Source: Amoeboaphelidium occidentale (Eukaryota; Aphelidiomycota; Aphelidea). From it: a stretch of 64,000 nucleotides of DNA. Of the stretch, positions 1-64,000 are shown one piece after another. Both the position numbers and the translations under genes were made by a program. The stretch lies in the NCBI GenBank assembly GCA_023515795.1, contig JALGPX010000006.1, positions 9,358-73,357 of the forward strand. Reading direction: 5' to 3'. Every line of letters starts with the position of its first letter. Position 1 is the stretch's first letter. Below the pieces are notes generated by a model, which was not told the DNA's origin, ran no database searches, and saw only the letters and a program-made list of their open reading frames with translations.

Positions 1-264
1 TCTGGGGATCGAACCTTCAGTTGCTCCTGAACAAACATGTTTAACTACACTTCCAAAGCTGATTATATTTGGCCCGCTTGGAGTTTGAATAACATATGAC
101 AACAAGATTTCCCTGTGCTTTCCATTTTCTAAGTTGAGAAACCCAGCCTCCTGAAGAACATTTGTAGTAGTAGAAAACGATGTAAAAGGCTGCGAGTCTA
201 AGATTGCGCGTAGAAGCTCTAGCGGACATACGTGGATCAAATCGTTGTTTACCAAATAATGATA
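1..264 (-). CDS. F-box-like protein, C-terminal continuation (partial)
   Basis: Read on the minus strand in the frame set by the gene at 452..1284, this stretch has no stop and runs off the left edge. The first 83 bp (264 down to 182) repeat 452..534 exactly, so it looks like the downstream part of the same gene on a second contig. No recognisable domain is visible in the roughly 60 residues beyond the shared piece; they are Ser/Thr rich and then mixed. The join at 451 makes the continuity an inference, and the gene's end lies outside the window. Confidence 0.45.
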
Positions 265-534
265 TTGCGCGCGCAGAAACAAATTGGAATTCGCGGAAAA
301 CAATTCCGCCGCACCTCGTTTCAACGCTCGAACTGCGTAAACCCTTTTATATCAATAAATTCAGTATATATGGACTCCATTCCAACAGATAGTGTTAATA
401 CTGAGAATAATGAACCTAATACTCCATCCCCTTCACTTGTAGAGCTACATNGTAAAAGGCTGCGAGTCTAAGATTGCGCGTAGAAGCTCTAGCGGACATA
501 CGTGGATCAAATCGTTGTTTACCAAATAATGATA
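182..534. repeat. Scaffold join: single N flanked by an identical 83-bp duplicate
   Basis: Positions 182..264 and 452..534 are identical, with one N at 451. The sequence between them (265..450) matches neither side. A single N next to exactly repeated sequence is typical of two contigs placed end to end without merging their overlap. The F-box-like reading frame is open through the shared piece on both sides. An alternative is real allelic or structural variation, since 265..450 is unique and could be a chimeric contig end. Confidence 0.75.
370..450 (+). CDS. Possible 5' end of an unknown gene cut by the join
   Basis: A 27-codon open frame starts at an ATG after an AT-rich stretch and runs into the N at 451. 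The predicted peptide is acidic, Ser/Pro/Asn rich and has no recognisable motif. It may be the true start of a gene whose remainder lies on an absent contig, or a chance frame in a chimeric contig end. Nothing in the sequence decides between these. Confidence 0.2.
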
Positions 535-1284
535 CAGATCACGTAAGTTTCTAAATACAGAATGCCGCGGGATCTTAGCGTAGTAGAATAAATCCATTGA
601 AGTTTGTAGAAAATCTTCACAAGTTATCCTGTTCATGGAATCGACCAAAAACTTTGTCCCTGCTAATTCAACTTTTTCTAGATACGATCCCAATAGGCCT
701 TGGTACAACAAGTAAAACCGAATCATCATTTTCAAAAGCTGAAATCTGTCCCATGCGTAGAATGTATTTTTTCCATCAATGAAATAATCATCAAGCATAT
801 TGTACCGTTCCATCATCTCGTCTGGATCCAAGCCCGTGGATCCGTTTGACAAAGACAAAAGTGCTCTTGATAATTTCTTGTCCGTATAATCGGTATTCAA
901 ATCACAATAATCATATTGCTTCTCGAGGCTCTTCCTGAGAACCTCTTCCTCTTGCTTCGAGCTGGCAACAATATCAGGCTCGCTGAATATCATCTGAGAT
1001 ATTTGTCTCGGAATTGTTTGTGGGGCCGCCATAATATACATAAGAGTTGATTTAGGGATATAGGGGTGACGGAGTATTTGATAGTAGGAAAGTCTTGGGC
1101 CATAGTAGTTTCTGTATACTTTGATTACAACTTTCGGATCGCACAAGATACTCTGACGTATCAACTTGTTCGTCGAGGCCAGACTGAAAATATCATGTGG
1201 CTCCAAGTGCTCTGCCAGAATGTGGACAAGATCGATATTCCTGAATAGCATCTCTAACATGCTTTCATGCTTGGAGCTTAGCAT
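452..1284 (-). CDS. F-box-like protein, N-terminal part
   Basis: The minus-strand frame starts at ATG 1284 and is open to the N at 451. Residues about 18-50 resemble an F-box helix pair (LVHILAEHLEPHDIFSLAST, then a basic helix), which in the family binds Skp1 of an SCF ubiquitin ligase. The rest is mostly helical and unrecognised, with no visible LRR, WD or kelch repeats to name a substrate. It is divergently oriented to the MOK kinase, 348 bp away. The C terminus probably continues in 1..264. The F-box call is a pattern match only. Confidence 0.5.
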
Positions 1285-1632
1285 GTGGAATCAAATGTCG
1301 AAAAAACGAAAGAACAATTCGAACAACTTTGAGTGGGGTTTCGGATCTTGCCTTAAATCGTGTTCTGTCTGCTGGTGACGTAAAAGCATATCATCAATGC
1401 TTCCAGAACTCGTGATTTTAGGTTCTGTTCAGAGTGAAGTGTTTACAGCGAATCAGATGTCAGGCCATAGCGATTGATACTTCGTCATTCAGTTTCAAGC
1501 TCATTTTTTACATTGCAACCTCTAAGGAACGTGCATAACTATATCATTTACAGATATATCAAGCATAATCAAACGCAAAGTTTAAACTTATCATTAAAAG
1601 ACAAGATCAGGCTGACTTAAACTTAGACTATC
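1285..1632. promoter_or_regulatory. Divergent intergenic region between the F-box-like gene and MOK
   Basis: These 348 bp between two outward-facing start codons must hold both promoters. I see AT-rich patches near 1530-1620 but no TATA box, repeat or known motif that I would defend, and no RNA gene. Confidence 0.4.
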
Positions 1633-3404
1633 ATGACAGAAATTGGAGACTATCAAGTGATAAAGAACCTTGGATCTGGAACATTTTCGGATGTGAAACT
1701 ATCTAAGAACAAGAAGAATGGGAAAATGTACGCGATGAAACGTTTCAAAAAACCGTTCGAGACGTAAGTTCAAGCTGTTACAAATGGCTCAATTTGTTTA
1801 GTGTAGAGAGTATCGAGAGTCTGAGAGAAATTCAGGCGTTGCGAAGGCTTAACCATCACCCAAATATCATTCAGCTAGAGGAGATCATATTTGATGCAAA
1901 GTATGGGATACTTTCGTTAGCTTTCGAGCTGATGGATAACAACCTCTACGACGTACTTTCGCGGAGAGGCCAGCCTCCAGTGCATGAGCAGAGATGCAAG
2001 TGGATTATATGGCAAGTTGTTAAGGCTCTTGATTTTATTCACAGCAAAGGAATCTTTCACAGAGATATCAAGCCAGAAAACATATTGGTACGTGGCGATG
2101 TTCATGCGGTCCCTTTGCCATTTCCGGATCTTTCAAACCCCGATTCCGTTTACAGAACAGTTTCCTCGTTCCCTCTCGTTAAACTTGCGGACTTTGGTTC
2201 GTGTCGCGGAATTCATTCTAGAATGCCGTTCACAGAGTATATTGCAACTAGATGGTATCGGTCCCCAGAATGCTTGTTATTCAATGGTATTTATAGCCAC
2301 AAGATGGATATTTGGGGAGTTGGCTGTGTTTTCTATGAGCTTCTGACCAAGATTCCTCTGTTTCCGGGAGATAACGAGCTGGATCAACTGCATCGAATAC
2401 ATTATGTATTAGGAACTCCAAGTGAACGTTTGTTAAAGGTGATGGTGGCCGCTGGAACTCAAGCAATGATATCTGCGCCAAATAACCAGAATAATCCAAA
2501 GGTCACAAATCTTTTGACAAAAGGAATATTTAAGAAGAGCTTTAATTTTCCTAATATTACCGCAAAAGGAATAAGAAATGTGTTTCCACAATACGTTATA
2601 CTAGGTGCAGAGAAAGTTCCGCTCAAACCCAATTCTACTATTCCCTTGAACACAAAAGATTATCCTGGTCTCTCAGACAGCTGCATAAATCTCGCAGAGT
2701 TATTTCTGCAATATGACCCAGATGCTAGGCCAACTGCTCGACAAGTCTTGAAGCATCCTTGGCTAAAAGACTGTAGAGATGCAGAACTTTTGGAGAAACA
2801 CTCAATGACAACTTCAAAAGATATCCCTAACTTTGCAACAATTGCACCATCACAAAACGCATTTTTACCTCCGGTAAAAGGAAATGAAACATTTGTGACT
2901 ACAAGTCAAAGTATAACTGGTGCTGGTGGAGCCACATCTCAGATTAAAAGCCCTCACGACTCGAAACCAAAGACGGGCCTACATATTGATGTCAAGAATA
3001 AGCTGGAGTCGATTCAGAAGACAACTGCAATCGTTTCTACTCAAATTGCTTCCTTGAACTTGGTCTCTCCTCCAAGAGGCAGGACAAATTCGAATTATGC
3101 AGCGATATCAAACAACAAAGCTGTACCTATAATTGGTCGCAAAAGAAACGCAACTCTATCTCATAAACCACATGTGGCTACGAATACTGATGATTCCAAA
3201 CAAAATGCATACGTATTTGGTTCTGCAGCCAACAAAAACATGAAGGCTGGTGTATTAACGCAAGTCAAGGCTAGCAAAGAAGATGTATCTGACCTTTCAG
3301 ACTCAAGTCCACCTTCTCTAGTTACCACCACGGAATCTAATCCTGCCAACGAACCTAAATCTGCTAACGACAGGAAACAAGATTATTCAATGATACAAAG
3401 TTGA
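1633..3404 (+). CDS. MOK: MOK/MAK-family (RCK) protein kinase
   Basis: Exons 1633..1763 and 1802..3404 (intron 38 nt, donor GTAAGT) give 577 residues. The first exon supplies the Gly-rich loop (GSGTFSDVKL) and the beta-3 lysine (YAMKRF). Exon 2 has HRDIKPEN, the KLADFGSC DFG motif, the activation-loop TEY (PFTEYIATRWYRSPE) and the CMGC-type tail of the domain. DFGSC with TEY is the MOK signature, as opposed to TDY of MAK and ICK. In ciliates, algae and animals these kinases regulate cilium length. After about residue 330 comes a low-complexity Ser/Thr/Lys tail of unknown role. The 3' end faces the gene at 3463. Confidence 0.9.
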
Positions 3405-3462
3405 AACCAATAGAATCCTTTTGCTCGATTAGGGTTTCGTCTCAAGAACCTGTTTGCGATCT

Positions 3463-4373
3463 TTAGCCAAAAGAATTAGGACTACGATCTTTTGGTGAGC
3501 TCAATGAAAACCGGAACGAAGATCTAACATCTGCATTTGAATAAGGTGATTTTGGGCGATTTGATTTTTTGTAAGGCTCATAACGATCTTTCTCTGACAC
3601 TACAAACATATTAATATCGCCCATAAAAGATAGTTACATTTCCTTTTAAGCCGTTTAAGACTTCCAACATTGACTTCGCTCTTTGTAGAGCTTGACTCTG
3701 AGAATCCATCAAACTTTGGCGATGTGTCAGCCATGTTGACTTTGTGAGGAGGAATATCTGTGTCTGAATATCGCGCAGTAGGATTATCACTAAAAGACTT
3801 TCGACGCTGTTCTAGCATCTCTTCTTTTAGTATTCCGGTCACTAACCGTTCTCCTGAAGCCTCAAGGGCCAAAGGATCATATTCATCTTGGAACATATCT
3901 TGCACTCTGTAGAATGAGAGAGGTTTCAAACTTCCTCTACTTTTCCTTCTGAATGCTTCGTAAGAGCTGGAAACAGATTTAGACCTCTTCTTCCTAAAAG
4001 AAAAGTCTGCAGGTTCTAACAAGCCATCTGTTCTGGATAAGGGCCTCAAAGGCTTTAAAGTATCAGTAAGTTCTTTGTAATGAGTCTGCGGCTCCGTAGC
4101 CACTCTTCTATGCAGCGCTTTTTCGGGACTTATGCTCCATTTTCTTTCCAAGTTTCCTTCCAATTCAGATATGCTCTCTGGCCCTAAAGATGCGTTGTTG
4201 TGAGTTGCACCAAGCTTCTCTTCCAAACTTATCATCGGCAATTCTAGGTTCACTTCATCTGATGCACTATCGTCATAGTCATCAGAGCCGTCAATGAGCA
4301 TTTTGGATTTTATTTTTTGCCGCTTATGTTCAGACTTTCGTGCAGGTTTTGCTGGATTCGCTCTCTTTCTCAT
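3463..4373 (-). CDS. Basic, Ser-rich protein of unknown function
   Basis: Exons 4373..3638 and 3599..3463 (intron 3600..3637, 38 nt) give 290 residues. The second exon becomes visible only after splicing and is open to TAA with matching phase, which supports the model. The N terminus is strongly basic (MRKRANPAKPARKSEHKRQK), like a nuclear localisation signal. It is followed by an acidic patch and several RKRS/RRKS sites suited to basophilic kinases. I recognise no domain. It begins just upstream of the kinase stop at 4394 on the same strand. Confidence 0.6.
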
Positions 4374-4393
4374 CGTTGCACAATCTCAAGTTG

Positions 4394-5855
4394 CTAACGA
4401 CGAATTGAAGCTTTAATCTTCAGCAATTTAGATGTGATCATGTCCATTTGCGGTCTTTTTCGATAACTTTGCGCCCAACATTCTTCCATGACGTTTGTGA
4501 GCTCCATAAGAACTGAATCTTTGGATATTTTTTCCCGCATTGTCCTAGAAAAGGGAGGCCTCTTTCCTTTAAACACTTCGTTAATGATGTCGTTAGCCTC
4601 TTTTGCATTGGACCATGCGCTACTTCGTGAAATTATTTCGTAACAGGACACGCCATATGCATATACATCAGCCGCGCTACCTGGGACAGTTCTACTCGCC
4701 TGCTCTGCATTCTGTTCTACGTATTCTTGAAGTATTTCTGGAGGAGCGTATGGAATGGAAAGACCTCTGAAACTTGATTTTTTGAATGCTCTGACGGCCA
4801 ACTTTTCCTGGCTTGTGACCGCAGCCATAGAAAAATCACCTAGAAGTGCAGTGAGCCCGCCATTATCGTTTTTCTGCATAAATACATTTTCAGGCTAAGA
4901 GTAAGGCGTGTGAACGTAAAAAATACTTTGATATCGTTGTGATAAATGCCTCGTTTGTGAATTTCGGCGATAGCAGAAGCAGTTTCTGTCATCAAGCTTG
5001 CTATGAACGGAGTATCCCACTTTTCGTCCGGGAAGTTTATAGGACTCTTCTTTACAATGAGATCGTACATGTTTCCCAACTCGTAAAAGGTCATAATGAT
5101 GGTGTTAGGATTGTCACAGTATCCGATTATTTTTACGAACTGGTTGCTTGATGCTAAGTCACTCATAATTGCAACCTCTTGATGGAAGACAGCATCGTTT
5201 TCATCCTCCGTCAATCCATCGATATCTACTGTTTAGCATCTAACAAGAGACAAAGTACCATTCACCATTTTGCATATAGCTAGCTTCTTTCCATAATTTC
5301 TTTCGATCGCAGAATCTCTCGTCAGCAGACATTTGAATACTTGCGAGAATCCTCCATCTGTAAGTTTTGAGGCTATTTTGAAGTCCACGTCGGGTTTCAA
5401 TACCAGATAAGCAGGCAAAGCCAAAGCTAATCGAGTTAAAAGATTTCTCGTGAACTTACGGAGAACAGGATTGACTTGAGTAGGACCTAATGCAGTCATT
5501 GTCCGATCTTCATGTAAGAACTATCTGATCAGTGAGATTTACCTCTGTGACTTGATTTTTGTAAAGGTACTGATAAAGTTGCAGGTCTTACAGGAGGATC
5601 ATTCACATTATCCTTGCTAGGGGTCTTTAATTTCATAGTGGACGCCGATGCCTTGTTATCATTCTTGATTTGTTGGTTCTCGAGACGTCTCCACTTTTTG
5701 ATTGCCAGAATCGTTAGAACTATGAACATGATTGCGAAGAAGGCAGATAGAACTCCCAAAGCAATAGACAAGTTGACGCTCTCATCTCCACTTGAAGGCC
5801 GGGAATCCCCCATAGTAGTTGTTGTAGAACCAGCTGCAACGGCTAGGACGATCAT
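4394..5855 (-). CDS. Receptor-like membrane kinase 1 (TKL-like, HND/DFS variant)
   Basis: Exons 5855..5543, 5507..5259, 5228..4927 and 4894..4394 (introns 35, 30 and 32 nt) give 454 residues. A short N terminus precedes one membrane helix (about residues 29-50, then KKWRR), a Lys/Ser-rich juxtamembrane stretch, and a kinase domain from about 137. The Gly loop is TDGGFSQVF, the lysine lies in LAICK, and the alpha-C Glu in HQEVAIM. HRD is HND (HNDIKPEN, rebuilt across an intron) and DFG is DFS. The catalytic Asp residues remain, so it may still be active. The C lobe is complete. It is paralogous to the gene at 14949 and shares its intron after DIK. An upstream exon is possible, because a TTTTTAG acceptor-like sequence precedes the start. 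Confidence 0.75.
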
Positions 5856-6419
5856 TTCTAAAAATAGTTTTTTTGATATGTGCTCAGATTTGGAGTAGCG
5901 GAAACTTCTTCGTTGATAAACTAACCATAAAGCAATGTCATTGACGAGTTCGATGTAATATTTCGATCTGAATAAGTGAATGCTGGCCGATGAGAAAAAT
6001 ATTGGAAGTGATTGAAAGAATGACTTCAATACAGCTTCCTTAGTGATCAGACTGTATGGAATAGATATCCAAGCTATCTTTATGTTAAGCTGTTGGATTT
6101 ATCTCTCTTAAAGTGAAACATCAGTTGCAGTAAATTGAAACGACTCTGTTCTTCAAACAATGCGAAAGAATTTTCTTGCTGAAACTTGTCCGATTTCGCA
6201 AGCTTCGTCAGTATTTGGGCGAACGTGTGCCATTCATGCTTCTACTCATGTCTTTAGATCGAGGAGCCACCAGTACATTCTTCTCAGCATGTTTCCTGTT
6301 CAAAAGCTACCAAAACTCTTGCATAATAGCAAAGATATGGTGTTTATTGCTTTGTACAATGAGATATCCCTGAAACGATAATAGTTATGCGTATTTAATA
6401 GCTTTAGAGTATCCGGCTT
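5856..6419. other. Intergenic stretch with weak short ORFs
   Basis: These 564 bp lie upstream of kinase 1 and downstream of the carrier gene. An ATG frame at 6160..6381 (73 codons) and an overlapping frame have no recognisable motif and no splice partner that I can find. I would not call either a gene. No tRNA-like structure was seen. Confidence 0.4.
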
Positions 6420-7392
6420 TTAGAATGGTAGTACTCGGATGAACAGTTCGTAAGATAGAAGAGTGACTGAAGCACTAGGCACGGTCCGTAACAAATTGGC
6501 ACCAAGTCCAGCATAGAAACCTCGCAAAGTCTCTTCATAGTAAATTATCTTGAATGTCTTGATCAGAGACGTGTATTTAACTGGAGGACTCAGTTCATTG
6601 TGCAATCTTGTTCGAACGACTTCGAGCGGGTAAGTAGTAACAGAAGCGAATAACTTTGATACAGTCGAGGCAAATATCACGTTTGGTAAGGATATTTCGT
6701 TCCCATCTTTTCCAGTAAGATGCTTCAATCGTTCATAAATCGGAAATTGTACTGCAACATGCATGACACCCAAGAGGGAAGGAGAAAGTCCTTTTGCAAA
6801 TCCTCGAAGTCCTTCATTCTTCCATATGGAAGCCATCGCATGATATGTGTTAGAGTATACATGGATTTTCGTTTGGTTCTGAGTCATCATCCTTGTTTTA
6901 ATTACCCAAAAAGGATTCGTCGCAATCGTCGATGCCATTCCTGCACTCACTGCGCTTAAAATATGTACTACCGTACTATTCTTGTCCAAAGGAACCTCTT
7001 CAGTTTAAGTCATGAGTGTAATTAAACAATTACCGAGTTTCTTGGCATAAAAAGTTTTGAATCGGCTGTAGGTAGAAAAATAAATCATCCATGTTGGAAC
7101 ATAGCCAAGTATCGTGGGCCCAAGACCGTGGTATAGTCCCCGAAATCCCTCCTCCGCCAATATTCTTCGAAGAGAAACTAAAATGATTATGTTATAAAAA
7201 CCTGAAAGCTTTACGCACGATTCCACTGTATCTTAAATCCGCAGGAATCGAGTTGCCTTGGTTCTGTATTCTAGTTTTCAAAACATCAAGCGGACATGTG
7301 ACCACAGCTGTGAGCGTCCCAGAGAGCGCTCCGGCCGCAATATGAGCTAGGAGACTCGGAGATGATTTGTCTGATTCCTCTGATTGTTTCAT
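6420..7392 (-). CDS. Mitochondrial carrier, NAD/pyrimidine nucleotide/FAD-folate branch
   Basis: Exons 7392..7215, 7177..7034 and 6997..6420 (introns 37 and 36 nt) give 299 residues. All three signature repeats are present: [16 protein letters not shown] and PLEVVRTR, each followed by G-rich helices. The Trp in the second repeat ([10 protein letters not shown]) is typical of the SLC25A32/33/36 and yeast YIA6/RIM2/FLX1 branch, so a nucleotide or flavin/folate substrate is likely; the exact substrate cannot be read by eye. The protein acts in the mitochondrial inner membrane. Its start is only 9 bp from the stop of the CAP gene upstream on the same strand. Confidence 0.85.
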
Positions 7393-7401
7393 GAAAAAAT
7401 T

Positions 7402-8343
7402 CTATTTCTTTGAAAGAGCGACCCGTTGCGTGCAGACGGGCTGTGTGTTCGGTAGATATTGGCAAGTAATTAGAGTTATAGAACCACCAACTGAGCGCGA
7501 CTCGTAACGAGTAACCGAGCCATCGTCTAGTTGAACATCCAAGAAATAATTATTGCCACATGAAGCTGTATCATCAGTCATTTGTTTCACATAAATTTGT
7601 CTTTCTCCTCTATATGCATCGTTCTGCTCCGAGTCTGGAATAGACGCTACAGGTTCAGTTGCGATCTCGGGTTGCGATAACGTTCGAACAATGTTTTCAA
7701 CAGGCATACTACTCGAACCTGGTGTTGTTTCATTGGAAGCTATAGGCGCAGCCTTGCTTGTCTGACTCTGATTTCCATCAACTGGGAATGTCTGATATAT
7801 ACCTGCACCGACAGTGGGTTGAGCAGAACCCCCTAGAACTGAAGCGCAGTCAATTGTAATGGGCGGAATGGTACTAGGATCAAAATCGCAATTCTCTGTA
7901 CCACTAGATGCAAACTGCTGGACATATCTAAAGTAACTGTCTGGTCCAGCAATGCTACTCTTCGCGAAACCCATAAATCTCATTTGCGGGTCCAAAATAT
8001 TCTGTTCGTGGACAGGACTCTTCATAAGTCTACAAAACGTCACATCAACGTCGTTTCCCAAATCCAAATTCTCTGCTGTTTCAGTTGCGTCAAATCCAGC
8101 AGCTGAAGCACGACTCATTGGTGTCGACGTGCCAGTTTCATAGTGATCAAGTGCTGTGGTGGTAGACGCCAAAACATCAGCATGTCTTTGTGCGCTATTC
8201 GTTAGTTTTGAATTGATACAAACCAGTTGCATGCTTCTTTGCGCCCTCACGCCGTTTACCAATGATAGCATTCGAACATTGTCTTGAGCTTTGGCAATCT
8301 GTAATACAACAATACACAATGTAAGTAATCCAGCGAATTTCAT
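7402..8343 (-). CDS. Secreted CAP/SCP-domain protein 1
   Basis: A single exon of 313 residues. A signal peptide (MKFAGLLTLCIVVLQIAKA, cut near AQ) is followed by a CAP fold: QRHADVLAS (first His), AENLDLG (Glu), and SPVHEQNIL, the counterpart of the family's SPGHRxNIL. These residues form the shared CAP cavity that binds divalent metal in related proteins. A Ser/Thr/Pro linker leads to a second Cys-containing C-terminal region (about residues 245-313). Fungal CAP proteins are secreted and some bind sterols or act at host surfaces; the role here is unknown. A related gene lies at 9108. Confidence 0.85.
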   Translation of the reverse strand: MKFAGLLTLCIVVLQIAKAQDNVRMLSLVNGVRAQRSMQLVCINSKLTNSAQRHADVLASTTTALDHYETGTSTPMSRASAAGFDATETAENLDLGNDVDVTFCRLMKSPVHEQNILDPQMRFMGFAKSSIAGPDSYFRYVQQFASSGTENCDFDPSTIPPITIDCASVLGGSAQPTVGAGIYQTFPVDGNQSQTSKAAPIASNETTPGSSSMPVENIVRTLSQPEIATEPVASIPDSEQNDAYRGERQIYVKQMTDDTASCGNNYFLDVQLDDGSVTRYESRSVGGSITLITCQYLPNTQPVCTQRVALSKK

Positions 8344-8418
8344 AGTTGAACAACAATGTCATAGATGGCAGTTGAAGATAAGATCATAGTTAGATCTGGA
8401 TCGAATTGACCAATCAAG

Positions 8419-8887
8419 TTTATCGCGCAGAGCTCTAGCTCAAGCGTCTACATGCTGCGAGCTGGAGTGTGTATGCACTTTCTTAAAGGGAGTACATCTG
8501 GCTCGATCTGAACCCTGCAATTTATGTTCATTCAGTTTACATGAGTTGAAACAGACAAAGTTTTGGGCGGTTAAAATCTGCAATTCAGATAGCTTAACTG
8601 TTTGGAACAGGGACATTAACGCTGCACGAAATATCAGACACGTTTTCTTGGATTTGAATGCAAATGGAGGTAAAAGACCGCTTGCGTTCTCCAGGAAGAA
8701 TCGTACATGATGTTTCGCGCAGCTAACTGCAAAATTTAATTGGTGGTTAAAGACAGGTGATTATGCTTGCATATTTACTTGTACAGTCTCCACCAGCGTA
8801 ACCGAGAAATTGGCGATTCGTGTAACGCTCTTCTACGTAAGATTTGATTTTATTCGAACAAATCCTGTAGCGAAGGGCCAGTTATTT
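8419..8887 (+). repeat. Dispersed repeat, copy A (469 bp)
   Basis: This segment matches 43475..43931 over its whole length at roughly 85-90% by eye, with a 12-nt deletion in the other copy. It starts at tttatcgcgcag and ends at gggccagttattt in both. A near-perfect hairpin sits close to the left end (arms ctctagctc and gagctggag around a 17-nt loop). No long ORF, terminal repeats or matching target duplications were found, so it is a small nonautonomous element or an RNA-derived repeat rather than an intact transposon. Its right edge touches the stop codon of CAP gene 2. Confidence 0.75.
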
Positions 8888-9169
8888 TGGCCTGCAGTAC
8901 TGAACTGTTTTGACCGGTTGGTTTACACGTGTTTCAGTTTCATNCAGCTAACTGCAAAATTTAATTGGTGGTTAAAGACAGGTGATTATGCTTGCATATT
9001 TACTTGTACAGTCTCCACCAGCGTAGCCGAGAAATCGGCGATTCGTGTAACGCTCTTCTTAGTAAGATTTAGATTTTATTTGAACTAATCCTGTAGCGAA
9101 GGGCCAGTTATTTTGGCCTGCAGTACTGAACTGTTTTGACCGGTTGGTTTACACGTGTTTCAGTTTCAT
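8720..9169. repeat. Scaffold join: single N between two near-identical 224-bp copies
   Basis: Positions 8720..8943 and 8945..9169 are near identical, with about ten differences and one 1-nt indel, and are separated by one N at 8944. Both copies contain the right part of the dispersed repeat and then the last codons of CAP gene 2. Either two contigs with allelic ends were placed side by side or there is a true tandem duplication; the single N favours the first. The coding model of CAP gene 2 uses the right-hand copy. Confidence 0.7.
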
Positions 9170-10280
9170 TGAGAGCCGGTACATGTGGAATATTAGAGGG
9201 AATTCTTGTCTCTGGTTGTACTGGATTACCATATTGATATATAGTTTTGTTTGTTTTTGGTGGCTCGTCTGACAATTTGTATTGAGCGACAGGTTTAATT
9301 GCACGTGGAATCGGCAGTGCCTTTGGCCGAGGCGGTTCTGGAGAAGGGCTTGGACTTATAGTCGGTACGCTAGCCTCTTGATCATCATGACTTGACATCA
9401 AGTATGCTTTCAGGTTTTCGGGTAAAGGTCGTGGCTTCTCCACATGAGTTGATGCTCTGGTTGATGATGGCGTAGGACTTGAATCTTCATCAATTTTTGG
9501 AGCCTTGGCTGGTGGTTCGTGAGTAATCTTTGTCGGTTGGACCGCATGTAGAACTCTTCGCCTAGCCTTTGGGGCAACTGGTGGGGGCGGAGGCGGAGTC
9601 GATATTTGGGGTGAAGTATTAGCTACGCTGACAGAATTGCTGTTATCTGCGCTGGTTGCTGTCTCAGTCGAGGTTGAAGATCTTGTGCCAGCATCAGGAT
9701 AATCTAGAAAGTCTTCTACATCGACTAAAGTGCCATCAAAGGAATAATCGCAAGGCTCGGCGCCTTCTGAAGATTCTTGTGCAAAGACTTCCACATAGCC
9801 ACCATATTGAGTATCCTTTATAAAACCAAAACCTACGTGTGTGTATTTTTGGAAAACCATATTCTTCCTGTGACCTGCGGAATTCCACAATGATTTCACT
9901 GCCTTTTTGACATTCTCGTTGAATATTTCGTCGTATGGATTCCAGTTCTCACCAGATGCACGTCTTGAGAATCCAAATCTTTCGACTCTATCGCGTGGTT
10001 TGCGGCCAATATCATCTGATGCTGTGTGCTTATCGGCTAAAGCTGTGACTTGGTTCGCGTAGAGATAGTTGATCTGAGCTGTGGCAGCATTCATCAGTTT
10101 CATACTGATACACAGGTATGGTAAATTATATCTGTGCCTTAATGAGTTGAGTAATTGTAAATGGAAGATGTCGTCTGATGTGATTGTAACAGCACTTGAT
10201 CCTTGTACGCCGTGAGCCAGGCAAATAACAAGTACTAATTTCAATAGAACATACAAATTTTTGCTTCTTTTATCTAACAT
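9108..10280 (-). CDS. Secreted CAP/SCP-domain protein 2 with Pro-rich tail
   Basis: A single exon of 390 residues. An N-terminal hydrophobic signal (VLLKLVLVICLAHGVQG) precedes a CAP domain to about residue 185, with RASGENWNP (GEN motif), LWNSAGHRKNMV and the GFGF strand, closer to the canonical family than CAP gene 1. The remainder is a long Pro/Ser/Thr-rich tail with PPPPPP runs, suited to O-glycosylation or cell-wall exposure, ending in a short Cys-containing stretch. Its TAA stop falls inside the terminal motif of the dispersed repeat, so the present C terminus may have been set by that insertion. Confidence 0.85.
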   Translation of the reverse strand: MLDKRSKNLYVLLKLVLVICLAHGVQGSSAVTITSDDIFHLQLLNSLRHRYNLPYLCISMKLMNAATAQINYLYANQVTALADKHTASDDIGRKPRDRVERFGFSRRASGENWNPYDEIFNENVKKAVKSLWNSAGHRKNMVFQKYTHVGFGFIKDTQYGGYVEVFAQESSEGAEPCDYSFDGTLVDVEDFLDYPDAGTRSSTSTETATSADNSNSVSVANTSPQISTPPPPPPVAPKARRRVLHAVQPTKITHEPPAKAPKIDEDSSPTPSSTRASTHVEKPRPLPENLKAYLMSSHDDQEASVPTISPSPSPEPPRPKALPIPRAIKPVAQYKLSDEPPKTNKTIYQYGNPVQPETRIPSNIPHVPALNETETRVNQPVKTVQYCRPK

Positions 10281-10691
10281 ATGAAGAAAGAAATAGTTTC
10301 AGTGATGAAGATTTGAAAAGCGTTGCTGTGTTGCACCTCATGTAACATCAATGATCGGTCCAATTAGCAATCGAAAATACGGAAGTGCTGTAACATGGGG
10401 TATATTACGCATGACCTCACAACAATTCAACAGAACATTGTGAGCGCTTGCAATATTGTCGGTCATCGGCAAGGCTAAGGTTATTCGCTGCGACGAGGTT
10501 TTAGACGTGTTAATCGAATGAACCATACTCGGCGTAGAACCTTTTAGCGTAATGCTCGTAAGATAATAAACGATTTTGTGACGATTTCTAAATGACTTTA
10601 CAGTTTCGTTCTTAGCGGTCTAGACACCGCATGTTTGTGGCTGAATTGAAACGGTTTTGCGTTTGGGAGAGCAATCGACGATTTTCACAAC
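10281..10691. promoter_or_regulatory. Divergent intergenic region between CAP gene 2 and amylase
   Basis: These 411 bp lie between two outward-facing secreted-protein genes. A 63-codon minus-strand frame at 10338..10526 has no recognisable features. I see no repeats, RNA genes or motifs that I can support. Shared regulation of the two secreted products is possible but not shown. Confidence 0.35.
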
Positions 10692-12735
10692 ATGCGTTTA
10701 ACGCTTCTACCAACAGCTCTCCTTTACAGTGCCGGAGTCATCGCAGCCCCTCAATTCGTTTTTGAAGACTGCTCTAATTGGGACGGAAAGGATTCGTGCA
10801 GGTCCGGCGAGGACACATATTATCCAGCTGACACCGATTCAAGAATGTGGCAGACTCCCAAAAGGGACTCTTCATCTTACAATGAAACTTTTCAGGATTA
10901 TGGAGAACTTCAGGGGTATGCACACGTTGTTTATTCGGAAGACAGAAATAGCGCTGTTTTAAAAGTAATTACGTTCTCGAGATCAGAAGACCAAGTGTTA
11001 TGTGCTTTTGGTGATGGGCAGTGGTCAACCGAATGCGAGAAAAAGTTCTTTAAAAAGGATTTCGATGTGGCTGTATCCATGGCAACTACTGAAGATGATT
11101 TGTTTCTTTTGGCAATGGAAGGCGTTGAAGCCGAAGCTAAACTAGGAGACTTTACCTTGAAACTCGACCCAATTTACTTCGTTTGGCAGAATTTAGAAGT
11201 TTCTTCTCCGGCCAACACGGAAAATGGCCAAAAGTACGTATTTATGTGGGTTTGTTTTACTTGTTAGAGGTGCAATTGTTGAACTGTTTGGATGGCCGTT
11301 TGATGATGTTGCTTCCGAGTGCGAATTTTTAGCCAAGGCAGGATATATGGGTGTGAAAGTATTTCCAGCTCAAGAGCACGTTGAAACATATCATTACTTG
11401 CAGAATGGCGAGTTGAATCCTTGGTGGTTCCAGTATCAGCCAGTTTCATATCGTTTGAATTCTCGTCTTGGGTCTAGAAAAGAACTAAGAAAAATGATTT
11501 TGACTTGCAGGAAACACGGTGTCAGAGTTTACGCAGACGCAGTAATTAACCACATGACTGGTGGTGGCAATGATGTTTTGGAACATCGAATTAATCGAGG
11601 CTCATGTGTCAAATGGGGAGCCAAAAATGCAACAGGCGGCTCACCGTATTTTACCCATTCTTTTACATTTGGAGTCAGTGAAAACACCAACGAAAGGCCT
11701 GGTTTAGAGTTCCCAGCTGTCCCGTACTGGGCGAAACATTTCCATTGTGACAGACCGTTAAATTCGTGGTCATCGCCTTTCAGCTTAAACTATGGTTGGC
11801 TATCTGGGCTTTCTGACTTAAACACCCAGCATCCTTATGTACAAGATAGAATTGCCCAATACTTGACCGATTTGATGGGAATTGGCTTCTCAGGATTTAG
11901 AGTTGACGCTGCAAAACACATTAGACCGGATGACTTGGCAAAAATCTTTGGAAAGTTTCGTTTAAACATGGGCGGAGGCTCTTTCCCAGCTGATTTTATT
12001 TCATGGTTAGAGGTCATAATTGGAGGCGAGGCTTCTTTGCTAGCTTGCCAGTATTCCGATTACAATTATTATACTTATCTTGATAAAGCGATTTTAAGAG
12101 AAGGACTTTCAAGTTCGGATTTAGAAAAGATTAAGATTTGGTCATCAGATTATCCCAAAGAGTTTCCAATTTGTGGTTCCTGGAAAATTCCTGCAAAACG
12201 TTTTGTCGTTCAGAACGATGACCATGATCAGCAAAATCCAGGTTCTTCATCAAGAGATATGGCAGATAAAGGATCAGTTTTAGTGAAGGAAAAGGATGTT
12301 GGCAGACATCGTATGTTTGAAAAGCAACTGTTTGAAAGGCGAGATGCAGATTGGAAAGTTAAATTAGTTCTTTCTTCTTACACATTTATGAATAGCGGAG
12401 CACAAGGTAATACCTTTGTCTTTTGTTAACATCTCTAGGGTATCCTGATGGGAAAAGTGATTGCAAGAATTATTTAGGAAATCCCTACAGTTCAAACGAC
12501 CTATGTAAAACTGTTCCTTATCAAAAAGCATTTGATCCAACCTCTTGTGGCTATTCAGTATATGATCAGAACAACAGGTGGGCTGAGGGGTAAGTGAACA
12601 GTATACTATTAGCTTATTTTTAGTTCATACACTCGTGTTCACCGTGACAAGGAGATTATTCTAGCAATGAGACAATGGATGGGTTACAGTATTAACGTGA
12701 GCAATGATGATATTGGCCTTTCTCCTCATTGCTAA
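10692..12735 (+). CDS. Secreted alpha-amylase (GH13), animal-like type, with extra N-terminal domain
   Basis: Exons 10692..11233, 11268..12406, 12439..12589 and 12624..12735 (introns 34, 32 and 34 nt) give 647 residues. A signal peptide (MRLTLLPTALLYSAGVIAA) leads into about 160 residues of unrecognised Asp/Glu-rich sequence. The catalytic barrel then starts at about residue 182. Region I is VYADAVINHMTG, region II GFRVDAAKHI (nucleophile Asp), region III EVIIGGEA (acid/base Glu) and region IV QNDDHDQQ (Asp). Regions I to III resemble animal and actinobacterial amylases more than the Aspergillus type. It should cut alpha-1,4-glucans outside the cell. The stop is 81 bp before the CLF1 start on the same strand. 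Confidence 0.88.
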
Positions 12736-12816
12736 TAAGCTTAATTTTAATGCCATCTGGGCAAATGAATATATTGAACATTTTTGGGCTCGAGAAATTT
12801 TCTTTTTTTGGAGCAT

Positions 12817-14933
12817 ATGGACGATTCAGCTGCTGTCAAGGTTAAAAACAAAAATCCTGCGCCAGTGCAGATATCTGCTGAACAAATCCTTAGGGAATCT
12901 ACCGAAGCTGGTCAAAAGCAAACTGCTGTCCCTCAGCAACGGATTTGGGATCAAGAGGGCAAGTTTTACTAGTCAAAATTCTTACTTTGTAGAATTAGAT
13001 GAGTATCGCCATAGAAAGCGCAAGCAGTTCGAGGACAGTCTTAGACTGAATAGGTTGAACATCGGGGTGTGGATTAAATACGCCCAGTTTGAGGAAGGAC
13101 TAGAGGAATTCGAAAGAGCGCGCAGTGTATTTGAGCGAGCCTTGCAACAAGACCATAAAAACCAGGGCATCTGGATGCGGTACGTTGAGATGGAGATGAG
13201 GCATAAATTCATCAACCATGCGAGAAACATATTTGACAGGGCTGTCACAATACTACCGCGAGTTGAACAGTTTTGGTACAAGTACATTTACATGGAAGAA
13301 ATGTTGGAGAACTTTGGCGGAGCGAGACAAATATTTGAAAGATGGCTTCAGTGGGAACCCTCAGAAGATGCGTACTTGTTGTACATAAAGTTTGAAAAGC
13401 GTTACCAGGAGAAGGACAGAGCCAGGGATGTTTTTCGAAGGTTCATATCTGTTCACCCAGAACCAAAGAATTGGATTAAATGGGCTAAATTTGAGGAAGA
13501 CAATACAGAATTCGAGAACGCAAGAGCTGTTTATCAAGGAGCTATTGATGCCCTAGGTTCTAAGCACTCTGATGAACATTTGTTTATATCATTTGCAAGA
13601 TTCGAAACTAGGATGAAAGAGTACGAGCGAGCAAGAGTAATTTATCAGTTTGGAATTGAGAGTTTGGCCAAAGAGAATTCAGAAGTCTTACGTGACCAGT
13701 TTTCTAAGTTCGAAAAGCAGTTCGGAGATAAGAATGAGATAGAGCTCGCCATCTTGGAAAAGCGAAGAGCCCATTACGAAAAAGAGCTTGAGAGATCTCC
13801 ATCTAGCTACGATTTATGGTTTGAGTTTTTGAAACTTGAAGAATCATTTATTGAGAACAGGTCAGTTTGTTCAGAAAATGACATCAAGCGTGTTCGAGAT
13901 GTTTACGAAAAAGCAATCTCTCATATACCACCAATAGCGGAAAAGAAATACTGGCGCAGATATATTTATTTATGGATTAATTACGCGCTGTTTGAGGAAC
14001 TAACTGTTGGAGATCCGGGAAAAACTAGGAAAGTATACCAAACTTGTATTTCAATAATTCCCCACAAATCATTTACTTTTGCAAAAATTTGGATAATGTT
14101 CGCTAAATTTGAAATAAGACAGCTTGAATTAAAGAATGCCAGAAAGCTATTGGGGCGAGCTATCGGAATGTGTCCCAAGCCGAAATTATATAAGGGTTAC
14201 ATCGAGATGGAACTTCAACTTCGAGAAATCGAACGCTGCAGAATACTTTACGAACAGTTCTTGAAATATTCACCATCATACGTATACGCGTGGGTTAAGT
14301 TTGCTGAGTTGGAGACCCTTTTAGAAGAGTTGGAGAGAGCAAGGGCGATTTATGAATTAGCAGTTGACCAACCATTATTGGATATGCCTGAGATGCTGTG
14401 GAAAGCTTACATAGACTTTGAGATTGAACTTCAAGAGCATGACAATGCTAGAAAGTTGTATCGTCGTCTCCTGGAGAAGACTGATCACCCCAAAGTGTGG
14501 GTGTCTTTTGCTGAATTGGAGCTTTCTATTAGAGAAGATACAGCTGATAGTCAATGTGATGCCTTCAGAAGAGCTCGTAGTGTATTTGAGGAAGGATATA
14601 AACAATTGAAAGATAAGGGTGAAAAAGAACATGTAAGTTTTTTAATGGTCGTTCTTATTTTGTTAGCGTCGAACTTTATTGTTGTCTTGGATTGAATTTG
14701 AAAGGGAGAATTATTCTGAAGATTTTGAGGGTATTACAAACATGTTAGGCGAATTGGAAGGGCGAATACCCCAACAAGTTAAGAAGAGAAAAAGACTGAA
14801 TGAAGAAGACGATGAGGAGAACGCTTTAGTCGAGTACTATGATCTTGTTTTTCCAGACGATCAACAGAGTGCCGGAGGCATGTCCAAATTGCTTTCGATG
14901 GCAAGAAAATGGAAGCAAAAACAAAATTCATAA
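12817..14933 (+). CDS. CLF1: Pre-mRNA splicing factor CLF1 / crooked neck (HAT-repeat protein)
   Basis: Exons 12817..12958, 12993..14632 and 14667..14933 give 682 residues, the usual CLF1 length. The start at 12817 is chosen because KVKNKNPAPVQISAEQILRE is the conserved N terminus of the family. From about residue 45 the protein is a ladder of HAT half-TPR repeats (for example NIGVWIKYAQFE, ARSVFERAL, PKNWIKWAKFEEDN), the scaffold of the Prp19-associated complex in the spliceosome. The acidic/basic C terminus ends in MARKWKQKQNS. Intron 1 must use a GC donor to stay in frame. The gene converges on membrane kinase 2, 15 bp away. Confidence 0.95.
12959..12992 (+). other. GC-AG intron in CLF1 (34 nt)
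   Basis: Using the nearby GT at 12963 leaves exon phases that do not match and gives a stop. Using the GC at 12959 (donor GCAAGT, the classic GC-AG consensus) joins DQE to ELDEYRHRKRK in frame, and this junction matches the family (EEL before an RKRK-FED motif). It is the only non-GT donor among the 52 introns inferred here. Confidence 0.85.
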
Positions 14934-14948
14934 AAATTCAATGTATTT

Positions 14949-17031
14949 CTATCTCTTCCATGGCTGTCTTCGGCATAAGACTTCTAGTAAAACAATTGCG
15001 AACGAGTAAACATCGCCTGCTTTTAGTCGACTTGGATTGATGGGACTGTTTGAACGTTCATTCATGGCTACTAAGATTTCCGGTGCCGTAAATGCAACCG
15101 AGGCCCCCTTGACGTTCGCTACACGGAACTCCTTTACCAACAATGCGTTCCTTTCCACTATCTGTGTGATACCAAAGTCTGAAAGAACAGCAGTTAAACC
15201 TCGACCTAAGTCTCTGTCTAAAAGTATATTGTGTGGCTACAGATTAAGTTTTGCATTTTCTTAGCTTACTTTAATATCTGAGTGAACAAACCCGTGGCTA
15301 TGCATAACTGATAATCCCGCGGCTATGTCTTGTAATAAGTTGAGTCCTAACTGTTTGGTATACGGTAATTTGGTTCCTTTCTTGGCTACTGTGAGCCCTC
15401 GCAGATTCCCAAATTCATAATATTTCAGAATCATCATCTTGGGGTTAAATGAGAATCCATGAATCTTTTGAAAATAAGTTCACTCTGGAAACACGATTTA
15501 CCTTTACAAAATTTGGAAAATTTCTAAAGAACCATAAAACAGCAACTTCTTGAGAAAATGCAACTTCTTGTTTATCTTGAGCAGAGCTTTTCACATCTAA
15601 AATGAGATTTCTTTTCAATGAATGTACCTTTAAGCAATTTAATCACAATTCGATCGCCATCAATTCGCCGGAGAAGTTCTGGTGAAAGAGCATCAGCCGT
15701 GAATATGGTTGCTTCTCCCCCTGAAGCGATTTTTTGTCCTATGCGATAGTCGGCAGAATTTTTTATCTCTAAAAATCCAGGGATGGATAGCTCTGAACAA
15801 ATTAACTCTTTTGAAATAAACGCGTACCTATATTTCCAGGATCAATAGTTGTACCACCAGCCGTATGTGTTCCTTGTGCAGTAGGAGTCGCACTTCCACG
15901 GCTTTGCTCGGCTTGCATCTCTTGATGATGCGGAGCCGGACTTGGAAGTGATGTGGGTGTAGTTGGCACGGGCCGTATGCTGGAGTTGCTGGCTTGAGGC
16001 CATTGATTAAAATTATTTCCGTTATAACGAGGACTTTGTGAGGTGCTTGAAGCGCTGGCAGATAAGGGCGATGCGATCCTTTGAGGCGTCTCTAGCCCAT
16101 TAGAGCTGTTCGCGCGACTGAATTCATCGCCAGTTCTCCTTCCTAAGCTTCCAGTCATTCCGCTTGCCGCGGTTATCAATGTAGGCTTCACAACTGGATA
16201 CAGAGGAACTTGAGCATTTTCTTTGGGATATGCTGGATTTGGAGATTGAAGTAAAGGTCCTTGATTAGATAAAGGAGGTTTGATACCGTCTGGTTTTCCC
16301 AGCCTGAGATTTGTTTGGGATGCCTGTAAAGGTATCGATATACCGCCCTGCGCATTGAAATCCAACCCCGTTTGACTTTCTTCGCGAACTAGTTGGAGGC
16401 TTCCTGTACTGACAATTTGCTTTCTTATGACGGAACTTGGTGTTGTTGATGCATTGCTAAGTCTTTGATTTGTTTGAGACAAAGGAGTAGGCACATCTTG
16501 GTCGGTACTGGATCGAGAAAGTAAAGGCCTTTCTGGACTAGAACCAACGGATCCTTTTGTAGATGATTTGGTCAATTGTCGTAGTGGCGTTGATTGTTGC
16601 CCTTGATTTGTAGGATCTTGCGAAGTAGGCCCCTGCTTAGCCCTGGAGGCATCTTGAAGCTCTATAGAAGATGATATCACAGGTTTTACCGCGTCCTTTG
16701 AATATAAACTGGGTTCGGTCACAGGACCGTCTTTTGCAACTTGATTCGCTTGTTCCAGTTCTAGATTTAAACGTTCTTCATATAACCTCCGGTTTTCTTT
16801 ATACCACCAGTAGAATATCACAAACATAATAGTTAATGCAACCAGCACTGATCCTGCTATGATCGTGAACACTAAAGTTGGTGGTAAGTCTTGCGATTGG
16901 TTTCCAGTAGGAGGATCTTGAAACATGGTTGTACTTTGACAAGTAACAGTGGTGACTGTACACAGCAATACCATTGTGGCCGCGGAAGACACTTTTATGT
17001 GATGCACTCCGGTGTTAGAACCAAGAAGCAT
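14949..17031 (-). CDS. Receptor-like membrane kinase 2 (TKL-like, C-lobe truncated)
   Basis: Exons 17031..15828, 15792..15628, 15596..15502, 15464..15270 and 15236..14949 (introns 35, 31, 37 and 33 nt) give 648 residues. A short ectodomain and one membrane helix (about 52-76) precede a roughly 330-residue Ser/Thr/Pro/Gln-rich cytoplasmic linker and a kinase domain from about 415. The key residues are intact: IASGGEATIF, Lys in IVIKLL, Glu in SQEVAVL, HSDIKPHN, SDFGI, APEIL and GDVYSFAIVLLEVL. It then stops at RRQPWKR, losing helices G to I of the C lobe. Translation may start at Met20, which would leave a cleaner signal peptide. Paralogue of the gene at 4394. Confidence 0.78.
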
Positions 17032-17171
17032 CTTTGTCCTGTTTCAAAGTGTTGTCTATCTAAAAATAGTTCCTAGCTCCGCTTCAACTTCTTGGAGCCA
17101 AAACTCGTGCAAATGACTCGAGTGACACATCGGAAACATGGAAAAATATACTTTACCCTTGATTTATTAGA

Positions 17172-17539
17172 TTAATCGAAAAGACCGAAGCCCATGTCAT
17201 CATCAGACTCTTCCTTCTCAGCTTCCTTCTTCTTCTCTTCCTTAGCTTCAGCAGCTGGAGCACCGCCAGCACCTCCAGAAGGAGCAGCAGCTGGAGCAGC
17301 AGCAGGAGCAGCGGAACCAACGTTAGAGATCAAATCGCTGACGTTCTTTCCTTCTAATGCCTTTGCGAAGATTGATGCCCAGATAGGTTCAACTTCCAAA
17401 CCAGCAGCGGAAATCAAGGCGTTTAGCTTGTCAGCCTAAATAAAAGAATTAACGCGTGCTATGACAGAGATCTTACTGAAATTTCCAACTTCTCGTCAGC
17501 CAAGATTAATGATGCGTAAGTACATGCTTTTGCTTCCAT
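17172..17539 (-). CDS. RPLP1: 60S acidic ribosomal protein P1
   Basis: Exons 17539..17477 and 17435..17172 (intron 41 nt) give 108 residues, the normal size. The helical dimerisation half ([13 protein letters not shown], then [12 protein letters not shown]) is followed by an Ala/Pro/Gly hinge and the acidic P-stalk tail [12 protein letters not shown] that recruits elongation factors to the ribosome. The short first exon of 21 codons is recovered by splicing and matches the family N terminus. Confidence 0.95.
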
Positions 17540-18150
17540 TTTCACGTAAGTCGATTATTTAACTCAAAAAGAGGGCAAACGCGATAAGGAAAAAATTGTT
17601 GGAAGTTTATGCCTGAAATTTTTTTCGGTGTTTCGGTTGGAATTCTGTGTCGATCATTCCAAATCGTCTTTGGACAAGAACGGTCGGAATCAACCATTGG
17701 TTCAGCAATATACTTAGAAAGGCTGTTTGAGCGTGCAGCTTGCGCGAGGCTTGTTTTGCTTTGCTGCTTCTTCATTTTAAAAAAATGGGCTATGAGGCCA
17801 ACCTATTATGATCATTGTAACCGTGATTATTGCCGTAAACCTACTTATTATATCGTAACGCTTAGAATCTACATTCAAATCAAAGATATGACTCATAATG
17901 GCGTAAAGAAAAACAATATCACTTGACAAAACACGAGATATACTTTGTGAGCAAAGTGCTGTGCGCGACACTAAGGACTCAGGCCCATGAGATAATTAGG
18001 CCCAAGTCAGACGTGCTGCATCATTTTAATCTCTCCCATATACGGCCCAATGAGAGACACGAAAGTCACATTGGAATTTGAAGGGGATTACACGTTTTGA
18101 AAACTCAGAAAAGAAATTTGATTCGACTTTCGAATTCTTTATCGCAAAAT
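17540..18150. promoter_or_regulatory. Divergent region between RPLP1 and ARS2 with three GGCCCA motifs
   Basis: These 611 bp separate two divergent housekeeping genes. GGCCCA occurs at 17982..17987, 17999..18004 and 18044..18049, within about 70 bp upstream of ARS2. Short frames on both strands (such as 17542..17775 minus) look like chance: no domain, and they overlap the RPLP1 promoter. No tRNA or snRNA was recognised. Confidence 0.35.
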
Positions 18151-20242
18151 ATGGACCATAATCCCGGAGTTAATATTGACAGGTTTGGAAGAGAGCGCCG
18201 TGTTGAAGTCTTGCCTGATGCTAGAAGACGACAGCCTGGCTACGATGGATACAATGCACCTGGTCTAAGTGGCTTTGCTGGAAATGTTAACTCATACCAA
18301 GCGAGGAACTACGACTACAACTACAGAGCTGCTGCTGGTATTAATGCAGGATACGATAGAAGCTCAATGTACAAAGCAGTTGATGACATCTTGAAGAGCA
18401 AGAAGGGGTTCTACGAACAGCCACAGCCTTTGCAGTTTGCCGAGTTTCTTCAGATGCTGGGGCTTGACCAAGATCCGAAAATTGCAGCGGAAAAGTACGA
18501 AGACTATAAGAGGCAATTTGAGCAGAAACGTTGCTCTGTCTTTTATGAGACGCACAAGAAGGACGGATGGTTTCGCGAGAAATACGACCCTGAATTGTCA
18601 AATCCTATTCAGACTGAAGCAGCGAAAGTGTACGAAAAGAATTACGAACTGTTTCTAGAGGACTGGCAAAATGGCGTCTTTGCGAATTTCTCTCTTGACA
18701 AGATTTCTAATATTCCGAAGAAGGAGGATAGCGCAATGCAAGGCGTTGAAGGTTCCACGGCAGATGATACCAAGGCAACCGAGACAACTTCAATGGAAAT
18801 GGAAGTAAAAAAAGAGGGTTCCAACGATAACATCAATGGCTCCGAAGAGGGTGCAGGTTCTGAAGAAAGCTGGAACAATATTGTCGACACTTGTTTGAGG
18901 ACTGCAACTGAAGACACGACAGCGGAGCAACTTAAAAAGCTTTCCAATGCGGTCGTTGTTTTGAATTTGAATTCATCCATTACAAGAGACCAATTAAAGA
19001 GTCATGTTTCTGCAGTCCCAGAAGTTGTGAACGTTTATATGAGTGATCCGAACGTTTTCAAGAAATACAACCGGATAGCATGGCTGATTCTTAAAGACGA
19101 CGCCAATTCAGAAGAAGTTGTGAAATTGTTAAATGAAAACTACTCAAATTACACAGTTCTAGATAAGAAGGCCGCAGAAGCCGCAGTTATGACCGCTGAA
19201 AATGATGATACAAACGTCGCGGACCTTTTTACTCTTAAGTATGCCCCAGCCTCACGCTTTCCGAAGATTCGATACACGCCGGAAGTCGCCTCTACAGAAA
19301 TAAGGATTCGAAAGGATTTAACCAATGTCTTGATGATCTATGACAAGTTGTCAAAGGAGTTTACTTTCATCAAGTCTCTTCCGTTTACTGATTTTCCTTA
19401 CAATACTATCCAAGAGGCAAAGCAACTGTTAGACTGGTATGTAGTGTTTCTCCGCAGAGTATTTTTCTTCTGTTACTACTCTCTTTCCGGATCTGTCGGC
19501 TTGTTTGACTACAAGCTTACATCAGCAGATGCATTTATCCAAAAGAATTGTTTACATTTCTGGAGAAGGGTACCAGACCACGATTTAAGTGAAGAGGAAA
19601 TCAGAAAGTTCAACGCATGGGAGACTAAGTTAGATCAGGCTGTATTGAAGTTTCTGGCAGACGAGGTCGACCCAAATGAATTACGCTTGTTAGATTTTAA
19701 GAGCCCTGAAACGTAAATTGCTGTTAAATAAGAATTTTAATGATTTAGATTAATCTCCGAGTGGTTTAACAAGAATATTGAAAAAGTAGAAGAATCCAAA
19801 TTTCGCTGCAAAATGCCCAACTGTACAAAGATGTTTAAAGGAGAAGAGTTTGTTGAGAAGCATATAAGAAACAAGCACTCTGATTATTATAATGATTTTG
19901 TGAAGGTAATTAGTTGATTAAGTGTGTTTTAATTTTTAGGACGTTGAAATGAAAGCAAGATACTTGAAGGATCCTACTCGTCCTACATTTACAGTTGCAT
20001 ATCAGATTCCAATTAGTAGCTATACTTCTGGCCACTCGCATTTCAGAGGAAATCATGCAGGCGGAAGACAGCCATATCAAAGAAGACAACAAAACAACTC
20101 ACGCTATACACCTTATGGTTCTGCAGGCCCTGCGCGCCACAGAAATCAAGCAATGCGTGGGCCAGGTGGGAGAAAATTGACCTCATACGTTGATTTGGAT
20201 GCGCCTCCTACTGAACAAAAGATTGAATTGGACTATGACTAA
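18151..20242 (+). CDS. ARS2: ARS2/SERRATE zinc-finger protein (nuclear cap-binding partner)
   Basis: Exons 18151..19712, 19749..19905 and 19940..20242 (introns 36 and 34 nt) give 673 residues, starting at the first ATG of the frame. The family order is present: a charged N terminus, the DUF3546-like helical region (about 85-190, LQFAEFLQMLGL onward), an RRM-like core, then a single C2H2 finger split from the main ORF by the first intron (CKMPNCTKMF then HIRNKH), and the Ars2 C-terminal signature KARYLKDPTRP. An Arg/Gly-rich tail ends in ELDYD, comparable to the cap-binding-complex contact of ARS2. It links capped RNA to processing or decay. Confidence 0.93.
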
Positions 20243-20254
20243 AGTATATTTTAA

Positions 20255-20851
20255 TCACTGGATTAAAGTCCACAGTTTTTGGCAGAACTCAAAATTTGTT
20301 TCATTTTCTTGTAAAACAGTTGCAACGTCGTCCTTTCGAGATGAAATCACTCTCAGGCGTGCTTCATCGTTTTCGCCGTGCTCATTGATCCACTCGAAAC
20401 CAAGTCCTCTGTAAATCTTGAGGCGAATAGCATTCTGGTCAACATACTTTTCAGACAATTGACCTTCGACCAAATCGATCTCATTTGTAACAACGACGCA
20501 CTGATCATCAAGGGACTGTACAGAGATGTTTAAAGCTGTCGTTTCCTCATCCAGCTTCGCTCTCATTTGTTCAAAGTCGAAAATATTCTCTTTATACTTC
20601 AGCTCATCCAGCTTTGCACTTGCGGCGTCATGTTTCAACTTCATTTGATTAACTCTGTGTTCCCATTCTACTGATAAGATGTATTATCAAATGATACCTT
20701 CAGTATCTTGTTTCAACTGCTGAATCTTCTGCGCTCTGCTGGAACCAAGCAAGTCGATCGAATTGAATATCTCTTTAAGCATTTGCAGCTCACTGGCAGC
20801 CGTAGTTTCATTATAAGTTGTTTTTAAAAGTGTTGAGACATCTGTAGCCAT
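20255..20851 (-). CDS. SPC24: Kinetochore protein SPC24 (NDC80 complex)
   Basis: Exons 20851..20698 and 20670..20255 surround a 27-nt intron (or 30 nt with the alternative acceptor) and give 189 residues. A coiled coil (about 50-130) precedes a small globular end with LKIYRGLGFEW, ARLRVISSRKDDV and a final FCQKLWTLI. This matches the Spc24 head, which pairs with Spc25 to anchor Ndc80 microtubule binding to the inner kinetochore. The start at 20851 sits 82 bp from the divergent WW gene, and the stop is 12 bp from the convergent ARS2 stop. Confidence 0.8.
20671..20697 (-). other. 27-nt intron in SPC24 with tandem acceptor
   Basis: The frame before it closes at TGA unless it is removed. Splicing GT at 20697 to CAG at 20671 joins DTE to EWEHRV in frame. 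The next bases are TAG, so a CAGTAG tandem acceptor would give either a 27- or a 30-nt intron, both in frame and differing by one residue. It is the shortest intron in the window. Confidence 0.75.
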
Positions 20852-20933
20852 TTTGAGACGCTGCGACTTGGATTGTTTTGCTGCAAAGAAATTCCCTTTT
20901 GATATTTGCTCTCTTTTTCCAGCGGATAATTTC
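20852..20933. promoter_or_regulatory. 82-bp bidirectional promoter between SPC24 and the WW gene
   Basis: Only 82 bp separate the two divergent start codons, so any promoter elements and both 5' UTRs are packed here. The stretch is T-rich (ttttgatatttgctctcttt) near the WW gene. No named motif can be assigned. Confidence 0.45.
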
Positions 20934-21557
20934 ATGCCAGATTCAGAATCATCTAAAGCAGATGCAGCACAGGGGCAGCTGAATGCCGCAGAAAGCACGA
21001 ATGACTCGATACCGCCAAAGCTTTCTAAAGACTCGCCATGGTGTCCAGTTTACGATCCAGAATCAAAATCGTACTACTTTTGGAATACCGAGACACAGGA
21101 AACGACATGGGATCATCCTGAGAATGGAAATATTACTGGAACAGATGATAACAGGAATACTCTGGAAGGTGCAACTGCAAACACAAGCGCTAACCAAAGC
21201 AATCAAGCTGCCACGGATTATTACCAGACATATCAAGAACAAGCAGGACAACTACAACAGGGAGCACAATACGCCGACTATCAAATAAGCGCACATTTCA
21301 ATGCGAAATCCGGAAAGTTCGAAAGCGATCCTCTCAACAGGAACCCATCAAATCACACTTATGCCGTAAAAGCAGTAAAGCACATGCATCATTACTTTGA
21401 CTACGACACATGGGCAGAAGAGCGGGGGACCAAATACATGAAAGGAGAAGACGATGAAGCGGAAAAGAAGAAGAAACCAACAAAGAAAGAACTTGAACGA
21501 TGGAAGAAGAGAGCTAAAGAAAAGCAAAAGCAAAAGCGCGCCTGGCTATACGATTGA
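20934..21557 (+). CDS. WW-domain protein with basic C terminus
   Basis: 207 residues, start placed at ATG 20934. One WW domain (about 34-66) has both signature Trp residues and the YYFWNTETQETTWDHP core, and should bind Pro-rich ligands. A Gln/Asn-rich middle leads to HYFDYDTWAEERG and a strongly basic Lys-rich coiled tail ending RAWLYD, features seen in nuclear RNA-processing WW proteins. I cannot name the orthologue. The following mtIF-3 gene starts 40 bp downstream. Confidence 0.8.
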   Translation: MPDSESSKADAAQGQLNAAESTNDSIPPKLSKDSPWCPVYDPESKSYYFWNTETQETTWDHPENGNITGTDDNRNTLEGATANTSANQSNQAATDYYQTYQEQAGQLQQGAQYADYQISAHFNAKSGKFESDPLNRNPSNHTYAVKAVKHMHHYFDYDTWAEERGTKYMKGEDDEAEKKKKPTKKELERWKKRAKEKQKQKRAWLYD

Positions 21558-21597
21558 TTTTTCTTTTCTTTGAGATCGAATAGATTTCTTCAATTGA

Positions 21598-22134
21598 ATG
21601 ATATTCCACCAGTTCAGACGTCTTTTTGGGACAACTTTGCATTTACGGAAGAACATAATCCTCATAAACCAAAACGGAAAGAATGAAGGCGTTTGTGGTA
21701 TCAAAAGCGTTACGATTCCGAATGGTTTCAATTTGGTTCAGGTGGGACAGAATAGTGAAAGCACGCCTATTTACAAGCTAATATCCACAAAAGCACAGAA
21801 AGCTGAACAGTCGAAAGCACCAAGCCCACCAAAATCCATCAAAGAGATCAGATTAAGCGATACTATAACTGATAACGATCTACGCACAAAGCTCAAACAC
21901 GGCGTTGAGTTGCTCGATAAAGGCCACATCTTAAAGTTGTCGCAAAAGCCAAAGAAAAGGATGTTCTCCTTATACGAGAAGAACGATTCGGCTGAGCATA
22001 CAAAGTTACAGAATCTATTAAAAGAACTGGTAGCATCCGCGAAGATAAAAGGCGACCTAACGGTGGTTTCCCAAGTGAAGAATCTCGGATCCGGCGGTTT
22101 TGAATTTTCTGTTTCTCTCAAGAAACGCAGTTGA
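21598..22134 (+). CDS. Mitochondrial translation initiation factor IF-3
   Basis: 178 residues. A basic, Arg-rich leader (MIFHQFRRLFGTTLHLRK) fits mitochondrial import. The N-domain strand IILINQNGKNEG is followed by a linker and the IF3-C signature KEIRLSDTITDNDL, TKLKHGVELLDKGHILKL, the helix that binds the small ribosomal subunit and keeps subunits apart before initiation. Divergence is typical of fungal mitochondrial IF-3 (AIM23-like). Its TGA stop touches the ATG of the next gene, in the same frame. Confidence 0.8.
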   Translation: MIFHQFRRLFGTTLHLRKNIILINQNGKNEGVCGIKSVTIPNGFNLVQVGQNSESTPIYKLISTKAQKAEQSKAPSPPKSIKEIRLSDTITDNDLRTKLKHGVELLDKGHILKLSQKPKKRMFSLYEKNDSAEHTKLQNLLKELVASAKIKGDLTVVSQVKNLGSGGFEFSVSLKKRS

Positions 22135-22956
22135 ATGTCCGCCACAGATACCACAGAGGCAAATGCAGAGAGGCTGGAATTAGGTAAAGATCATTGGATG
22201 TTGTTGTAATAAACCTTTTCTATGAAGATCTTCATGAGCTGGGGGTCGCTTATAAGATTGAAACGGATCGCAAGGCTGACGAATGTATTCAAGTCAAGAT
22301 AATATCCACCGCTCACGAGCTGCTGTTAAAGACCATCCCTGCAAAGAATGCAGAAAATTACTCATTTGAATTTCTATTGGAGTCTACAAAGTATCCTTCA
22401 AAAGGGCCCAAAATTTTGCTGGCCAGCTTCCTGAGTGATTTCTTGTCTCACTTCGATTCAGACTTAGTTTCCCGGGAAGACGCAGCGATTTCGGTTGTGT
22501 TGGATAATTTACTTGGAAGTTCGTCGTATTGTTCCTGGACCGCTTTGGTTGAAAACATGTCTGAACTTGAAACTGGGGCTACTCTTGTGGAAGTTGCAAA
22601 CTGTGTCAATATACTACTCGAGCGAGTATTGGCATCAGTCACATGCTCATTATTTATTAGGGATTTCGCATATTCTCCAAGCTTAGCCTCTCACTTTGGG
22701 AGAATAGATTGTCGGGAATGGAAAAAGGTCAAGGCATTGTATGATTTTAATCCAGAGGATGATAATGAGTTACAATTCAACGTAGGAGACATTATTGACA
22801 TAGTTTATGAGAGGTACAATTTGTTTTTTGGGTCTTTTGTTGATTATTTATAGGGCTGATGGATGGCTCATAGGAATGCTTCATGGTTTGTCAGGGCTAG
22901 TTCCGGCCTCTTACGTTTGCCCACACAAAGAAGAAGGCGCACCAGACAAAGCTTAG
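22135..22956 (+). CDS. SH3-domain protein of unknown role
   Basis: Exons 22135..22183, 22228..22813 and 22854..22956 (introns 44 and 40 nt) give 245 residues. The C terminus is an SH3 domain split by intron 2: VKALYDFNPEDDNELQF with the ALYDF motif, GDIIDIVYER, then ADGWLIGMLHGLSGLVPASYV. The N-terminal 160 residues are helical, acidic and unrecognised. SH3 domains of this kind bind Pro-rich partners in endocytosis, polarity or septation. The start codon directly follows the stop of IF-3, leaving no intergenic DNA. Confidence 0.8.
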
Positions 22957-22988
22957 AGTATCCTAATATAGTGATATGATAACCGTTT

Positions 22989-24552
22989 TTATTCTTCTGG
23001 CGAAGCTGACCTTGAGATACGAGAGATCACAGCAGCAGCTTTCTGTAAGTCTGCTGTATCGTGACCACTTGAAATTGTAATACGTATGCTAGGACGAATT
23101 GGCTTTCTTTCCTGATTTGCAACATGACGTGCTCTTGTTAGTAACAATCCTTCATTTAACGATTCTTTGACGATCTTGTCGAGGACAGCTTCTTGTTTAG
23201 TCTCAGGCACATTCGCGTACAAATACAATACAGGGCTAGCAGGATAAGAAACAAGAGTGATGTATCCAGCAGCAGAAAAGCTTTTTCTAAAAGCCTGAAT
23301 ATTTTCTCGAAGCTTTTTTAACATGGACGGATTCTCTTGAATTTCTTTCAGTGCCTCAATAGCTGAAACTGCGAGCATGGAGGGAAGAGCAGCGGAGAAA
23401 CAATAACCTGCACTTGACAAACGCTGATGATCAACTACTTCTTTTGAACCGGCACAAAATCCGCCGCCAGACGCCAAAGTATTTGCCATCGAAGATGTGA
23501 TAATGTCGATTTCTTTAGGATCAATACCATAATGGTCAGCAATGCCTGCACCACGTTTTCCTAGCACGCCAAAGGATAGAGTTTCGTCAACAATAAGTCT
23601 AAACTTGTACTTCTTTTTTAAATCGATCAATCGAGGGAGCGGAGCAATGTCGCCAGTGTTCTGGTAGAGACCTTCGACAATAATAAATCTTCTGTTCATT
23701 GGCTTATTATTCTACATGTAAGTGTCATTGATTAAAATTTACCGTTCCGTCAGAATCCAACGTTTCTTTTAGAAGACTTTCCAATTCATTCATGTCGTTG
23801 TGCTTGAAAAACTTTGAATGACTTCTTGCGATTTGGATTCCTTTTTGAATAGCGAAATTGACATTTTCATCTGCAATTATCAAATCGCCACGCTTTGAAA
23901 ATGCTGGGATAGCACTTGAGACAGCAGCGAAGCCTTGAGCGTAAATGATTGCCTCTTCAGTGCCCAAAAACTGAGCCAGTTTCTTCTCCAGTTCAAGATG
24001 AACATCCAACGTTCCATAAAAACCAGGAGGCCCGCATGCGCCAACTCCGTACTTTTTCAGCGCACCCACAGCAGACTCGTGAATCTTTGATTTTGCTGCC
24101 ATGCTCAAGAAATCAAATGAACTCAGATTCATTACAGTCTGATCATTGCTTAGAACAAGTTTTGCGCCTGTTTTGCCTTTTATCACAGGCAAATTATCCA
24201 AAACTTTCTTATCTTTTTCGGATAGCTGCGGTACCAAAGATTCCGGTTGCCACTCCGAGACCAACTCATCAATCTCCTTTAACAGTCAGCACAAGCTTAT
24301 CATTGAATATCATACCTTTGATGTCAGCTGTACCTCGCTAGAGTCTGGCTTATACTTCTTTGATAATAAATACTTGAACGCAAAAATGATAAGAAACAGC
24401 TCTAGAACGATACGAAAAGGATCATTCTGATAACTGTTCTTGATATAACGATACACAACGCTGGAGCCCGGAATGTAGTTATAAGAGATCCAATAGATTT
24501 GCTTCAGCTCCCAAATAGTGGAATTGACAAAGTTAATCACACTCTCGTCCAT
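22989..24552 (-). CDS. LCB1: Serine palmitoyltransferase subunit 1 (LCB1)
   Basis: Exons 24552..24316, 24276..23743 and 23711..22989 (introns 39 and 31 nt) give 497 residues. An N-terminal membrane helix (FRIVLELFLIIFAFKYLL) anchors it in the ER. The alpha-oxoamine synthase fold follows: EWQPESLVPQL, KKYGVGACGPPGFYGTLDVH (the Cys equivalent to human C133), AIPAFSKRGDLI, EGLYQNTGDIAPLP and DETLSFGVLGKRGAGI. As expected for LCB1, the PLP-binding Lys is absent (SMANTLASGGGFCAG). It pairs with LCB2, not seen here, for the first step of sphingolipid synthesis. The promoter is shared divergently with the myosin gene. Confidence 0.93.
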
Positions 24553-24776
24553 TTCGATTTTTGTAATCGATGATCCGCTAGAAAACTGAGCAAAAAAGGC
24601 GCTGTTGTCACAGCCCCTTTCAACTTTCAATAGCGTCATCGACACATTGCATTTACATGAAACGTGCACTTCAGCGCGATAGTTATTTGATACAAGTCGT
24701 CTACAGTCGATCAAGCATCCTTGTTGTTGCTATTATTGACATCACGGCCAATAACGAATCGTATCACAAGCTTTGA

Positions 24777-27700
24777 ATGGCCGCCCAATCTAGTATTAGT
24801 ATCACAGTTTTATCTTCAGTAACTTACATGGATACAGCTAATTTCGAGGACTTAGCAGAGGTAGAGAACATATCAGATTTGGATCAAGTTGTAGATTTAC
24901 TTCAGACACGATTTGAGTCTAAAGATTACTTTGCTTTCATATCAAACAATGTTCTTTTGTATGTTAATCCTTACACTGAACTCGATATTTTCACTGACGG
25001 TTACATAGAAAGCTATGCAGCAGCAGATCACAATGCAAGAGATCGATTCCCAGCTCATGTGTATGAGACCGCGGAAAGAGCTTATAGGGAATCGTTACAT
25101 GATGGGGTTCGTGCCGTGATTCTTTCAGGAGAGTCGGCTTCTGGCAAAACGTACCTCCGAAACCAGGTGCTCCAATATTTGGCATTTCGTGGAAGTGTAG
25201 ATGATCGGTTTGAAGTGGAAGACAAACTAAATGCTGTCATATTGTTGCTTGAAGCCTTCGGAGGTGCAAGAACGGTTGTAAATCAGTCAAGCTCTCGATA
25301 TGGATCGTTTTTTGAGTGTTACTTTGACACAGATGGTTATATATCAGGTGCTTCGTTACAATGCTTTTACCTAGAATCGAACAGGGTTGTGGAACAGTTT
25401 GAAGGAGAATCAAACTTCTTTGTGTTTTACCCGTTATTACAAAGTTTGAATGAGCGACAGTTATCAGAGCTTGGTATAGGGCCAGACCTGAAATATCTCA
25501 TGAGCTGGAAATCTTTGGAAACTAAAGGTCCGTCTATAGAGAGTATAAGGGAAGCTATGTCACTGTTAGGGATCGATACAAAATTACAAGAGAAATGCTT
25601 TGATATTCTATTGGCTGTTCTATTGCTAGGAGAACTTGATATAAGTGATCAATTAATTTACAGACAACAACTGGATATCCTTTCTGTTTTGCTCCAGGTT
25701 AAACTCGCGGATCTAGAAAATGTTCTAAATAAGAGCGATAAAATCGAAATTGCATGCAGGTCTATGGCGATTACTCTGTACAGATCCTGCTTCAAGTATC
25801 TCATAAGGATGATGAACGAAAGCCTGGCGGCCGCATCAAAGAATTCTAGAGTTTGTATTTTTGACGCGCCAGGTTTTGAAAATGTTTCATTGAACAACAT
25901 GGAACAGTTCTGTATTAATTTCTGCGACGAGGTACTGCACAATTTATTGAACCAGATGCTTTTCATTGACGAGCAGCTTGAGTATGAGAATGACGGTCTT
26001 CCTTGGGAAAAAATCGCATTTTTCGACAACTCTAAATGTGTTCACTTGCTGGCTGGTAGCAATTTCGGAGACTTATCCAAATCCGCCATGGCACCAAAAG
26101 ATGGGAATTCTGTTATAGGATTGCTCAACGCGATATCCACTGAAGCCAAAAGTATTGGAGATGCAGAGAGCCTGTTGGTAGAGCGAATAGCCGGTTTGAA
26201 ACTGGCCAACGAAGTCGTGTATTCGCAACAAGGAAATGGAGTGTTTTTCGGCGTGAAACATTTTGCAGGAGATTGTCTATATGATGCCGAAGATTTGGTT
26301 AATTCTAACGTGCTTCCTTACAAGTATCATTTTGACGATACGTTTAAACGCTCTGATAATTTGTTCTTGCGTGGCGCATTCGATTTCTCTACTAGAATCG
26401 ATGACTTGGACAGTGTGGACCCAACAAAACCAGCTTTTGTAGTTTCTCGTTTCTATGAACCGTTTCAGGCCATCTTAAGAGAATTGGGTGGAGCTTCTTG
26501 CTCTTTTGTTCGCTGTGTCAAATCGAACGACATGTTTGAGCCTAATGGATATAATCTGGACTGTGTAAGAAATCAACTCGAATACGGAAATATTTTGGAA
26601 TGCATTCAGATAAAATCGAGGGGTTATGCTTTTCGCTACACATTTGTGGAATTCTTTCATGAATACGGCTTGGTTCTTCTCACTAAAGAAGCGATGGCTT
26701 CGAGGATTAGAAAAGGCAAGAAGGATAAGTATGCAACCAGAACGGATTTGCAGCCTAAATGTGGCGACATTCTTGAGCGTGCAGCTTCCGAAGTCAAGAA
26801 ATTGGGTTTAGAACCTTTCAAGTATCATTTGGGTTTGAATCATGTGTATCTCCATCAGACAGCAGGCGTTATATTAGACTATCTGGTTCTTTTACGAAAA
26901 GACTTTTGGGCAACCCAAATTCAAAAGGTTTGGAAAGGACACAAAGTTCGCAATGTAATCGGAAGACGACTGAAAGTAAGAAAAGAGCAAAAATTGAATG
27001 CTGCTCGGGCCATACAGAGGTGTTTTAAAGCGTTCCTGTTTAGGAAGAGGTTCAAAAACTTGAAGCAGAATATTGAAAAAATCAAGTTGGAAAGAGGAAT
27101 TGTGGAAACGCCTCCTGCAAGTGCCAACTCTGCTTGGGAGGCGCTTTCTGTTAACTCCGCTATAGAGCGCGAGCCAAAATACCAAGTGCCGTTAGAAAAG
27201 AGAACAAGTGGCTTACCAGAGCTGATCGCTTGGATAAGGTCTTACTGCATTGATTTCGATTTGAGCATGGACGCAACTGATCAAGAATTTGTTGATATGA
27301 TTTCAAACGGCAAATTGCTTCTTAAACTGGCTACATCTATTTATCCCCAACTTCAAGATTCGTTTCATCGAGCTGCCACGGATTCTAGTTCATCTGACCG
27401 CGTATCATTGTTCTTGGACACATGCGAGAAGTTTTCTGACCTTGGCCCGGCCAGGATTTTCAGTTTCTCAGACTTGGCTTCCTCAGGAAAGCATTCGAAG
27501 GTTATCAATGGCCTATTACAACTTAAAGAGCAGCATGAAAACAATAACTTTGCTCAAATTGACTTCACTCCTGTTGATGTCACTAATCTAAATCAGCTGA
27601 AAGAAAACAGACGAAACTCTATTATTGAGCTGATCAAAACAGAAGAATTGTTTGTTGACGCCCTTAATGTTATTGCCGATTTCAGAAAATACTTGACCAC

Positions 27701-29834
27701 CAGAAAAGTTGTACTGAATCCCGCAGAAATCAAGATACTCTTTGGCAACATTGATGAAATGTTGGACTTTCATGAGCTATTTGTTTTACAGCAGCTCAAA
27801 GTCCCGTTTAGAAATGCTGATCACAGAGAGACGATAAAAGTTGAGCTCGACCAAATTCAAGCTGGAAAAATATTCAAATCAATCCTTGAAAGTACTGATT
27901 TGGATAAGCCTAGTATGATAAATACACACACTAGGTATTTGGAGAACTGCAAGGCATCAAGGATGTTCATTTTTAGTAGGAAAGACACTGGGGCATTGAA
28001 AACTTATATCGACGCTTTTCAAAATAGTGCAGAAATGGGCGCTGGAACGTCCTTGGTTACATTCTTATCCAAACCGATTCAAAGAATTTCTGAGTATTTA
28101 ACAAGCTTGAAAGAAATTGATGGTTACACGAGTAGCGCTCATCCAGACAAGATCTACTTGGCAGAAGCCATCTCCAGATTGCAAGACCTTGAAGCGCTTG
28201 CTATGGAGAAGAAAAAGATGCTGAATGATATTGAACTGTCTGAAAAAGCTCATGAAGCTGAAATGAGAATGCAAAACTCTACTCGAGAACCTGAACCGCA
28301 TATGCACAGACCTAACGTGCAAGAACAAAGCTATGATCGTGGAATAACGCAAATAAGTCCTCAAACCGATCAAAGCTACGACAATCGAGTGGTGCACGAC
28401 GGATCGAATGTTTACGATATAGGCGGCTTGATTAGCCCATACAGGAAGTTCATTTGCAAAGGTTCAGTTTGGGAGGTGATAAACAGCAATCTAGTGAAAG
28501 AGCGTTCCTTGTTTCTGTTTTCTGATATCATGATAATCGCCAAAGAACTTTTGGACGGAGAGAGCAATGGAAATTCCAGCTTTCTGGTGAAGACAATAGT
28601 AGATATGTCGGAAATCGCATTGAAGATAGAGAGGAACGATGATCCTCACGAAGTTATGATGCAAGCGCCATCTTTGAGGAAGGCTGTTTACAAGTTTGAA
28701 TCCGATCCAAAGAAGGGTATCACATATCTGATTGAAAAGGGAATATTGACTGCAAAACCGTCAGCCGTCGCTTTGTTCTTGTATAGAACGGCAGAGCTTA
28801 ACAAGAGGCAGCTTGGACGTTTCCTGGGAGCACCCGACAATATCGCGATTCTTAAGGCGTTCTTGGATTGTTTTGATTTTTCATACATGCGGATTGATGA
28901 AGCGTTGAGGCTGTTTTTCCTGTCGTTCCGACTACCTGGTGAACCAAGAGTTATCGATTCTATTTTGGGAACATTTGCTGAGCGATTTGTTGAAACGAAT
29001 CCGAAATTTATCTCGTCTGCAGAGTTGGCATTGAAACTTACGTTTGCAATTCTGATGCTTAACGCTGATGTGCACAGAAAGACAGAAAATCCTAATCCAG
29101 TTCGTATGCGCTTGGATGAGTTCGTTCAGAAGTTTAGAGTTCATGATCCTTTAAGTTCAATCTCAGACGCTTCCCTTCACGATATATATCACTCCATTAG
29201 GCTGGAAAAGATTGCTGTTGCTGCTGAACAAGAAGATGAAGAATCAGATCAAATTTCGATCAACTTCTCTCCGATTCCTTTCCGAGTTACCTACAAAGAG
29301 TTCAGTGTTCCAATTAAGGTCAGCATTCCGAATCCAGATCCTGAGTTACGCATCAAGATCTTTCCGCACAAAGGCGTCAAGGTCACTCCAAGTGTCTTGA
29401 CATTTGAGAGCTCTTCAACTGCGACATTCAGAATTACTGGCGATGTTCTTGGAAGAAAAGGAATATCTTTCTTGAAGCTTGGACAGAATGCGAAATACTA
29501 CAAAACATCATCTGTTCCTTTTGGAAAATTTATTGTTGTTGAGCCGCCTTTTATGAAGCATGTATTTCAATTGAAAACCAAGAAAAGAGATTCTTCTAAT
29601 GGAAAACGCGTATCTTACATGTTCTCTGTTGCCAATGAGCCACAAAAGGATAACTGGTGTCAACAAATAACAAACGTACTCTATGCTTTAGATGAGGATC
29701 TTGAGCTTGATTACGGTCTACCTGTTCACGAAGGAGTTGGACTTGATATTATTCATGAGTTTGTGACATCCGAAGAGGGAAGTCCCATTGTACCGACTGA
29801 TTCTAAATTGTTGAAATCACTAAATAGATATTGA
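24777..29834 (+). CDS. Myosin motor fused to IQ, CH, RhoGEF (DH-PH) and SEC7 domains
   Basis: One intronless frame of 1685 residues. Motor, about 20-710: P-loop GESASGKT (canonical GESGAGKT), switch I VVNQSSSRYGSFFE, switch II FDAPGFENVS, relay EQFCINFCDEVLHNLLNQ, and SFVRCVKSNDMFEPNGY near the converter. Two IQ motifs lie at about 713-765. A CH-like domain at about 812-920 (LPELIAWIRSY, NGKLLLKLA, SKVINGLLQLK) is followed by a DH helix bundle starting IIELIKTEELFVDALN (about 945-1150) and a PH domain (about 1215-1300). SEC7 at about 1303-1456 keeps the catalytic Glu in FRLPGEPRVID. The C terminus has a beta-rich region and a PH-like end (KDNWCQQI). Predicted role: actin-based transport coupled to Rho and Arf activation. 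Confidence 0.9.
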   Translation: MAAQSSISITVLSSVTYMDTANFEDLAEVENISDLDQVVDLLQTRFESKDYFAFISNNVLLYVNPYTELDIFTDGYIESYAAADHNARDRFPAHVYETAERAYRESLHDGVRAVILSGESASGKTYLRNQVLQYLAFRGSVDDRFEVEDKLNAVILLLEAFGGARTVVNQSSSRYGSFFECYFDTDGYISGASLQCFYLESNRVVEQFEGESNFFVFYPLLQSLNERQLSELGIGPDLKYLMSWKSLETKGPSIESIREAMSLLGIDTKLQEKCFDILLAVLLLGELDISDQLIYRQQLDILSVLLQVKLADLENVLNKSDKIEIACRSMAITLYRSCFKYLIRMMNESLAAASKNSRVCIFDAPGFENVSLNNMEQFCINFCDEVLHNLLNQMLFIDEQLEYENDGLPWEKIAFFDNSKCVHLLAGSNFGDLSKSAMAPKDGNSVIGLLNAISTEAKSIGDAESLLVERIAGLKLANEVVYSQQGNGVFFGVKHFAGDCLYDAEDLVNSNVLPYKYHFDDTFKRSDNLFLRGAFDFSTRIDDLDSVDPTKPAFVVSRFYEPFQAILRELGGASCSFVRCVKSNDMFEPNGYNLDCVRNQLEYGNILECIQIKSRGYAFRYTFVEFFHEYGLVLLTKEAMASRIRKGKKDKYATRTDLQPKCGDILERAASEVKKLGLEPFKYHLGLNHVYLHQTAGVILDYLVLLRKDFWATQIQKVWKGHKVRNVIGRRLKVRKEQKLNAARAIQRCFKAFLFRKRFKNLKQNIEKIKLERGIVETPPASANSAWEALSVNSAIEREPKYQVPLEKRTSGLPELIAWIRSYCIDFDLSMDATDQEFVDMISNGKLLLKLATSIYPQLQDSFHRAATDSSSSDRVSLFLDTCEKFSDLGPARIFSFSDLASSGKHSKVINGLLQLKEQHENNNFAQIDFTPVDVTNLNQLKENRRNSIIELIKTEELFVDALNVIADFRKYLTTRKVVLNPAEIKILFGNIDEMLDFHELFVLQQLKVPFRNADHRETIKVELDQIQAGKIFKSILESTDLDKPSMINTHTRYLENCKASRMFIFSRKDTGALKTYIDAFQNSAEMGAGTSLVTFLSKPIQRISEYLTSLKEIDGYTSSAHPDKIYLAEAISRLQDLEALAMEKKKMLNDIELSEKAHEAEMRMQNSTREPEPHMHRPNVQEQSYDRGITQISPQTDQSYDNRVVHDGSNVYDIGGLISPYRKFICKGSVWEVINSNLVKERSLFLFSDIMIIAKELLDGESNGNSSFLVKTIVDMSEIALKIERNDDPHEVMMQAPSLRKAVYKFESDPKKGITYLIEKGILTAKPSAVALFLYRTAELNKRQLGRFLGAPDNIAILKAFLDCFDFSYMRIDEALRLFFLSFRLPGEPRVIDSILGTFAERFVETNPKFISSAELALKLTFAILMLNADVHRKTENPNPVRMRLDEFVQKFRVHDPLSSISDASLHDIYHSIRLEKIAVAAEQEDEESDQISINFSPIPFRVTYKEFSVPIKVSIPNPDPELRIKIFPHKGVKVTPSVLTFESSSTATFRITGDVLGRKGISFLKLGQNAKYYKTSSVPFGKFIVVEPPFMKHVFQLKTKKRDSSNGKRVSYMFSVANEPQKDNWCQQITNVLYALDEDLELDYGLPVHEGVGLDIIHEFVTSEEGSPIVPTDSKLLKSLNRY

Positions 29835-29918
29835 TTTCGTCTTTCTTGACATTTGCGAATGCGATGAACAAAACAAGAAAAAGGTTTGAAGTAAATACAA
29901 AGTTTCTTTTCGAAATAA

Positions 29919-31967
29919 TCAGATGTAGTTCTCGACAATATATCGAACTTGTGCATCGTCAAAGTAGGAAAGCTTTCTTATAAGATTTTCCAATGCAGTT
30001 ATTTTTCCTGAGGTCGAAGTTTGATGCAAAAGTTCCAGCATAAAATTTTGAATGTGGCTCTGAAAGATACGAAGTGTGTTTTCAGAAATGTTGGCTTCAT
30101 TTATGATTTCCAAGTTAGAAGAGGAGATGCCGAGTTGTGATTGAATTGCTGCTCCTATTAGGATGGTGAATTTTTCTGAGGTTTCCAAGTTTTTGGCTAG
30201 TCTATGCTTAAAGCGACTTATCGCATGATAAGCACAAATCAGATCTTCCGCGAAGAGACAGTTTGATGCAATTTGGACATCTCTGTAATTTCTTTGCTCT
30301 TTTGTTGACCTAGAGAATTCAATTCTAGTTATCTTTTTTGTGTTTTCTGATGCCCACTTCTTCAACGCCGCCAAATCATAATAACTCAAAATTCCTGCAT
30401 CCTCTAAAAGTATAATCGCATCAAAAATTAATGAAAAGTCCACTGCATCAATAAAATCATTAATGTTGGCTAAATTTATGCTCTTTTCTGCCAGGATGTA
30501 GTCAAAAAAGTTACTGGATCCTTGTTGATACGCTGAAGGATTGAGTAGAAATGCCCAAACAAGTTGATATGATTCATAAGCAACCATATCATTATCGCTG
30601 ATATGTGCTATGACACTATCGAGAAATATTCTTTGCTGGAACTTTTTTAATAACATAAGTGCTCTGGTTTTATCAACAGATACTATCTCATTCAAACGGC
30701 TATAAGAATCAAAAGGATTGTGCAAAATTCTATCCACAGCAACGTTGATCCATAAACTTGCGACTTCAGATAAAAGCCCTGTTTCTTGTAACATTTTCCG
30801 AAGGTGATCAAGCAAGAATTTGGGAATCATAATCAGACTATGATCTTCCAAGTTTGTGCGCATTATTGACTGGTCAATACCATCAATTAGGTTCCGTATT
30901 CCTTGCAGCCTATGCTGATTCCTGGTGCTAGAAGCATCTTTCCATTCCTGCTCTTGCCTTCCAGAGAATAATCTTGCGACCCATGAACATGTGAGAAATT
31001 TCTCTGGTTCGTCAAATTGTCTAACAGATTCTGCTTCCCAGGGAAAGAATCGCTTATTTTTGTCCCACGGGCCTGGTATTCTGAGCCTCCAGAGTAATTC
31101 AACTTTTGATCTCCTTCCGTATCGCATATTCGGATTAAATGTAACATTGCTTGTGTGTTTAAAGGCAAGCTGTGGCTCTTCAATTACTGTAGGATAATAC
31201 GATTTCTGTAAAACATCATAATTATCAACTAACCGAACCATTGGTATGTTAATTACAGTGTGATTACTAGCTTCATTCATGCATTCATCAAGAGCAGCCC
31301 AGCTTTCTTCAGTAATAAAAGAGTTGCCATCGAGTGGAAACACCCATCTCGCGTGCTTCTTACCTTCTCGCAGAGCAAAATTTCTGGCACCATTATTATT
31401 CATTAGATATAAATTCTTGTGATGATATACATGATCTTGAGCCGCCACTTTACCGTAGGAGTTGAGTTTCGCATAATCCTCTGAGTAAAAATAATCATCT
31501 GAAGGAAAGCCATCATAATTGAGCTGTATTTTCCGGTACTCATCAATACCAAACGGAATTATCAAGAATGTTCTGTTATGATCTCGAAGGATGCTAGCTA
31601 GGGCTTCTTCTTTCTTCTTGTCCGCTATCCTATTAAGTATCCAAACCTTTTGAACTCCCTCAAAATCCTTCTCATGTTTCAGAATAAACTTGAGATTTGT
31701 AAAGGACTAAAATAATTAGCGGTAAAGATAAGTGTCAACCTGAATGGGACTGTGCCTCGGTGGAAGATCATTACCCACAATCCTGAATATGATCGCTTTG
31801 AATCTTTCTTGACTCTGAAACAAGGCCCAGCGATCTTTTCTGATACTTTTACCAGCTTCCAATATACACAAGTAGTGATAAAGGGTCAATGATATCACCA
31901 AGAATGTGATACTCGCAAGAGCTATTTTGTTTAAAGCTGAGCTTATCAGTGCTCTCTGATATTTCAT
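29919..31967 (-). CDS. Type II membrane protein: glycosyltransferase-like half plus alginate-lyase-like half
   Basis: Exons 31967..31740 and 31706..29919 (intron 33 nt, GTTGAC donor) give 671 residues. One N-terminal signal-anchor helix (about 13-33) suggests a Golgi or surface type II protein. The first half has GNDLPPRHSP, VWILNRIAD, HHKNLYLMNNNGARNFALRE and ARWVFPLDGNSFIT, where LDGN resembles the metal/nucleotide-sugar centre of GT-A enzymes. The second half (about 390-671) is all helical with ILSYYDLAALKKWASE, reminiscent of the toroid of alginate-lyase-type polysaccharide lyases. I recognise this architecture only loosely; substrate and reaction are unknown. Confidence 0.55.
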
Positions 31968-32173
31968 GAGTATGAACAGACAGTGAACTAAAAAAATTCT
32001 GATATGAACTTATCGATAAGATTAAACTGTGGAGCTCAAATTTTGTCGGGAGCGCATGGCTTTGTTATCTTGGCAAAGCTTGAGCATTTGTTTGACACTG
32101 CCAGCTTGTGCACATCCGTAAAATTGTTTCAAGCAAACTAAATTTCGATAACGCTTCTGTAACAAATTGTATA

Positions 32174-33025
32174 ATGTTGAATACAGAGGATGAGAATCTG
32201 GATATTATTTTCAGAAGATCTAAAGGAAAGCATAAGTTAAATGAGAGTATTGCTGAACCAAGCGAAAGTGTGTACATGAGATTGGAGTCCTTCAGGGAAG
32301 AGATCAACAAAACACTTAGTGTAGCATTCAATATACAGGACAATGATAAATCTTATCAAGAGGTTTTACCTTCTGATGATAGTAATGTAGACCAGGCTGA
32401 TTTCGGTGGCAATTTATTAGACGTTTCAACTTACATTTCTGATAATGTGCTGCCATTCTTGGAGCAAGGCACAATAATTCCCGTTAAAAGTCGCTCTCAT
32501 GAAACACTTATGGAAGAACTAATGCGAATAAGAAATCAAATATCGGACCTACATGTAGAGTACACGAAGGAGGCAAAGTTCAAAGAAGCATCAATGGCCT
32601 TGGTTTCACTTTACGGCTCCAAAGAACCAATATCATATCAGAGTAATGTTAAGAAACTAAAAAAGAAAAATGCTAGCATGTCATCGAAAGGCGAATTACC
32701 TAATGACTCGTTATTGCCAGCTTTGGTCAGAAGCAGCCAGGCATTTGTTGACGCTTCGGTTTCATCGCTCGCTTTGTCAGACTCAATAAGGGAATTGCAC
32801 AAGCGAGAATCCGAAATAATTTCACAATTGGCGTACTTAAGTTTAAAAGATATTGTCAAAGAGAATGCTGTTCTGAAGCAAAGGATCAACTTGATGCGAG
32901 CTCAGAGTCACACTGAAACTATCAGTCCCAACATCGAACCTGTAAATAATGTAGTTAGCTCTCCTTCAAAAGATCATATTGTTCAGATTCTTTGTGAAGA
33001 GATAGTTCGGCTTAGACATGAATAG
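32174..33025 (+). CDS. Coiled-coil protein of unknown function
   Basis: 283 residues from the first ATG in the frame at 32174. Two predicted coiled-coil stretches (about 122-170, and 235-265 with REL-HKRESEIISQLAYL) flank a Lys/Ser-rich middle (KKLKKKNASMSSK). There is no signal peptide, membrane helix or catalytic motif. It sits between the divergent membrane protein and the TTL-like gene. Size and heptads would suit a kinetochore, spindle-pole or basal-body subunit, but that is a guess. Confidence 0.65.
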   Translation: MLNTEDENLDIIFRRSKGKHKLNESIAEPSESVYMRLESFREEINKTLSVAFNIQDNDKSYQEVLPSDDSNVDQADFGGNLLDVSTYISDNVLPFLEQGTIIPVKSRSHETLMEELMRIRNQISDLHVEYTKEAKFKEASMALVSLYGSKEPISYQSNVKKLKKKNASMSSKGELPNDSLLPALVRSSQAFVDASVSSLALSDSIRELHKRESEIISQLAYLSLKDIVKENAVLKQRINLMRAQSHTETISPNIEPVNNVVSSPSKDHIVQILCEEIVRLRHE

Positions 33026-33076
33026 AGTTCTGTCGTTTCGTCTTTTGTATTGTGCTCTTTGATAGAAGTTGTGATT

Positions 33077-34219
33077 ATGACCATCTCTGAATTCTGTTGT
33101 GTGGCTAATATCGCCGAACCTTACTCGAATGAAAAGATACTTGACGCGCTTAAGTCTAATGGTGTTACTTGTACTGATATCAGAAATATCGAATCGATCA
33201 ATGAGAATATCATATATTGGGTAGAATATGAGGACATTCCGTGGAACATTATTCAGAGATCCGACAGAGCATTTGCTAACGCGTATCCCATCAGAAAAGC
33301 GTTAATTAGAAAGGCTCAGAATGCTAACACGATCATGCAGTTTTTGGCCAAGAAGCCAGATAGACTTTTGGCGCAATGCTTTCCTGCCACTTATCCGTTT
33401 GAGCTTGATCATCCAGACTACATGGATGAGTTGCTTAATGAATGCTATGAAGTTCGCGATTCCTTATGTGGAGAGAATGATGATGTGTGGATAATGAAGC
33501 CTTCTTTGGCGAACAGAGGCCAGGGAATATTCTTAATTAAGAGCATAGAGGAACTTGAAGCATTAATGTGGAGGATCGAGGAGGCTGAAGAGGAAGGAGA
33601 TGAAGAATTTATGGGTTTAGCAGATTTAAAGGAGTGGGTGTTTCAAAAGTATATCTCAAATCCGCTTTTGCTACCAAGCGATGATAGAAAGTTTCACATA
33701 CGTACTTATGTTTTGGCAATAGGAAATATGAAAGTCTTTGTGTTTCACGAAATGCTAATGCTGTTTGCTCCGGAGAAATATGACCAGGGCGATTTGACGA
33801 ACTCTAAATCTCATTTAACAAACACTTGCCTTCACGCAGAACAACAAGAACACACAAGCAATGTAGTTAGATTGCTTTCAGAGTCAATTCATCCCGTGTT
33901 GTCTGGCATTAAAGGAAAGATAGGACAGCTTGTTGGTGACATATTCGAAAGTTGTCACGCTCAGCCGGCAATGTTCCAGCCTCAAAGTAATTGCTTCGAA
34001 CTTTATGGTCTTGATTTTCTGGTCGATGGAACGGGAAATCCATGGTTTATTGAGGCTAATGCATTTCCAGATTTTAAACAGACTGGAGATGAACTCGGCA
34101 ATGTTATTTCTCGATTATTCAGTGACACTTTGCAATTAATTACGTCAGTTTTTGCAAAGAAAGTCCTTCCGGATGAAACTTTATTTCATTTAGTTTACGA
34201 TAAAGTTCATGAAGGATAA
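33077..34219 (+). CDS. Tubulin-tyrosine-ligase-like protein
   Basis: 380 residues, single exon, start at ATG 33077. ATP-grasp TTL features are present in order: IMKPSLANRGQGI (ATP loop), WVFQKYISNPLLL, KFHIRTYVLAIG, and the metal-binding ELYGLDFLVDGTGNPWFIEANAFP. TTL relatives ligate Tyr or Glu/Gly to tubulin or other proteins; yeast PBY1 is a distant member. In a flagellated organism a role on axonemal or cytoplasmic tubulin is plausible. Its last 13 nt overlap the end of the convergent gene at 34207. Confidence 0.85.
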   Translation: MTISEFCCVANIAEPYSNEKILDALKSNGVTCTDIRNIESINENIIYWVEYEDIPWNIIQRSDRAFANAYPIRKALIRKAQNANTIMQFLAKKPDRLLAQCFPATYPFELDHPDYMDELLNECYEVRDSLCGENDDVWIMKPSLANRGQGIFLIKSIEELEALMWRIEEAEEEGDEEFMGLADLKEWVFQKYISNPLLLPSDDRKFHIRTYVLAIGNMKVFVFHEMLMLFAPEKYDQGDLTNSKSHLTNTCLHAEQQEHTSNVVRLLSESIHPVLSGIKGKIGQLVGDIFESCHAQPAMFQPQSNCFELYGLDFLVDGTGNPWFIEANAFPDFKQTGDELGNVISRLFSDTLQLITSVFAKKVLPDETLFHLVYDKVHEG

Positions 34220-35012
34220 ACCATTTTAAAATTCTCTGAATTGCTTGTTGCACCGAAATAGAAATCGTCAAATATCTTTTGCGCGAGAACATCGACATGT
34301 ATTGGCTTTGCAACAGACGGCGGTAGTACTGATCGTAAACTATATGGCAGCTGCTTCTTTACGCAAGCCATTGTCTGAAACACGGTTGAAAGAGGCATTG
34401 TGATTCCCTGATTTTCAGCATAAATCAAACCTAAAGATTATATCATGAATATTTGTGAATACCTGGCTTATAAACTGTGCTGGATTTGATATTGAACTGG
34501 TTTTCTCTGAGTAAATTTTCAACTCTACGTTTGTCTTTAAAATAATCTGTAACAGCTAAATTAAAAGGAAACGGAAGTAACATCTCAGAAGCAGATAAGA
34601 ACGAGAACTTTTCCAATTGAGTCATGTCTTTAGTCCAAGAAAGCAGCTTCTCAGCCGTAGAAAACGTGATATCTCCTTTGCTCTGTGACGCAATGTTTGC
34701 TGCTGCAGCGGAATTAAAACGCGTCCCCTTAAACAAACTCTTGTACTCAGGCCAAGGTAGCAAAGAGCCAACGGAATGGAGAATGTAATTGACATCTTTT
34801 AATTGATCCTTTTTATCAGATGATAGGTCGCCTTTCGAGGCCAAGTCGTGGTTAATTACAACCAAATTCTCGCTTGGGTTTAGTCCATCTGCAACTGTCA
34901 CTCCGCGCTGCAGAGATATCACCTTCCAATTATGCTTCAGTGCTATTCCAATGACGTGACTACCTACAAAACCGCTACCACCGGCAACTAAGAGCGTCTT
35001 TTGACTGAACAT
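34207..35012 (-). CDS. COQ11: COQ11/NDUFA9-like NAD(P)-binding protein, mitochondrial
   Basis: Exons 35012..34463 and 34430..34207 (intron 32 nt) give 257 residues. The atypical short-chain dehydrogenase Rossmann start is TLLVAGGSGFVGSHVIGIAL, then VVINHDL and ILHSVGSLLPW, with KDKRRVENLL and SSTVYKPG further on. Yeast Coq11 (YLR290C) of the ubiquinone synthome has this layout and size; NDUFA9 of complex I is the alternative. The start at 35012 places the Rossmann motif at residue 5, leaving little room for a targeting peptide. The longer frame starting at 35096 could supply one. Confidence 0.75.
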
Positions 35013-35171
35013 CTTGATCGTGCTCAAACAGAAATTGAGAGTTGAATTATCAGCGAAATAAGAAAACATCGAGCATTCTCCTTTTACATAGAACAATGCA
35101 GATTTATTTTGGGCGTAAATAACGTGAGAACGCCTTTAAATGAACACATAGTTACTTGGTCATAACGTCTT

Positions 35172-35717
35172 TCAAGCAAAACTGTCACAGCCAAGCTGTT
35201 GAAGAAAACGATACACATCACCATCTCTGTGTGTCAGCTGTTGATGGTGATACACAATTGGTGGCAAGGAATCGTGGTGATCATCTTCCAAATGCGCATT
35301 CTGATTACATATCATTGTTTCAACTTCTTTCCGTAATTGCACTATTGATTTAAGAACTTCATCATTTTCAGTGTTCCAGTCTTTGTCGCTTTCGGTATCA
35401 GACAGATCCACAATCTCTTCCAACTTCCGTTTCAGAGTAGTTATCACAGTTGAATTGTCTTGCACATTTTCCAAGCCAGAGTTCTCAGGCTCGTAACTCT
35501 CTTCGTCTAAATCCTCCACAGTGAATATGGTTTCTTGTACTTCAGCTAGAGATCCATAGTCCTCTATTAATTCTTGTGTTTCAAGATCTACAACATCCAC
35601 ACCCTCAGTTGAGACATTCTGATACTTTTTGTAAATTGCCTTCCAGTTCCTATTGAGTTTTACAAGTGAGGCCTCCCTCAGTTTCTTTAATTTTTCGTCT
35701 AATGCCTCCAAGTCCAT
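35172..35717 (-). CDS. SCM3: SCM3/HJURP-like CENP-A chaperone (probable)
   Basis: 181 residues from ATG 35717; an in-frame extension to 35810 exists. The N-terminal third has SLVKLNRNWKAIYKKY, then VDVVDLETQELIEDYGSL. This follows the Scm3/HJURP core pattern (a helix with W-I-KY, then D-ETGE-DNG-L) that wraps CENP-A/histone H4. The rest is acidic and low complexity, as in fungal Scm3. No other domain is seen. With SPC24 in the same window this is a second centromere factor. The call rests on one short motif. Confidence 0.55.
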   Translation of the reverse strand: MDLEALDEKLKKLREASLVKLNRNWKAIYKKYQNVSTEGVDVVDLETQELIEDYGSLAEVQETIFTVEDLDEESYEPENSGLENVQDNSTVITTLKRKLEEIVDLSDTESDKDWNTENDEVLKSIVQLRKEVETMICNQNAHLEDDHHDSLPPIVYHHQQLTHRDGDVYRFLQQLGCDSFA

Positions 35718-35827
35718 CGAATTCCTTGTGAAAATGCTTTGCAGAAAAATGCGACATGCTGGCAGATATTGCGCTTTTCTTCTCAAACCTTCGACACTAC
35801 AGTATATCATCAGTTATGCTTTTATTA

Positions 35828-36793
35828 TTAATCTTTAATGCATTTTAATTCGCTCAAAGCTTCTTGCATTTTACTTCTGCATTGATCCATCAAGTTTTCC
35901 ACTGTTTCAACATGATGATCATCAACTGGCACAGGCTCAAGAACTAAAAATTTAAAGTAATCACGTCATTTCTGGAATGTACCTCTTATCATTATAACGC
36001 CATCATTGAAACGAAAGTGCTTTGAAGAATAAATATCTCCATAACTAGCAGCTACAACGGGTATAATTGGGACTTTCTTTAACGATAAGATAATGTTGTC
36101 GAATTCTAAAATTTACCGCTTGACTCGCAAGATGAAACGCTCCCTTCTTAAACGGCAGTAAATCTGGCTTGTCTGTATGTGATCGTGTGCCTTCCGGAAA
36201 CAAAAATACTCCAACCTATGAAACACTTAAACAAATTAACTATGTAACGAAACCTTATTTTCTACAATCTTCTTTGCTGCAAATGCCATCGCTTGAAGAG
36301 CCTTGTCCCTTTGTTGTCTTCGTATAAATATATTCTGAGCAAGAGCCAAATGCCATCCAAGAATTGGATAGTACTTCATGCTTTCCTTAGCAATAACCGC
36401 AAGTTTCTGTGGCCAGAAGTATGCCATGATAAATAAGTCCAAAGAAGACTGGTGATTAGCAATTACGACACATTGATCCGGAAACTGGAACTTTGCTTCA
36501 GGAAGAATAATTTCACATCGAATGTTTAGAGCAGCACTTGCCAACTGATAATAAACCATCCCAGTGTAATAATTGGTCAGATGCCTCTTATCCAGCACAT
36601 AACAACAGCATGAGATCACGATACCGATTAAACTGCTTAGCAACGTAACCACAACAAAAATCACAACTTTCGTAATGAACTGGAGAAGTCTAAAGAAGGA
36701 GTACTCATGCAATGCCTTAATGCTCGATATCCGAGAAAGTATCCACGTCAGAAGGAGTGCAATTACGATGTGGCTGAGGTTGATTGCAAACAT
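35828..36793 (-). CDS. 1-acyl-sn-glycerol-3-phosphate acyltransferase (PlsC family)
   Basis: Exons 36793..36254, 36215..36117, 36076..35983 and 35943..35828 (introns 38, 40 and 39 nt) give 282 residues. Two or three N-terminal membrane helices are followed by motif I NHQSSLD (catalytic His/Asp), FIRRQQRDKALQAM, motif III FPEGTRS and motif IV VPIIPVV; the last two are recovered only after splicing. It should convert lysophosphatidate to phosphatidate in the ER (SLC1/AGPAT type). The divergent LYS2 start is 181 bp away. Confidence 0.92.
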
Positions 36794-36974
36794 TTCGCAG
36801 ACACCAAAATGGCATGCTCATCGAAGGGACTATAAATTAATTAATGGCGCACGATAAGCAGCTTTAAAAATAAATTAAAGATTATTTTTAAGTGTATTTT
36901 GAGGGAATAACTCGCTTATCTACGATGAAACGTTATTTCCTTTTTTGCTTTTGATCAAGAAGGCTGAGGACAAG

Positions 36975-39900
36975 ATGACGACAAACTCATTTCCTACATC
37001 GCCTGTACAACAGGAGATTCCAGCGGAAGTTCAATTAAAACTTCAAAAGTGGAAAGAAACTTTGGCCTCGCCGACTGATATTCTGCTTCCGACTGATTTT
37101 CCACGCCCTTTGCCGCTGCGTGTAATTGAAGCTTCAAAGAAAATAAGCTTGCCTGATTCACTTTGCAACGCTGTGTTGCGATATGCCTTAAACTTTACCG
37201 CGTCTGCAGGAGATGATGAAAATGGGCTCGAGGCCACTCCTTTTAGTATTGTTATGGCAGCATTCGTTGTTTTGGTGCAGAGATATTCTGCTGAAGATGA
37301 TATTTCGATTTGCACTTGTACTGTGGATAACAATCCTTTAATTCTAAGGCTCAGGCTGTCTGAAGACGAAACTTTTGATTCTCTTGTACAGAAGATCTTG
37401 CTTAAAGATGAAGAAAGTTTGTCTAACGAAGTTCCGTTTGAATTGTTACTTCACGAACTTCAAGCTGGCGGTGATCATGGAAAGTCTCTGGTTTCATGTT
37501 TGACTAGATTGCGCGTATTTGATATTGCGTCGTCTAATACGTCATCTTTGGGTAATTTTGCTGGTTCTTCTGATGTTGCTTTGTTCGTATCGCATTCAAC
37601 AGAAAGAAAGTCTGCGGATATTGCCAGCAAGAGAAGAAAGATTCTTCCAATTAATTTGAACGTGGTCTACAATTCTGTTCTTTTCAATGAAGAAAGAATT
37701 AATGTCATGTTTGAGCAGTTGATCAATGTTTTGCAATTCTACTGCGGAGGTAAAGGCAACCAAAGTATCAAGAATGTTTCTCTGGTGTGTTCTTCGTTAG
37801 GAAATACAATCGATCCTCTAGAAAACATTTGTGCTTGGGGTAAAGAATGGCCTGGCGCGATTACTGATATTTTCATGAAGAATGCTGCTTCGTTCCCTGA
37901 CAGAGTGTGTCTTGTTGAGAGCATTCAGAAATCTGATGATAAAAGTTATGACAGAACTTTTTATTACAAGACAGTTGATTTGAGGTCGAGTCTATTGGCG
38001 CACTACATGATCCAGGAGGGAATCAAACCAGGAGATGTTGTGGTAGTTTACGCTCATCGTTGCGCTGAACTTGTTATTTGCATTATGGCTATTTTGAAAG
38101 CTGGAGCTGTTTTCTCAGTCATAGATCCACAATACCCTGTTCCAAGGCAATTAGTGTACCTCTCTGTTGCTCGTCCTAAGGGTCTTCTTAGATTGAAAAA
38201 GGCTTGTCCTATTGATAAAGAAGTTGAAAATTATGTGAATTCAGGGAAAGATTTTGAATTGAAGTTCAATGCGTCAGAAATTGAGCTCCTTGATGATGGT
38301 ATGTTGAAGGTTAAAAGTTCGTTCCAACAAAAAGTGGACTCTGTATTCAATTCAGAAACACGCGACGTTAAATTTCAGTTCCCTGTATTAGGTCCAGATT
38401 CTATTGGAACACTTAGCTTTACATCTGGATCAACTGGAATTCCAAAAGGAGTTCTGGGTAGGCACTTCTCATTGACGAATTTTTACCCATGGATGAAGGA
38501 AAGATTTGGTTTGGGCGAAAAGGATCGTTTTACAATGCTTAGTGGTATTGCTCATGATCCTATTCAAAGAGATATTTTCACTCCTCTATTTTTTGGAGCT
38601 GAATTAAGAATCCCAACCGCTGATGATATTGCTCAGCCAGGAAGACTAGCGGAGTGGATGGCCACTCAAGGATGTACCGTGACTCATTTAACTCCAGCTA
38701 TGGGGCAATTGCTGTCAACAAATGCTTCAACTTCGATTCCAAGCTTAAGAAATGCATTCTTTGTTGGAGACATATTGACAAAGAGAGATGTTGTGAGACT
38801 GCAGTCATTGGCTCCTTATGTTCTCATTATTAATATGTATGGAACCACTGAAACCCAGAGAGCAGTTAGTTACTATGCAGTGGAAAACAAATCAACTGGT
38901 ATCGCTCATGAAAAAGATGTTTTACCGGCTGGTGTCGGAATGAAAGGCGTACAGCTACTTGTTGTAAACAAAGAAAGACAAATGTGCGGAATTGGCGAAA
39001 TTGGCGAAATCTACGTAAGAAGCTTTGGCCTAGCTGAAGGATATTTGAACAAAGAAGAAGATACAAGAGCTAAATTTGTATCAAACTTTTTTGTGAGTGA
39101 GGATGGAAAATTGCAAGATAACGCTAGTATCGATTCCAAAGACAAGGGGCCAAGAGACAGATTGTACAAAACTGGAGATTTAGGAAGATACAGACCAGAT
39201 GGAGTTGTAGAATGTTGTGGAAGAGCTGACGATCAAGTCAAAATCAGAGGATTTAGAATTGAACTAGGTGAGATTGATATGCACTTAAGTCAGCACGAAT
39301 TTGTACGGGAGAATGTGACGTTAGTCAGAAGAGATGCTTACGAAGAAAAAACATTGGTATCTTACTTTGTCCCAAATAAGCAAAGTATTAGAAAGAGATT
39401 CGAGAAAGAAGACGTAGATCCTGCATTGATCATATCTGATATCAGAAACTTTCTTAAACAAAAGTTGGCCGCGTACAGTATTCCTTCGAGTAAGATTTTT
39501 TGATTCAATACTTAACCTCTTAGTTTTCGTACCTTTGGCGAGAATGCCATTGACTCCCAATGGAAAAGTTGATAAGAATGCCTTACCTTTCCCTGATACT
39601 GTCATTCAAAATATGGCAGAGTCAGCATCTTCACAGATTGAACAGATGACAGCCATGGAAAACAAGTTGTCAGCCATTTGGTCTCAAATCTTGTTTCCAA
39701 AACCTGGCGGAGGCTTTGTGAGAAGAGTCTTACAAGAGGATAACTTTTTTGATATTGGCGGCCATTCTATTCTAGCCACAAGATTAATTTTTCAAATAAG
39801 ACAGCAGCTCAAGATGGATGATACGACTTTGCCTTTGAACTTGTTGTTTAAATTCCCTACCATCAAGAGTTTAGCCGGTGAAATTGAAAAGAGAACAAGC

Positions 39901-41397
39901 TTCAATATTTTGGAGAACATTGAACTTTCATCCAAAGACAAAGGTTCCAAGGAAGGACTTGATGTCGGTAAAACTGAAATTGATTTATCTTCAGAGCTTC
40001 ATTTGGACGAAAGCATTACGCCAAGACCAGATCAAAGAATGGTGTTTGACTTACCTGGAAGATCTAGGCCAAATGGAGAGTTTGAACCGCAAACCATTTT
40101 CCTCACTGGAGCTACTGGCTTCTTGGGATCTTTCATTTTGCGGGAACTATTGTTATCATTCCCTTCTTCTGTAGTGTATTGTCTTGTAAGAGGCGAGAAC
40201 GAAGAAAAGGCATGGAATCGTCTCTGTCAAAGTATGGAAGGTCATTTGATTTGGAAAGGCGATTATGTCAAAAAGTCTGACATTGAGTCGATGAAGGCAA
40301 GAACCAAGGTCGTTCCAGGAGATCTTGCCAAGCCATTCTTTGGAATAGGAGATGAGAAAGAGTTCCTAGAATTCTCATCTAAAATTGATTGCGTAGTTCA
40401 TAATGGTGCTCTTGTTCATTGGGTATACCCTTATGATAAGTTGAAGGCTGCGAATGTCAGCGGAACTATTGAAGCAATGAAGATGTGTTTGGCTGGCAAT
40501 GTCATCAAGCCTTTAGTGTTTGTTTCTTCCACTTCTGTATTGGATACTCCATATTACACTGAACAAAAGACTACGGCAGTTTTGGAATCGGATGATTTAG
40601 AGGGCAGTAGAAGAGGTTTGTCCAGTGGTTATGGCCAGAGTAAATGGGTTGCAGAAAAGTTGTTAATGTTGGTGAGAAAGCGACGTGTGCAGGGTAAGGC
40701 CCTTCCTGTTTCGATAGTTCGTCCTGGTTATATTCTGGGTGACTCAAAGTCAGGAGTTGGAAACGCCGATGACTTCTTATGGCGTTTGATCAAGGGTTGT
40801 CTGCAGCTTGGCCAAGTGCCTGTTATTCTCAATGCAATTAACGCATGTTCTGTTGATTTTGTTGCCAAGAGTGTAGTCCAAGTTGTAAAGAAAGGCGAAG
40901 AATCAGCCAAAAGAACAGTATTCCATGCCTGGAATGATCAAAATGTCCGTTTCAGTGATTTCTTTGCATCATTAATTGCTTTTGGTTACGGAAAATTAAA
41001 TGAAGAAGACAAAAATAACGAATACCCTGGATTGTCAAAGTTAGAATTTAGGCCTTATCTTGAATGGAGAGACAACCTGATGGAATTGACATTAACTGGA
41101 AAGGACAACGCTCTATATCCACTATTGCATTACGTACTTGATGATCTTCCTACATCCACAAAAAGTCCTGCATTGGATATGAGAAATTTGCTGTGGGCGT
41201 TGGAAGGGAGCGACGTTATTAACGGTCGCCTTGTTGGAAACGAGGGCGATTCTGAAGAAAAGGTCGCAAGAACTCTCATGTACAAGTATCTTAGCTACAT
41301 GTGCACCGTTGGATTTTTGCCATGGCCTCCTGGGAAATCCCAGCAAACGCATGGTACAATGAAAGAAGCAAAACTGTTGACGCGAACAGGTCAATAG
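36975..41397 (+). CDS. LYS2: L-2-aminoadipate reductase (alpha-aminoadipate lysine pathway)
   Basis: Exons 36975..39489 and 39524..41397 (intron 34 nt) give 1462 residues. Order: a condensation-like N-terminal region, the adenylation domain (TLSFTSGSTGIPKGVLG near 479, LYKTGDLGRYRPDG near 731, QVKIRGFRIELGEID near 755), a carrier domain with the phosphopantetheine Ser in DIGGHSILATRL (near 914), and an NADPH reductase domain (IFLTGATGFLGSFILREL near 1030, Y-x3-K in GYGQSKWVAEK). It reduces alpha-aminoadipate to the semialdehyde after activation by LYS5. The pathway is largely a fungal trait and is the best lineage clue in the window. It converges on ILV6, 24 bp apart. Confidence 0.96.
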
Positions 41398-41421
41398 AAT
41401 CAATGAAATAGTTTAATCCAT

Positions 41422-42165
41422 TTATCCTGGTGGTAATGAAGTCGCATCAACAGTTGGGCCATCAGCTTCTTTTTTGCTGGTATTCGCTTCAACGCCTTCA
41501 ACTGGGGATCGCGGAATAGCCATGATACCACTTCTTACAACTTCAATTCTTCCGTATCGTTGTATCAACGCAATAAACGCATCAACACGGCTTTTCTTCG
41601 CTGACAATTCCAGCGTGACAACATTATGCGTCAAGTCAACTACCTTTCCTGAAAATAAGTCGCAAATTGAAAGAATGCTTTGACGTGAAGGATCGACGTC
41701 TTTCTCTTCTAGGACAGTTAAGAAACTACATACACCACTCAAAGAATTACCTGATAGTGTAACTTTAACCAAAGCCAGTTCTCTTTCGATGACAGTTACT
41801 TCACTATAGTCCAATACAGCCCAAACAGGCACCAAATCATCCAACTGTTTCCGTGCTTGTTCAACAACGTTCTGCTGTCCCTGAAGAACAATCGTCATAC
41901 GAGATAAGTCGGGCACATTTGTCGAAGACACAACCAGCGAGTCGATGTTAAAGCCCCGACCAGCAAGAATACCAGAGATTCTAGACAAAACACCAGGCTC
42001 ATTAGTTACTAAGCACGATAAGATTCTTCTTGAGCTCGACTGTGTTAGCAGAGGTGTGTTGTAGAGAATATTATTAACTGCCTCTTCCACTGGCATATTG
42101 GAAAGGCCACGGCGGCTGGTGAATCTAAGAGGCGCCTGTTTTAATGCTGCACTGATACGGAACAT
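41422..42165 (-). CDS. ILV6: Acetolactate synthase regulatory subunit
   Basis: 247 residues, intronless. A mitochondrial-type leader (MFRISAALKQAPLRFTSRRG) precedes the ACT domain (RRILSCLVTNEPGVLSRISG, ILAGRGFNIDSLVV, SRMTIVLQG) and a second regulatory region (RELALVKVTL, FSGKVVDLTHNVVTLEL). The subunit binds valine and controls the catalytic ILV2 protein, not seen here, at the first step of branched-chain amino-acid synthesis. It lies 2.4 kb from the leucine fusion gene and next to LYS2. Confidence 0.95.
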   Translation of the reverse strand: MFRISAALKQAPLRFTSRRGLSNMPVEEAVNNILYNTPLLTQSSSRRILSCLVTNEPGVLSRISGILAGRGFNIDSLVVSSTNVPDLSRMTIVLQGQQNVVEQARKQLDDLVPVWAVLDYSEVTVIERELALVKVTLSGNSLSGVCSFLTVLEEKDVDPSRQSILSICDLFSGKVVDLTHNVVTLELSAKKSRVDAFIALIQRYGRIEVVRSGIMAIPRSPVEGVEANTSKKEADGPTVDATSLPPG

Positions 42166-42631
42166 GGTGAAAAAATCGTCGTTTTTCGTTGTCCATCAAT
42201 TTAACTCTTTGTACTAGCAGTAGACGCTTCAGAACGCATCGAATGCGCTCTTCATTGCTACACGAAGCCCGATGGAGGCTTTTGTATTTGTGAATTCCAT
42301 TTGTAATTGTTTTTATACTGTAATATGCTGATGACAACTTGACATTTAGTCTTATTGATGATGATGAGTAAGTGTTGGAACGAACCTAATATGATCGACT
42401 CAGCCACAATCATGATAAATAAACTATTCTCTGAAGCGTATTTTAACAGTAAGCGCTATGTAGGGTTATGATAAAAAGGTAAGGTTATGATGATTGTAAC
42501 TTGTCGATAAGAATTTTAATATATTTCTAGCCAACTTTAAAACAGGATCAACATTCATTTACTCGTTATCGCCTGATGTTGAAGCATGCCCTTTTAACAA
42601 TAACATATCGGGTACCTTATTTCCCCCTATG
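42166..42631. other. Intergenic region, ILV6 to ankyrin gene
   Basis: These 466 bp between two same-strand genes hold the ILV6 promoter and the 3' flank. The region is AT-rich with several gatgat runs near 42357-42370. The only Gcn4-like matches are imperfect (gatgagtaag, cgactca). No ORF, repeat or RNA gene was recognised. Confidence 0.3.
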
Positions 42632-43162
42632 TTAGCGCCTCACAAGTACATTTGTTAAATAGTTTACAATATCCACATGTCCTCTCCGAGCTGCCCAATT
42701 CATAGCATTTGTAGTACATCCTTCTGTTCTATGTTGATGCAGCCATTCAACAACCGCTAAATGTCCGCTACTAGCTGCCCTATTCATAGCTCTTTCAGTA
42801 CATCCTTCTGTTCTATTTTGATGCAACCATTCAACAACCGCTAAATGTCCGCTTCTAGCTGCCCTATTCATAGCCTTGGTTGTACATCCTTCTGTTCTAT
42901 GTTGATGCAGCCATTTAACAACTGCTAAATGTCCATTCTCAGCTGCCCTATCCATAGCTCCGGCAGTACATCCTTCTGTTCTATGCTGATGTAACCATTC
43001 AACAACCGCTAAATGTCCATCTGCAGCCGCCCGATCGATAGTAGGTTTAAGTGTTTCCTGCTCATACTTTAATCTTAATGCAGTAGGCGATGCCAAGTAA
43101 ATGGCTTTCTCAAAAGGCAGATAAGTACAAATATGATCCAATATTTCTCGCGGCAAACTCAT
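42632..43162 (-). CDS. Ankyrin-type repeat protein with F-box-like N terminus
   Basis: 176 residues. An F-box-like start (SLPREILDHICTYLPFEKAI) is followed by four nearly identical 28-residue repeats of the form AA-GHLAVVEWLHQHRTEGCT and a degenerate fifth (RGHVDIVNYL). The WLHxxRTEGCT variant of the ankyrin unit is common in expanded families of zoosporic fungi, oomycetes and amoebae. F-box plus ankyrin suggests a substrate adaptor for SCF ubiquitin ligase. The repeats are almost identical at DNA level, so expansion is recent. It lies beside dispersed repeat copy B. Confidence 0.75.
   Translation of the reverse strand: MSLPREILDHICTYLPFEKAIYLASPTALRLKYEQETLKPTIDRAAADGHLAVVEWLHQHRTEGCTAGAMDRAAENGHLAVVKWLHQHRTEGCTTKAMNRAARSGHLAVVEWLHQNRTEGCTERAMNRAASSGHLAVVEWLHQHRTEGCTTNAMNWAARRGHVDIVNYLTNVLVRR
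42701..43036 (-). repeat. Four tandem 84-bp units encoding ankyrin repeats
   Basis: Four consecutive 84-bp blocks differ at only a few positions each. Each encodes one 28-residue unit with a shared GHLAVV core and TEGCT end. Low divergence indicates recent duplication or gene conversion; copy number is likely to vary between strains. Confidence 0.85.
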
Positions 43163-43474
43163 CTGAGAAAAGGTCCCAAAAATGATGTATCCTTCTCTCT
43201 AAGGATGTAAGGTCCGGTAGTATCTGGAAAGTGGAGTTTATTAACCAAGAATAGATCAACTATCGCTTCTCAATAAGTGTAACGGACCTCTTGTCTTACA
43301 CTCGTCAATCGACTCAATCAAACCCATCTTAGCAACAGTTGTCAAAGGGCTATCGTGCAACGGTCTCACTTGATCAGTCAATAGATCAATGTTACGGCCA
43401 ATGCCTTCATTATCAAACATAAAGCCATCCTTTCCCTCTACGTGGCCGCTTGGCAGTCAAAGGGTTAAAACTAA

Positions 43475-43931
43475 TTTATCGCGCAGAGCTCCAGCTCAAG
43501 CGTCTACATGCTGCGAGCTGGAGTGCGAATGCGCTTTCTTAAAGGGGGTATATCTAGCTCCATCAGAATCCTAAAAGTTTTGTTCATTTTGTTTACATGA
43601 GTTGAAACAGACAAAGTTTTGGGCGGTTAAAGTCTGTAATTCAGATGGCTGAACTGTTTGGAACAGGGACATTAAGGCTGCACGAAATATCAGACACGTT
43701 TTCTTGGATTTGAATGCAAACAAAGGTAAAAGACCGCTTGCGTTCTCCAGGAAGAATCGTGCATGATATTTCGTCAGCTTACTGCAAATTTAATTGGTGG
43801 TTAAAGACAGGTGATTATGCTTCCACAGTCTTCGCCAGCGTAGCCGAGAAATCGCGCGATTCGAGTAACGCTCTTCTAAGTAAGATTTGGGTTTTATTTG
43901 AACTAATCCCGTAGCGAAGGGCCAGTTATTT
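43475..43931 (+). repeat. Dispersed repeat, copy B (457 bp)
   Basis: Second copy of the element at 8419..8887, in the same orientation. Here the hairpin is perfect (arms ctccagctc and gagctggag). Compared with copy A it lacks 12 nt (43820 region) and has scattered substitutions. It ends 33 bp before the stop of the minus-strand SANT-like gene, just as copy A ends at the stop of CAP gene 2. No coding potential was seen. Confidence 0.75.
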
Positions 43932-43963
43932 ATCTTAACATTAAAATCTGCGATCTTTCCGCA

Positions 43964-44431
43964 CTAATTCTCCTGAGACAGATCAGACATCTTTTGATAG
44001 CACCGCTTGGATGATATTCCATCCCCAACAAATCGAGTCATCTGAGCCATGGATATCTTATCGCCACCAGTAACGAAAGCCCTTTGTTTTTGGAGAGCCC
44101 ACATCATTTTAAGCCGCCGTTCTTGGTCAGTATATTTAAAGTGTTTTCGTTCGAGTCCTGTAGCACGGCTCATTAGTAATTTAAAATGAACTTTGCACGC
44201 GTCTGGTGTTCTGAATTTGAGATCCCGTGATACTTCGTCCCAATTGATCAAATGTAAAGGCATCTTGCTTGGAAAAGCTTTAGTAGTTTTAGGATCCTCG
44301 CTATCTTTTAAATAAGGTGTTAAATCCACCACTTTCCTTCCTGTTATCATACTAAATACTTTTTGAACGAGTGCAGTCTGTTCTGATAAAGACCAAGCCA
44401 AAGGAGTCAACACAGGTCTTTTGTGTGCCAT
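43964..44431 (-). CDS. Small SANT/Myb-like protein, function unknown
   Basis: 155 residues from ATG 44431. The segment HLINWDEVSRDLKFRTPDACKVHF has the spacing of a SANT/Myb helix-turn-helix (Trp, then an R-T-x-x-C turn), which in chromatin proteins contacts DNA or histone tails. It is basic overall, with no signal or membrane segment. The C-terminal FVGDGISSKRCYQKM could be a second weak SANT-type helix. Evidence is limited to this pattern. Confidence 0.55.
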   Translation of the reverse strand: MAHKRPVLTPLAWSLSEQTALVQKVFSMITGRKVVDLTPYLKDSEDPKTTKAFPSKMPLHLINWDEVSRDLKFRTPDACKVHFKLLMSRATGLERKHFKYTDQERRLKMMWALQKQRAFVTGGDKISMAQMTRFVGDGISSKRCYQKMSDLSQEN

Positions 44432-44542
44432 CGCTATCAAGAGGAAGAATAAGCAGGAGTTTCAAACTGCAAGAACAAATATATTGCGCGGGATTCGAGG
44501 CTTCAACATCAATTTACCTCAAACTTAGTTTTTTATTCGAAA

Positions 44543-48108
<3,566 letters not shown>

Positions 48109-48342
48109 TTCGTAACGAAGAAAACAACTTTGCGTGCGTTTGAGAGTGAATCTTGTACTGATCACAAGGTTTCATATTTCACGCTGCGAGCATATGGTTG
48201 CGAAAACGCAGCAAGACACACACTTTCCTACATTCGAAAATTTCAATTATAACGACTTTGGTAGAATTCAAAACTAAGAGCGTATCTTTTAAGAACTGCT
48301 GTAGCTCTCTCAGGCTTTTTTGTGTCAAGCGAAATCGCCCAA

Positions 48343-48846
48343 ATGGCAGACAACAACATATACTTTGCTATTGTGGGACCGCATGATAATCCTCTGTATG
48401 AATTACAGACAACTCAAGCCACAATTAATCAGCAGCAACAGCTTCAGGCTCCTTCACTTACAGTCAGCACAGGAATAGATTCAGCAGATCAATACCAGAC
48501 AGGAGGGGATTATCGACATTTGAACCAGTTTATTGTTCATGCTTCTCTAGATGTTATGGACTCTCTTCAGTTTTCGACTGCTGCAGGGAACTCGTGTTAT
48601 TTGAGAGTCATTGACAAATTTAATGAGTTTAACATTAGCGGCTACGTAACTCTGTCCGGAGTGCGTTTCATGTTGCTTCATGAGTTTGGTCCTGATGATT
48701 CCGTCAAGAGTTTCTTTCAGGAATGCCATGAGCTTTATATCAAGCTGCTAATGAATCCTTTCTATGATTGTTCCGTCGAAGCATTCCGACACAATCCCGT
48801 ATTTGATAATCGGGTCAAAGGGCTTGTAAAGAAGTATTTCTATTGA
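48343..48846 (+). CDS. TRAPPC2: TRAPP complex subunit 2 (sedlin/TRS20)
   Basis: 167 residues, start at ATG 48343. The longin-like sedlin fold is visible: NNIYFAIVGPHDNPLYEL, HASLDVMDSL, FNEFNISGYVTLSGVRFMLL, and the C-terminal KLLMNPFYD with VKGLVKKYF. A Gln-rich insert lies near residues 25-50. It is part of TRAPP, the Rab GEF for ER-Golgi and Golgi traffic. It is divergent from the leucine fusion gene, and the next coiled-coil gene starts 86 bp downstream. Confidence 0.93.
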   Translation: MADNNIYFAIVGPHDNPLYELQTTQATINQQQQLQAPSLTVSTGIDSADQYQTGGDYRHLNQFIVHASLDVMDSLQFSTAAGNSCYLRVIDKFNEFNISGYVTLSGVRFMLLHEFGPDDSVKSFFQECHELYIKLLMNPFYDCSVEAFRHNPVFDNRVKGLVKKYFY

Positions 48847-48932
48847 TGTTAATAAAAGCATTCTTTGGCAGTTGTAACAGTTTTTCGAACTCTTTCAATT
48901 CTATAAATAACTCTTGCTTTGAAAAATTCAAC

Positions 48933-50467
48933 ATGGAACCAACTGTCTCTGGAGACCAGGAGGATAAGATCAAACAAGGTCTTGCCCTTTTAGAGGTAAT
49001 AATGATCATGATGTTCAGTTAAATGACGTGATCATAGTCCAAAAAGTTGAAGAAGAAGCGATCCAAGGACAAACTAGGAAGACTCGGAAGGTTCGTTTCA
49101 ATACAATACTCTGATCATTTTGTAGGAAAAGTGTTGAAAACTCTACGGACAGTATGATTTCTGTGGATACTGACACGGTTGGTCAGGCTCAGAGTAATCA
49201 AGGCTCGTTTGCAAACTTGGTTTCGGAACATAAGCAATTGCTGAAAGTTGAGGACACCAAGCAATATGCTGATTCCCCAGCAACCACGTATAAAGAAATT
49301 CTATCATCTTATCATTCAGCTTCATCACACGCACTGCCTTTGACTTCGACACCTATGAAGAAGGAAAAGGCGACTTCTAGCACGACAGGATTAGGCATAC
49401 ATGATCATTCAGAATTTACGATAACTGGAATGTCAGATATTGAGCCATCTGAGTTGCATGATCATGGTAATGCAACAGGATCACCTTTGAATGACTCAAA
49501 TATGCCATCACTACAAAGGCAAGATCAAACAAACAGCATCAATGATACCAAAACGAAATATTCGGTTAATTTAGAAACATCAGGAACGCAAAACTCTGAT
49601 CTTGAGCAGCTGCTGAGGAAGGAGCGAAACCTGAGAAGCACTGCAGAAAAAGAGTCGGAGTCTTTGCGCAATATGCTTGGGAAGGTTTCGAAGGATCTGA
49701 GATCATGTATCGATGAGAGGAACGCTATTTTACAGGAACGGAATCAATTATCTGATATGCTTTTCAAAATGGAATCTGAGCTGCAAAATCAAGATGTGTT
49801 GAAACGAGAAATATCACAATTGAAGGCAGAACTAAAAAACAAGAATGCAGAAATTAATGCTCTCAAAACAGAAAACACTCCGAAAGAAAAGGAAGCCGAC
49901 AGAAATGAGTTGAAACGCCTTGAAAAGATGCTTCATGATTTAAAACTAGAAAATGAGAAAATCAAGCGCGAAAATCATTCCGACTGGAAAGCAAAATATG
50001 TTGAGAGCTGCGTAAAAGTTTCAGAGCTAATTCGTGAAAAAAGAAATTTGGTTTATGAGTTAGAATCAATTAAGGAAAAGAGCAGAGAAGCAAAAAGGTA
50101 ATATCAATTTAAGATCTGTCTTATTCCATAGTTCGAAGGAACAAGATCTTGATTCCTTAGTGAAGCGAGTTCAAACACTAGAATCGCGAAACAAAAACCT
50201 CGTGAAAGCTATTGCCAAACTATCATCGTAAGTCATATCACTTTATTCGTTTAAAACTTTAGAATCAATTGGCATCAAGACGAAGTAATCGAAAAATTGT
50301 CTGGTCCGCGCATAAAACTACCATCAAGTGTTGATCACTACACCCAAGGCTCAGATAATTTCAATGAAGGAATATCCTGGTCGATATCGGCTAATCCGAA
50401 CATATCTGAACCATCTGTTCCCGAAGAAATCATAGATATCATGCAACGAGGTCGAGAACGCAAATAG
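48933..50467 (+). CDS. Coiled-coil protein, possibly golgin-like
   Basis: Exons 48933..48995, 49038..49090, 49126..50097, 50132..50227 and 50263..50467 (introns 42, 35, 34 and 35 nt) give 462 residues. The N terminus carries KIKQGLALLESKKLKKKRSK, like the basic start of some golgins and tethers. A Ser/Thr-rich region follows, then about 200 residues of uninterrupted heptad coiled coil (about 165-375), and a short non-helical tail. No enzyme motif. The neighbouring TRAPPC2 hints at vesicle tethering, but that is inference. Confidence 0.7.
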
Positions 50468-50672
50468 AATGGTTGTTATTACGCTACTGAGGTGTGTCAT
50501 AGACATTTCTAGTAGGCTTACATAAAGATTCGAGTCAAAGATCACGTATACTGAAGAATCGGATCGATCCAATGAATTGAAACCGAAATCGCGCGCAATC
50601 GAATCGCCCCTTTTTCAACAAGTCGAAAGTTCGCCAAAGAATTTCTTTATAGTCTTTGTTTAAACGCCAAGA

Positions 50673-51651
50673 ATGTTGAATACTGCGACCACTTCAGAAT
50701 CTTCTTCCTCGATGCACCTTTCTGATATGCCCCATTCAGGCTTGAGAACAAAGTTCAGGAATCAGCAAGTACAAAAGCTTGGCTTTACAGCTGTGGACTA
50801 CAGGAACGCTTTTGTTTCAGGATTTTTCGGTCTCTCTACAGCATTTGCAGTGATGCATCCGTTGGATACGCTCAAGTTACGGTTACAAGCATTGGGCACT
50901 CAATCGAAACCAGATTGGAATCAAGTCTTGGGCAAGAACATGTGGAATACTTTGCGGAGAGGATTCTTTGCTTCTGTATTTGGTGCAGGGCCACAGGTTA
51001 GTTTATTTCAAGAGTGTGATCATGTGATCTTTATAGGGAGGCGCTCGCTTGTCCACGTATGAATTAACAAAACACTACCTGATCGCAAGAAATCAACAAC
51101 CACAATCGAAATATGCACCGATTCCTTCCGTGGTTGTTGCTGCTGTTTTGGGCGATTTCGCTTCGTCAATAGTTAAAGTTCCTCGAGAAATAGTGACTTC
51201 TCGCCTACAAGCTTGTACAACAGGATCCAGTTCGTTTTATTCAGTTTGCAAAGATGTATACAAGGATGGCGGAGTTGGTGGTTTCTTTCGAGGCTTCTGG
51301 AGTACAACAGCAAGAGACTGCCCTTTTATGATTGTCCTTTTTGCCTCTTATGAAACGATGAAGTTGACTGCACAACAACATAGCACGGCGCATAACATTG
51401 TGTTTGGAGGTTTAAGCGGAGCTCTTGCTGGATTTGTTACCACTCCATTCGATGTTATCAAGACTCAGATTATGACCAATGAAAAAGGCTCTGCTTCAAT
51501 TGGTGCAGTTGCTTCTGATATTTTCCGTAGAAGAGGTTTGTCTGGATTCCTTGTTGGTTCAGTTGCAAGAAGCGCGTGGTGGTTTGGAATCTGCGGAATT
51601 TTCTTTCCAATTTACGAGAATACGAAAAAGTTTATGAAGAGTATTTCATAG
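50673..51651 (+). CDS. Mitochondrial carrier, SAM-carrier-like
   Basis: Exons 50673..50996 and 51037..51651 (intron 40 nt) give 312 residues. The three repeats have PLDTLKLRLQ, PREIVTSRLQ and PFDVIKTQIM. The second repeat (KVPREIVTSRLQA, then FRGFWSTTARDCPFMIVLF) is close to the pattern of S-adenosylmethionine carriers (PET8/SLC25A26), though mitoferrin-like or orphan carriers remain possible. It begins with about 40 nonconserved residues. It converges on U1-70K, 30 bp apart. Confidence 0.8.
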
Positions 51652-51681
51652 TAATAAAACTAAAGTTGAGCCGTCTATTAA

Positions 51682-52573
51682 TTAATATCGACCTCTTTTG
51701 TAGTCATGCGTTGCAGAACTTCCACCAGATCTTGGCGGAGAGTAACCTCTTTTTCTTGAATTCTGCTGTAAGCCTGAGTCGTAATCTAGCCGTCTAAGAG
51801 GCGGTGGTGCATTAGATGAGTAACCTCTACGTTGGCCGTTTGAACTCGATGAATAAGAAGGATACTGTGAGACAGAAGTTGCTGAAAAGATAGAAGACTT
51901 CTTTTTAGGCGCTGATGATATTCCACCGCCTAATCTTTTGGGTTTCCAGTCCCTAACCGTTCTGCCTCGCTCCACATCTAAAATAACTCGACTGTTTTTT
52001 ATAAGCACAGGATCGTTTCTTTCCAGCACAGCTAAACAATTAAAACAAATGAAATAACATGACAACCTTCTAAATCTTTCTCCTGTTCAAATTCCACAAA
52101 GCAGTATGGCCTTAATTTACCATTCTTGGAGTTGATCACCCTTTTAATTCCCTTCAATGGTCCAAAAACAGAAAACGCCGCCAATATGTCATCATCGGTA
52201 GTGCCATCCGGTATTTTAGCGACGAATAATGTGCAGAAGGGGTCTTTGCTTTTGTTTGGATCCTCTTTGTTCGGATTCCAATATTGTTCCTGCCTTTTCT
52301 TGGCCTCTTCCGCGTCTTTCTTGCGCTTCTCCAGCTAAAGATTGTAAGTTAAACGAGGCCTAATTCTACTCTGTAAAGTCTCTTCTGTTCATCGGTATCT
52401 GTTGGCACGTAGTCTTTATCAAATCCGCTTTGGAATTCTTTCATAAACGATCCAATTCCTGTTATCCTCCTGCATCGTCTGTCTCCGTAATCCACGTCCA
52501 GAGGTTCTGCTGCGTTCAGCGGTGGTCTCGGAGTGAAAAGTTTTAATAAGTTGGGTGGTAATCGATCAGTCAT
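51682..52573 (-). CDS. SNRNP70: U1 snRNP 70 kDa protein
   Basis: Exons 52573..52370, 52334..52067 and 52031..51682 (introns 35 and 35 nt) give 273 residues. The conserved N terminus MTDRLPPNLLKLFTPRPPL, a basic helix with YWNPN, the RRM (CTLFVAKI, then KLRPYCFVEFE) and the post-RRM signature VILDVERGRTVRDWKPKRLG identify it clearly. The RS-type tail is short and rich in Ser/Arg/Tyr/Gly, so the protein is smaller than the human one. It binds U1 snRNA stem-loop 1 in 5' splice-site recognition. Its ATG overlaps the TGA of ITFG1. Confidence 0.95.
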
Positions 52574-54585
52574 CTATGATTTCTGGGAAGAAGACAGAAT
52601 GAGAAACACGAATACAACGATTCGAAATTTATTAAGTTCATTCGCCGCTTTTCTCGCTCATCCTCTCTCTACAAATTAGTTTCAGACTTCGTTAAATGCT
52701 TACCTTTTCCTGATATCTCAACACTGAGACTATTACGCCTAAAACAGCTCCACTTATGATTAAAGTCACCAAAACATTCAAAGCATAATCTCCAGGATTT
52801 AAATACAGCTCCAACACCCATTCGTTAAGTCTTGATGATGCTGATGGTGATGTAGGAGGATGTACTAACAGCTGAGAGTTAGGCATTAGTCCAGACCATG
52901 AATATTTGTTATCTGCACTTTGGCCGGAAGAGATTCCAACATGAAACTCTTCAATATAATTATTAGTTCTACCTAGACCTACTAAAACGTAAGGCTTTGT
53001 TAAAGAAAAGTATGAATATTGTGCGCCCTGGGCAGCGAATGCAGGCCTCTTCGTTCCATGAGTATCAAACACGGTGTACATGAAAGTTGCTCCTGGATAG
53101 TTTGTCCCTAACGGCTTCGGCCCACTATTGCCAGAACAAAGCTTATAGCATACTCCATTAGTAGCCATTGCTTTTAAAAAGAATGCATCGTTGTAAAAGT
53201 TGTTGAAAAAAGCGATAGTAAGCAATTTCGATGTCTCCTTATCTTCAACCGTAACCAATAAATCAAACGACCCCCGCTCGCTAAAATCATAAAATGCGGC
53301 CTGTTTCACGTTTGTTAGATCTGAGAGAGCTGCAACTCCATTGGTAACAAGTTTAAAGCCACGCCGATTACCAGAGCATTTTCCACCAGTTGAGCTTAAG
53401 CTGTCACACGGAACATTTTCTAATATAAATACTTTCCTATGACCATTCTTTAATTCTGCTACAATAAGAACATCTGGGTATCCATCTAAATTTATATCTG
53501 CTGTATGAAAATTGCTTGATATTCCTTGATTAACATCAACTTCCACCTCCAATAGCTTGTTAAGTGATAAATCAGTTTCGAATGAGCCAAAGTCGAATTT
53601 AAAGTCGCTTGCTTTGCACAATCCAATATGGTCACGTTGATTATAAGCAATTTTAATCGAACAATCAAACTTGTTTACACAAGAGAGTATGATGATATCG
53701 ACAGAACCATCACCGTCAAAGTCTGAGAACAATATACTTTTGGTATCTGGTATTTTCTCAAGCCTCAAAGACTCGGAATAACTCCCCCCTTTTGATACTA
53801 AAATTCTGCTGCTTCCGTCAGAGCATGTGATGAAAAGATCAGGAATACAATCACCATTAAAGTCAACAAATGCGTTCCAATGATAACCACTAAATTGGCA
53901 AATGTTCGAGTTTAGCACTTCTTTTGAAACAAAGGTTCTGTTGCTGCGACTATCTTTGTCAACTTGAAGCGCCTGAACTCTGTCCCCTTGTGCACTTAAA
54001 AGTTGAACCCGTCGATCACCGTAATAATCAACGAGCATCGGCTGCCCTCCACTCAGTAGAGTCGCATCGTATAAGCAATTATTCTCTATCACAATTAAAT
54101 CACTTTTGAAGTTCGAAACAAACCAAATTTGCCACCAGCGGCACCAAAACAAACTCTGAACGCAAACGCGTCTGGGCCCTTATCTGATTTTACAAGTAAG
54201 CCGAGGTCCAAGCGACCATCATAATCGAAATCAGATGGAATAATGTTCAAGATTTCACTCTCAGAAGATAATGCGACATAATCTGACGAAAAGCCAAACT
54301 TCTCTAAACTCCAAAAATAAATGCGCACCATCCTTTTGTCTTGGCTAAGCAGGATAATGTCCGTTCTTTAAATTAGTCAATTTAAGGGAAATTATAGTCT
54401 AACCGGAAGTCTCCGTTGAAATCCCCAAATCCAGCCAAGTAATAACCGTCGACATTCAGATTCACATCCACAGTAAAAAGTCCAGAGCTGCTAAACCTCG
54501 GAATGGTGTACCGATACTGAAACGCATTGGCGGAATAGCAGAGGAGTATCGTCGAAAGTAATCTGATCAAATTTGTCTCGAACAT
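52570..54585 (-). CDS. ITFG1: ITFG1/TIP-like FG-GAP membrane protein
   Basis: Exons 54585..54404, 54365..54124, 54085..52704 and 52668..52570 (introns 38, 38 and 35 nt) give 634 residues, near the family's 612. A signal peptide (LLSTILLCYSANA) is followed by FG-GAP/VCBS repeats with calcium-type loops (GDFNGDFR, DFDYDGRLDLG, DFNGDCIPDLF, DFDGDGSVDII, DINLDGYPDVL), a C-terminal membrane helix (about 575-598, VLVTLIISGAVLGVIVSVL) and a short cytosolic QEKREDEREKRR tail seen only after splicing the last intron. The tail matches the family. Function in fungi is unknown; human TIP binds RUVBL proteins and integrin partners. Confidence 0.88.
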
Positions 54586-54610
54586 CACTCTGTCGAAAAG
54601 CGAAAAGGAA

Positions 54611-56080
54611 ATGGCAATCGCATGGCTTCGATCGAAATTTAAATTTACGAGGCAGCTTCATTGCCAGAAACGATATCATTCTATGAACAAGTTTAGTAAA
54701 GTATTTGGTTTCTCAGTTGAAGAGGTTCGCATCATTTCTACGCCAGAAGAATTTTACGGAAGCATTTTGAAAGGGCTTGAGAATGCCCAGCACAGAGTTA
54801 CTTTGTCATCATTGTATTTGGGCACAGGAGAAAAAGAACGCCATTTAGTATCTTGCATGCAGAAGACATTAGAACGAAATGATTCCAAGTTTAAATTGTC
54901 GTTGCTATTTGATCATTTACGCGGAACTCGAGGAGAGGTTAATTCTGTGTCGTTGCTAAAACCTTTGCTGAATGTGGAAACCTCTGCGAAATTACAACTG
55001 TATTTATACCATACGCATAATCTGAATGGTTGGATGAAACGCATTGTCCCAGAGCGATTCAACGAGATTTTCGGATTGCAGCATATGAAGATTTATGTAT
55101 TTGATGATGAAGTTATTCTTTCTGGTGCAAACCTTAGTGATACGTATTTTTCTAATAGGCAAGATCGTTACTACGTTTTCAAAAGCAAACCGTTGGCCGA
55201 TTTCCTCGACGATCTGGTGCAAACAATTAGCTCGCTGTCGTATCAAGTGGAAAGCACGGGAAACTTCTTGCCACCTCCTATTGATCCTGTTAGTCATGCT
55301 CCTGAATACTCTGCTCTGGCTTCATCAAATATGAATGATTTTCTCACTAAATGGGAAAGTAAAGCTGATGTGGTTTGTGAGATTAAAGACATGGGAAATT
55401 TTATCGCCAAAGAGTTTTATTCAAATGATAGTGAAACACTTGCGTTCCCGCTTGTGCAAATGGGTTGTTTTGGTTTAACCCAGGATGAAGATACGATCGA
55501 AAACATCTTTGAAAGATTACAAACAAACGCTAACAATATCGACAAATTGATCTTGACTAGTGGTTATTTCAACCTCACTGATGTTTATCAAAAGCTGATA
55601 CTTGCATCTGTGAATCCAGTCAGAATTCTTGTCTCTTCAGAAGAGAGCAACGGATTTTTTGGTGCAAAAGGAATAGCTGGATATGTTCCATCTGTCTATT
55701 CTCACTTGTTGAGTTCGTTTATGGAGCAAGTCAGATCCGAGTCAAAGGAAAATAAGATTTCTGTGTATGAGTATACAAGAGAAGGTTGGTCTTTTCACGC
55801 AAAAGGCTTTTGGCTTTACAGAAATGACATTGATGAACTCACGCCGTTCGCTACTGCAATAGGCTCGCCCAATTTTGGTGAGCGATCATCAAAGTTAGAT
55901 TTGGAGAGTCAAGTTCTTGTTGTTACTAAAGATCAGAACCTACGAGACAGAATGAGACAAGAAATGGAAAGTTTGTTTCAGTACTCTCATGGTATTGATG
56001 GACGACAAGAAGTCGATAAGAAGCCTCCTGTTCCGTTTTGGTTACCTGCAGTGTCCAATTTTCTGAAGTCGAAGTTTTAA
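54611..56080 (+). CDS. PGS1: Phosphatidylglycerophosphate synthase, mitochondrial
   Basis: 489 residues, intronless. The N terminus MAIAWLRSKFKFTRQLHCQK is a good mitochondrial presequence. Two phospholipase-D-type catalytic motifs are present: HMKIYVFDDEVILSGANLSD (H-x-K-x4-D) and HAKGFWLYRND with a downstream GSPNFGERS. This is the eukaryotic PGS1 enzyme, which makes phosphatidylglycerophosphate from CDP-diacylglycerol on the route to cardiolipin. It is head to head with ITFG1, with only 25 bp between start codons. Confidence 0.93.
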   Translation: MAIAWLRSKFKFTRQLHCQKRYHSMNKFSKVFGFSVEEVRIISTPEEFYGSILKGLENAQHRVTLSSLYLGTGEKERHLVSCMQKTLERNDSKFKLSLLFDHLRGTRGEVNSVSLLKPLLNVETSAKLQLYLYHTHNLNGWMKRIVPERFNEIFGLQHMKIYVFDDEVILSGANLSDTYFSNRQDRYYVFKSKPLADFLDDLVQTISSLSYQVESTGNFLPPPIDPVSHAPEYSALASSNMNDFLTKWESKADVVCEIKDMGNFIAKEFYSNDSETLAFPLVQMGCFGLTQDEDTIENIFERLQTNANNIDKLILTSGYFNLTDVYQKLILASVNPVRILVSSEESNGFFGAKGIAGYVPSVYSHLLSSFMEQVRSESKENKISVYEYTREGWSFHAKGFWLYRNDIDELTPFATAIGSPNFGERSSKLDLESQVLVVTKDQNLRDRMRQEMESLFQYSHGIDGRQEVDKKPPVPFWLPAVSNFLKSKF

Positions 56081-56137
56081 ACCAAGAAATTGGTCAGTTT
56101 GCATTCAATACATGAATTTTTTATTGATTTAGAATTA

Positions 56138-58964
56138 TCATTTCCCCTTTGTGTCAACCAGAATCGCAGAAAGTTTAGAGAGTACGCCGATAAGATCTTC
56201 AGTCTTGCTGACATGCCATGATGCTTGAGTCTTCTTGGTCGCAGCTCCAATTGTGCAGGTGAAATACTTATCCTCAGAAACACCAGACTTCTTTAACGCA
56301 CGAAACATATCTTCATCCGTTTTGTCATCGCCTGCACAAAAAATAAAATCATATTCTTCAATCTTCTGTCCAAGTAACCGCTTAACTATTTCTCCCTTGT
56401 TAATCTGCTGAGGCCTAACTTCAATGTTTTTCTTTCCCAGAAGGATCTCAACAGGCAACTTAGACAATATGGCATTCTCTAAATGATTGTGGCACTCTTT
56501 TGATTGCCATGAGCCATATGCTGGATCGGCTAAGCGATAATGCCATGTCAATGAGCTGCGCTTATGCTCAACGAAAGAACCAGGTGTGCGCTCGGTGTAG
56601 TATTCAAATATAGGCAACACATCATTCTTCCATCCAAGATCGATTTCTTTCGACAAATTAATCCATTCAGTACTATTGGCATATTTGATGAAAGACCCAT
56701 GCTCTGCACTTAATCCTAGATTTGATATATGACCAAGCCAACCATCTAGGGCAGCTTGATCTCTTCCAGAGATAATATAAACCATGGTTCCTGCGTCTTT
56801 TCCAAGAATTTCAAGAGCTTGTAAGACTTGCTTTGAAGGTACAGCAGCATTAGGAGTCTTCCTGATGGCAGTTAAAGTTCCCTATGATAGTGAGAATGTA
56901 CAAAACGGTAAAATACTTACATCATAATCTAACAAGAACAATCTCTTCTTCGATCTTTTGAAGCTATTAAGTAAAAGCTCTTCATCTAAGACAGGAGTTG
57001 GGTTAGATTGTTCTATACTCTTTGAAGTGTAAATCAGCTCCTTCATAAACGACTCTGCCCAGAATTTCGCAGTGTTCATCATAACATAGTCATACAATTG
57101 GGTATGTTTCATCAGTTTCTCTTCTTTGCTCATGTTCAAAGCATCTTTAATTGCCATAGCTACACCAACATAATCCCAAGGATTAACAAGTATCGCTGCA
57201 CTCAACGAGCCAGCAGTCCCAGTAAATTCAGACAAAATCAAAGGTCCGCAATTATTCTTTTGACAAACAACATATTCATGGGATGTAGTGTTCATTCCAT
57301 CACGAACAGAAGTAATCAAAGCTACATCAGCAACAGACAACAAAGCGTAGTATTCATCTCTATCAATATGGTGATGATAGTGATGAACTGGAGCAAATCC
57401 AAGAGATCCATACTGACCATTAATTCTGGAAACCATCTCGCTGACTTTAGTTTCCAATTTAGACGGAGCCTCAGTAGGTGAAGTAACTTGGATGAGTACA
57501 ACTTGGTCCTGCATATCAGGATTATCTTCCAAAAACTTCTCAAAAGCATTCAACTTATGCAGGACGCCTTTGATATGGTCCAACTTATCTCGTCCTAGAA
57601 ATTCAGTTTTTGTGAAATACGGAATTTACCGATAATAATCTTCTTGTTCGCATACAATTCTCTTATAGATTTGATTTTTTCAGTTACAGCAGGGTTTGAA
57701 CGATATTCTTCGACTTGTTTGACATCAATGCCAATTGGGAATGTGGCAATTACTACATGACCTCCTCTGTATTCAATGCCTTTAGGGTTGCTCTCAACAC
57801 CAAGAATACGAGTACATGCAGAGATAAAATGCCTTGCATAAGCATACGTCTGAAATCCTACCATATTACTTCCCAGCAACCCAAGTAACAATTTTTCTCT
57901 TTGAGGTATACATCTGAAAATTTCTGAAGAAGGGAAAGGGGTATGCAAAAAGAAACCGATAACAGCATCAGGCAAAGCTCTTCTCAACATAGAAGGCAAC
58001 GTCAAGAAATGATAATCATGGACCCAAATAACATCCCCAGTCTTGTACTGACTTTCAATCGCTCGGCAAAAGATCGAATTGACTTCATTGTAGCTTTGCC
58101 AGTACTTTGTTTCATTTTTACCATCTGAAGGCTTCCACAAAATATAATGCAATATTGGCCATAAGGCTGTTTTACAGAATCCCTCATAGTGCCCAAATGA
58201 AACATCGCGATTCAAAAACACTGGCAATGCATTGTGCTCTTCCAGAAGTGTCTTGGTAAGCGAAGATTTGATATCAGCAGATAAATTAGAAACAGAAATG
58301 ACCATTCCTTCTTTGGTGTAAATCTTATCAACAACTCCAATGTAGAAGCATTTGTTCTGACCACGCAGAGATAAAACACCAGAATACAATGCAGAATGAT
58401 CGTTGCGCTTAGTAAATTTCCAATTAAGACGAGGCACAGCATTTAAAGATGATCCAGGCCTTGATACTGACGAAAAGGAATCATTAGCGTTTGAGGAACT
58501 CATGCTTATCAAAGATGGCGTTACGGCGGCTTGGCCTGAACTTGAGCGATTAGATTGAAACATTTCAGAGTCGGGGACATAACCTTCCTTGCCATTTTGG
58601 CTATTCGCTACATCATTTGAACGAATAGATTCCAGATTAACGGAGTTTGTTTGGCTAACTGGTGACAATACAGATCCTTAAGAAGCAAATAGTAAGACCA
58701 AAGGAACCGTTTCAATTTACCTTCCGGAGAGAATGTCGCAAGGTCAGACACATTGGTTGGCAGCGGCAAATGATAATCGGAGTAGTGGAACTCTGAATTT
58801 GCACCGTCCACGGTTTCGTTCATCTTCAAATCCCCGTTGAGCAAAGTGCACTTTATAGGCAGATAATGCGTGACGATGATCACTTTACCATCTACCTGCA
58901 AATCATTATTGCTCGGTAGGATGGTGTTTAAGAACTCGGTAGACATGTTCGCAGTCATGACCAT
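56138..58964 (-). CDS. TPS2: Trehalose-6-phosphate phosphatase with TPS-like domain
   Basis: Exons 58964..58721, 58676..57630, 57594..56921 and 56881..56138 (introns 44, 35 and 39 nt) give 902 residues. After an N-terminal Ser-rich segment the GT20 domain shows IWVHDYHFLTLPSMLRRALP, FFLHTPFPSSEIF, GRDKLDHIKGV and RDGMNTTSHEYVV. The phosphatase domain has LLDYDGTL (split by an intron after DYD), SGRD and CAGDDKTDEDMF, with all HAD catalytic Asp residues. This is the TPS2-like layout, where the phosphatase is active and the synthase domain often degenerate; NTTSHE replaces the usual NLVSYE here. It makes trehalose from trehalose-6-phosphate. Confidence 0.9.
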
Positions 58965-59078
58965 TCAGAAATATTCAGCAGATTGCCGTGGATTTGTTTG
59001 GATCTCAAAACGCAGATCCATTAGGGTTTCAGAATTCAGATGCGGGGTAATAGAACCAGTCCGATGGTTTATTGCTGT

Positions 59079-61412
59079 TTAAGACCAAACATCTTCAAAG
59101 TATTGTCCATTCTTCCTCTTCTTTTCTAACCACGAAATAGCAGCTGATTCTGTTAATCCTCCGTATGTCTTTGCCAAATCTAAGATAGTGCTATGAATAT
59201 CTTTACTCATGTTTCTGCCATCACCACACACGTAAACAACTCCTTCCTTATTGTATAGAACGTTCCAGATCGTTTCGCCATCATTTTTCATCAAATGCTG
59301 CACATAAGTCTTCCCGTCTTGTTCACGAGAAAATGCAGCATACAGAGATGTGAGACCATGATGTAACTCAGAATGAATTAATTCTTCCGAGTATAAGAAA
59401 TCATGTTCCCTATTTCTGCTACCAAAAAATAAAATAGTCTCGCCCATCATTCTATGCGACTGAATTGTCTCATCTTCAATAATCCTCTTAGCTACCAATT
59501 TTCCAGTAGCTGATTCAACTCTATGAGGATGCAATGGTTTGGTGCTTGCCCAGCTGGCTGCATCCTTTTGCGCCAAAGCATAAATCCTTTCCTTCAATAA
59601 AGTTGCTCTTTCTTGAACAAATCCACGGAACGGCGCGATCCCTGTACCAGGCCCAACCATTACAACCGGTTTCACCAAATTACGAGGTAAATGGAATGTC
59701 TTGCTTGACCTGATAAACACAGGAACTCTTAAGTTGCCCTGACCGGACTCGAACTTTTCCGTGAGGCGATTAAAATAGCCCGTTGTGACTCCTGTGACAA
59801 GCCTTCCAGAAGACGTACAATATCTCAAGACTGAAGCAGTGACATGGACAGTGTTTGGACAAGTTTTTGCAGATGAGGATATAGAATAGAACCTTGGTTG
59901 AAGTCTCGGAAGTACTTCGAATAAATCACCCAAAGTGAATTTCTCTTCCTCACTACTCTGACCAGAATGATCATCGAGACTGATTCTAAAACTATTGTGC
60001 TCGTTCAAAACTTCAGTCAAGTTCCTTCCTGCGTGCACGATGTACTCGTGGTATTCTTCCTTCTTTGTAGAAACGCCTTTTAAATGTGAGGCCTCCTTAG
60101 CATCTGTAGCAAATTTTGATAGCATTCCCAAAAGGGACATCTTCGGAGGAGACGAAATGTCTAAATAGTAGGTCAAAGCAGCACGAATAGTAGTTGGAAC
60201 TGGAAAAGGAGATTTCTTTGATGTTGCAACACCTTTTACGATTAAGTACTTTTAAAATAAATTTACCTTCAAGGACTCTCATTTCAAACACTGCATCCAT
60301 TATTTCTGTAATCCCTAGAGCTTCCGCAAGTTTTTCGACTTCTGAGGGATCATTCTCCGGATAAACGCCAAAGTGATCTCCAGTTTGATACCGTAAACTT
60401 GTTCCGGAAATATCAAACTCTAAATGAAGACACTCTCTTGCAACTTCTTTAAACTTTCCATCGCCATAACATAACTTTTCTGTTAGTCCTTCTTTGTACA
60501 AAGATCTCCATGCAATCAGAGGTGCATAATAAGGATGCTGTTGATTATAAGAGACACGGCTCTGATTCCCATTCCATGAATTAAGAGATCCATGCTCACC
60601 TTTATAAACGGCCTTATCCTGATAATCATTTAATTTCTTGAAAGAGTATGATCTGATGATACGTGTATCAACATTGTCCGGGTTAATACTCAGATAACCG
60701 CAAACATCCTTCCACATTTTTTCTTTCCATTGAACAAAGTCTTCTTCCATGTTTCCATCATCATCGCCTTCGCCCTTCTCAGTTAGCGCAATCGCTCCTA
60801 GTGTTTTCAAGCGCTTATCCACAACACGAGCAACTTCATTGAATTTAGTATATGTCTTGTTTCCTAATCCAAACACGCAATATCTTAAACCAGATAGACA
60901 GCCTTCCTCCAACTCATCACTCATTAACCATTCGTGAAACTCCATAGCATTATCAGTTGGTTCGCCTTCGCCGTAAGTGGCCAAGACAAAGAACACAATC
61001 CGATCTTTCGTCATCAACTTCAAATCTTCCATATCGTAATCCATTAGGTCAGCTACTAAAGCTCCAAGTCCATATTGCGCAGCTACAACCAAGGTTCAAA
61101 TATGACGTGATAAATATTACCTTCTTTAGCTAGCTCCGATGCCAGGCCTTCAGCAGTCCCCGTCTGACTTCCAAAAAATATTATGATTTTCTTGTCTAAT
61201 CTTTCCATCTTCTCTAGAAACCCAGATGGAGAGAAGTGCGCGGCGTGCTGTTGGGATGCTGCGCTTTGCTTCCCCTTCTGTGCATTCTTTGAGCCTCCGA
61301 ATTTAAACGATAGATACTGTGGAGGGACATAAAAATATATTAAAGAAGCGACGCTTATGATACTCAGGAGCATTGCGTCAAGCCAAGTGATTTCCAGCAA
61401 GCCAAGATCCAT
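59079..61412 (-). CDS. NCP1: NADPH-cytochrome P450 reductase
   Basis: Exons 61412..61121, 61082..60267 and 60232..59079 (introns 38 and 34 nt) give 753 residues. An N-terminal ER anchor (AMLLSIISVASLIYFYV) precedes the FMN domain (FFGSQTGTAEGLASELA, ATYGEGEPTDNA, GLGNKTYTKFN), the FAD domain (RFYSISSSAK, VTGVTTGYFN) and the NADPH domain (MVGPGTGIAPFRGFVQER, VCGDGRNMSKDIH), with the FEDVWS C terminus whose Trp stacks on FAD. It feeds electrons to ER P450s such as CYP51 in sterol synthesis. The start was taken at ATG 61412, the first ATG of the frame. Confidence 0.95.
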
Positions 61413-61469
61413 ATCGTGATTTTGAAGTGAATTTGATTGAAGAGTTTGTTTCACCTCGAATTGGAAATT

Positions 61470-63176
61470 ATGAAGCTTAGGAAAGACTACGTAGTTTCTA
61501 GTATACCCAACCTGGACCAGAATGCCTTAAAGGCGCTGGCAGATAAAGAAGAAATGTACGCTGGGCATATTGAAGTCGATAATGTTTTTGATGGTCACTT
61601 GTTCTTCTGGTTATTTAAATGTAAATTTACTATTGCCGACTTATTTTTGCATAAGCTAAGCGAGAGGATGTGGCGCCTGAAGCAAGAAAGAACCTCTTGA
61701 TTTTTTTTAATGGAGGTAAATTTGATTATGAACTCTCGCAAAGTATTTAGGCCCTGGATGCACAAGGTAAATAATTATTAATTTAAATGGTATCGACATA
61801 TAAAGCATGGATGGCCTTATGCTGGAGTATGGGCCTTTAAGAATTTTACCAAACGGAACGGTTGTGATCAATAAGCAAGGCTGGATACCAGAGCTGTCTT
61901 ATTTGTTCAGTAACACCTCTATAATGTCTTCCATTAATGTCCTTTATAGTCGACCAGCCTGTTAAAACCGGATACAGTTTTGTTTCAGATAAGAAAGGCA
62001 GTATTCATAGTATATCTGATGTAAGAGTTCAGGATTCAGCCAAAGTTTACTAGAGATTAGGCATCAATGGAGTTAAGAATATTTATGAAAAGGTTCTTAA
62101 AGCTATTTCCGGAACTTCGTGATTATAATGTGTTCCTTGGTGGCGAGTCGTTTGCTGGTAGTTATTTGCCAAAGTTCTACCTGGATCTTAAGGATCTTTT
62201 CCATATTGATGCGCTTATTGGAATGAGCCCTTGGATAGATTACCGAAACCAGTACTTATCATTCATTGAGTATTCTAAAATAATGGGATTAATAACATCA
62301 GAACCACAAGAGTTGAAACAACAGGAGAAAAAATGCCAACTGGAGTTAGAACGGAACCCAAACAGGCCTACAATCAGCGCTTGTGACCATATAGTCGAAA
62401 TTATTCATCAACAATATAGAAAGTCCAAGAACTTGCATGGATCTTTCTTTAATCAATACAAAATCAACGAGCTTGATTCCAACAGAGGAAACAATTGGCC
62501 AAACAATCTTGAAGCTCTTACAAACTACTTTAATAACAAAGAAACAATAGCGGCATTAAACGCTAGAAATTTTGGAAAAGAAAAGTGGAAAGAAGTTAAT
62601 GGGAAGATTTACGGCGATTTCGAATCAATGATCAATGCTAAATCGGCTATAGAACTTTACGCAGATCTAACAAAGCAAACGCGAGTTATTATTGTAGCTG
62701 GCGAAATGGACTTGGTTTCAAATCGTATAGGTCTTGAATGGGCTATTGGTAATCTCACATGGAATGGCATGAAAGGATTCTCTAAAACAGAAGGTTTGAA
62801 AGAAGAAATGGCATCAAAATTAGGAAGAATAGTCTCTGAAAGGAATTTGACATATATCATGGTAACTGGAGCTAGTCATATGATGGGCGTTGATCAACCT
62901 GCTCAAATGAAAGTTTTACTTAATGCTATTTTGAATAATAACTTTGATATAATCTCTTCTTCGTCCGACACCTTTAGTGGAAAAGCACACGAAGTGAATG
63001 CAGAGGAGCCTCCTCATTTTCCTTACATGATGGTTTTCTGGGCTGCAATAATACTTATGACGCTGTTTGGACTATGGCACTTGAAACGAAAAAGGTACAG
63101 ATATAGAAACTTGAACCGTAGCTCAGATGATTCTCTGTACATTGCTGGTGAAAGTAATAACAGGCAGCAAAAGTAA
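61470..63176 (+). CDS. KEX1: KEX1-type serine carboxypeptidase
   Basis: Exons 61470..61620, 61656..61715, 61751..61766, 61806..61909, 61950..62020 and 62061..63176 (introns 35, 35, 39, 40 and 40 nt) give 505 residues. The spliced N half reads KDYVVSSIPNL, MYAGHIEVDN, FFNGGPGCTSMDGLM and LFIDQPVKTGYS. Exon 6 has the catalytic Ser in GGESFAGSYLP, Asp in AGEMDLVSN and His in TGASHMMGVDQP. One C-terminal membrane helix (about 457-475) with a basic tail matches Golgi KEX1, which trims Lys/Arg from processed precursors. No signal peptide is visible upstream of KDYVV, so a first exon may be missing. Confidence 0.9.
61751..61766 (+). other. 16-nt microexon of KEX1
   Basis: Only 16 nt lie between introns 61716..61750 and 61767..61805. 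They supply the PGCT of NGGPGCTSMDG, the family's oxyanion-region signature, and restore the frame on both sides. Leaving the exon out destroys the motif. Confidence 0.85.
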
Positions 63177-63709
63177 ATTGTCAAACTTTATTTCTTTAAC
63201 TTTCTAGCTTTATGATGAACACTCTACAAAATTTAAGTGTAACTCATCGCAGCACAAAATCAGCAACCTCTGCCTCAGACACGGAATCGGTCCGATCTTA
63301 CATGGAATAGATCATCGCAATGCGACACTGATGTCTTCTTCTGTGCGAGAGTCAAGTTGATTTCTTATGGATCACAGTAATTCTTTCTACGGGCAAAACA
63401 GGTCAAATATTAAATTTTTATGCTAGTACATTAATCTATGTGTCAAAAAATTGTAGTGCAAGTAATAGTTATTTGATCTTAAAAACCAAAACTTGTAGTG
63501 TTTGTNCAGACACGGAATCGGTCCGATCTTACATGGAATAGATCATCGCAATGCGAAACTGATGTCTTCTTCTGTGCGAGAGTCAAGTTGATTTCTTATG
63601 GATCATTTTAATTCTTTCTGCGGACAAAACAGGTCAAATATTAAATTTTTATGCTAGTAGATTAATCTATGTGTCAAAAAATTGTAGTGCAAGTAATAGT
63701 TATTTGATC
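63177..63709. other. Intergenic region carrying a near-duplicate and a join
   Basis: About 100 bp of unremarkable AT-rich DNA after KEX1, then the left copy of the 230-bp duplicate (63276..63505), one N, and most of the right copy. No separate gene was recognised. The duplicated segment ends with the last codons and stop of the receiver gene at 63710. Confidence 0.5.
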
Positions 63710-63736
63710 TTAAAAACCAAAACTTGTAGTGTTTGT
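63276..63736. repeat. Scaffold join: single N between two 230-bp near-identical copies
   Basis: Positions 63276..63505 and 63507..63736 agree except at about seven positions, with one N at 63506. Both copies include the last nine codons of the receiver-domain gene. The pattern matches the other three joins in the window: an unmerged overlap, with divergence suggesting two haplotypes. Confidence 0.75.
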
Positions 63737-64000
63737 GTAACTGACTAGACATTTCCTGAGCGTTTCTAGCTGTAATGGCTTCACGAGGAAATCATTCATT
63801 CCAGAACTATATCCTTCGGCCCTGTTCTTGTCGTTCGCGTTGGCGGATATGCCAATAATGACGCATTTACATCCATTCTTTCGAAGTTCTCGGGTAGCTT
63901 CTAGAAGAAAGTCAGTAAAACCCTCACTTAAAGGCTACCTAGGCCATTCATTATCGGCATTTGAATATCCATCAAGACTAATTTGTAGGATGTATCGATT
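63710..64000 (-). CDS. Response-regulator receiver domain, C-terminal end (partial)
   Basis: Exons 64000..63939 and 63900..63710 (intron 38 nt) enter from the right edge and stop at TAA 63712. The spliced sequence has the receiver core: KLVLMDIQMPIMNGLEATREL with the phospho-acceptor Asp in LMDIQMP, the switch residues in IIGISANA (Ser in place of the usual Thr), and the conserved Lys in FLVKPLQLETL. The M-D-x-Q-M-P-x-M-x-G form is typical of receivers attached to hybrid histidine kinases. The stop shortly after the domain fits a receiver at the protein's C terminus. Confidence 0.82.

Follow-up and report, generated by a model that had tools for sequence, protein, structure and literature searches.

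A single reading frame joins a divergent myosin head to RhoGEF and Sec7 domains and encodes a PH domain predicted to be split by the Sec7 domain

Myosin head, IQ, CH, DH, Sec7 and PH sequence are encoded in one open reading frame in the window (the whole 64,000-nucleotide stretch of DNA that was analysed), and profile evidence suggests that the PH domain associated with the DH is interrupted by the Sec7 domain and a beta-rich module. The frame runs without an internal stop, with an in-frame TGA immediately 5' of its ATG, and is the uninterrupted intronless frame of about 5 kb that had been predicted from the sequence (Table 1). The domain order on the chain is myosin head, IQ lever, CH, DH, first PH half, Sec7, beta module and second PH half. 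The strong matches are those of the head, DH and Sec7, and the single-sequence Pfam score of the CH lies below its cut-off. A chance match is excluded by the profile scores together with four other sequences (P0001, P0002, P0003 and P0004) in which head, DH and Sec7 are likewise arranged. By Pfam and family profiles, the original prediction was right in its list of head, IQ, CH, DH and Sec7, and the profile searches that it had set as a check found both the DH (E 2.9e-24) and the Sec7 (E 4.3e-53).

It is extremely improbable that assembly or gene prediction falsely joined two genes here, one for a myosin and one for a GEF. The gene models of several relatives (P0006, P0007, which is from Amoeboaphelidium, and P0008) do lack the head. 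However, the frame in the window is unbroken, and P0001, a separate fragment ~99% identical to the window protein (17 differences in 1292 aa), is open from residue 394 to the end and crosses the joints. Three divergent orthologues, P0002, P0003 and P0004 (34-38% identity), carry the same chain, and P0002, a EukProt entry with a transcript-style name, covers all of it. An assembly chimera or frame error was rejected because P0001 and the orthologues cross the joints, which also speaks against the earlier worry about a hidden stop or a split gene and supplies the related sequences of the same domain order that had been sought.

Table 1. Features of the reading frame; positions are those of the window and residues those of the encoded protein.
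Feature	Position	Strand	Basis or description
Whole ORF	24777..29834	+	1685 aa, single exon, ATG..TGA
Myosin head (residues 24-646)	24846..26714	+	Pfam PF00063
P-loop GESASGKT (residues 118-125)	25128..25151	+	Motif alignment
Switch I NQSSSRYG (residues 169-176)	25281..25304	+	N(N/D)NSSRF in the other 7 myosins of the genome
Switch II DAPGFE (residues 363-368)	25863..25880	+	DI.GFE in the other 7 myosins of the genome
Lever: IQ-like motif 1 (residues 712-726) and motif 2 (about 741-760)	26910..27056	+	Pfam IQ
CH domain (residues 816-919)	27222..27533	+	Family profile; helical in model
DH (RhoGEF) domain (residues 949-1138)	27621..28190	+	Pfam; helical in model
Putative PH first half (residues 1220-1292; five strands)	28434..28652	+	SOS1_NGEF_PH positions 6-71 of 106
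Sec7 Arf-GEF domain (residues 1298-1479)	28668..29213	+	Pfam; predicted to be inserted in PH
Catalytic 'glutamic finger' codon, E1389	28941..28943	+	ARNO alignment
Undescribed beta-rich module (residues 1490-1588)	29244..29540	+	Strands in model
Putative PH second half (residues 1590-1641)	29544..29699	+	PF00169, joined match, model

The predicted myosin motor was recovered as a Pfam Myosin_head match at E 4e-96 (323.3 bits; cut-off 33.3). In a phmmer search of the PDB, the best match of the head was 7kch_A (4.9e-61), followed closely by myosins of classes I, X and VIIa. The best 20 of 8000 candidates in the motor search included nine VIIa-type insect myosins at 26-29%; P0002-P0004 were missed by this search, which scored just those candidates with the most shared words. 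The window head keeps the P-loop Lys and Thr, the switch I Asn, Ser, Ser and Arg, and the switch II Asp, Gly and Glu, with substitutions around these residues. The canonical P-loop GESGAGKT is present at six of the seven other myosin loci of the genome, the seventh being cut by the frame start. The key residues for ATP hydrolysis are also intact in P0004, and P0003, which spans switch II only, keeps it. The P0002 head is without the switch I Arg and the switch II Glu, both of which myosins require for ATP hydrolysis. The two predicted IQ motifs were seen as two stretches, whose score in the window (E 7e-4, 19.6 bits) falls just under the cut-off of 20.3; in P0001, motif 2 exceeds it (24.0 bits).

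In a tree of 24 heads, the four family heads grouped together with support of 81/84, below the tool's mark of 95/80, on end branches of 1.66-3.24 compared to a median of 0.8, and such long branches may meet falsely. These heads fell outside the class I, II, V and MyTH4-FERM heads of the genome, in a tree that left out classes X, XV, XXII and MyoM, the partial P0001 and the VIIa-type P0058, P0061, P0062, P0063, P0064 and P0066, and in which the C94 myosin was represented by its second exon piece alone. Judged by its sequence, the head is a divergent member of the myosin superfamily, and we claim no named class for it.

The CH-like domain of the original prediction was weak in the window protein alone (E 2.3e-4, 21.8 bits; cut-off 26) and significant as a five-sequence family profile, which matched transgelin-2 (3.3e-9), calponin (3.5e-8), Vav-3 (3e-5) and ARHGEF6 (5.3e-5) in the PDB. 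The DH exceeded its Pfam cut-off in the window protein (86.7 bits; cut-off 27.6), P0001-P0004, P0006 and P0008; its best PDB match was Tiam1 (3.4e-10), and PIX was among the matches. As in the Dbl family, a PH adjoins the DH, consistent with the predicted DH-PH Rho exchange module, though this PH is split and becomes complete when its halves are joined. We take the CR1 Glu and the CR3 Lys and Gln to be catalytic-surface residues of the DH, represented here by E956 and the motif KPIQR. In an 11-row alignment, the CR1 Glu was kept in all six rows with a recognised DH, and KPIQR was whole only in the window protein, varying in each of the five relatives with a DH. The Gln is replaced in P0002, P0003, P0004, P0006 and P0008, and the Lys is changed to Arg in P0003, P0006 and P0008 and to Ile or Leu in P0002 and P0004. 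This variation suggests that these relatives may have little or no Rho GEF activity.

The Sec7 domain (180 bits; cut-off 22) was closest to ARNO in the PDB (8.7e-32). E1389, within FRLPGEPRVID, aligned to the catalytic Glu of ARNO (FRLPGEAQKID), in agreement with the claim of a SEC7 domain with its catalytic Glu. The residue is invariant in all five rows of the head-DH-Sec7 alignment and is kept in P0006 too. The beta module that follows, of ~100 aa, is 35-52% identical to seven relatives. Its profile gave no PDB match at E up to 10, and no Pfam family was matched by more than one of its eight members. A phage Hoc-like protein, found as a single-sequence match at E 0.62, was set aside as a relative of the module.

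Pfam placed SOS1_NGEF_PH after the DH at residues 1223-1305 (2.5e-7, 31.3 bits; cut-off 27.7) and PH at the C-terminus at residues 1560-1635 (0.05, 14.6 bits), the latter far below the cut-off of 25.1. The C-terminal sequence had originally been described as a separate PH-like end. Cut out alone, this piece, which comprises the last strands and a C-terminal helix with the conserved Trp, matched only positions 67-104 of the 105 of PF00169, and the terminal match starts at 61-67 in P0003 and P0007-P0011. When the two halves were joined, they gave one continuous match of 43.2 bits over positions 7-105 of 106, compared to 29.2 bits over positions 6-71 for the first half alone. The joined halves of P0004 (20-105), P0007 (8-105) and P0008 (6-102) were also matched continuously. 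In the control, the first half joined to a piece of the beta module stayed at 29.3 bits (positions 7-74). A PH profile from the genome's own DH proteins (seven proteins from eight of the 20 RhoGEF loci, with L018, which has a stop 108 aa after the DH, left out) scored the joined halves at 40.8, the first at 28.2 and the second at 11.8; none of 200 shuffles reached 40.8, the best scoring 32.6. In the AlphaFold model (pTM 0.50), read at the level of predicted secondary structure, five PH strands (1224-1236, 1239-1248, 1251-1257, 1269-1276 and 1280-1283) precede the insert, and two to three strands (within 1596-1617) and the C-terminal helix (1621-1639) follow it. On the profile evidence, these results suggest that the PH-like end completes the DH-associated PH as its second half, the two halves being separated by Sec7 and the beta module.

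Two independent PH domains, in a DH-PH and a Sec7-PH arrangement with the second too divergent to see, would account for the weak Pfam PH matches at both sites, and when the window protein and P0001 are scanned at full length, the weak terminal match does run from position 27 (27-104) and not from 60-67. Other contrary signs are that the joined Umbelopsis halves match in two pieces and that the terminal match of P0012 spans positions 17-73. Cytohesins have a PH-like domain besides Sec7. The same is described for yeast Syt1 in PMC5091641. Nevertheless, scanned by itself, the sequence that separates Sec7 from the second half gives no match to PH, the isolated terminal piece covers only the end of the profile, and the joined halves behave as one PH. 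A second complete C-terminal PH was rejected by the joined-half scores, the shuffles and the model, although the contrary signs remain, and we regard this arrangement as very unlikely.

Among the orthologues, identity was 51-70% in the PH halves, 45-52% in Sec7 and 42-51% in the beta module. This PH-Sec7-beta core (42-70%) is more conserved than the head (26-35% for rows overlapping well), DH (30-38%) and CH (20-30%), which change much faster; conservation of the DH is hardly above that of the head, and that of the CH is below it. No second copy of the tail was found in the genome. P0008, from Paraphysoderma, has the order CH-DH-PH-Sec7, and P0009/P0010, from Umbelopsis, have PH-Sec7-PH; all three lack names in the databases, and in both kinds matching PH halves flank Sec7 and the beta module. 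In contrast to the window protein, these records have no myosin head, at an E limit of 0.1 no DH was matched in the Umbelopsis-type P0009-P0011, and the Umbelopsis Sec7 has a Lys at the position of the catalytic Glu. The P0008 record may be short, since its CH match begins inside the profile. Since a blastoclad and Umbelopsis have relatives recorded without a head, the head probably joined the family later, unless these records are incomplete. P0005 and P0013-P0057, for which the Pfam listings show Sec7 but neither a myosin head nor a RhoGEF, were left out of the alignments.

We favour, by a little over even confidence, an actin-targeted dual GEF, in which a divergent head precedes a CH-DH-PH series ordered as in Vav and PIX, the PH being interrupted by a Sec7 of cytohesin type together with the beta module. 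As we infer its activities and cellular role, the head and lever would tether the protein to cortical actin or, in species with an intact ATPase site, move it or sense strain there. The single shared PH would dock the protein on a phosphoinositide and/or Arf-GTP membrane, and at that one site Sec7 would load an Arf and the DH a Rho-family GTPase. The outcome would be local actin assembly and membrane remodelling, for example in phagocytic engulfment. More tentatively, these proteins may be a new myosin-headed family, so far of aphelid-like sequences only, in which one phosphoinositide-binding PH serves both the abutting DH and the nested Sec7, mechanically coupling Arf and Rho activation, and in which the head of some members is a nucleotide-gated or inert actin tether (a pseudo-motor).

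The original prediction had instead coupled cargo movement to Rho and Arf activation, which did not hold up well: a transport motor walking on actin with cargo, and budding or docking through the two GTPases, seems unlikely. The switch and P-loop residues kept in the window and P0004, the converter-like stretch and the IQ lever would suit such a motor. However, the head is weakly conserved, lies on long branches and evolves faster than the PH-Sec7 core, and no DIL, MyTH4-FERM, TH1 or myosin II rod was matched by Pfam in the window protein, whereas six of the seven other myosins of the genome carry one of these. Given this fast change of the head, and the loss of the switch I Arg and switch II Glu in P0002, other readings are preferable to cargo transport, and movement on actin is unlikely as a function common to the family. 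It is also rather doubtful that the protein acts through its Sec7 as an Arf GEF only, bound to actin and controlled by its PH, with the DH persisting as a structural remnant. The DH scores well above the cut-off wherever it was recognised, every such row has the CR1 Glu and the window protein retains KPIQR, even though the most conserved parts are the PH, Sec7 and beta module and not the DH, the CR3 motif differs among orthologues and P0009-P0011 are without a DH match.

The domain order proposed for the dual GEF has partial parallels in known systems. CH, DH and PH follow one another in Vav, PIX (ARHGEF6) and fungal Cdc24, and the CH profile matches to Vav-3 and ARHGEF6 and the DH match to PIX extend this likeness. 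In contrast to these proteins, the window protein has no Pfam match to SH2, SH3 or PB1, its PH is interrupted by Sec7 and a myosin head stands in front; lacking SH3 and SH2, it is ordered like Vav and PIX and is not a member. The Sec7 resembles those of cytohesin/ARNO, BRAG (IQSEC) and yeast Syt1 in its closeness to ARNO, its catalytic Glu and its PH partner. However, the PH here would enclose Sec7 and be shared with the DH; the beta module comes directly after Sec7, and only the PH second half, not a contiguous PH, follows. PLC-gamma, syntrophin and myosin X PH1 likewise have a PH interrupted by another domain, and we know of no case in which Sec7 is the interrupting domain. A literature search for a split PH domain with Sec7 returned, in the excerpts available, only an unrelated table entry. 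To our knowledge, Dictyostelium MyoM carries no Sec7 or CH. The available part of PMC1634994, which supports MyoM as the precedent originally named, presents it as an orphan myosin head with a putative RhoGEF in its tail, as here, and mentions no Sec7 or CH, the two proteins being compared by description and not by sequence. No description of a myosin with Sec7 was found in the literature searched, as had been anticipated.

Arf-to-Rho signalling normally passes between separate exchange factors. Here, a single chain kept across several divergent sequences would hold both exchange domains and a myosin head, together with one membrane-binding domain that the two exchange domains share. If true, the placement of a Sec7 inside the PH of a DH-PH unit would link two GTPase switches in a new manner. 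Aphelids eat algae by phagocytosis, and if the owners of these sequences are aphelids, the protein would be a candidate part of the machinery for engulfment close to the root of the fungi. Comparison with the blastoclad and Umbelopsis proteins recorded without a head may show how a myosin head and an Arf-GEF active site were added to, or disappeared from, a signalling module.

The frame at 24777-29834 (+) in the window is a single unbroken ORF of 1685 aa, with an in-frame TGA immediately upstream of its ATG. The original prediction that one frame combines myosin, CH, RhoGEF and SEC7 domains was supported by this ORF, by profile matches, including those to RhoGEF and Sec7 (Table), and by relatives that carry head, DH and Sec7. 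The predicted catalytic glutamate of Sec7 was located at E1389. The closest solved structures were Tiam1 for the DH (3.4e-10) and ARNO for the Sec7 (8.7e-32). The CH match was below the Pfam cut-off in four of the five headed chains (window, P0001, P0002 and P0003) and above it in P0004. Since a profile of the five CH regions matched the solved CH domains of transgelin-2 (3.3e-9) and calponin (3.5e-8), as well as Vav-3 (3e-5) and ARHGEF6 (5.3e-5) structures, the putative CH domain of the window protein was taken as real. In the 11.3 Mb genome (204 contigs), 11 myosin-head matches at 8 loci, 20 RhoGEF matches and 8 Sec7 matches at 6 loci were found. Tail queries scored highly only against themselves, the remaining matches falling within their Sec7 and DH parts, and the gene therefore looks single-copy.

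Features of the window protein and domain order of related records
Feature or record	Residues or length	Source or domain order
Myosin_head	24-646	Pfam 4e-96, over cut-off
RhoGEF	949-1138	Pfam 2.9e-24, over cut-off
SOS1_NGEF_PH	1223-1305	Pfam 2.5e-7, over cut-off
Sec7	1298-1479	Pfam 4.3e-53, over cut-off
CH		Pfam 2.3e-4, below cut-off
IQ		Pfam 7e-4, below cut-off
Terminal PH		Pfam 0.05, below cut-off
Strands before insert	1224-1236, 1239-1248, 1251-1257, 1269-1276, 1280-1283	AlphaFold
Sec7 helices	1290-1476	AlphaFold
Beta-module strands	1503-1568	AlphaFold
Strands after insert	1584-1589, 1596-1601, 1613-1617	AlphaFold
C-terminal helix	1621-1639	AlphaFold
P0006	751 aa	DH-PH-Sec7
P0007, Amoeboaphelidium protococcarum		PH-Sec7
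P0008, Paraphysoderma sedebokerense		CH-DH-PH-Sec7
P0009-P0011, two Umbelopsis records and one other		PH-Sec7-PH
P0012, very divergent		PH-Sec7

Elsewhere in the window, two adjoining ORFs at 36975-41397 (+) encode 842 aa (AMP-binding and a weak Condensation match) and 617 aa (PP-binding and NAD_binding_4). Together they look to us like a fungal alpha-aminoadipate reductase (LYS2) gene broken by an intron or frame change. A 905-aa frame at 44543-47260 (-) encodes the C-terminal region of an isocitrate/isopropylmalate-type dehydrogenase together with an aconitase and is perhaps a homoisocitrate dehydrogenase-homoaconitase (LYS12-LYS4) fusion, which, together with the LYS2-like ORFs, suggests that lysine-pathway genes are clustered here.

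Of 7999 candidates scored in a search with tail residues 780-1685, five were kept, and four of these (P0001, P0002, P0003 and P0004) have the head, DH and Sec7 together, a combination that the original prediction had suggested looking for in related genomes. P0001 is a 1292-aa fragment that differs from the window at 17 positions and is thus a separate sequence, from this species or one very close to it. P0002 is a EukProt entry annotated 'putative Myosin VIIA', whose prefix Partr we take to denote the aphelid Paraphelidium tribonemae. The head of P0003 lacks its N-terminal third (profile match 237-678 of 679), and the fifth match, P0005, belongs to the Mon2/Sec7/BIG type. When residues 909-1685 served as the query in a second search, 53 out of 7999 candidates were kept, and these, apart from P0001 and P0006-P0012, were other Sec7 proteins. 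In an 11-row tree built on the PH-Sec7-beta-PH part, the window clustered with P0002, P0003, P0006, P0004 and P0007 at 87/96, below the tool's 95/80 mark. P0004 and P0007 paired at 99/96; Paraphysoderma, the Umbelopsis-type rows and P0012 fell outside the cluster, Paraphysoderma and P0012 on long branches. By this single gene, the window would derive from a relative of the aphelids. The P0007 record, nested beside the headed P0004, has neither head nor DH, either because they were lost or because the gene model is too short.

The separate PH-like end of the original prediction was not borne out. When excised, the stretch before Sec7 matched no more than the initial two thirds of SOS1_NGEF_PH (6-71 of 106), and the terminal stretch no more than the final third of the PH profile (67-104 of 105). 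Joined in natural order, the halves gave one continuous match from 7 to 105 at 43.2 bits, compared to 29.2 for the first half and 29.3, no gain, when a piece of the beta module was added to that half. The joined halves of P0004 (20-105), P0007 (8-105) and P0008 (6-102) likewise gave one continuous match each. With a second PH profile, built from seven other DH proteins of the same genome, the joined halves scored 40.8, compared to 28.2 and 11.8 for the first and second halves alone and 28.0 when the beta piece followed the first half. Shuffling the second half 200 times never gave 40.8 (best 32.6). Against a split PH, the halves in reversed order matched as two pieces still summing to 36.5 bits, so that the argument lies in the single continuous match and not in the total score. 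The joined halves of Umbelopsis P0010, which has long loops, also matched in two pieces, and in full-length scans the terminal PH match of the window and P0001 extended back to position 27 and that of P0012 spanned 17-73. Residues 780-1685 were also modelled with AlphaFold from 11 sequences (mean pLDDT 79.1, pTM 0.50); at the level of secondary structure, the predicted strands and helix would be enough for one PH interrupted after its fifth strand. The core of the protein is structurally unusual, and the domains themselves are of known kinds.

Residues 1490-1588 (29244-29540) and their relatives form a conserved beta-rich module of ~100 aa, located between Sec7 and the second PH half in the 8 sequences aligned. 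The module had no PDB match and no Pfam family common to its members.

Identity by domain was compared among the orthologues window, P0002, P0003 and P0004. It was 26-31% for head residues 265-646, 28-35% for residues 24-264 where both rows cover (the P0003 overlap being only 13 columns), 20-30% for CH and 30-38% for DH, which is barely better conserved than the head. Identities were higher for the first (51-56%) and second (62-70%) PH halves, Sec7 (45-52%) and the beta module (42-51%), which places the constraint on the PH-Sec7-beta core. Key ATPase residues are retained in P0004 (GESGSGKT, NANSTRFM, DFFGFE) and, in altered surroundings, in the window (GESASGKT, NQSSSRYG, DAPGFE). P0003 retains switch II and does not span the P-loop or switch I, and in P0002 the Arg of switch I and the Glu of switch II are gone (DRSCSGIG, DLPGYR). 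In a second correction to the original prediction, this loss and the poor conservation of the head speak against the reading of the protein as a cargo transporter. The window head is the weakest in the genome (323 bits, pieces of one gene combined), and against a profile built from five of the heads in this genome its score of 306 bits was similar to the 312 of an insect XVIIIa myosin. Class XVIIIa myosins have lost most motor activity.

The genome's seven other myosins have canonical motifs, save one in which the frame begins within the P-loop, and six have myosin II rod, DIL, TH1 or MyTH4-FERM tails. A 1809-aa frame on contig C160 (L028, G000:C160:2821-10500) has a canonical head and no recognised tail domain. 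Two MyTH4-FERM myosins (L029 on C60 and L030 on C112) occur in this compact 11.3-Mb genome; according to PMC6299283, Paraphelidium has additional myosin classes (XV, XXII), which were lost in eumycotan fungi except chytrids.

In ARNO, Lys at the catalytic Glu position of Sec7 kills exchange and Asp weakens it. The window, P0001, P0002, P0003, P0004 and P0006 have E here; P0007, P0008 and the poorly aligned P0012 have D, and P0009-P0011 have K. By analogy with ARNO, full Arf GEF activity is expected in the headed group and P0006 alone, and the Umbelopsis-type Sec7 protein is expected to be a pseudo-GEF. P0009, P0010 and P0011 also have an altered second Sec7 motif and PH halves flanking Sec7, and probably represent a conserved pseudo-Arf-GEF. 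The CR1 Glu is retained in all six rows with a recognised DH. CR3 KPIQR is intact only in the window; the other five rows all have another residue for its Gln, and for its Lys three have Arg and two have Ile or Leu.

Among the titles and abstract openings listed by searches of 5.39 million open papers, no description of such a protein was found. 'Sec7' and 'RhoGEF' are absent from the main text of two large myosin surveys (PMC3942036, PMC5583752), and Sec7 and RhoGEF from that of PMC6299283. If P0002 is the Paraphelidium protein, the head-domain search of PMC6299283 ought to have picked it up, and Supplementary Data 5 of that paper may include it.

The window protein shares its CH-DH-PH order with Vav and PIX. 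In Vav, the CH restrains the DH. With Sec7 lodged in a loop of the PH that accompanies the DH, the two catalytic domains would sit on a single membrane-binding platform, and an actin-binding head combined with these exchange domains could yield an activator of both Arf and Rho that acts locally at cortical actin. Aphelid biology would point to a phagocytic role for such an activator, the phagotrophy and rich myosin set of Paraphelidium being discussed in PMC6299283.
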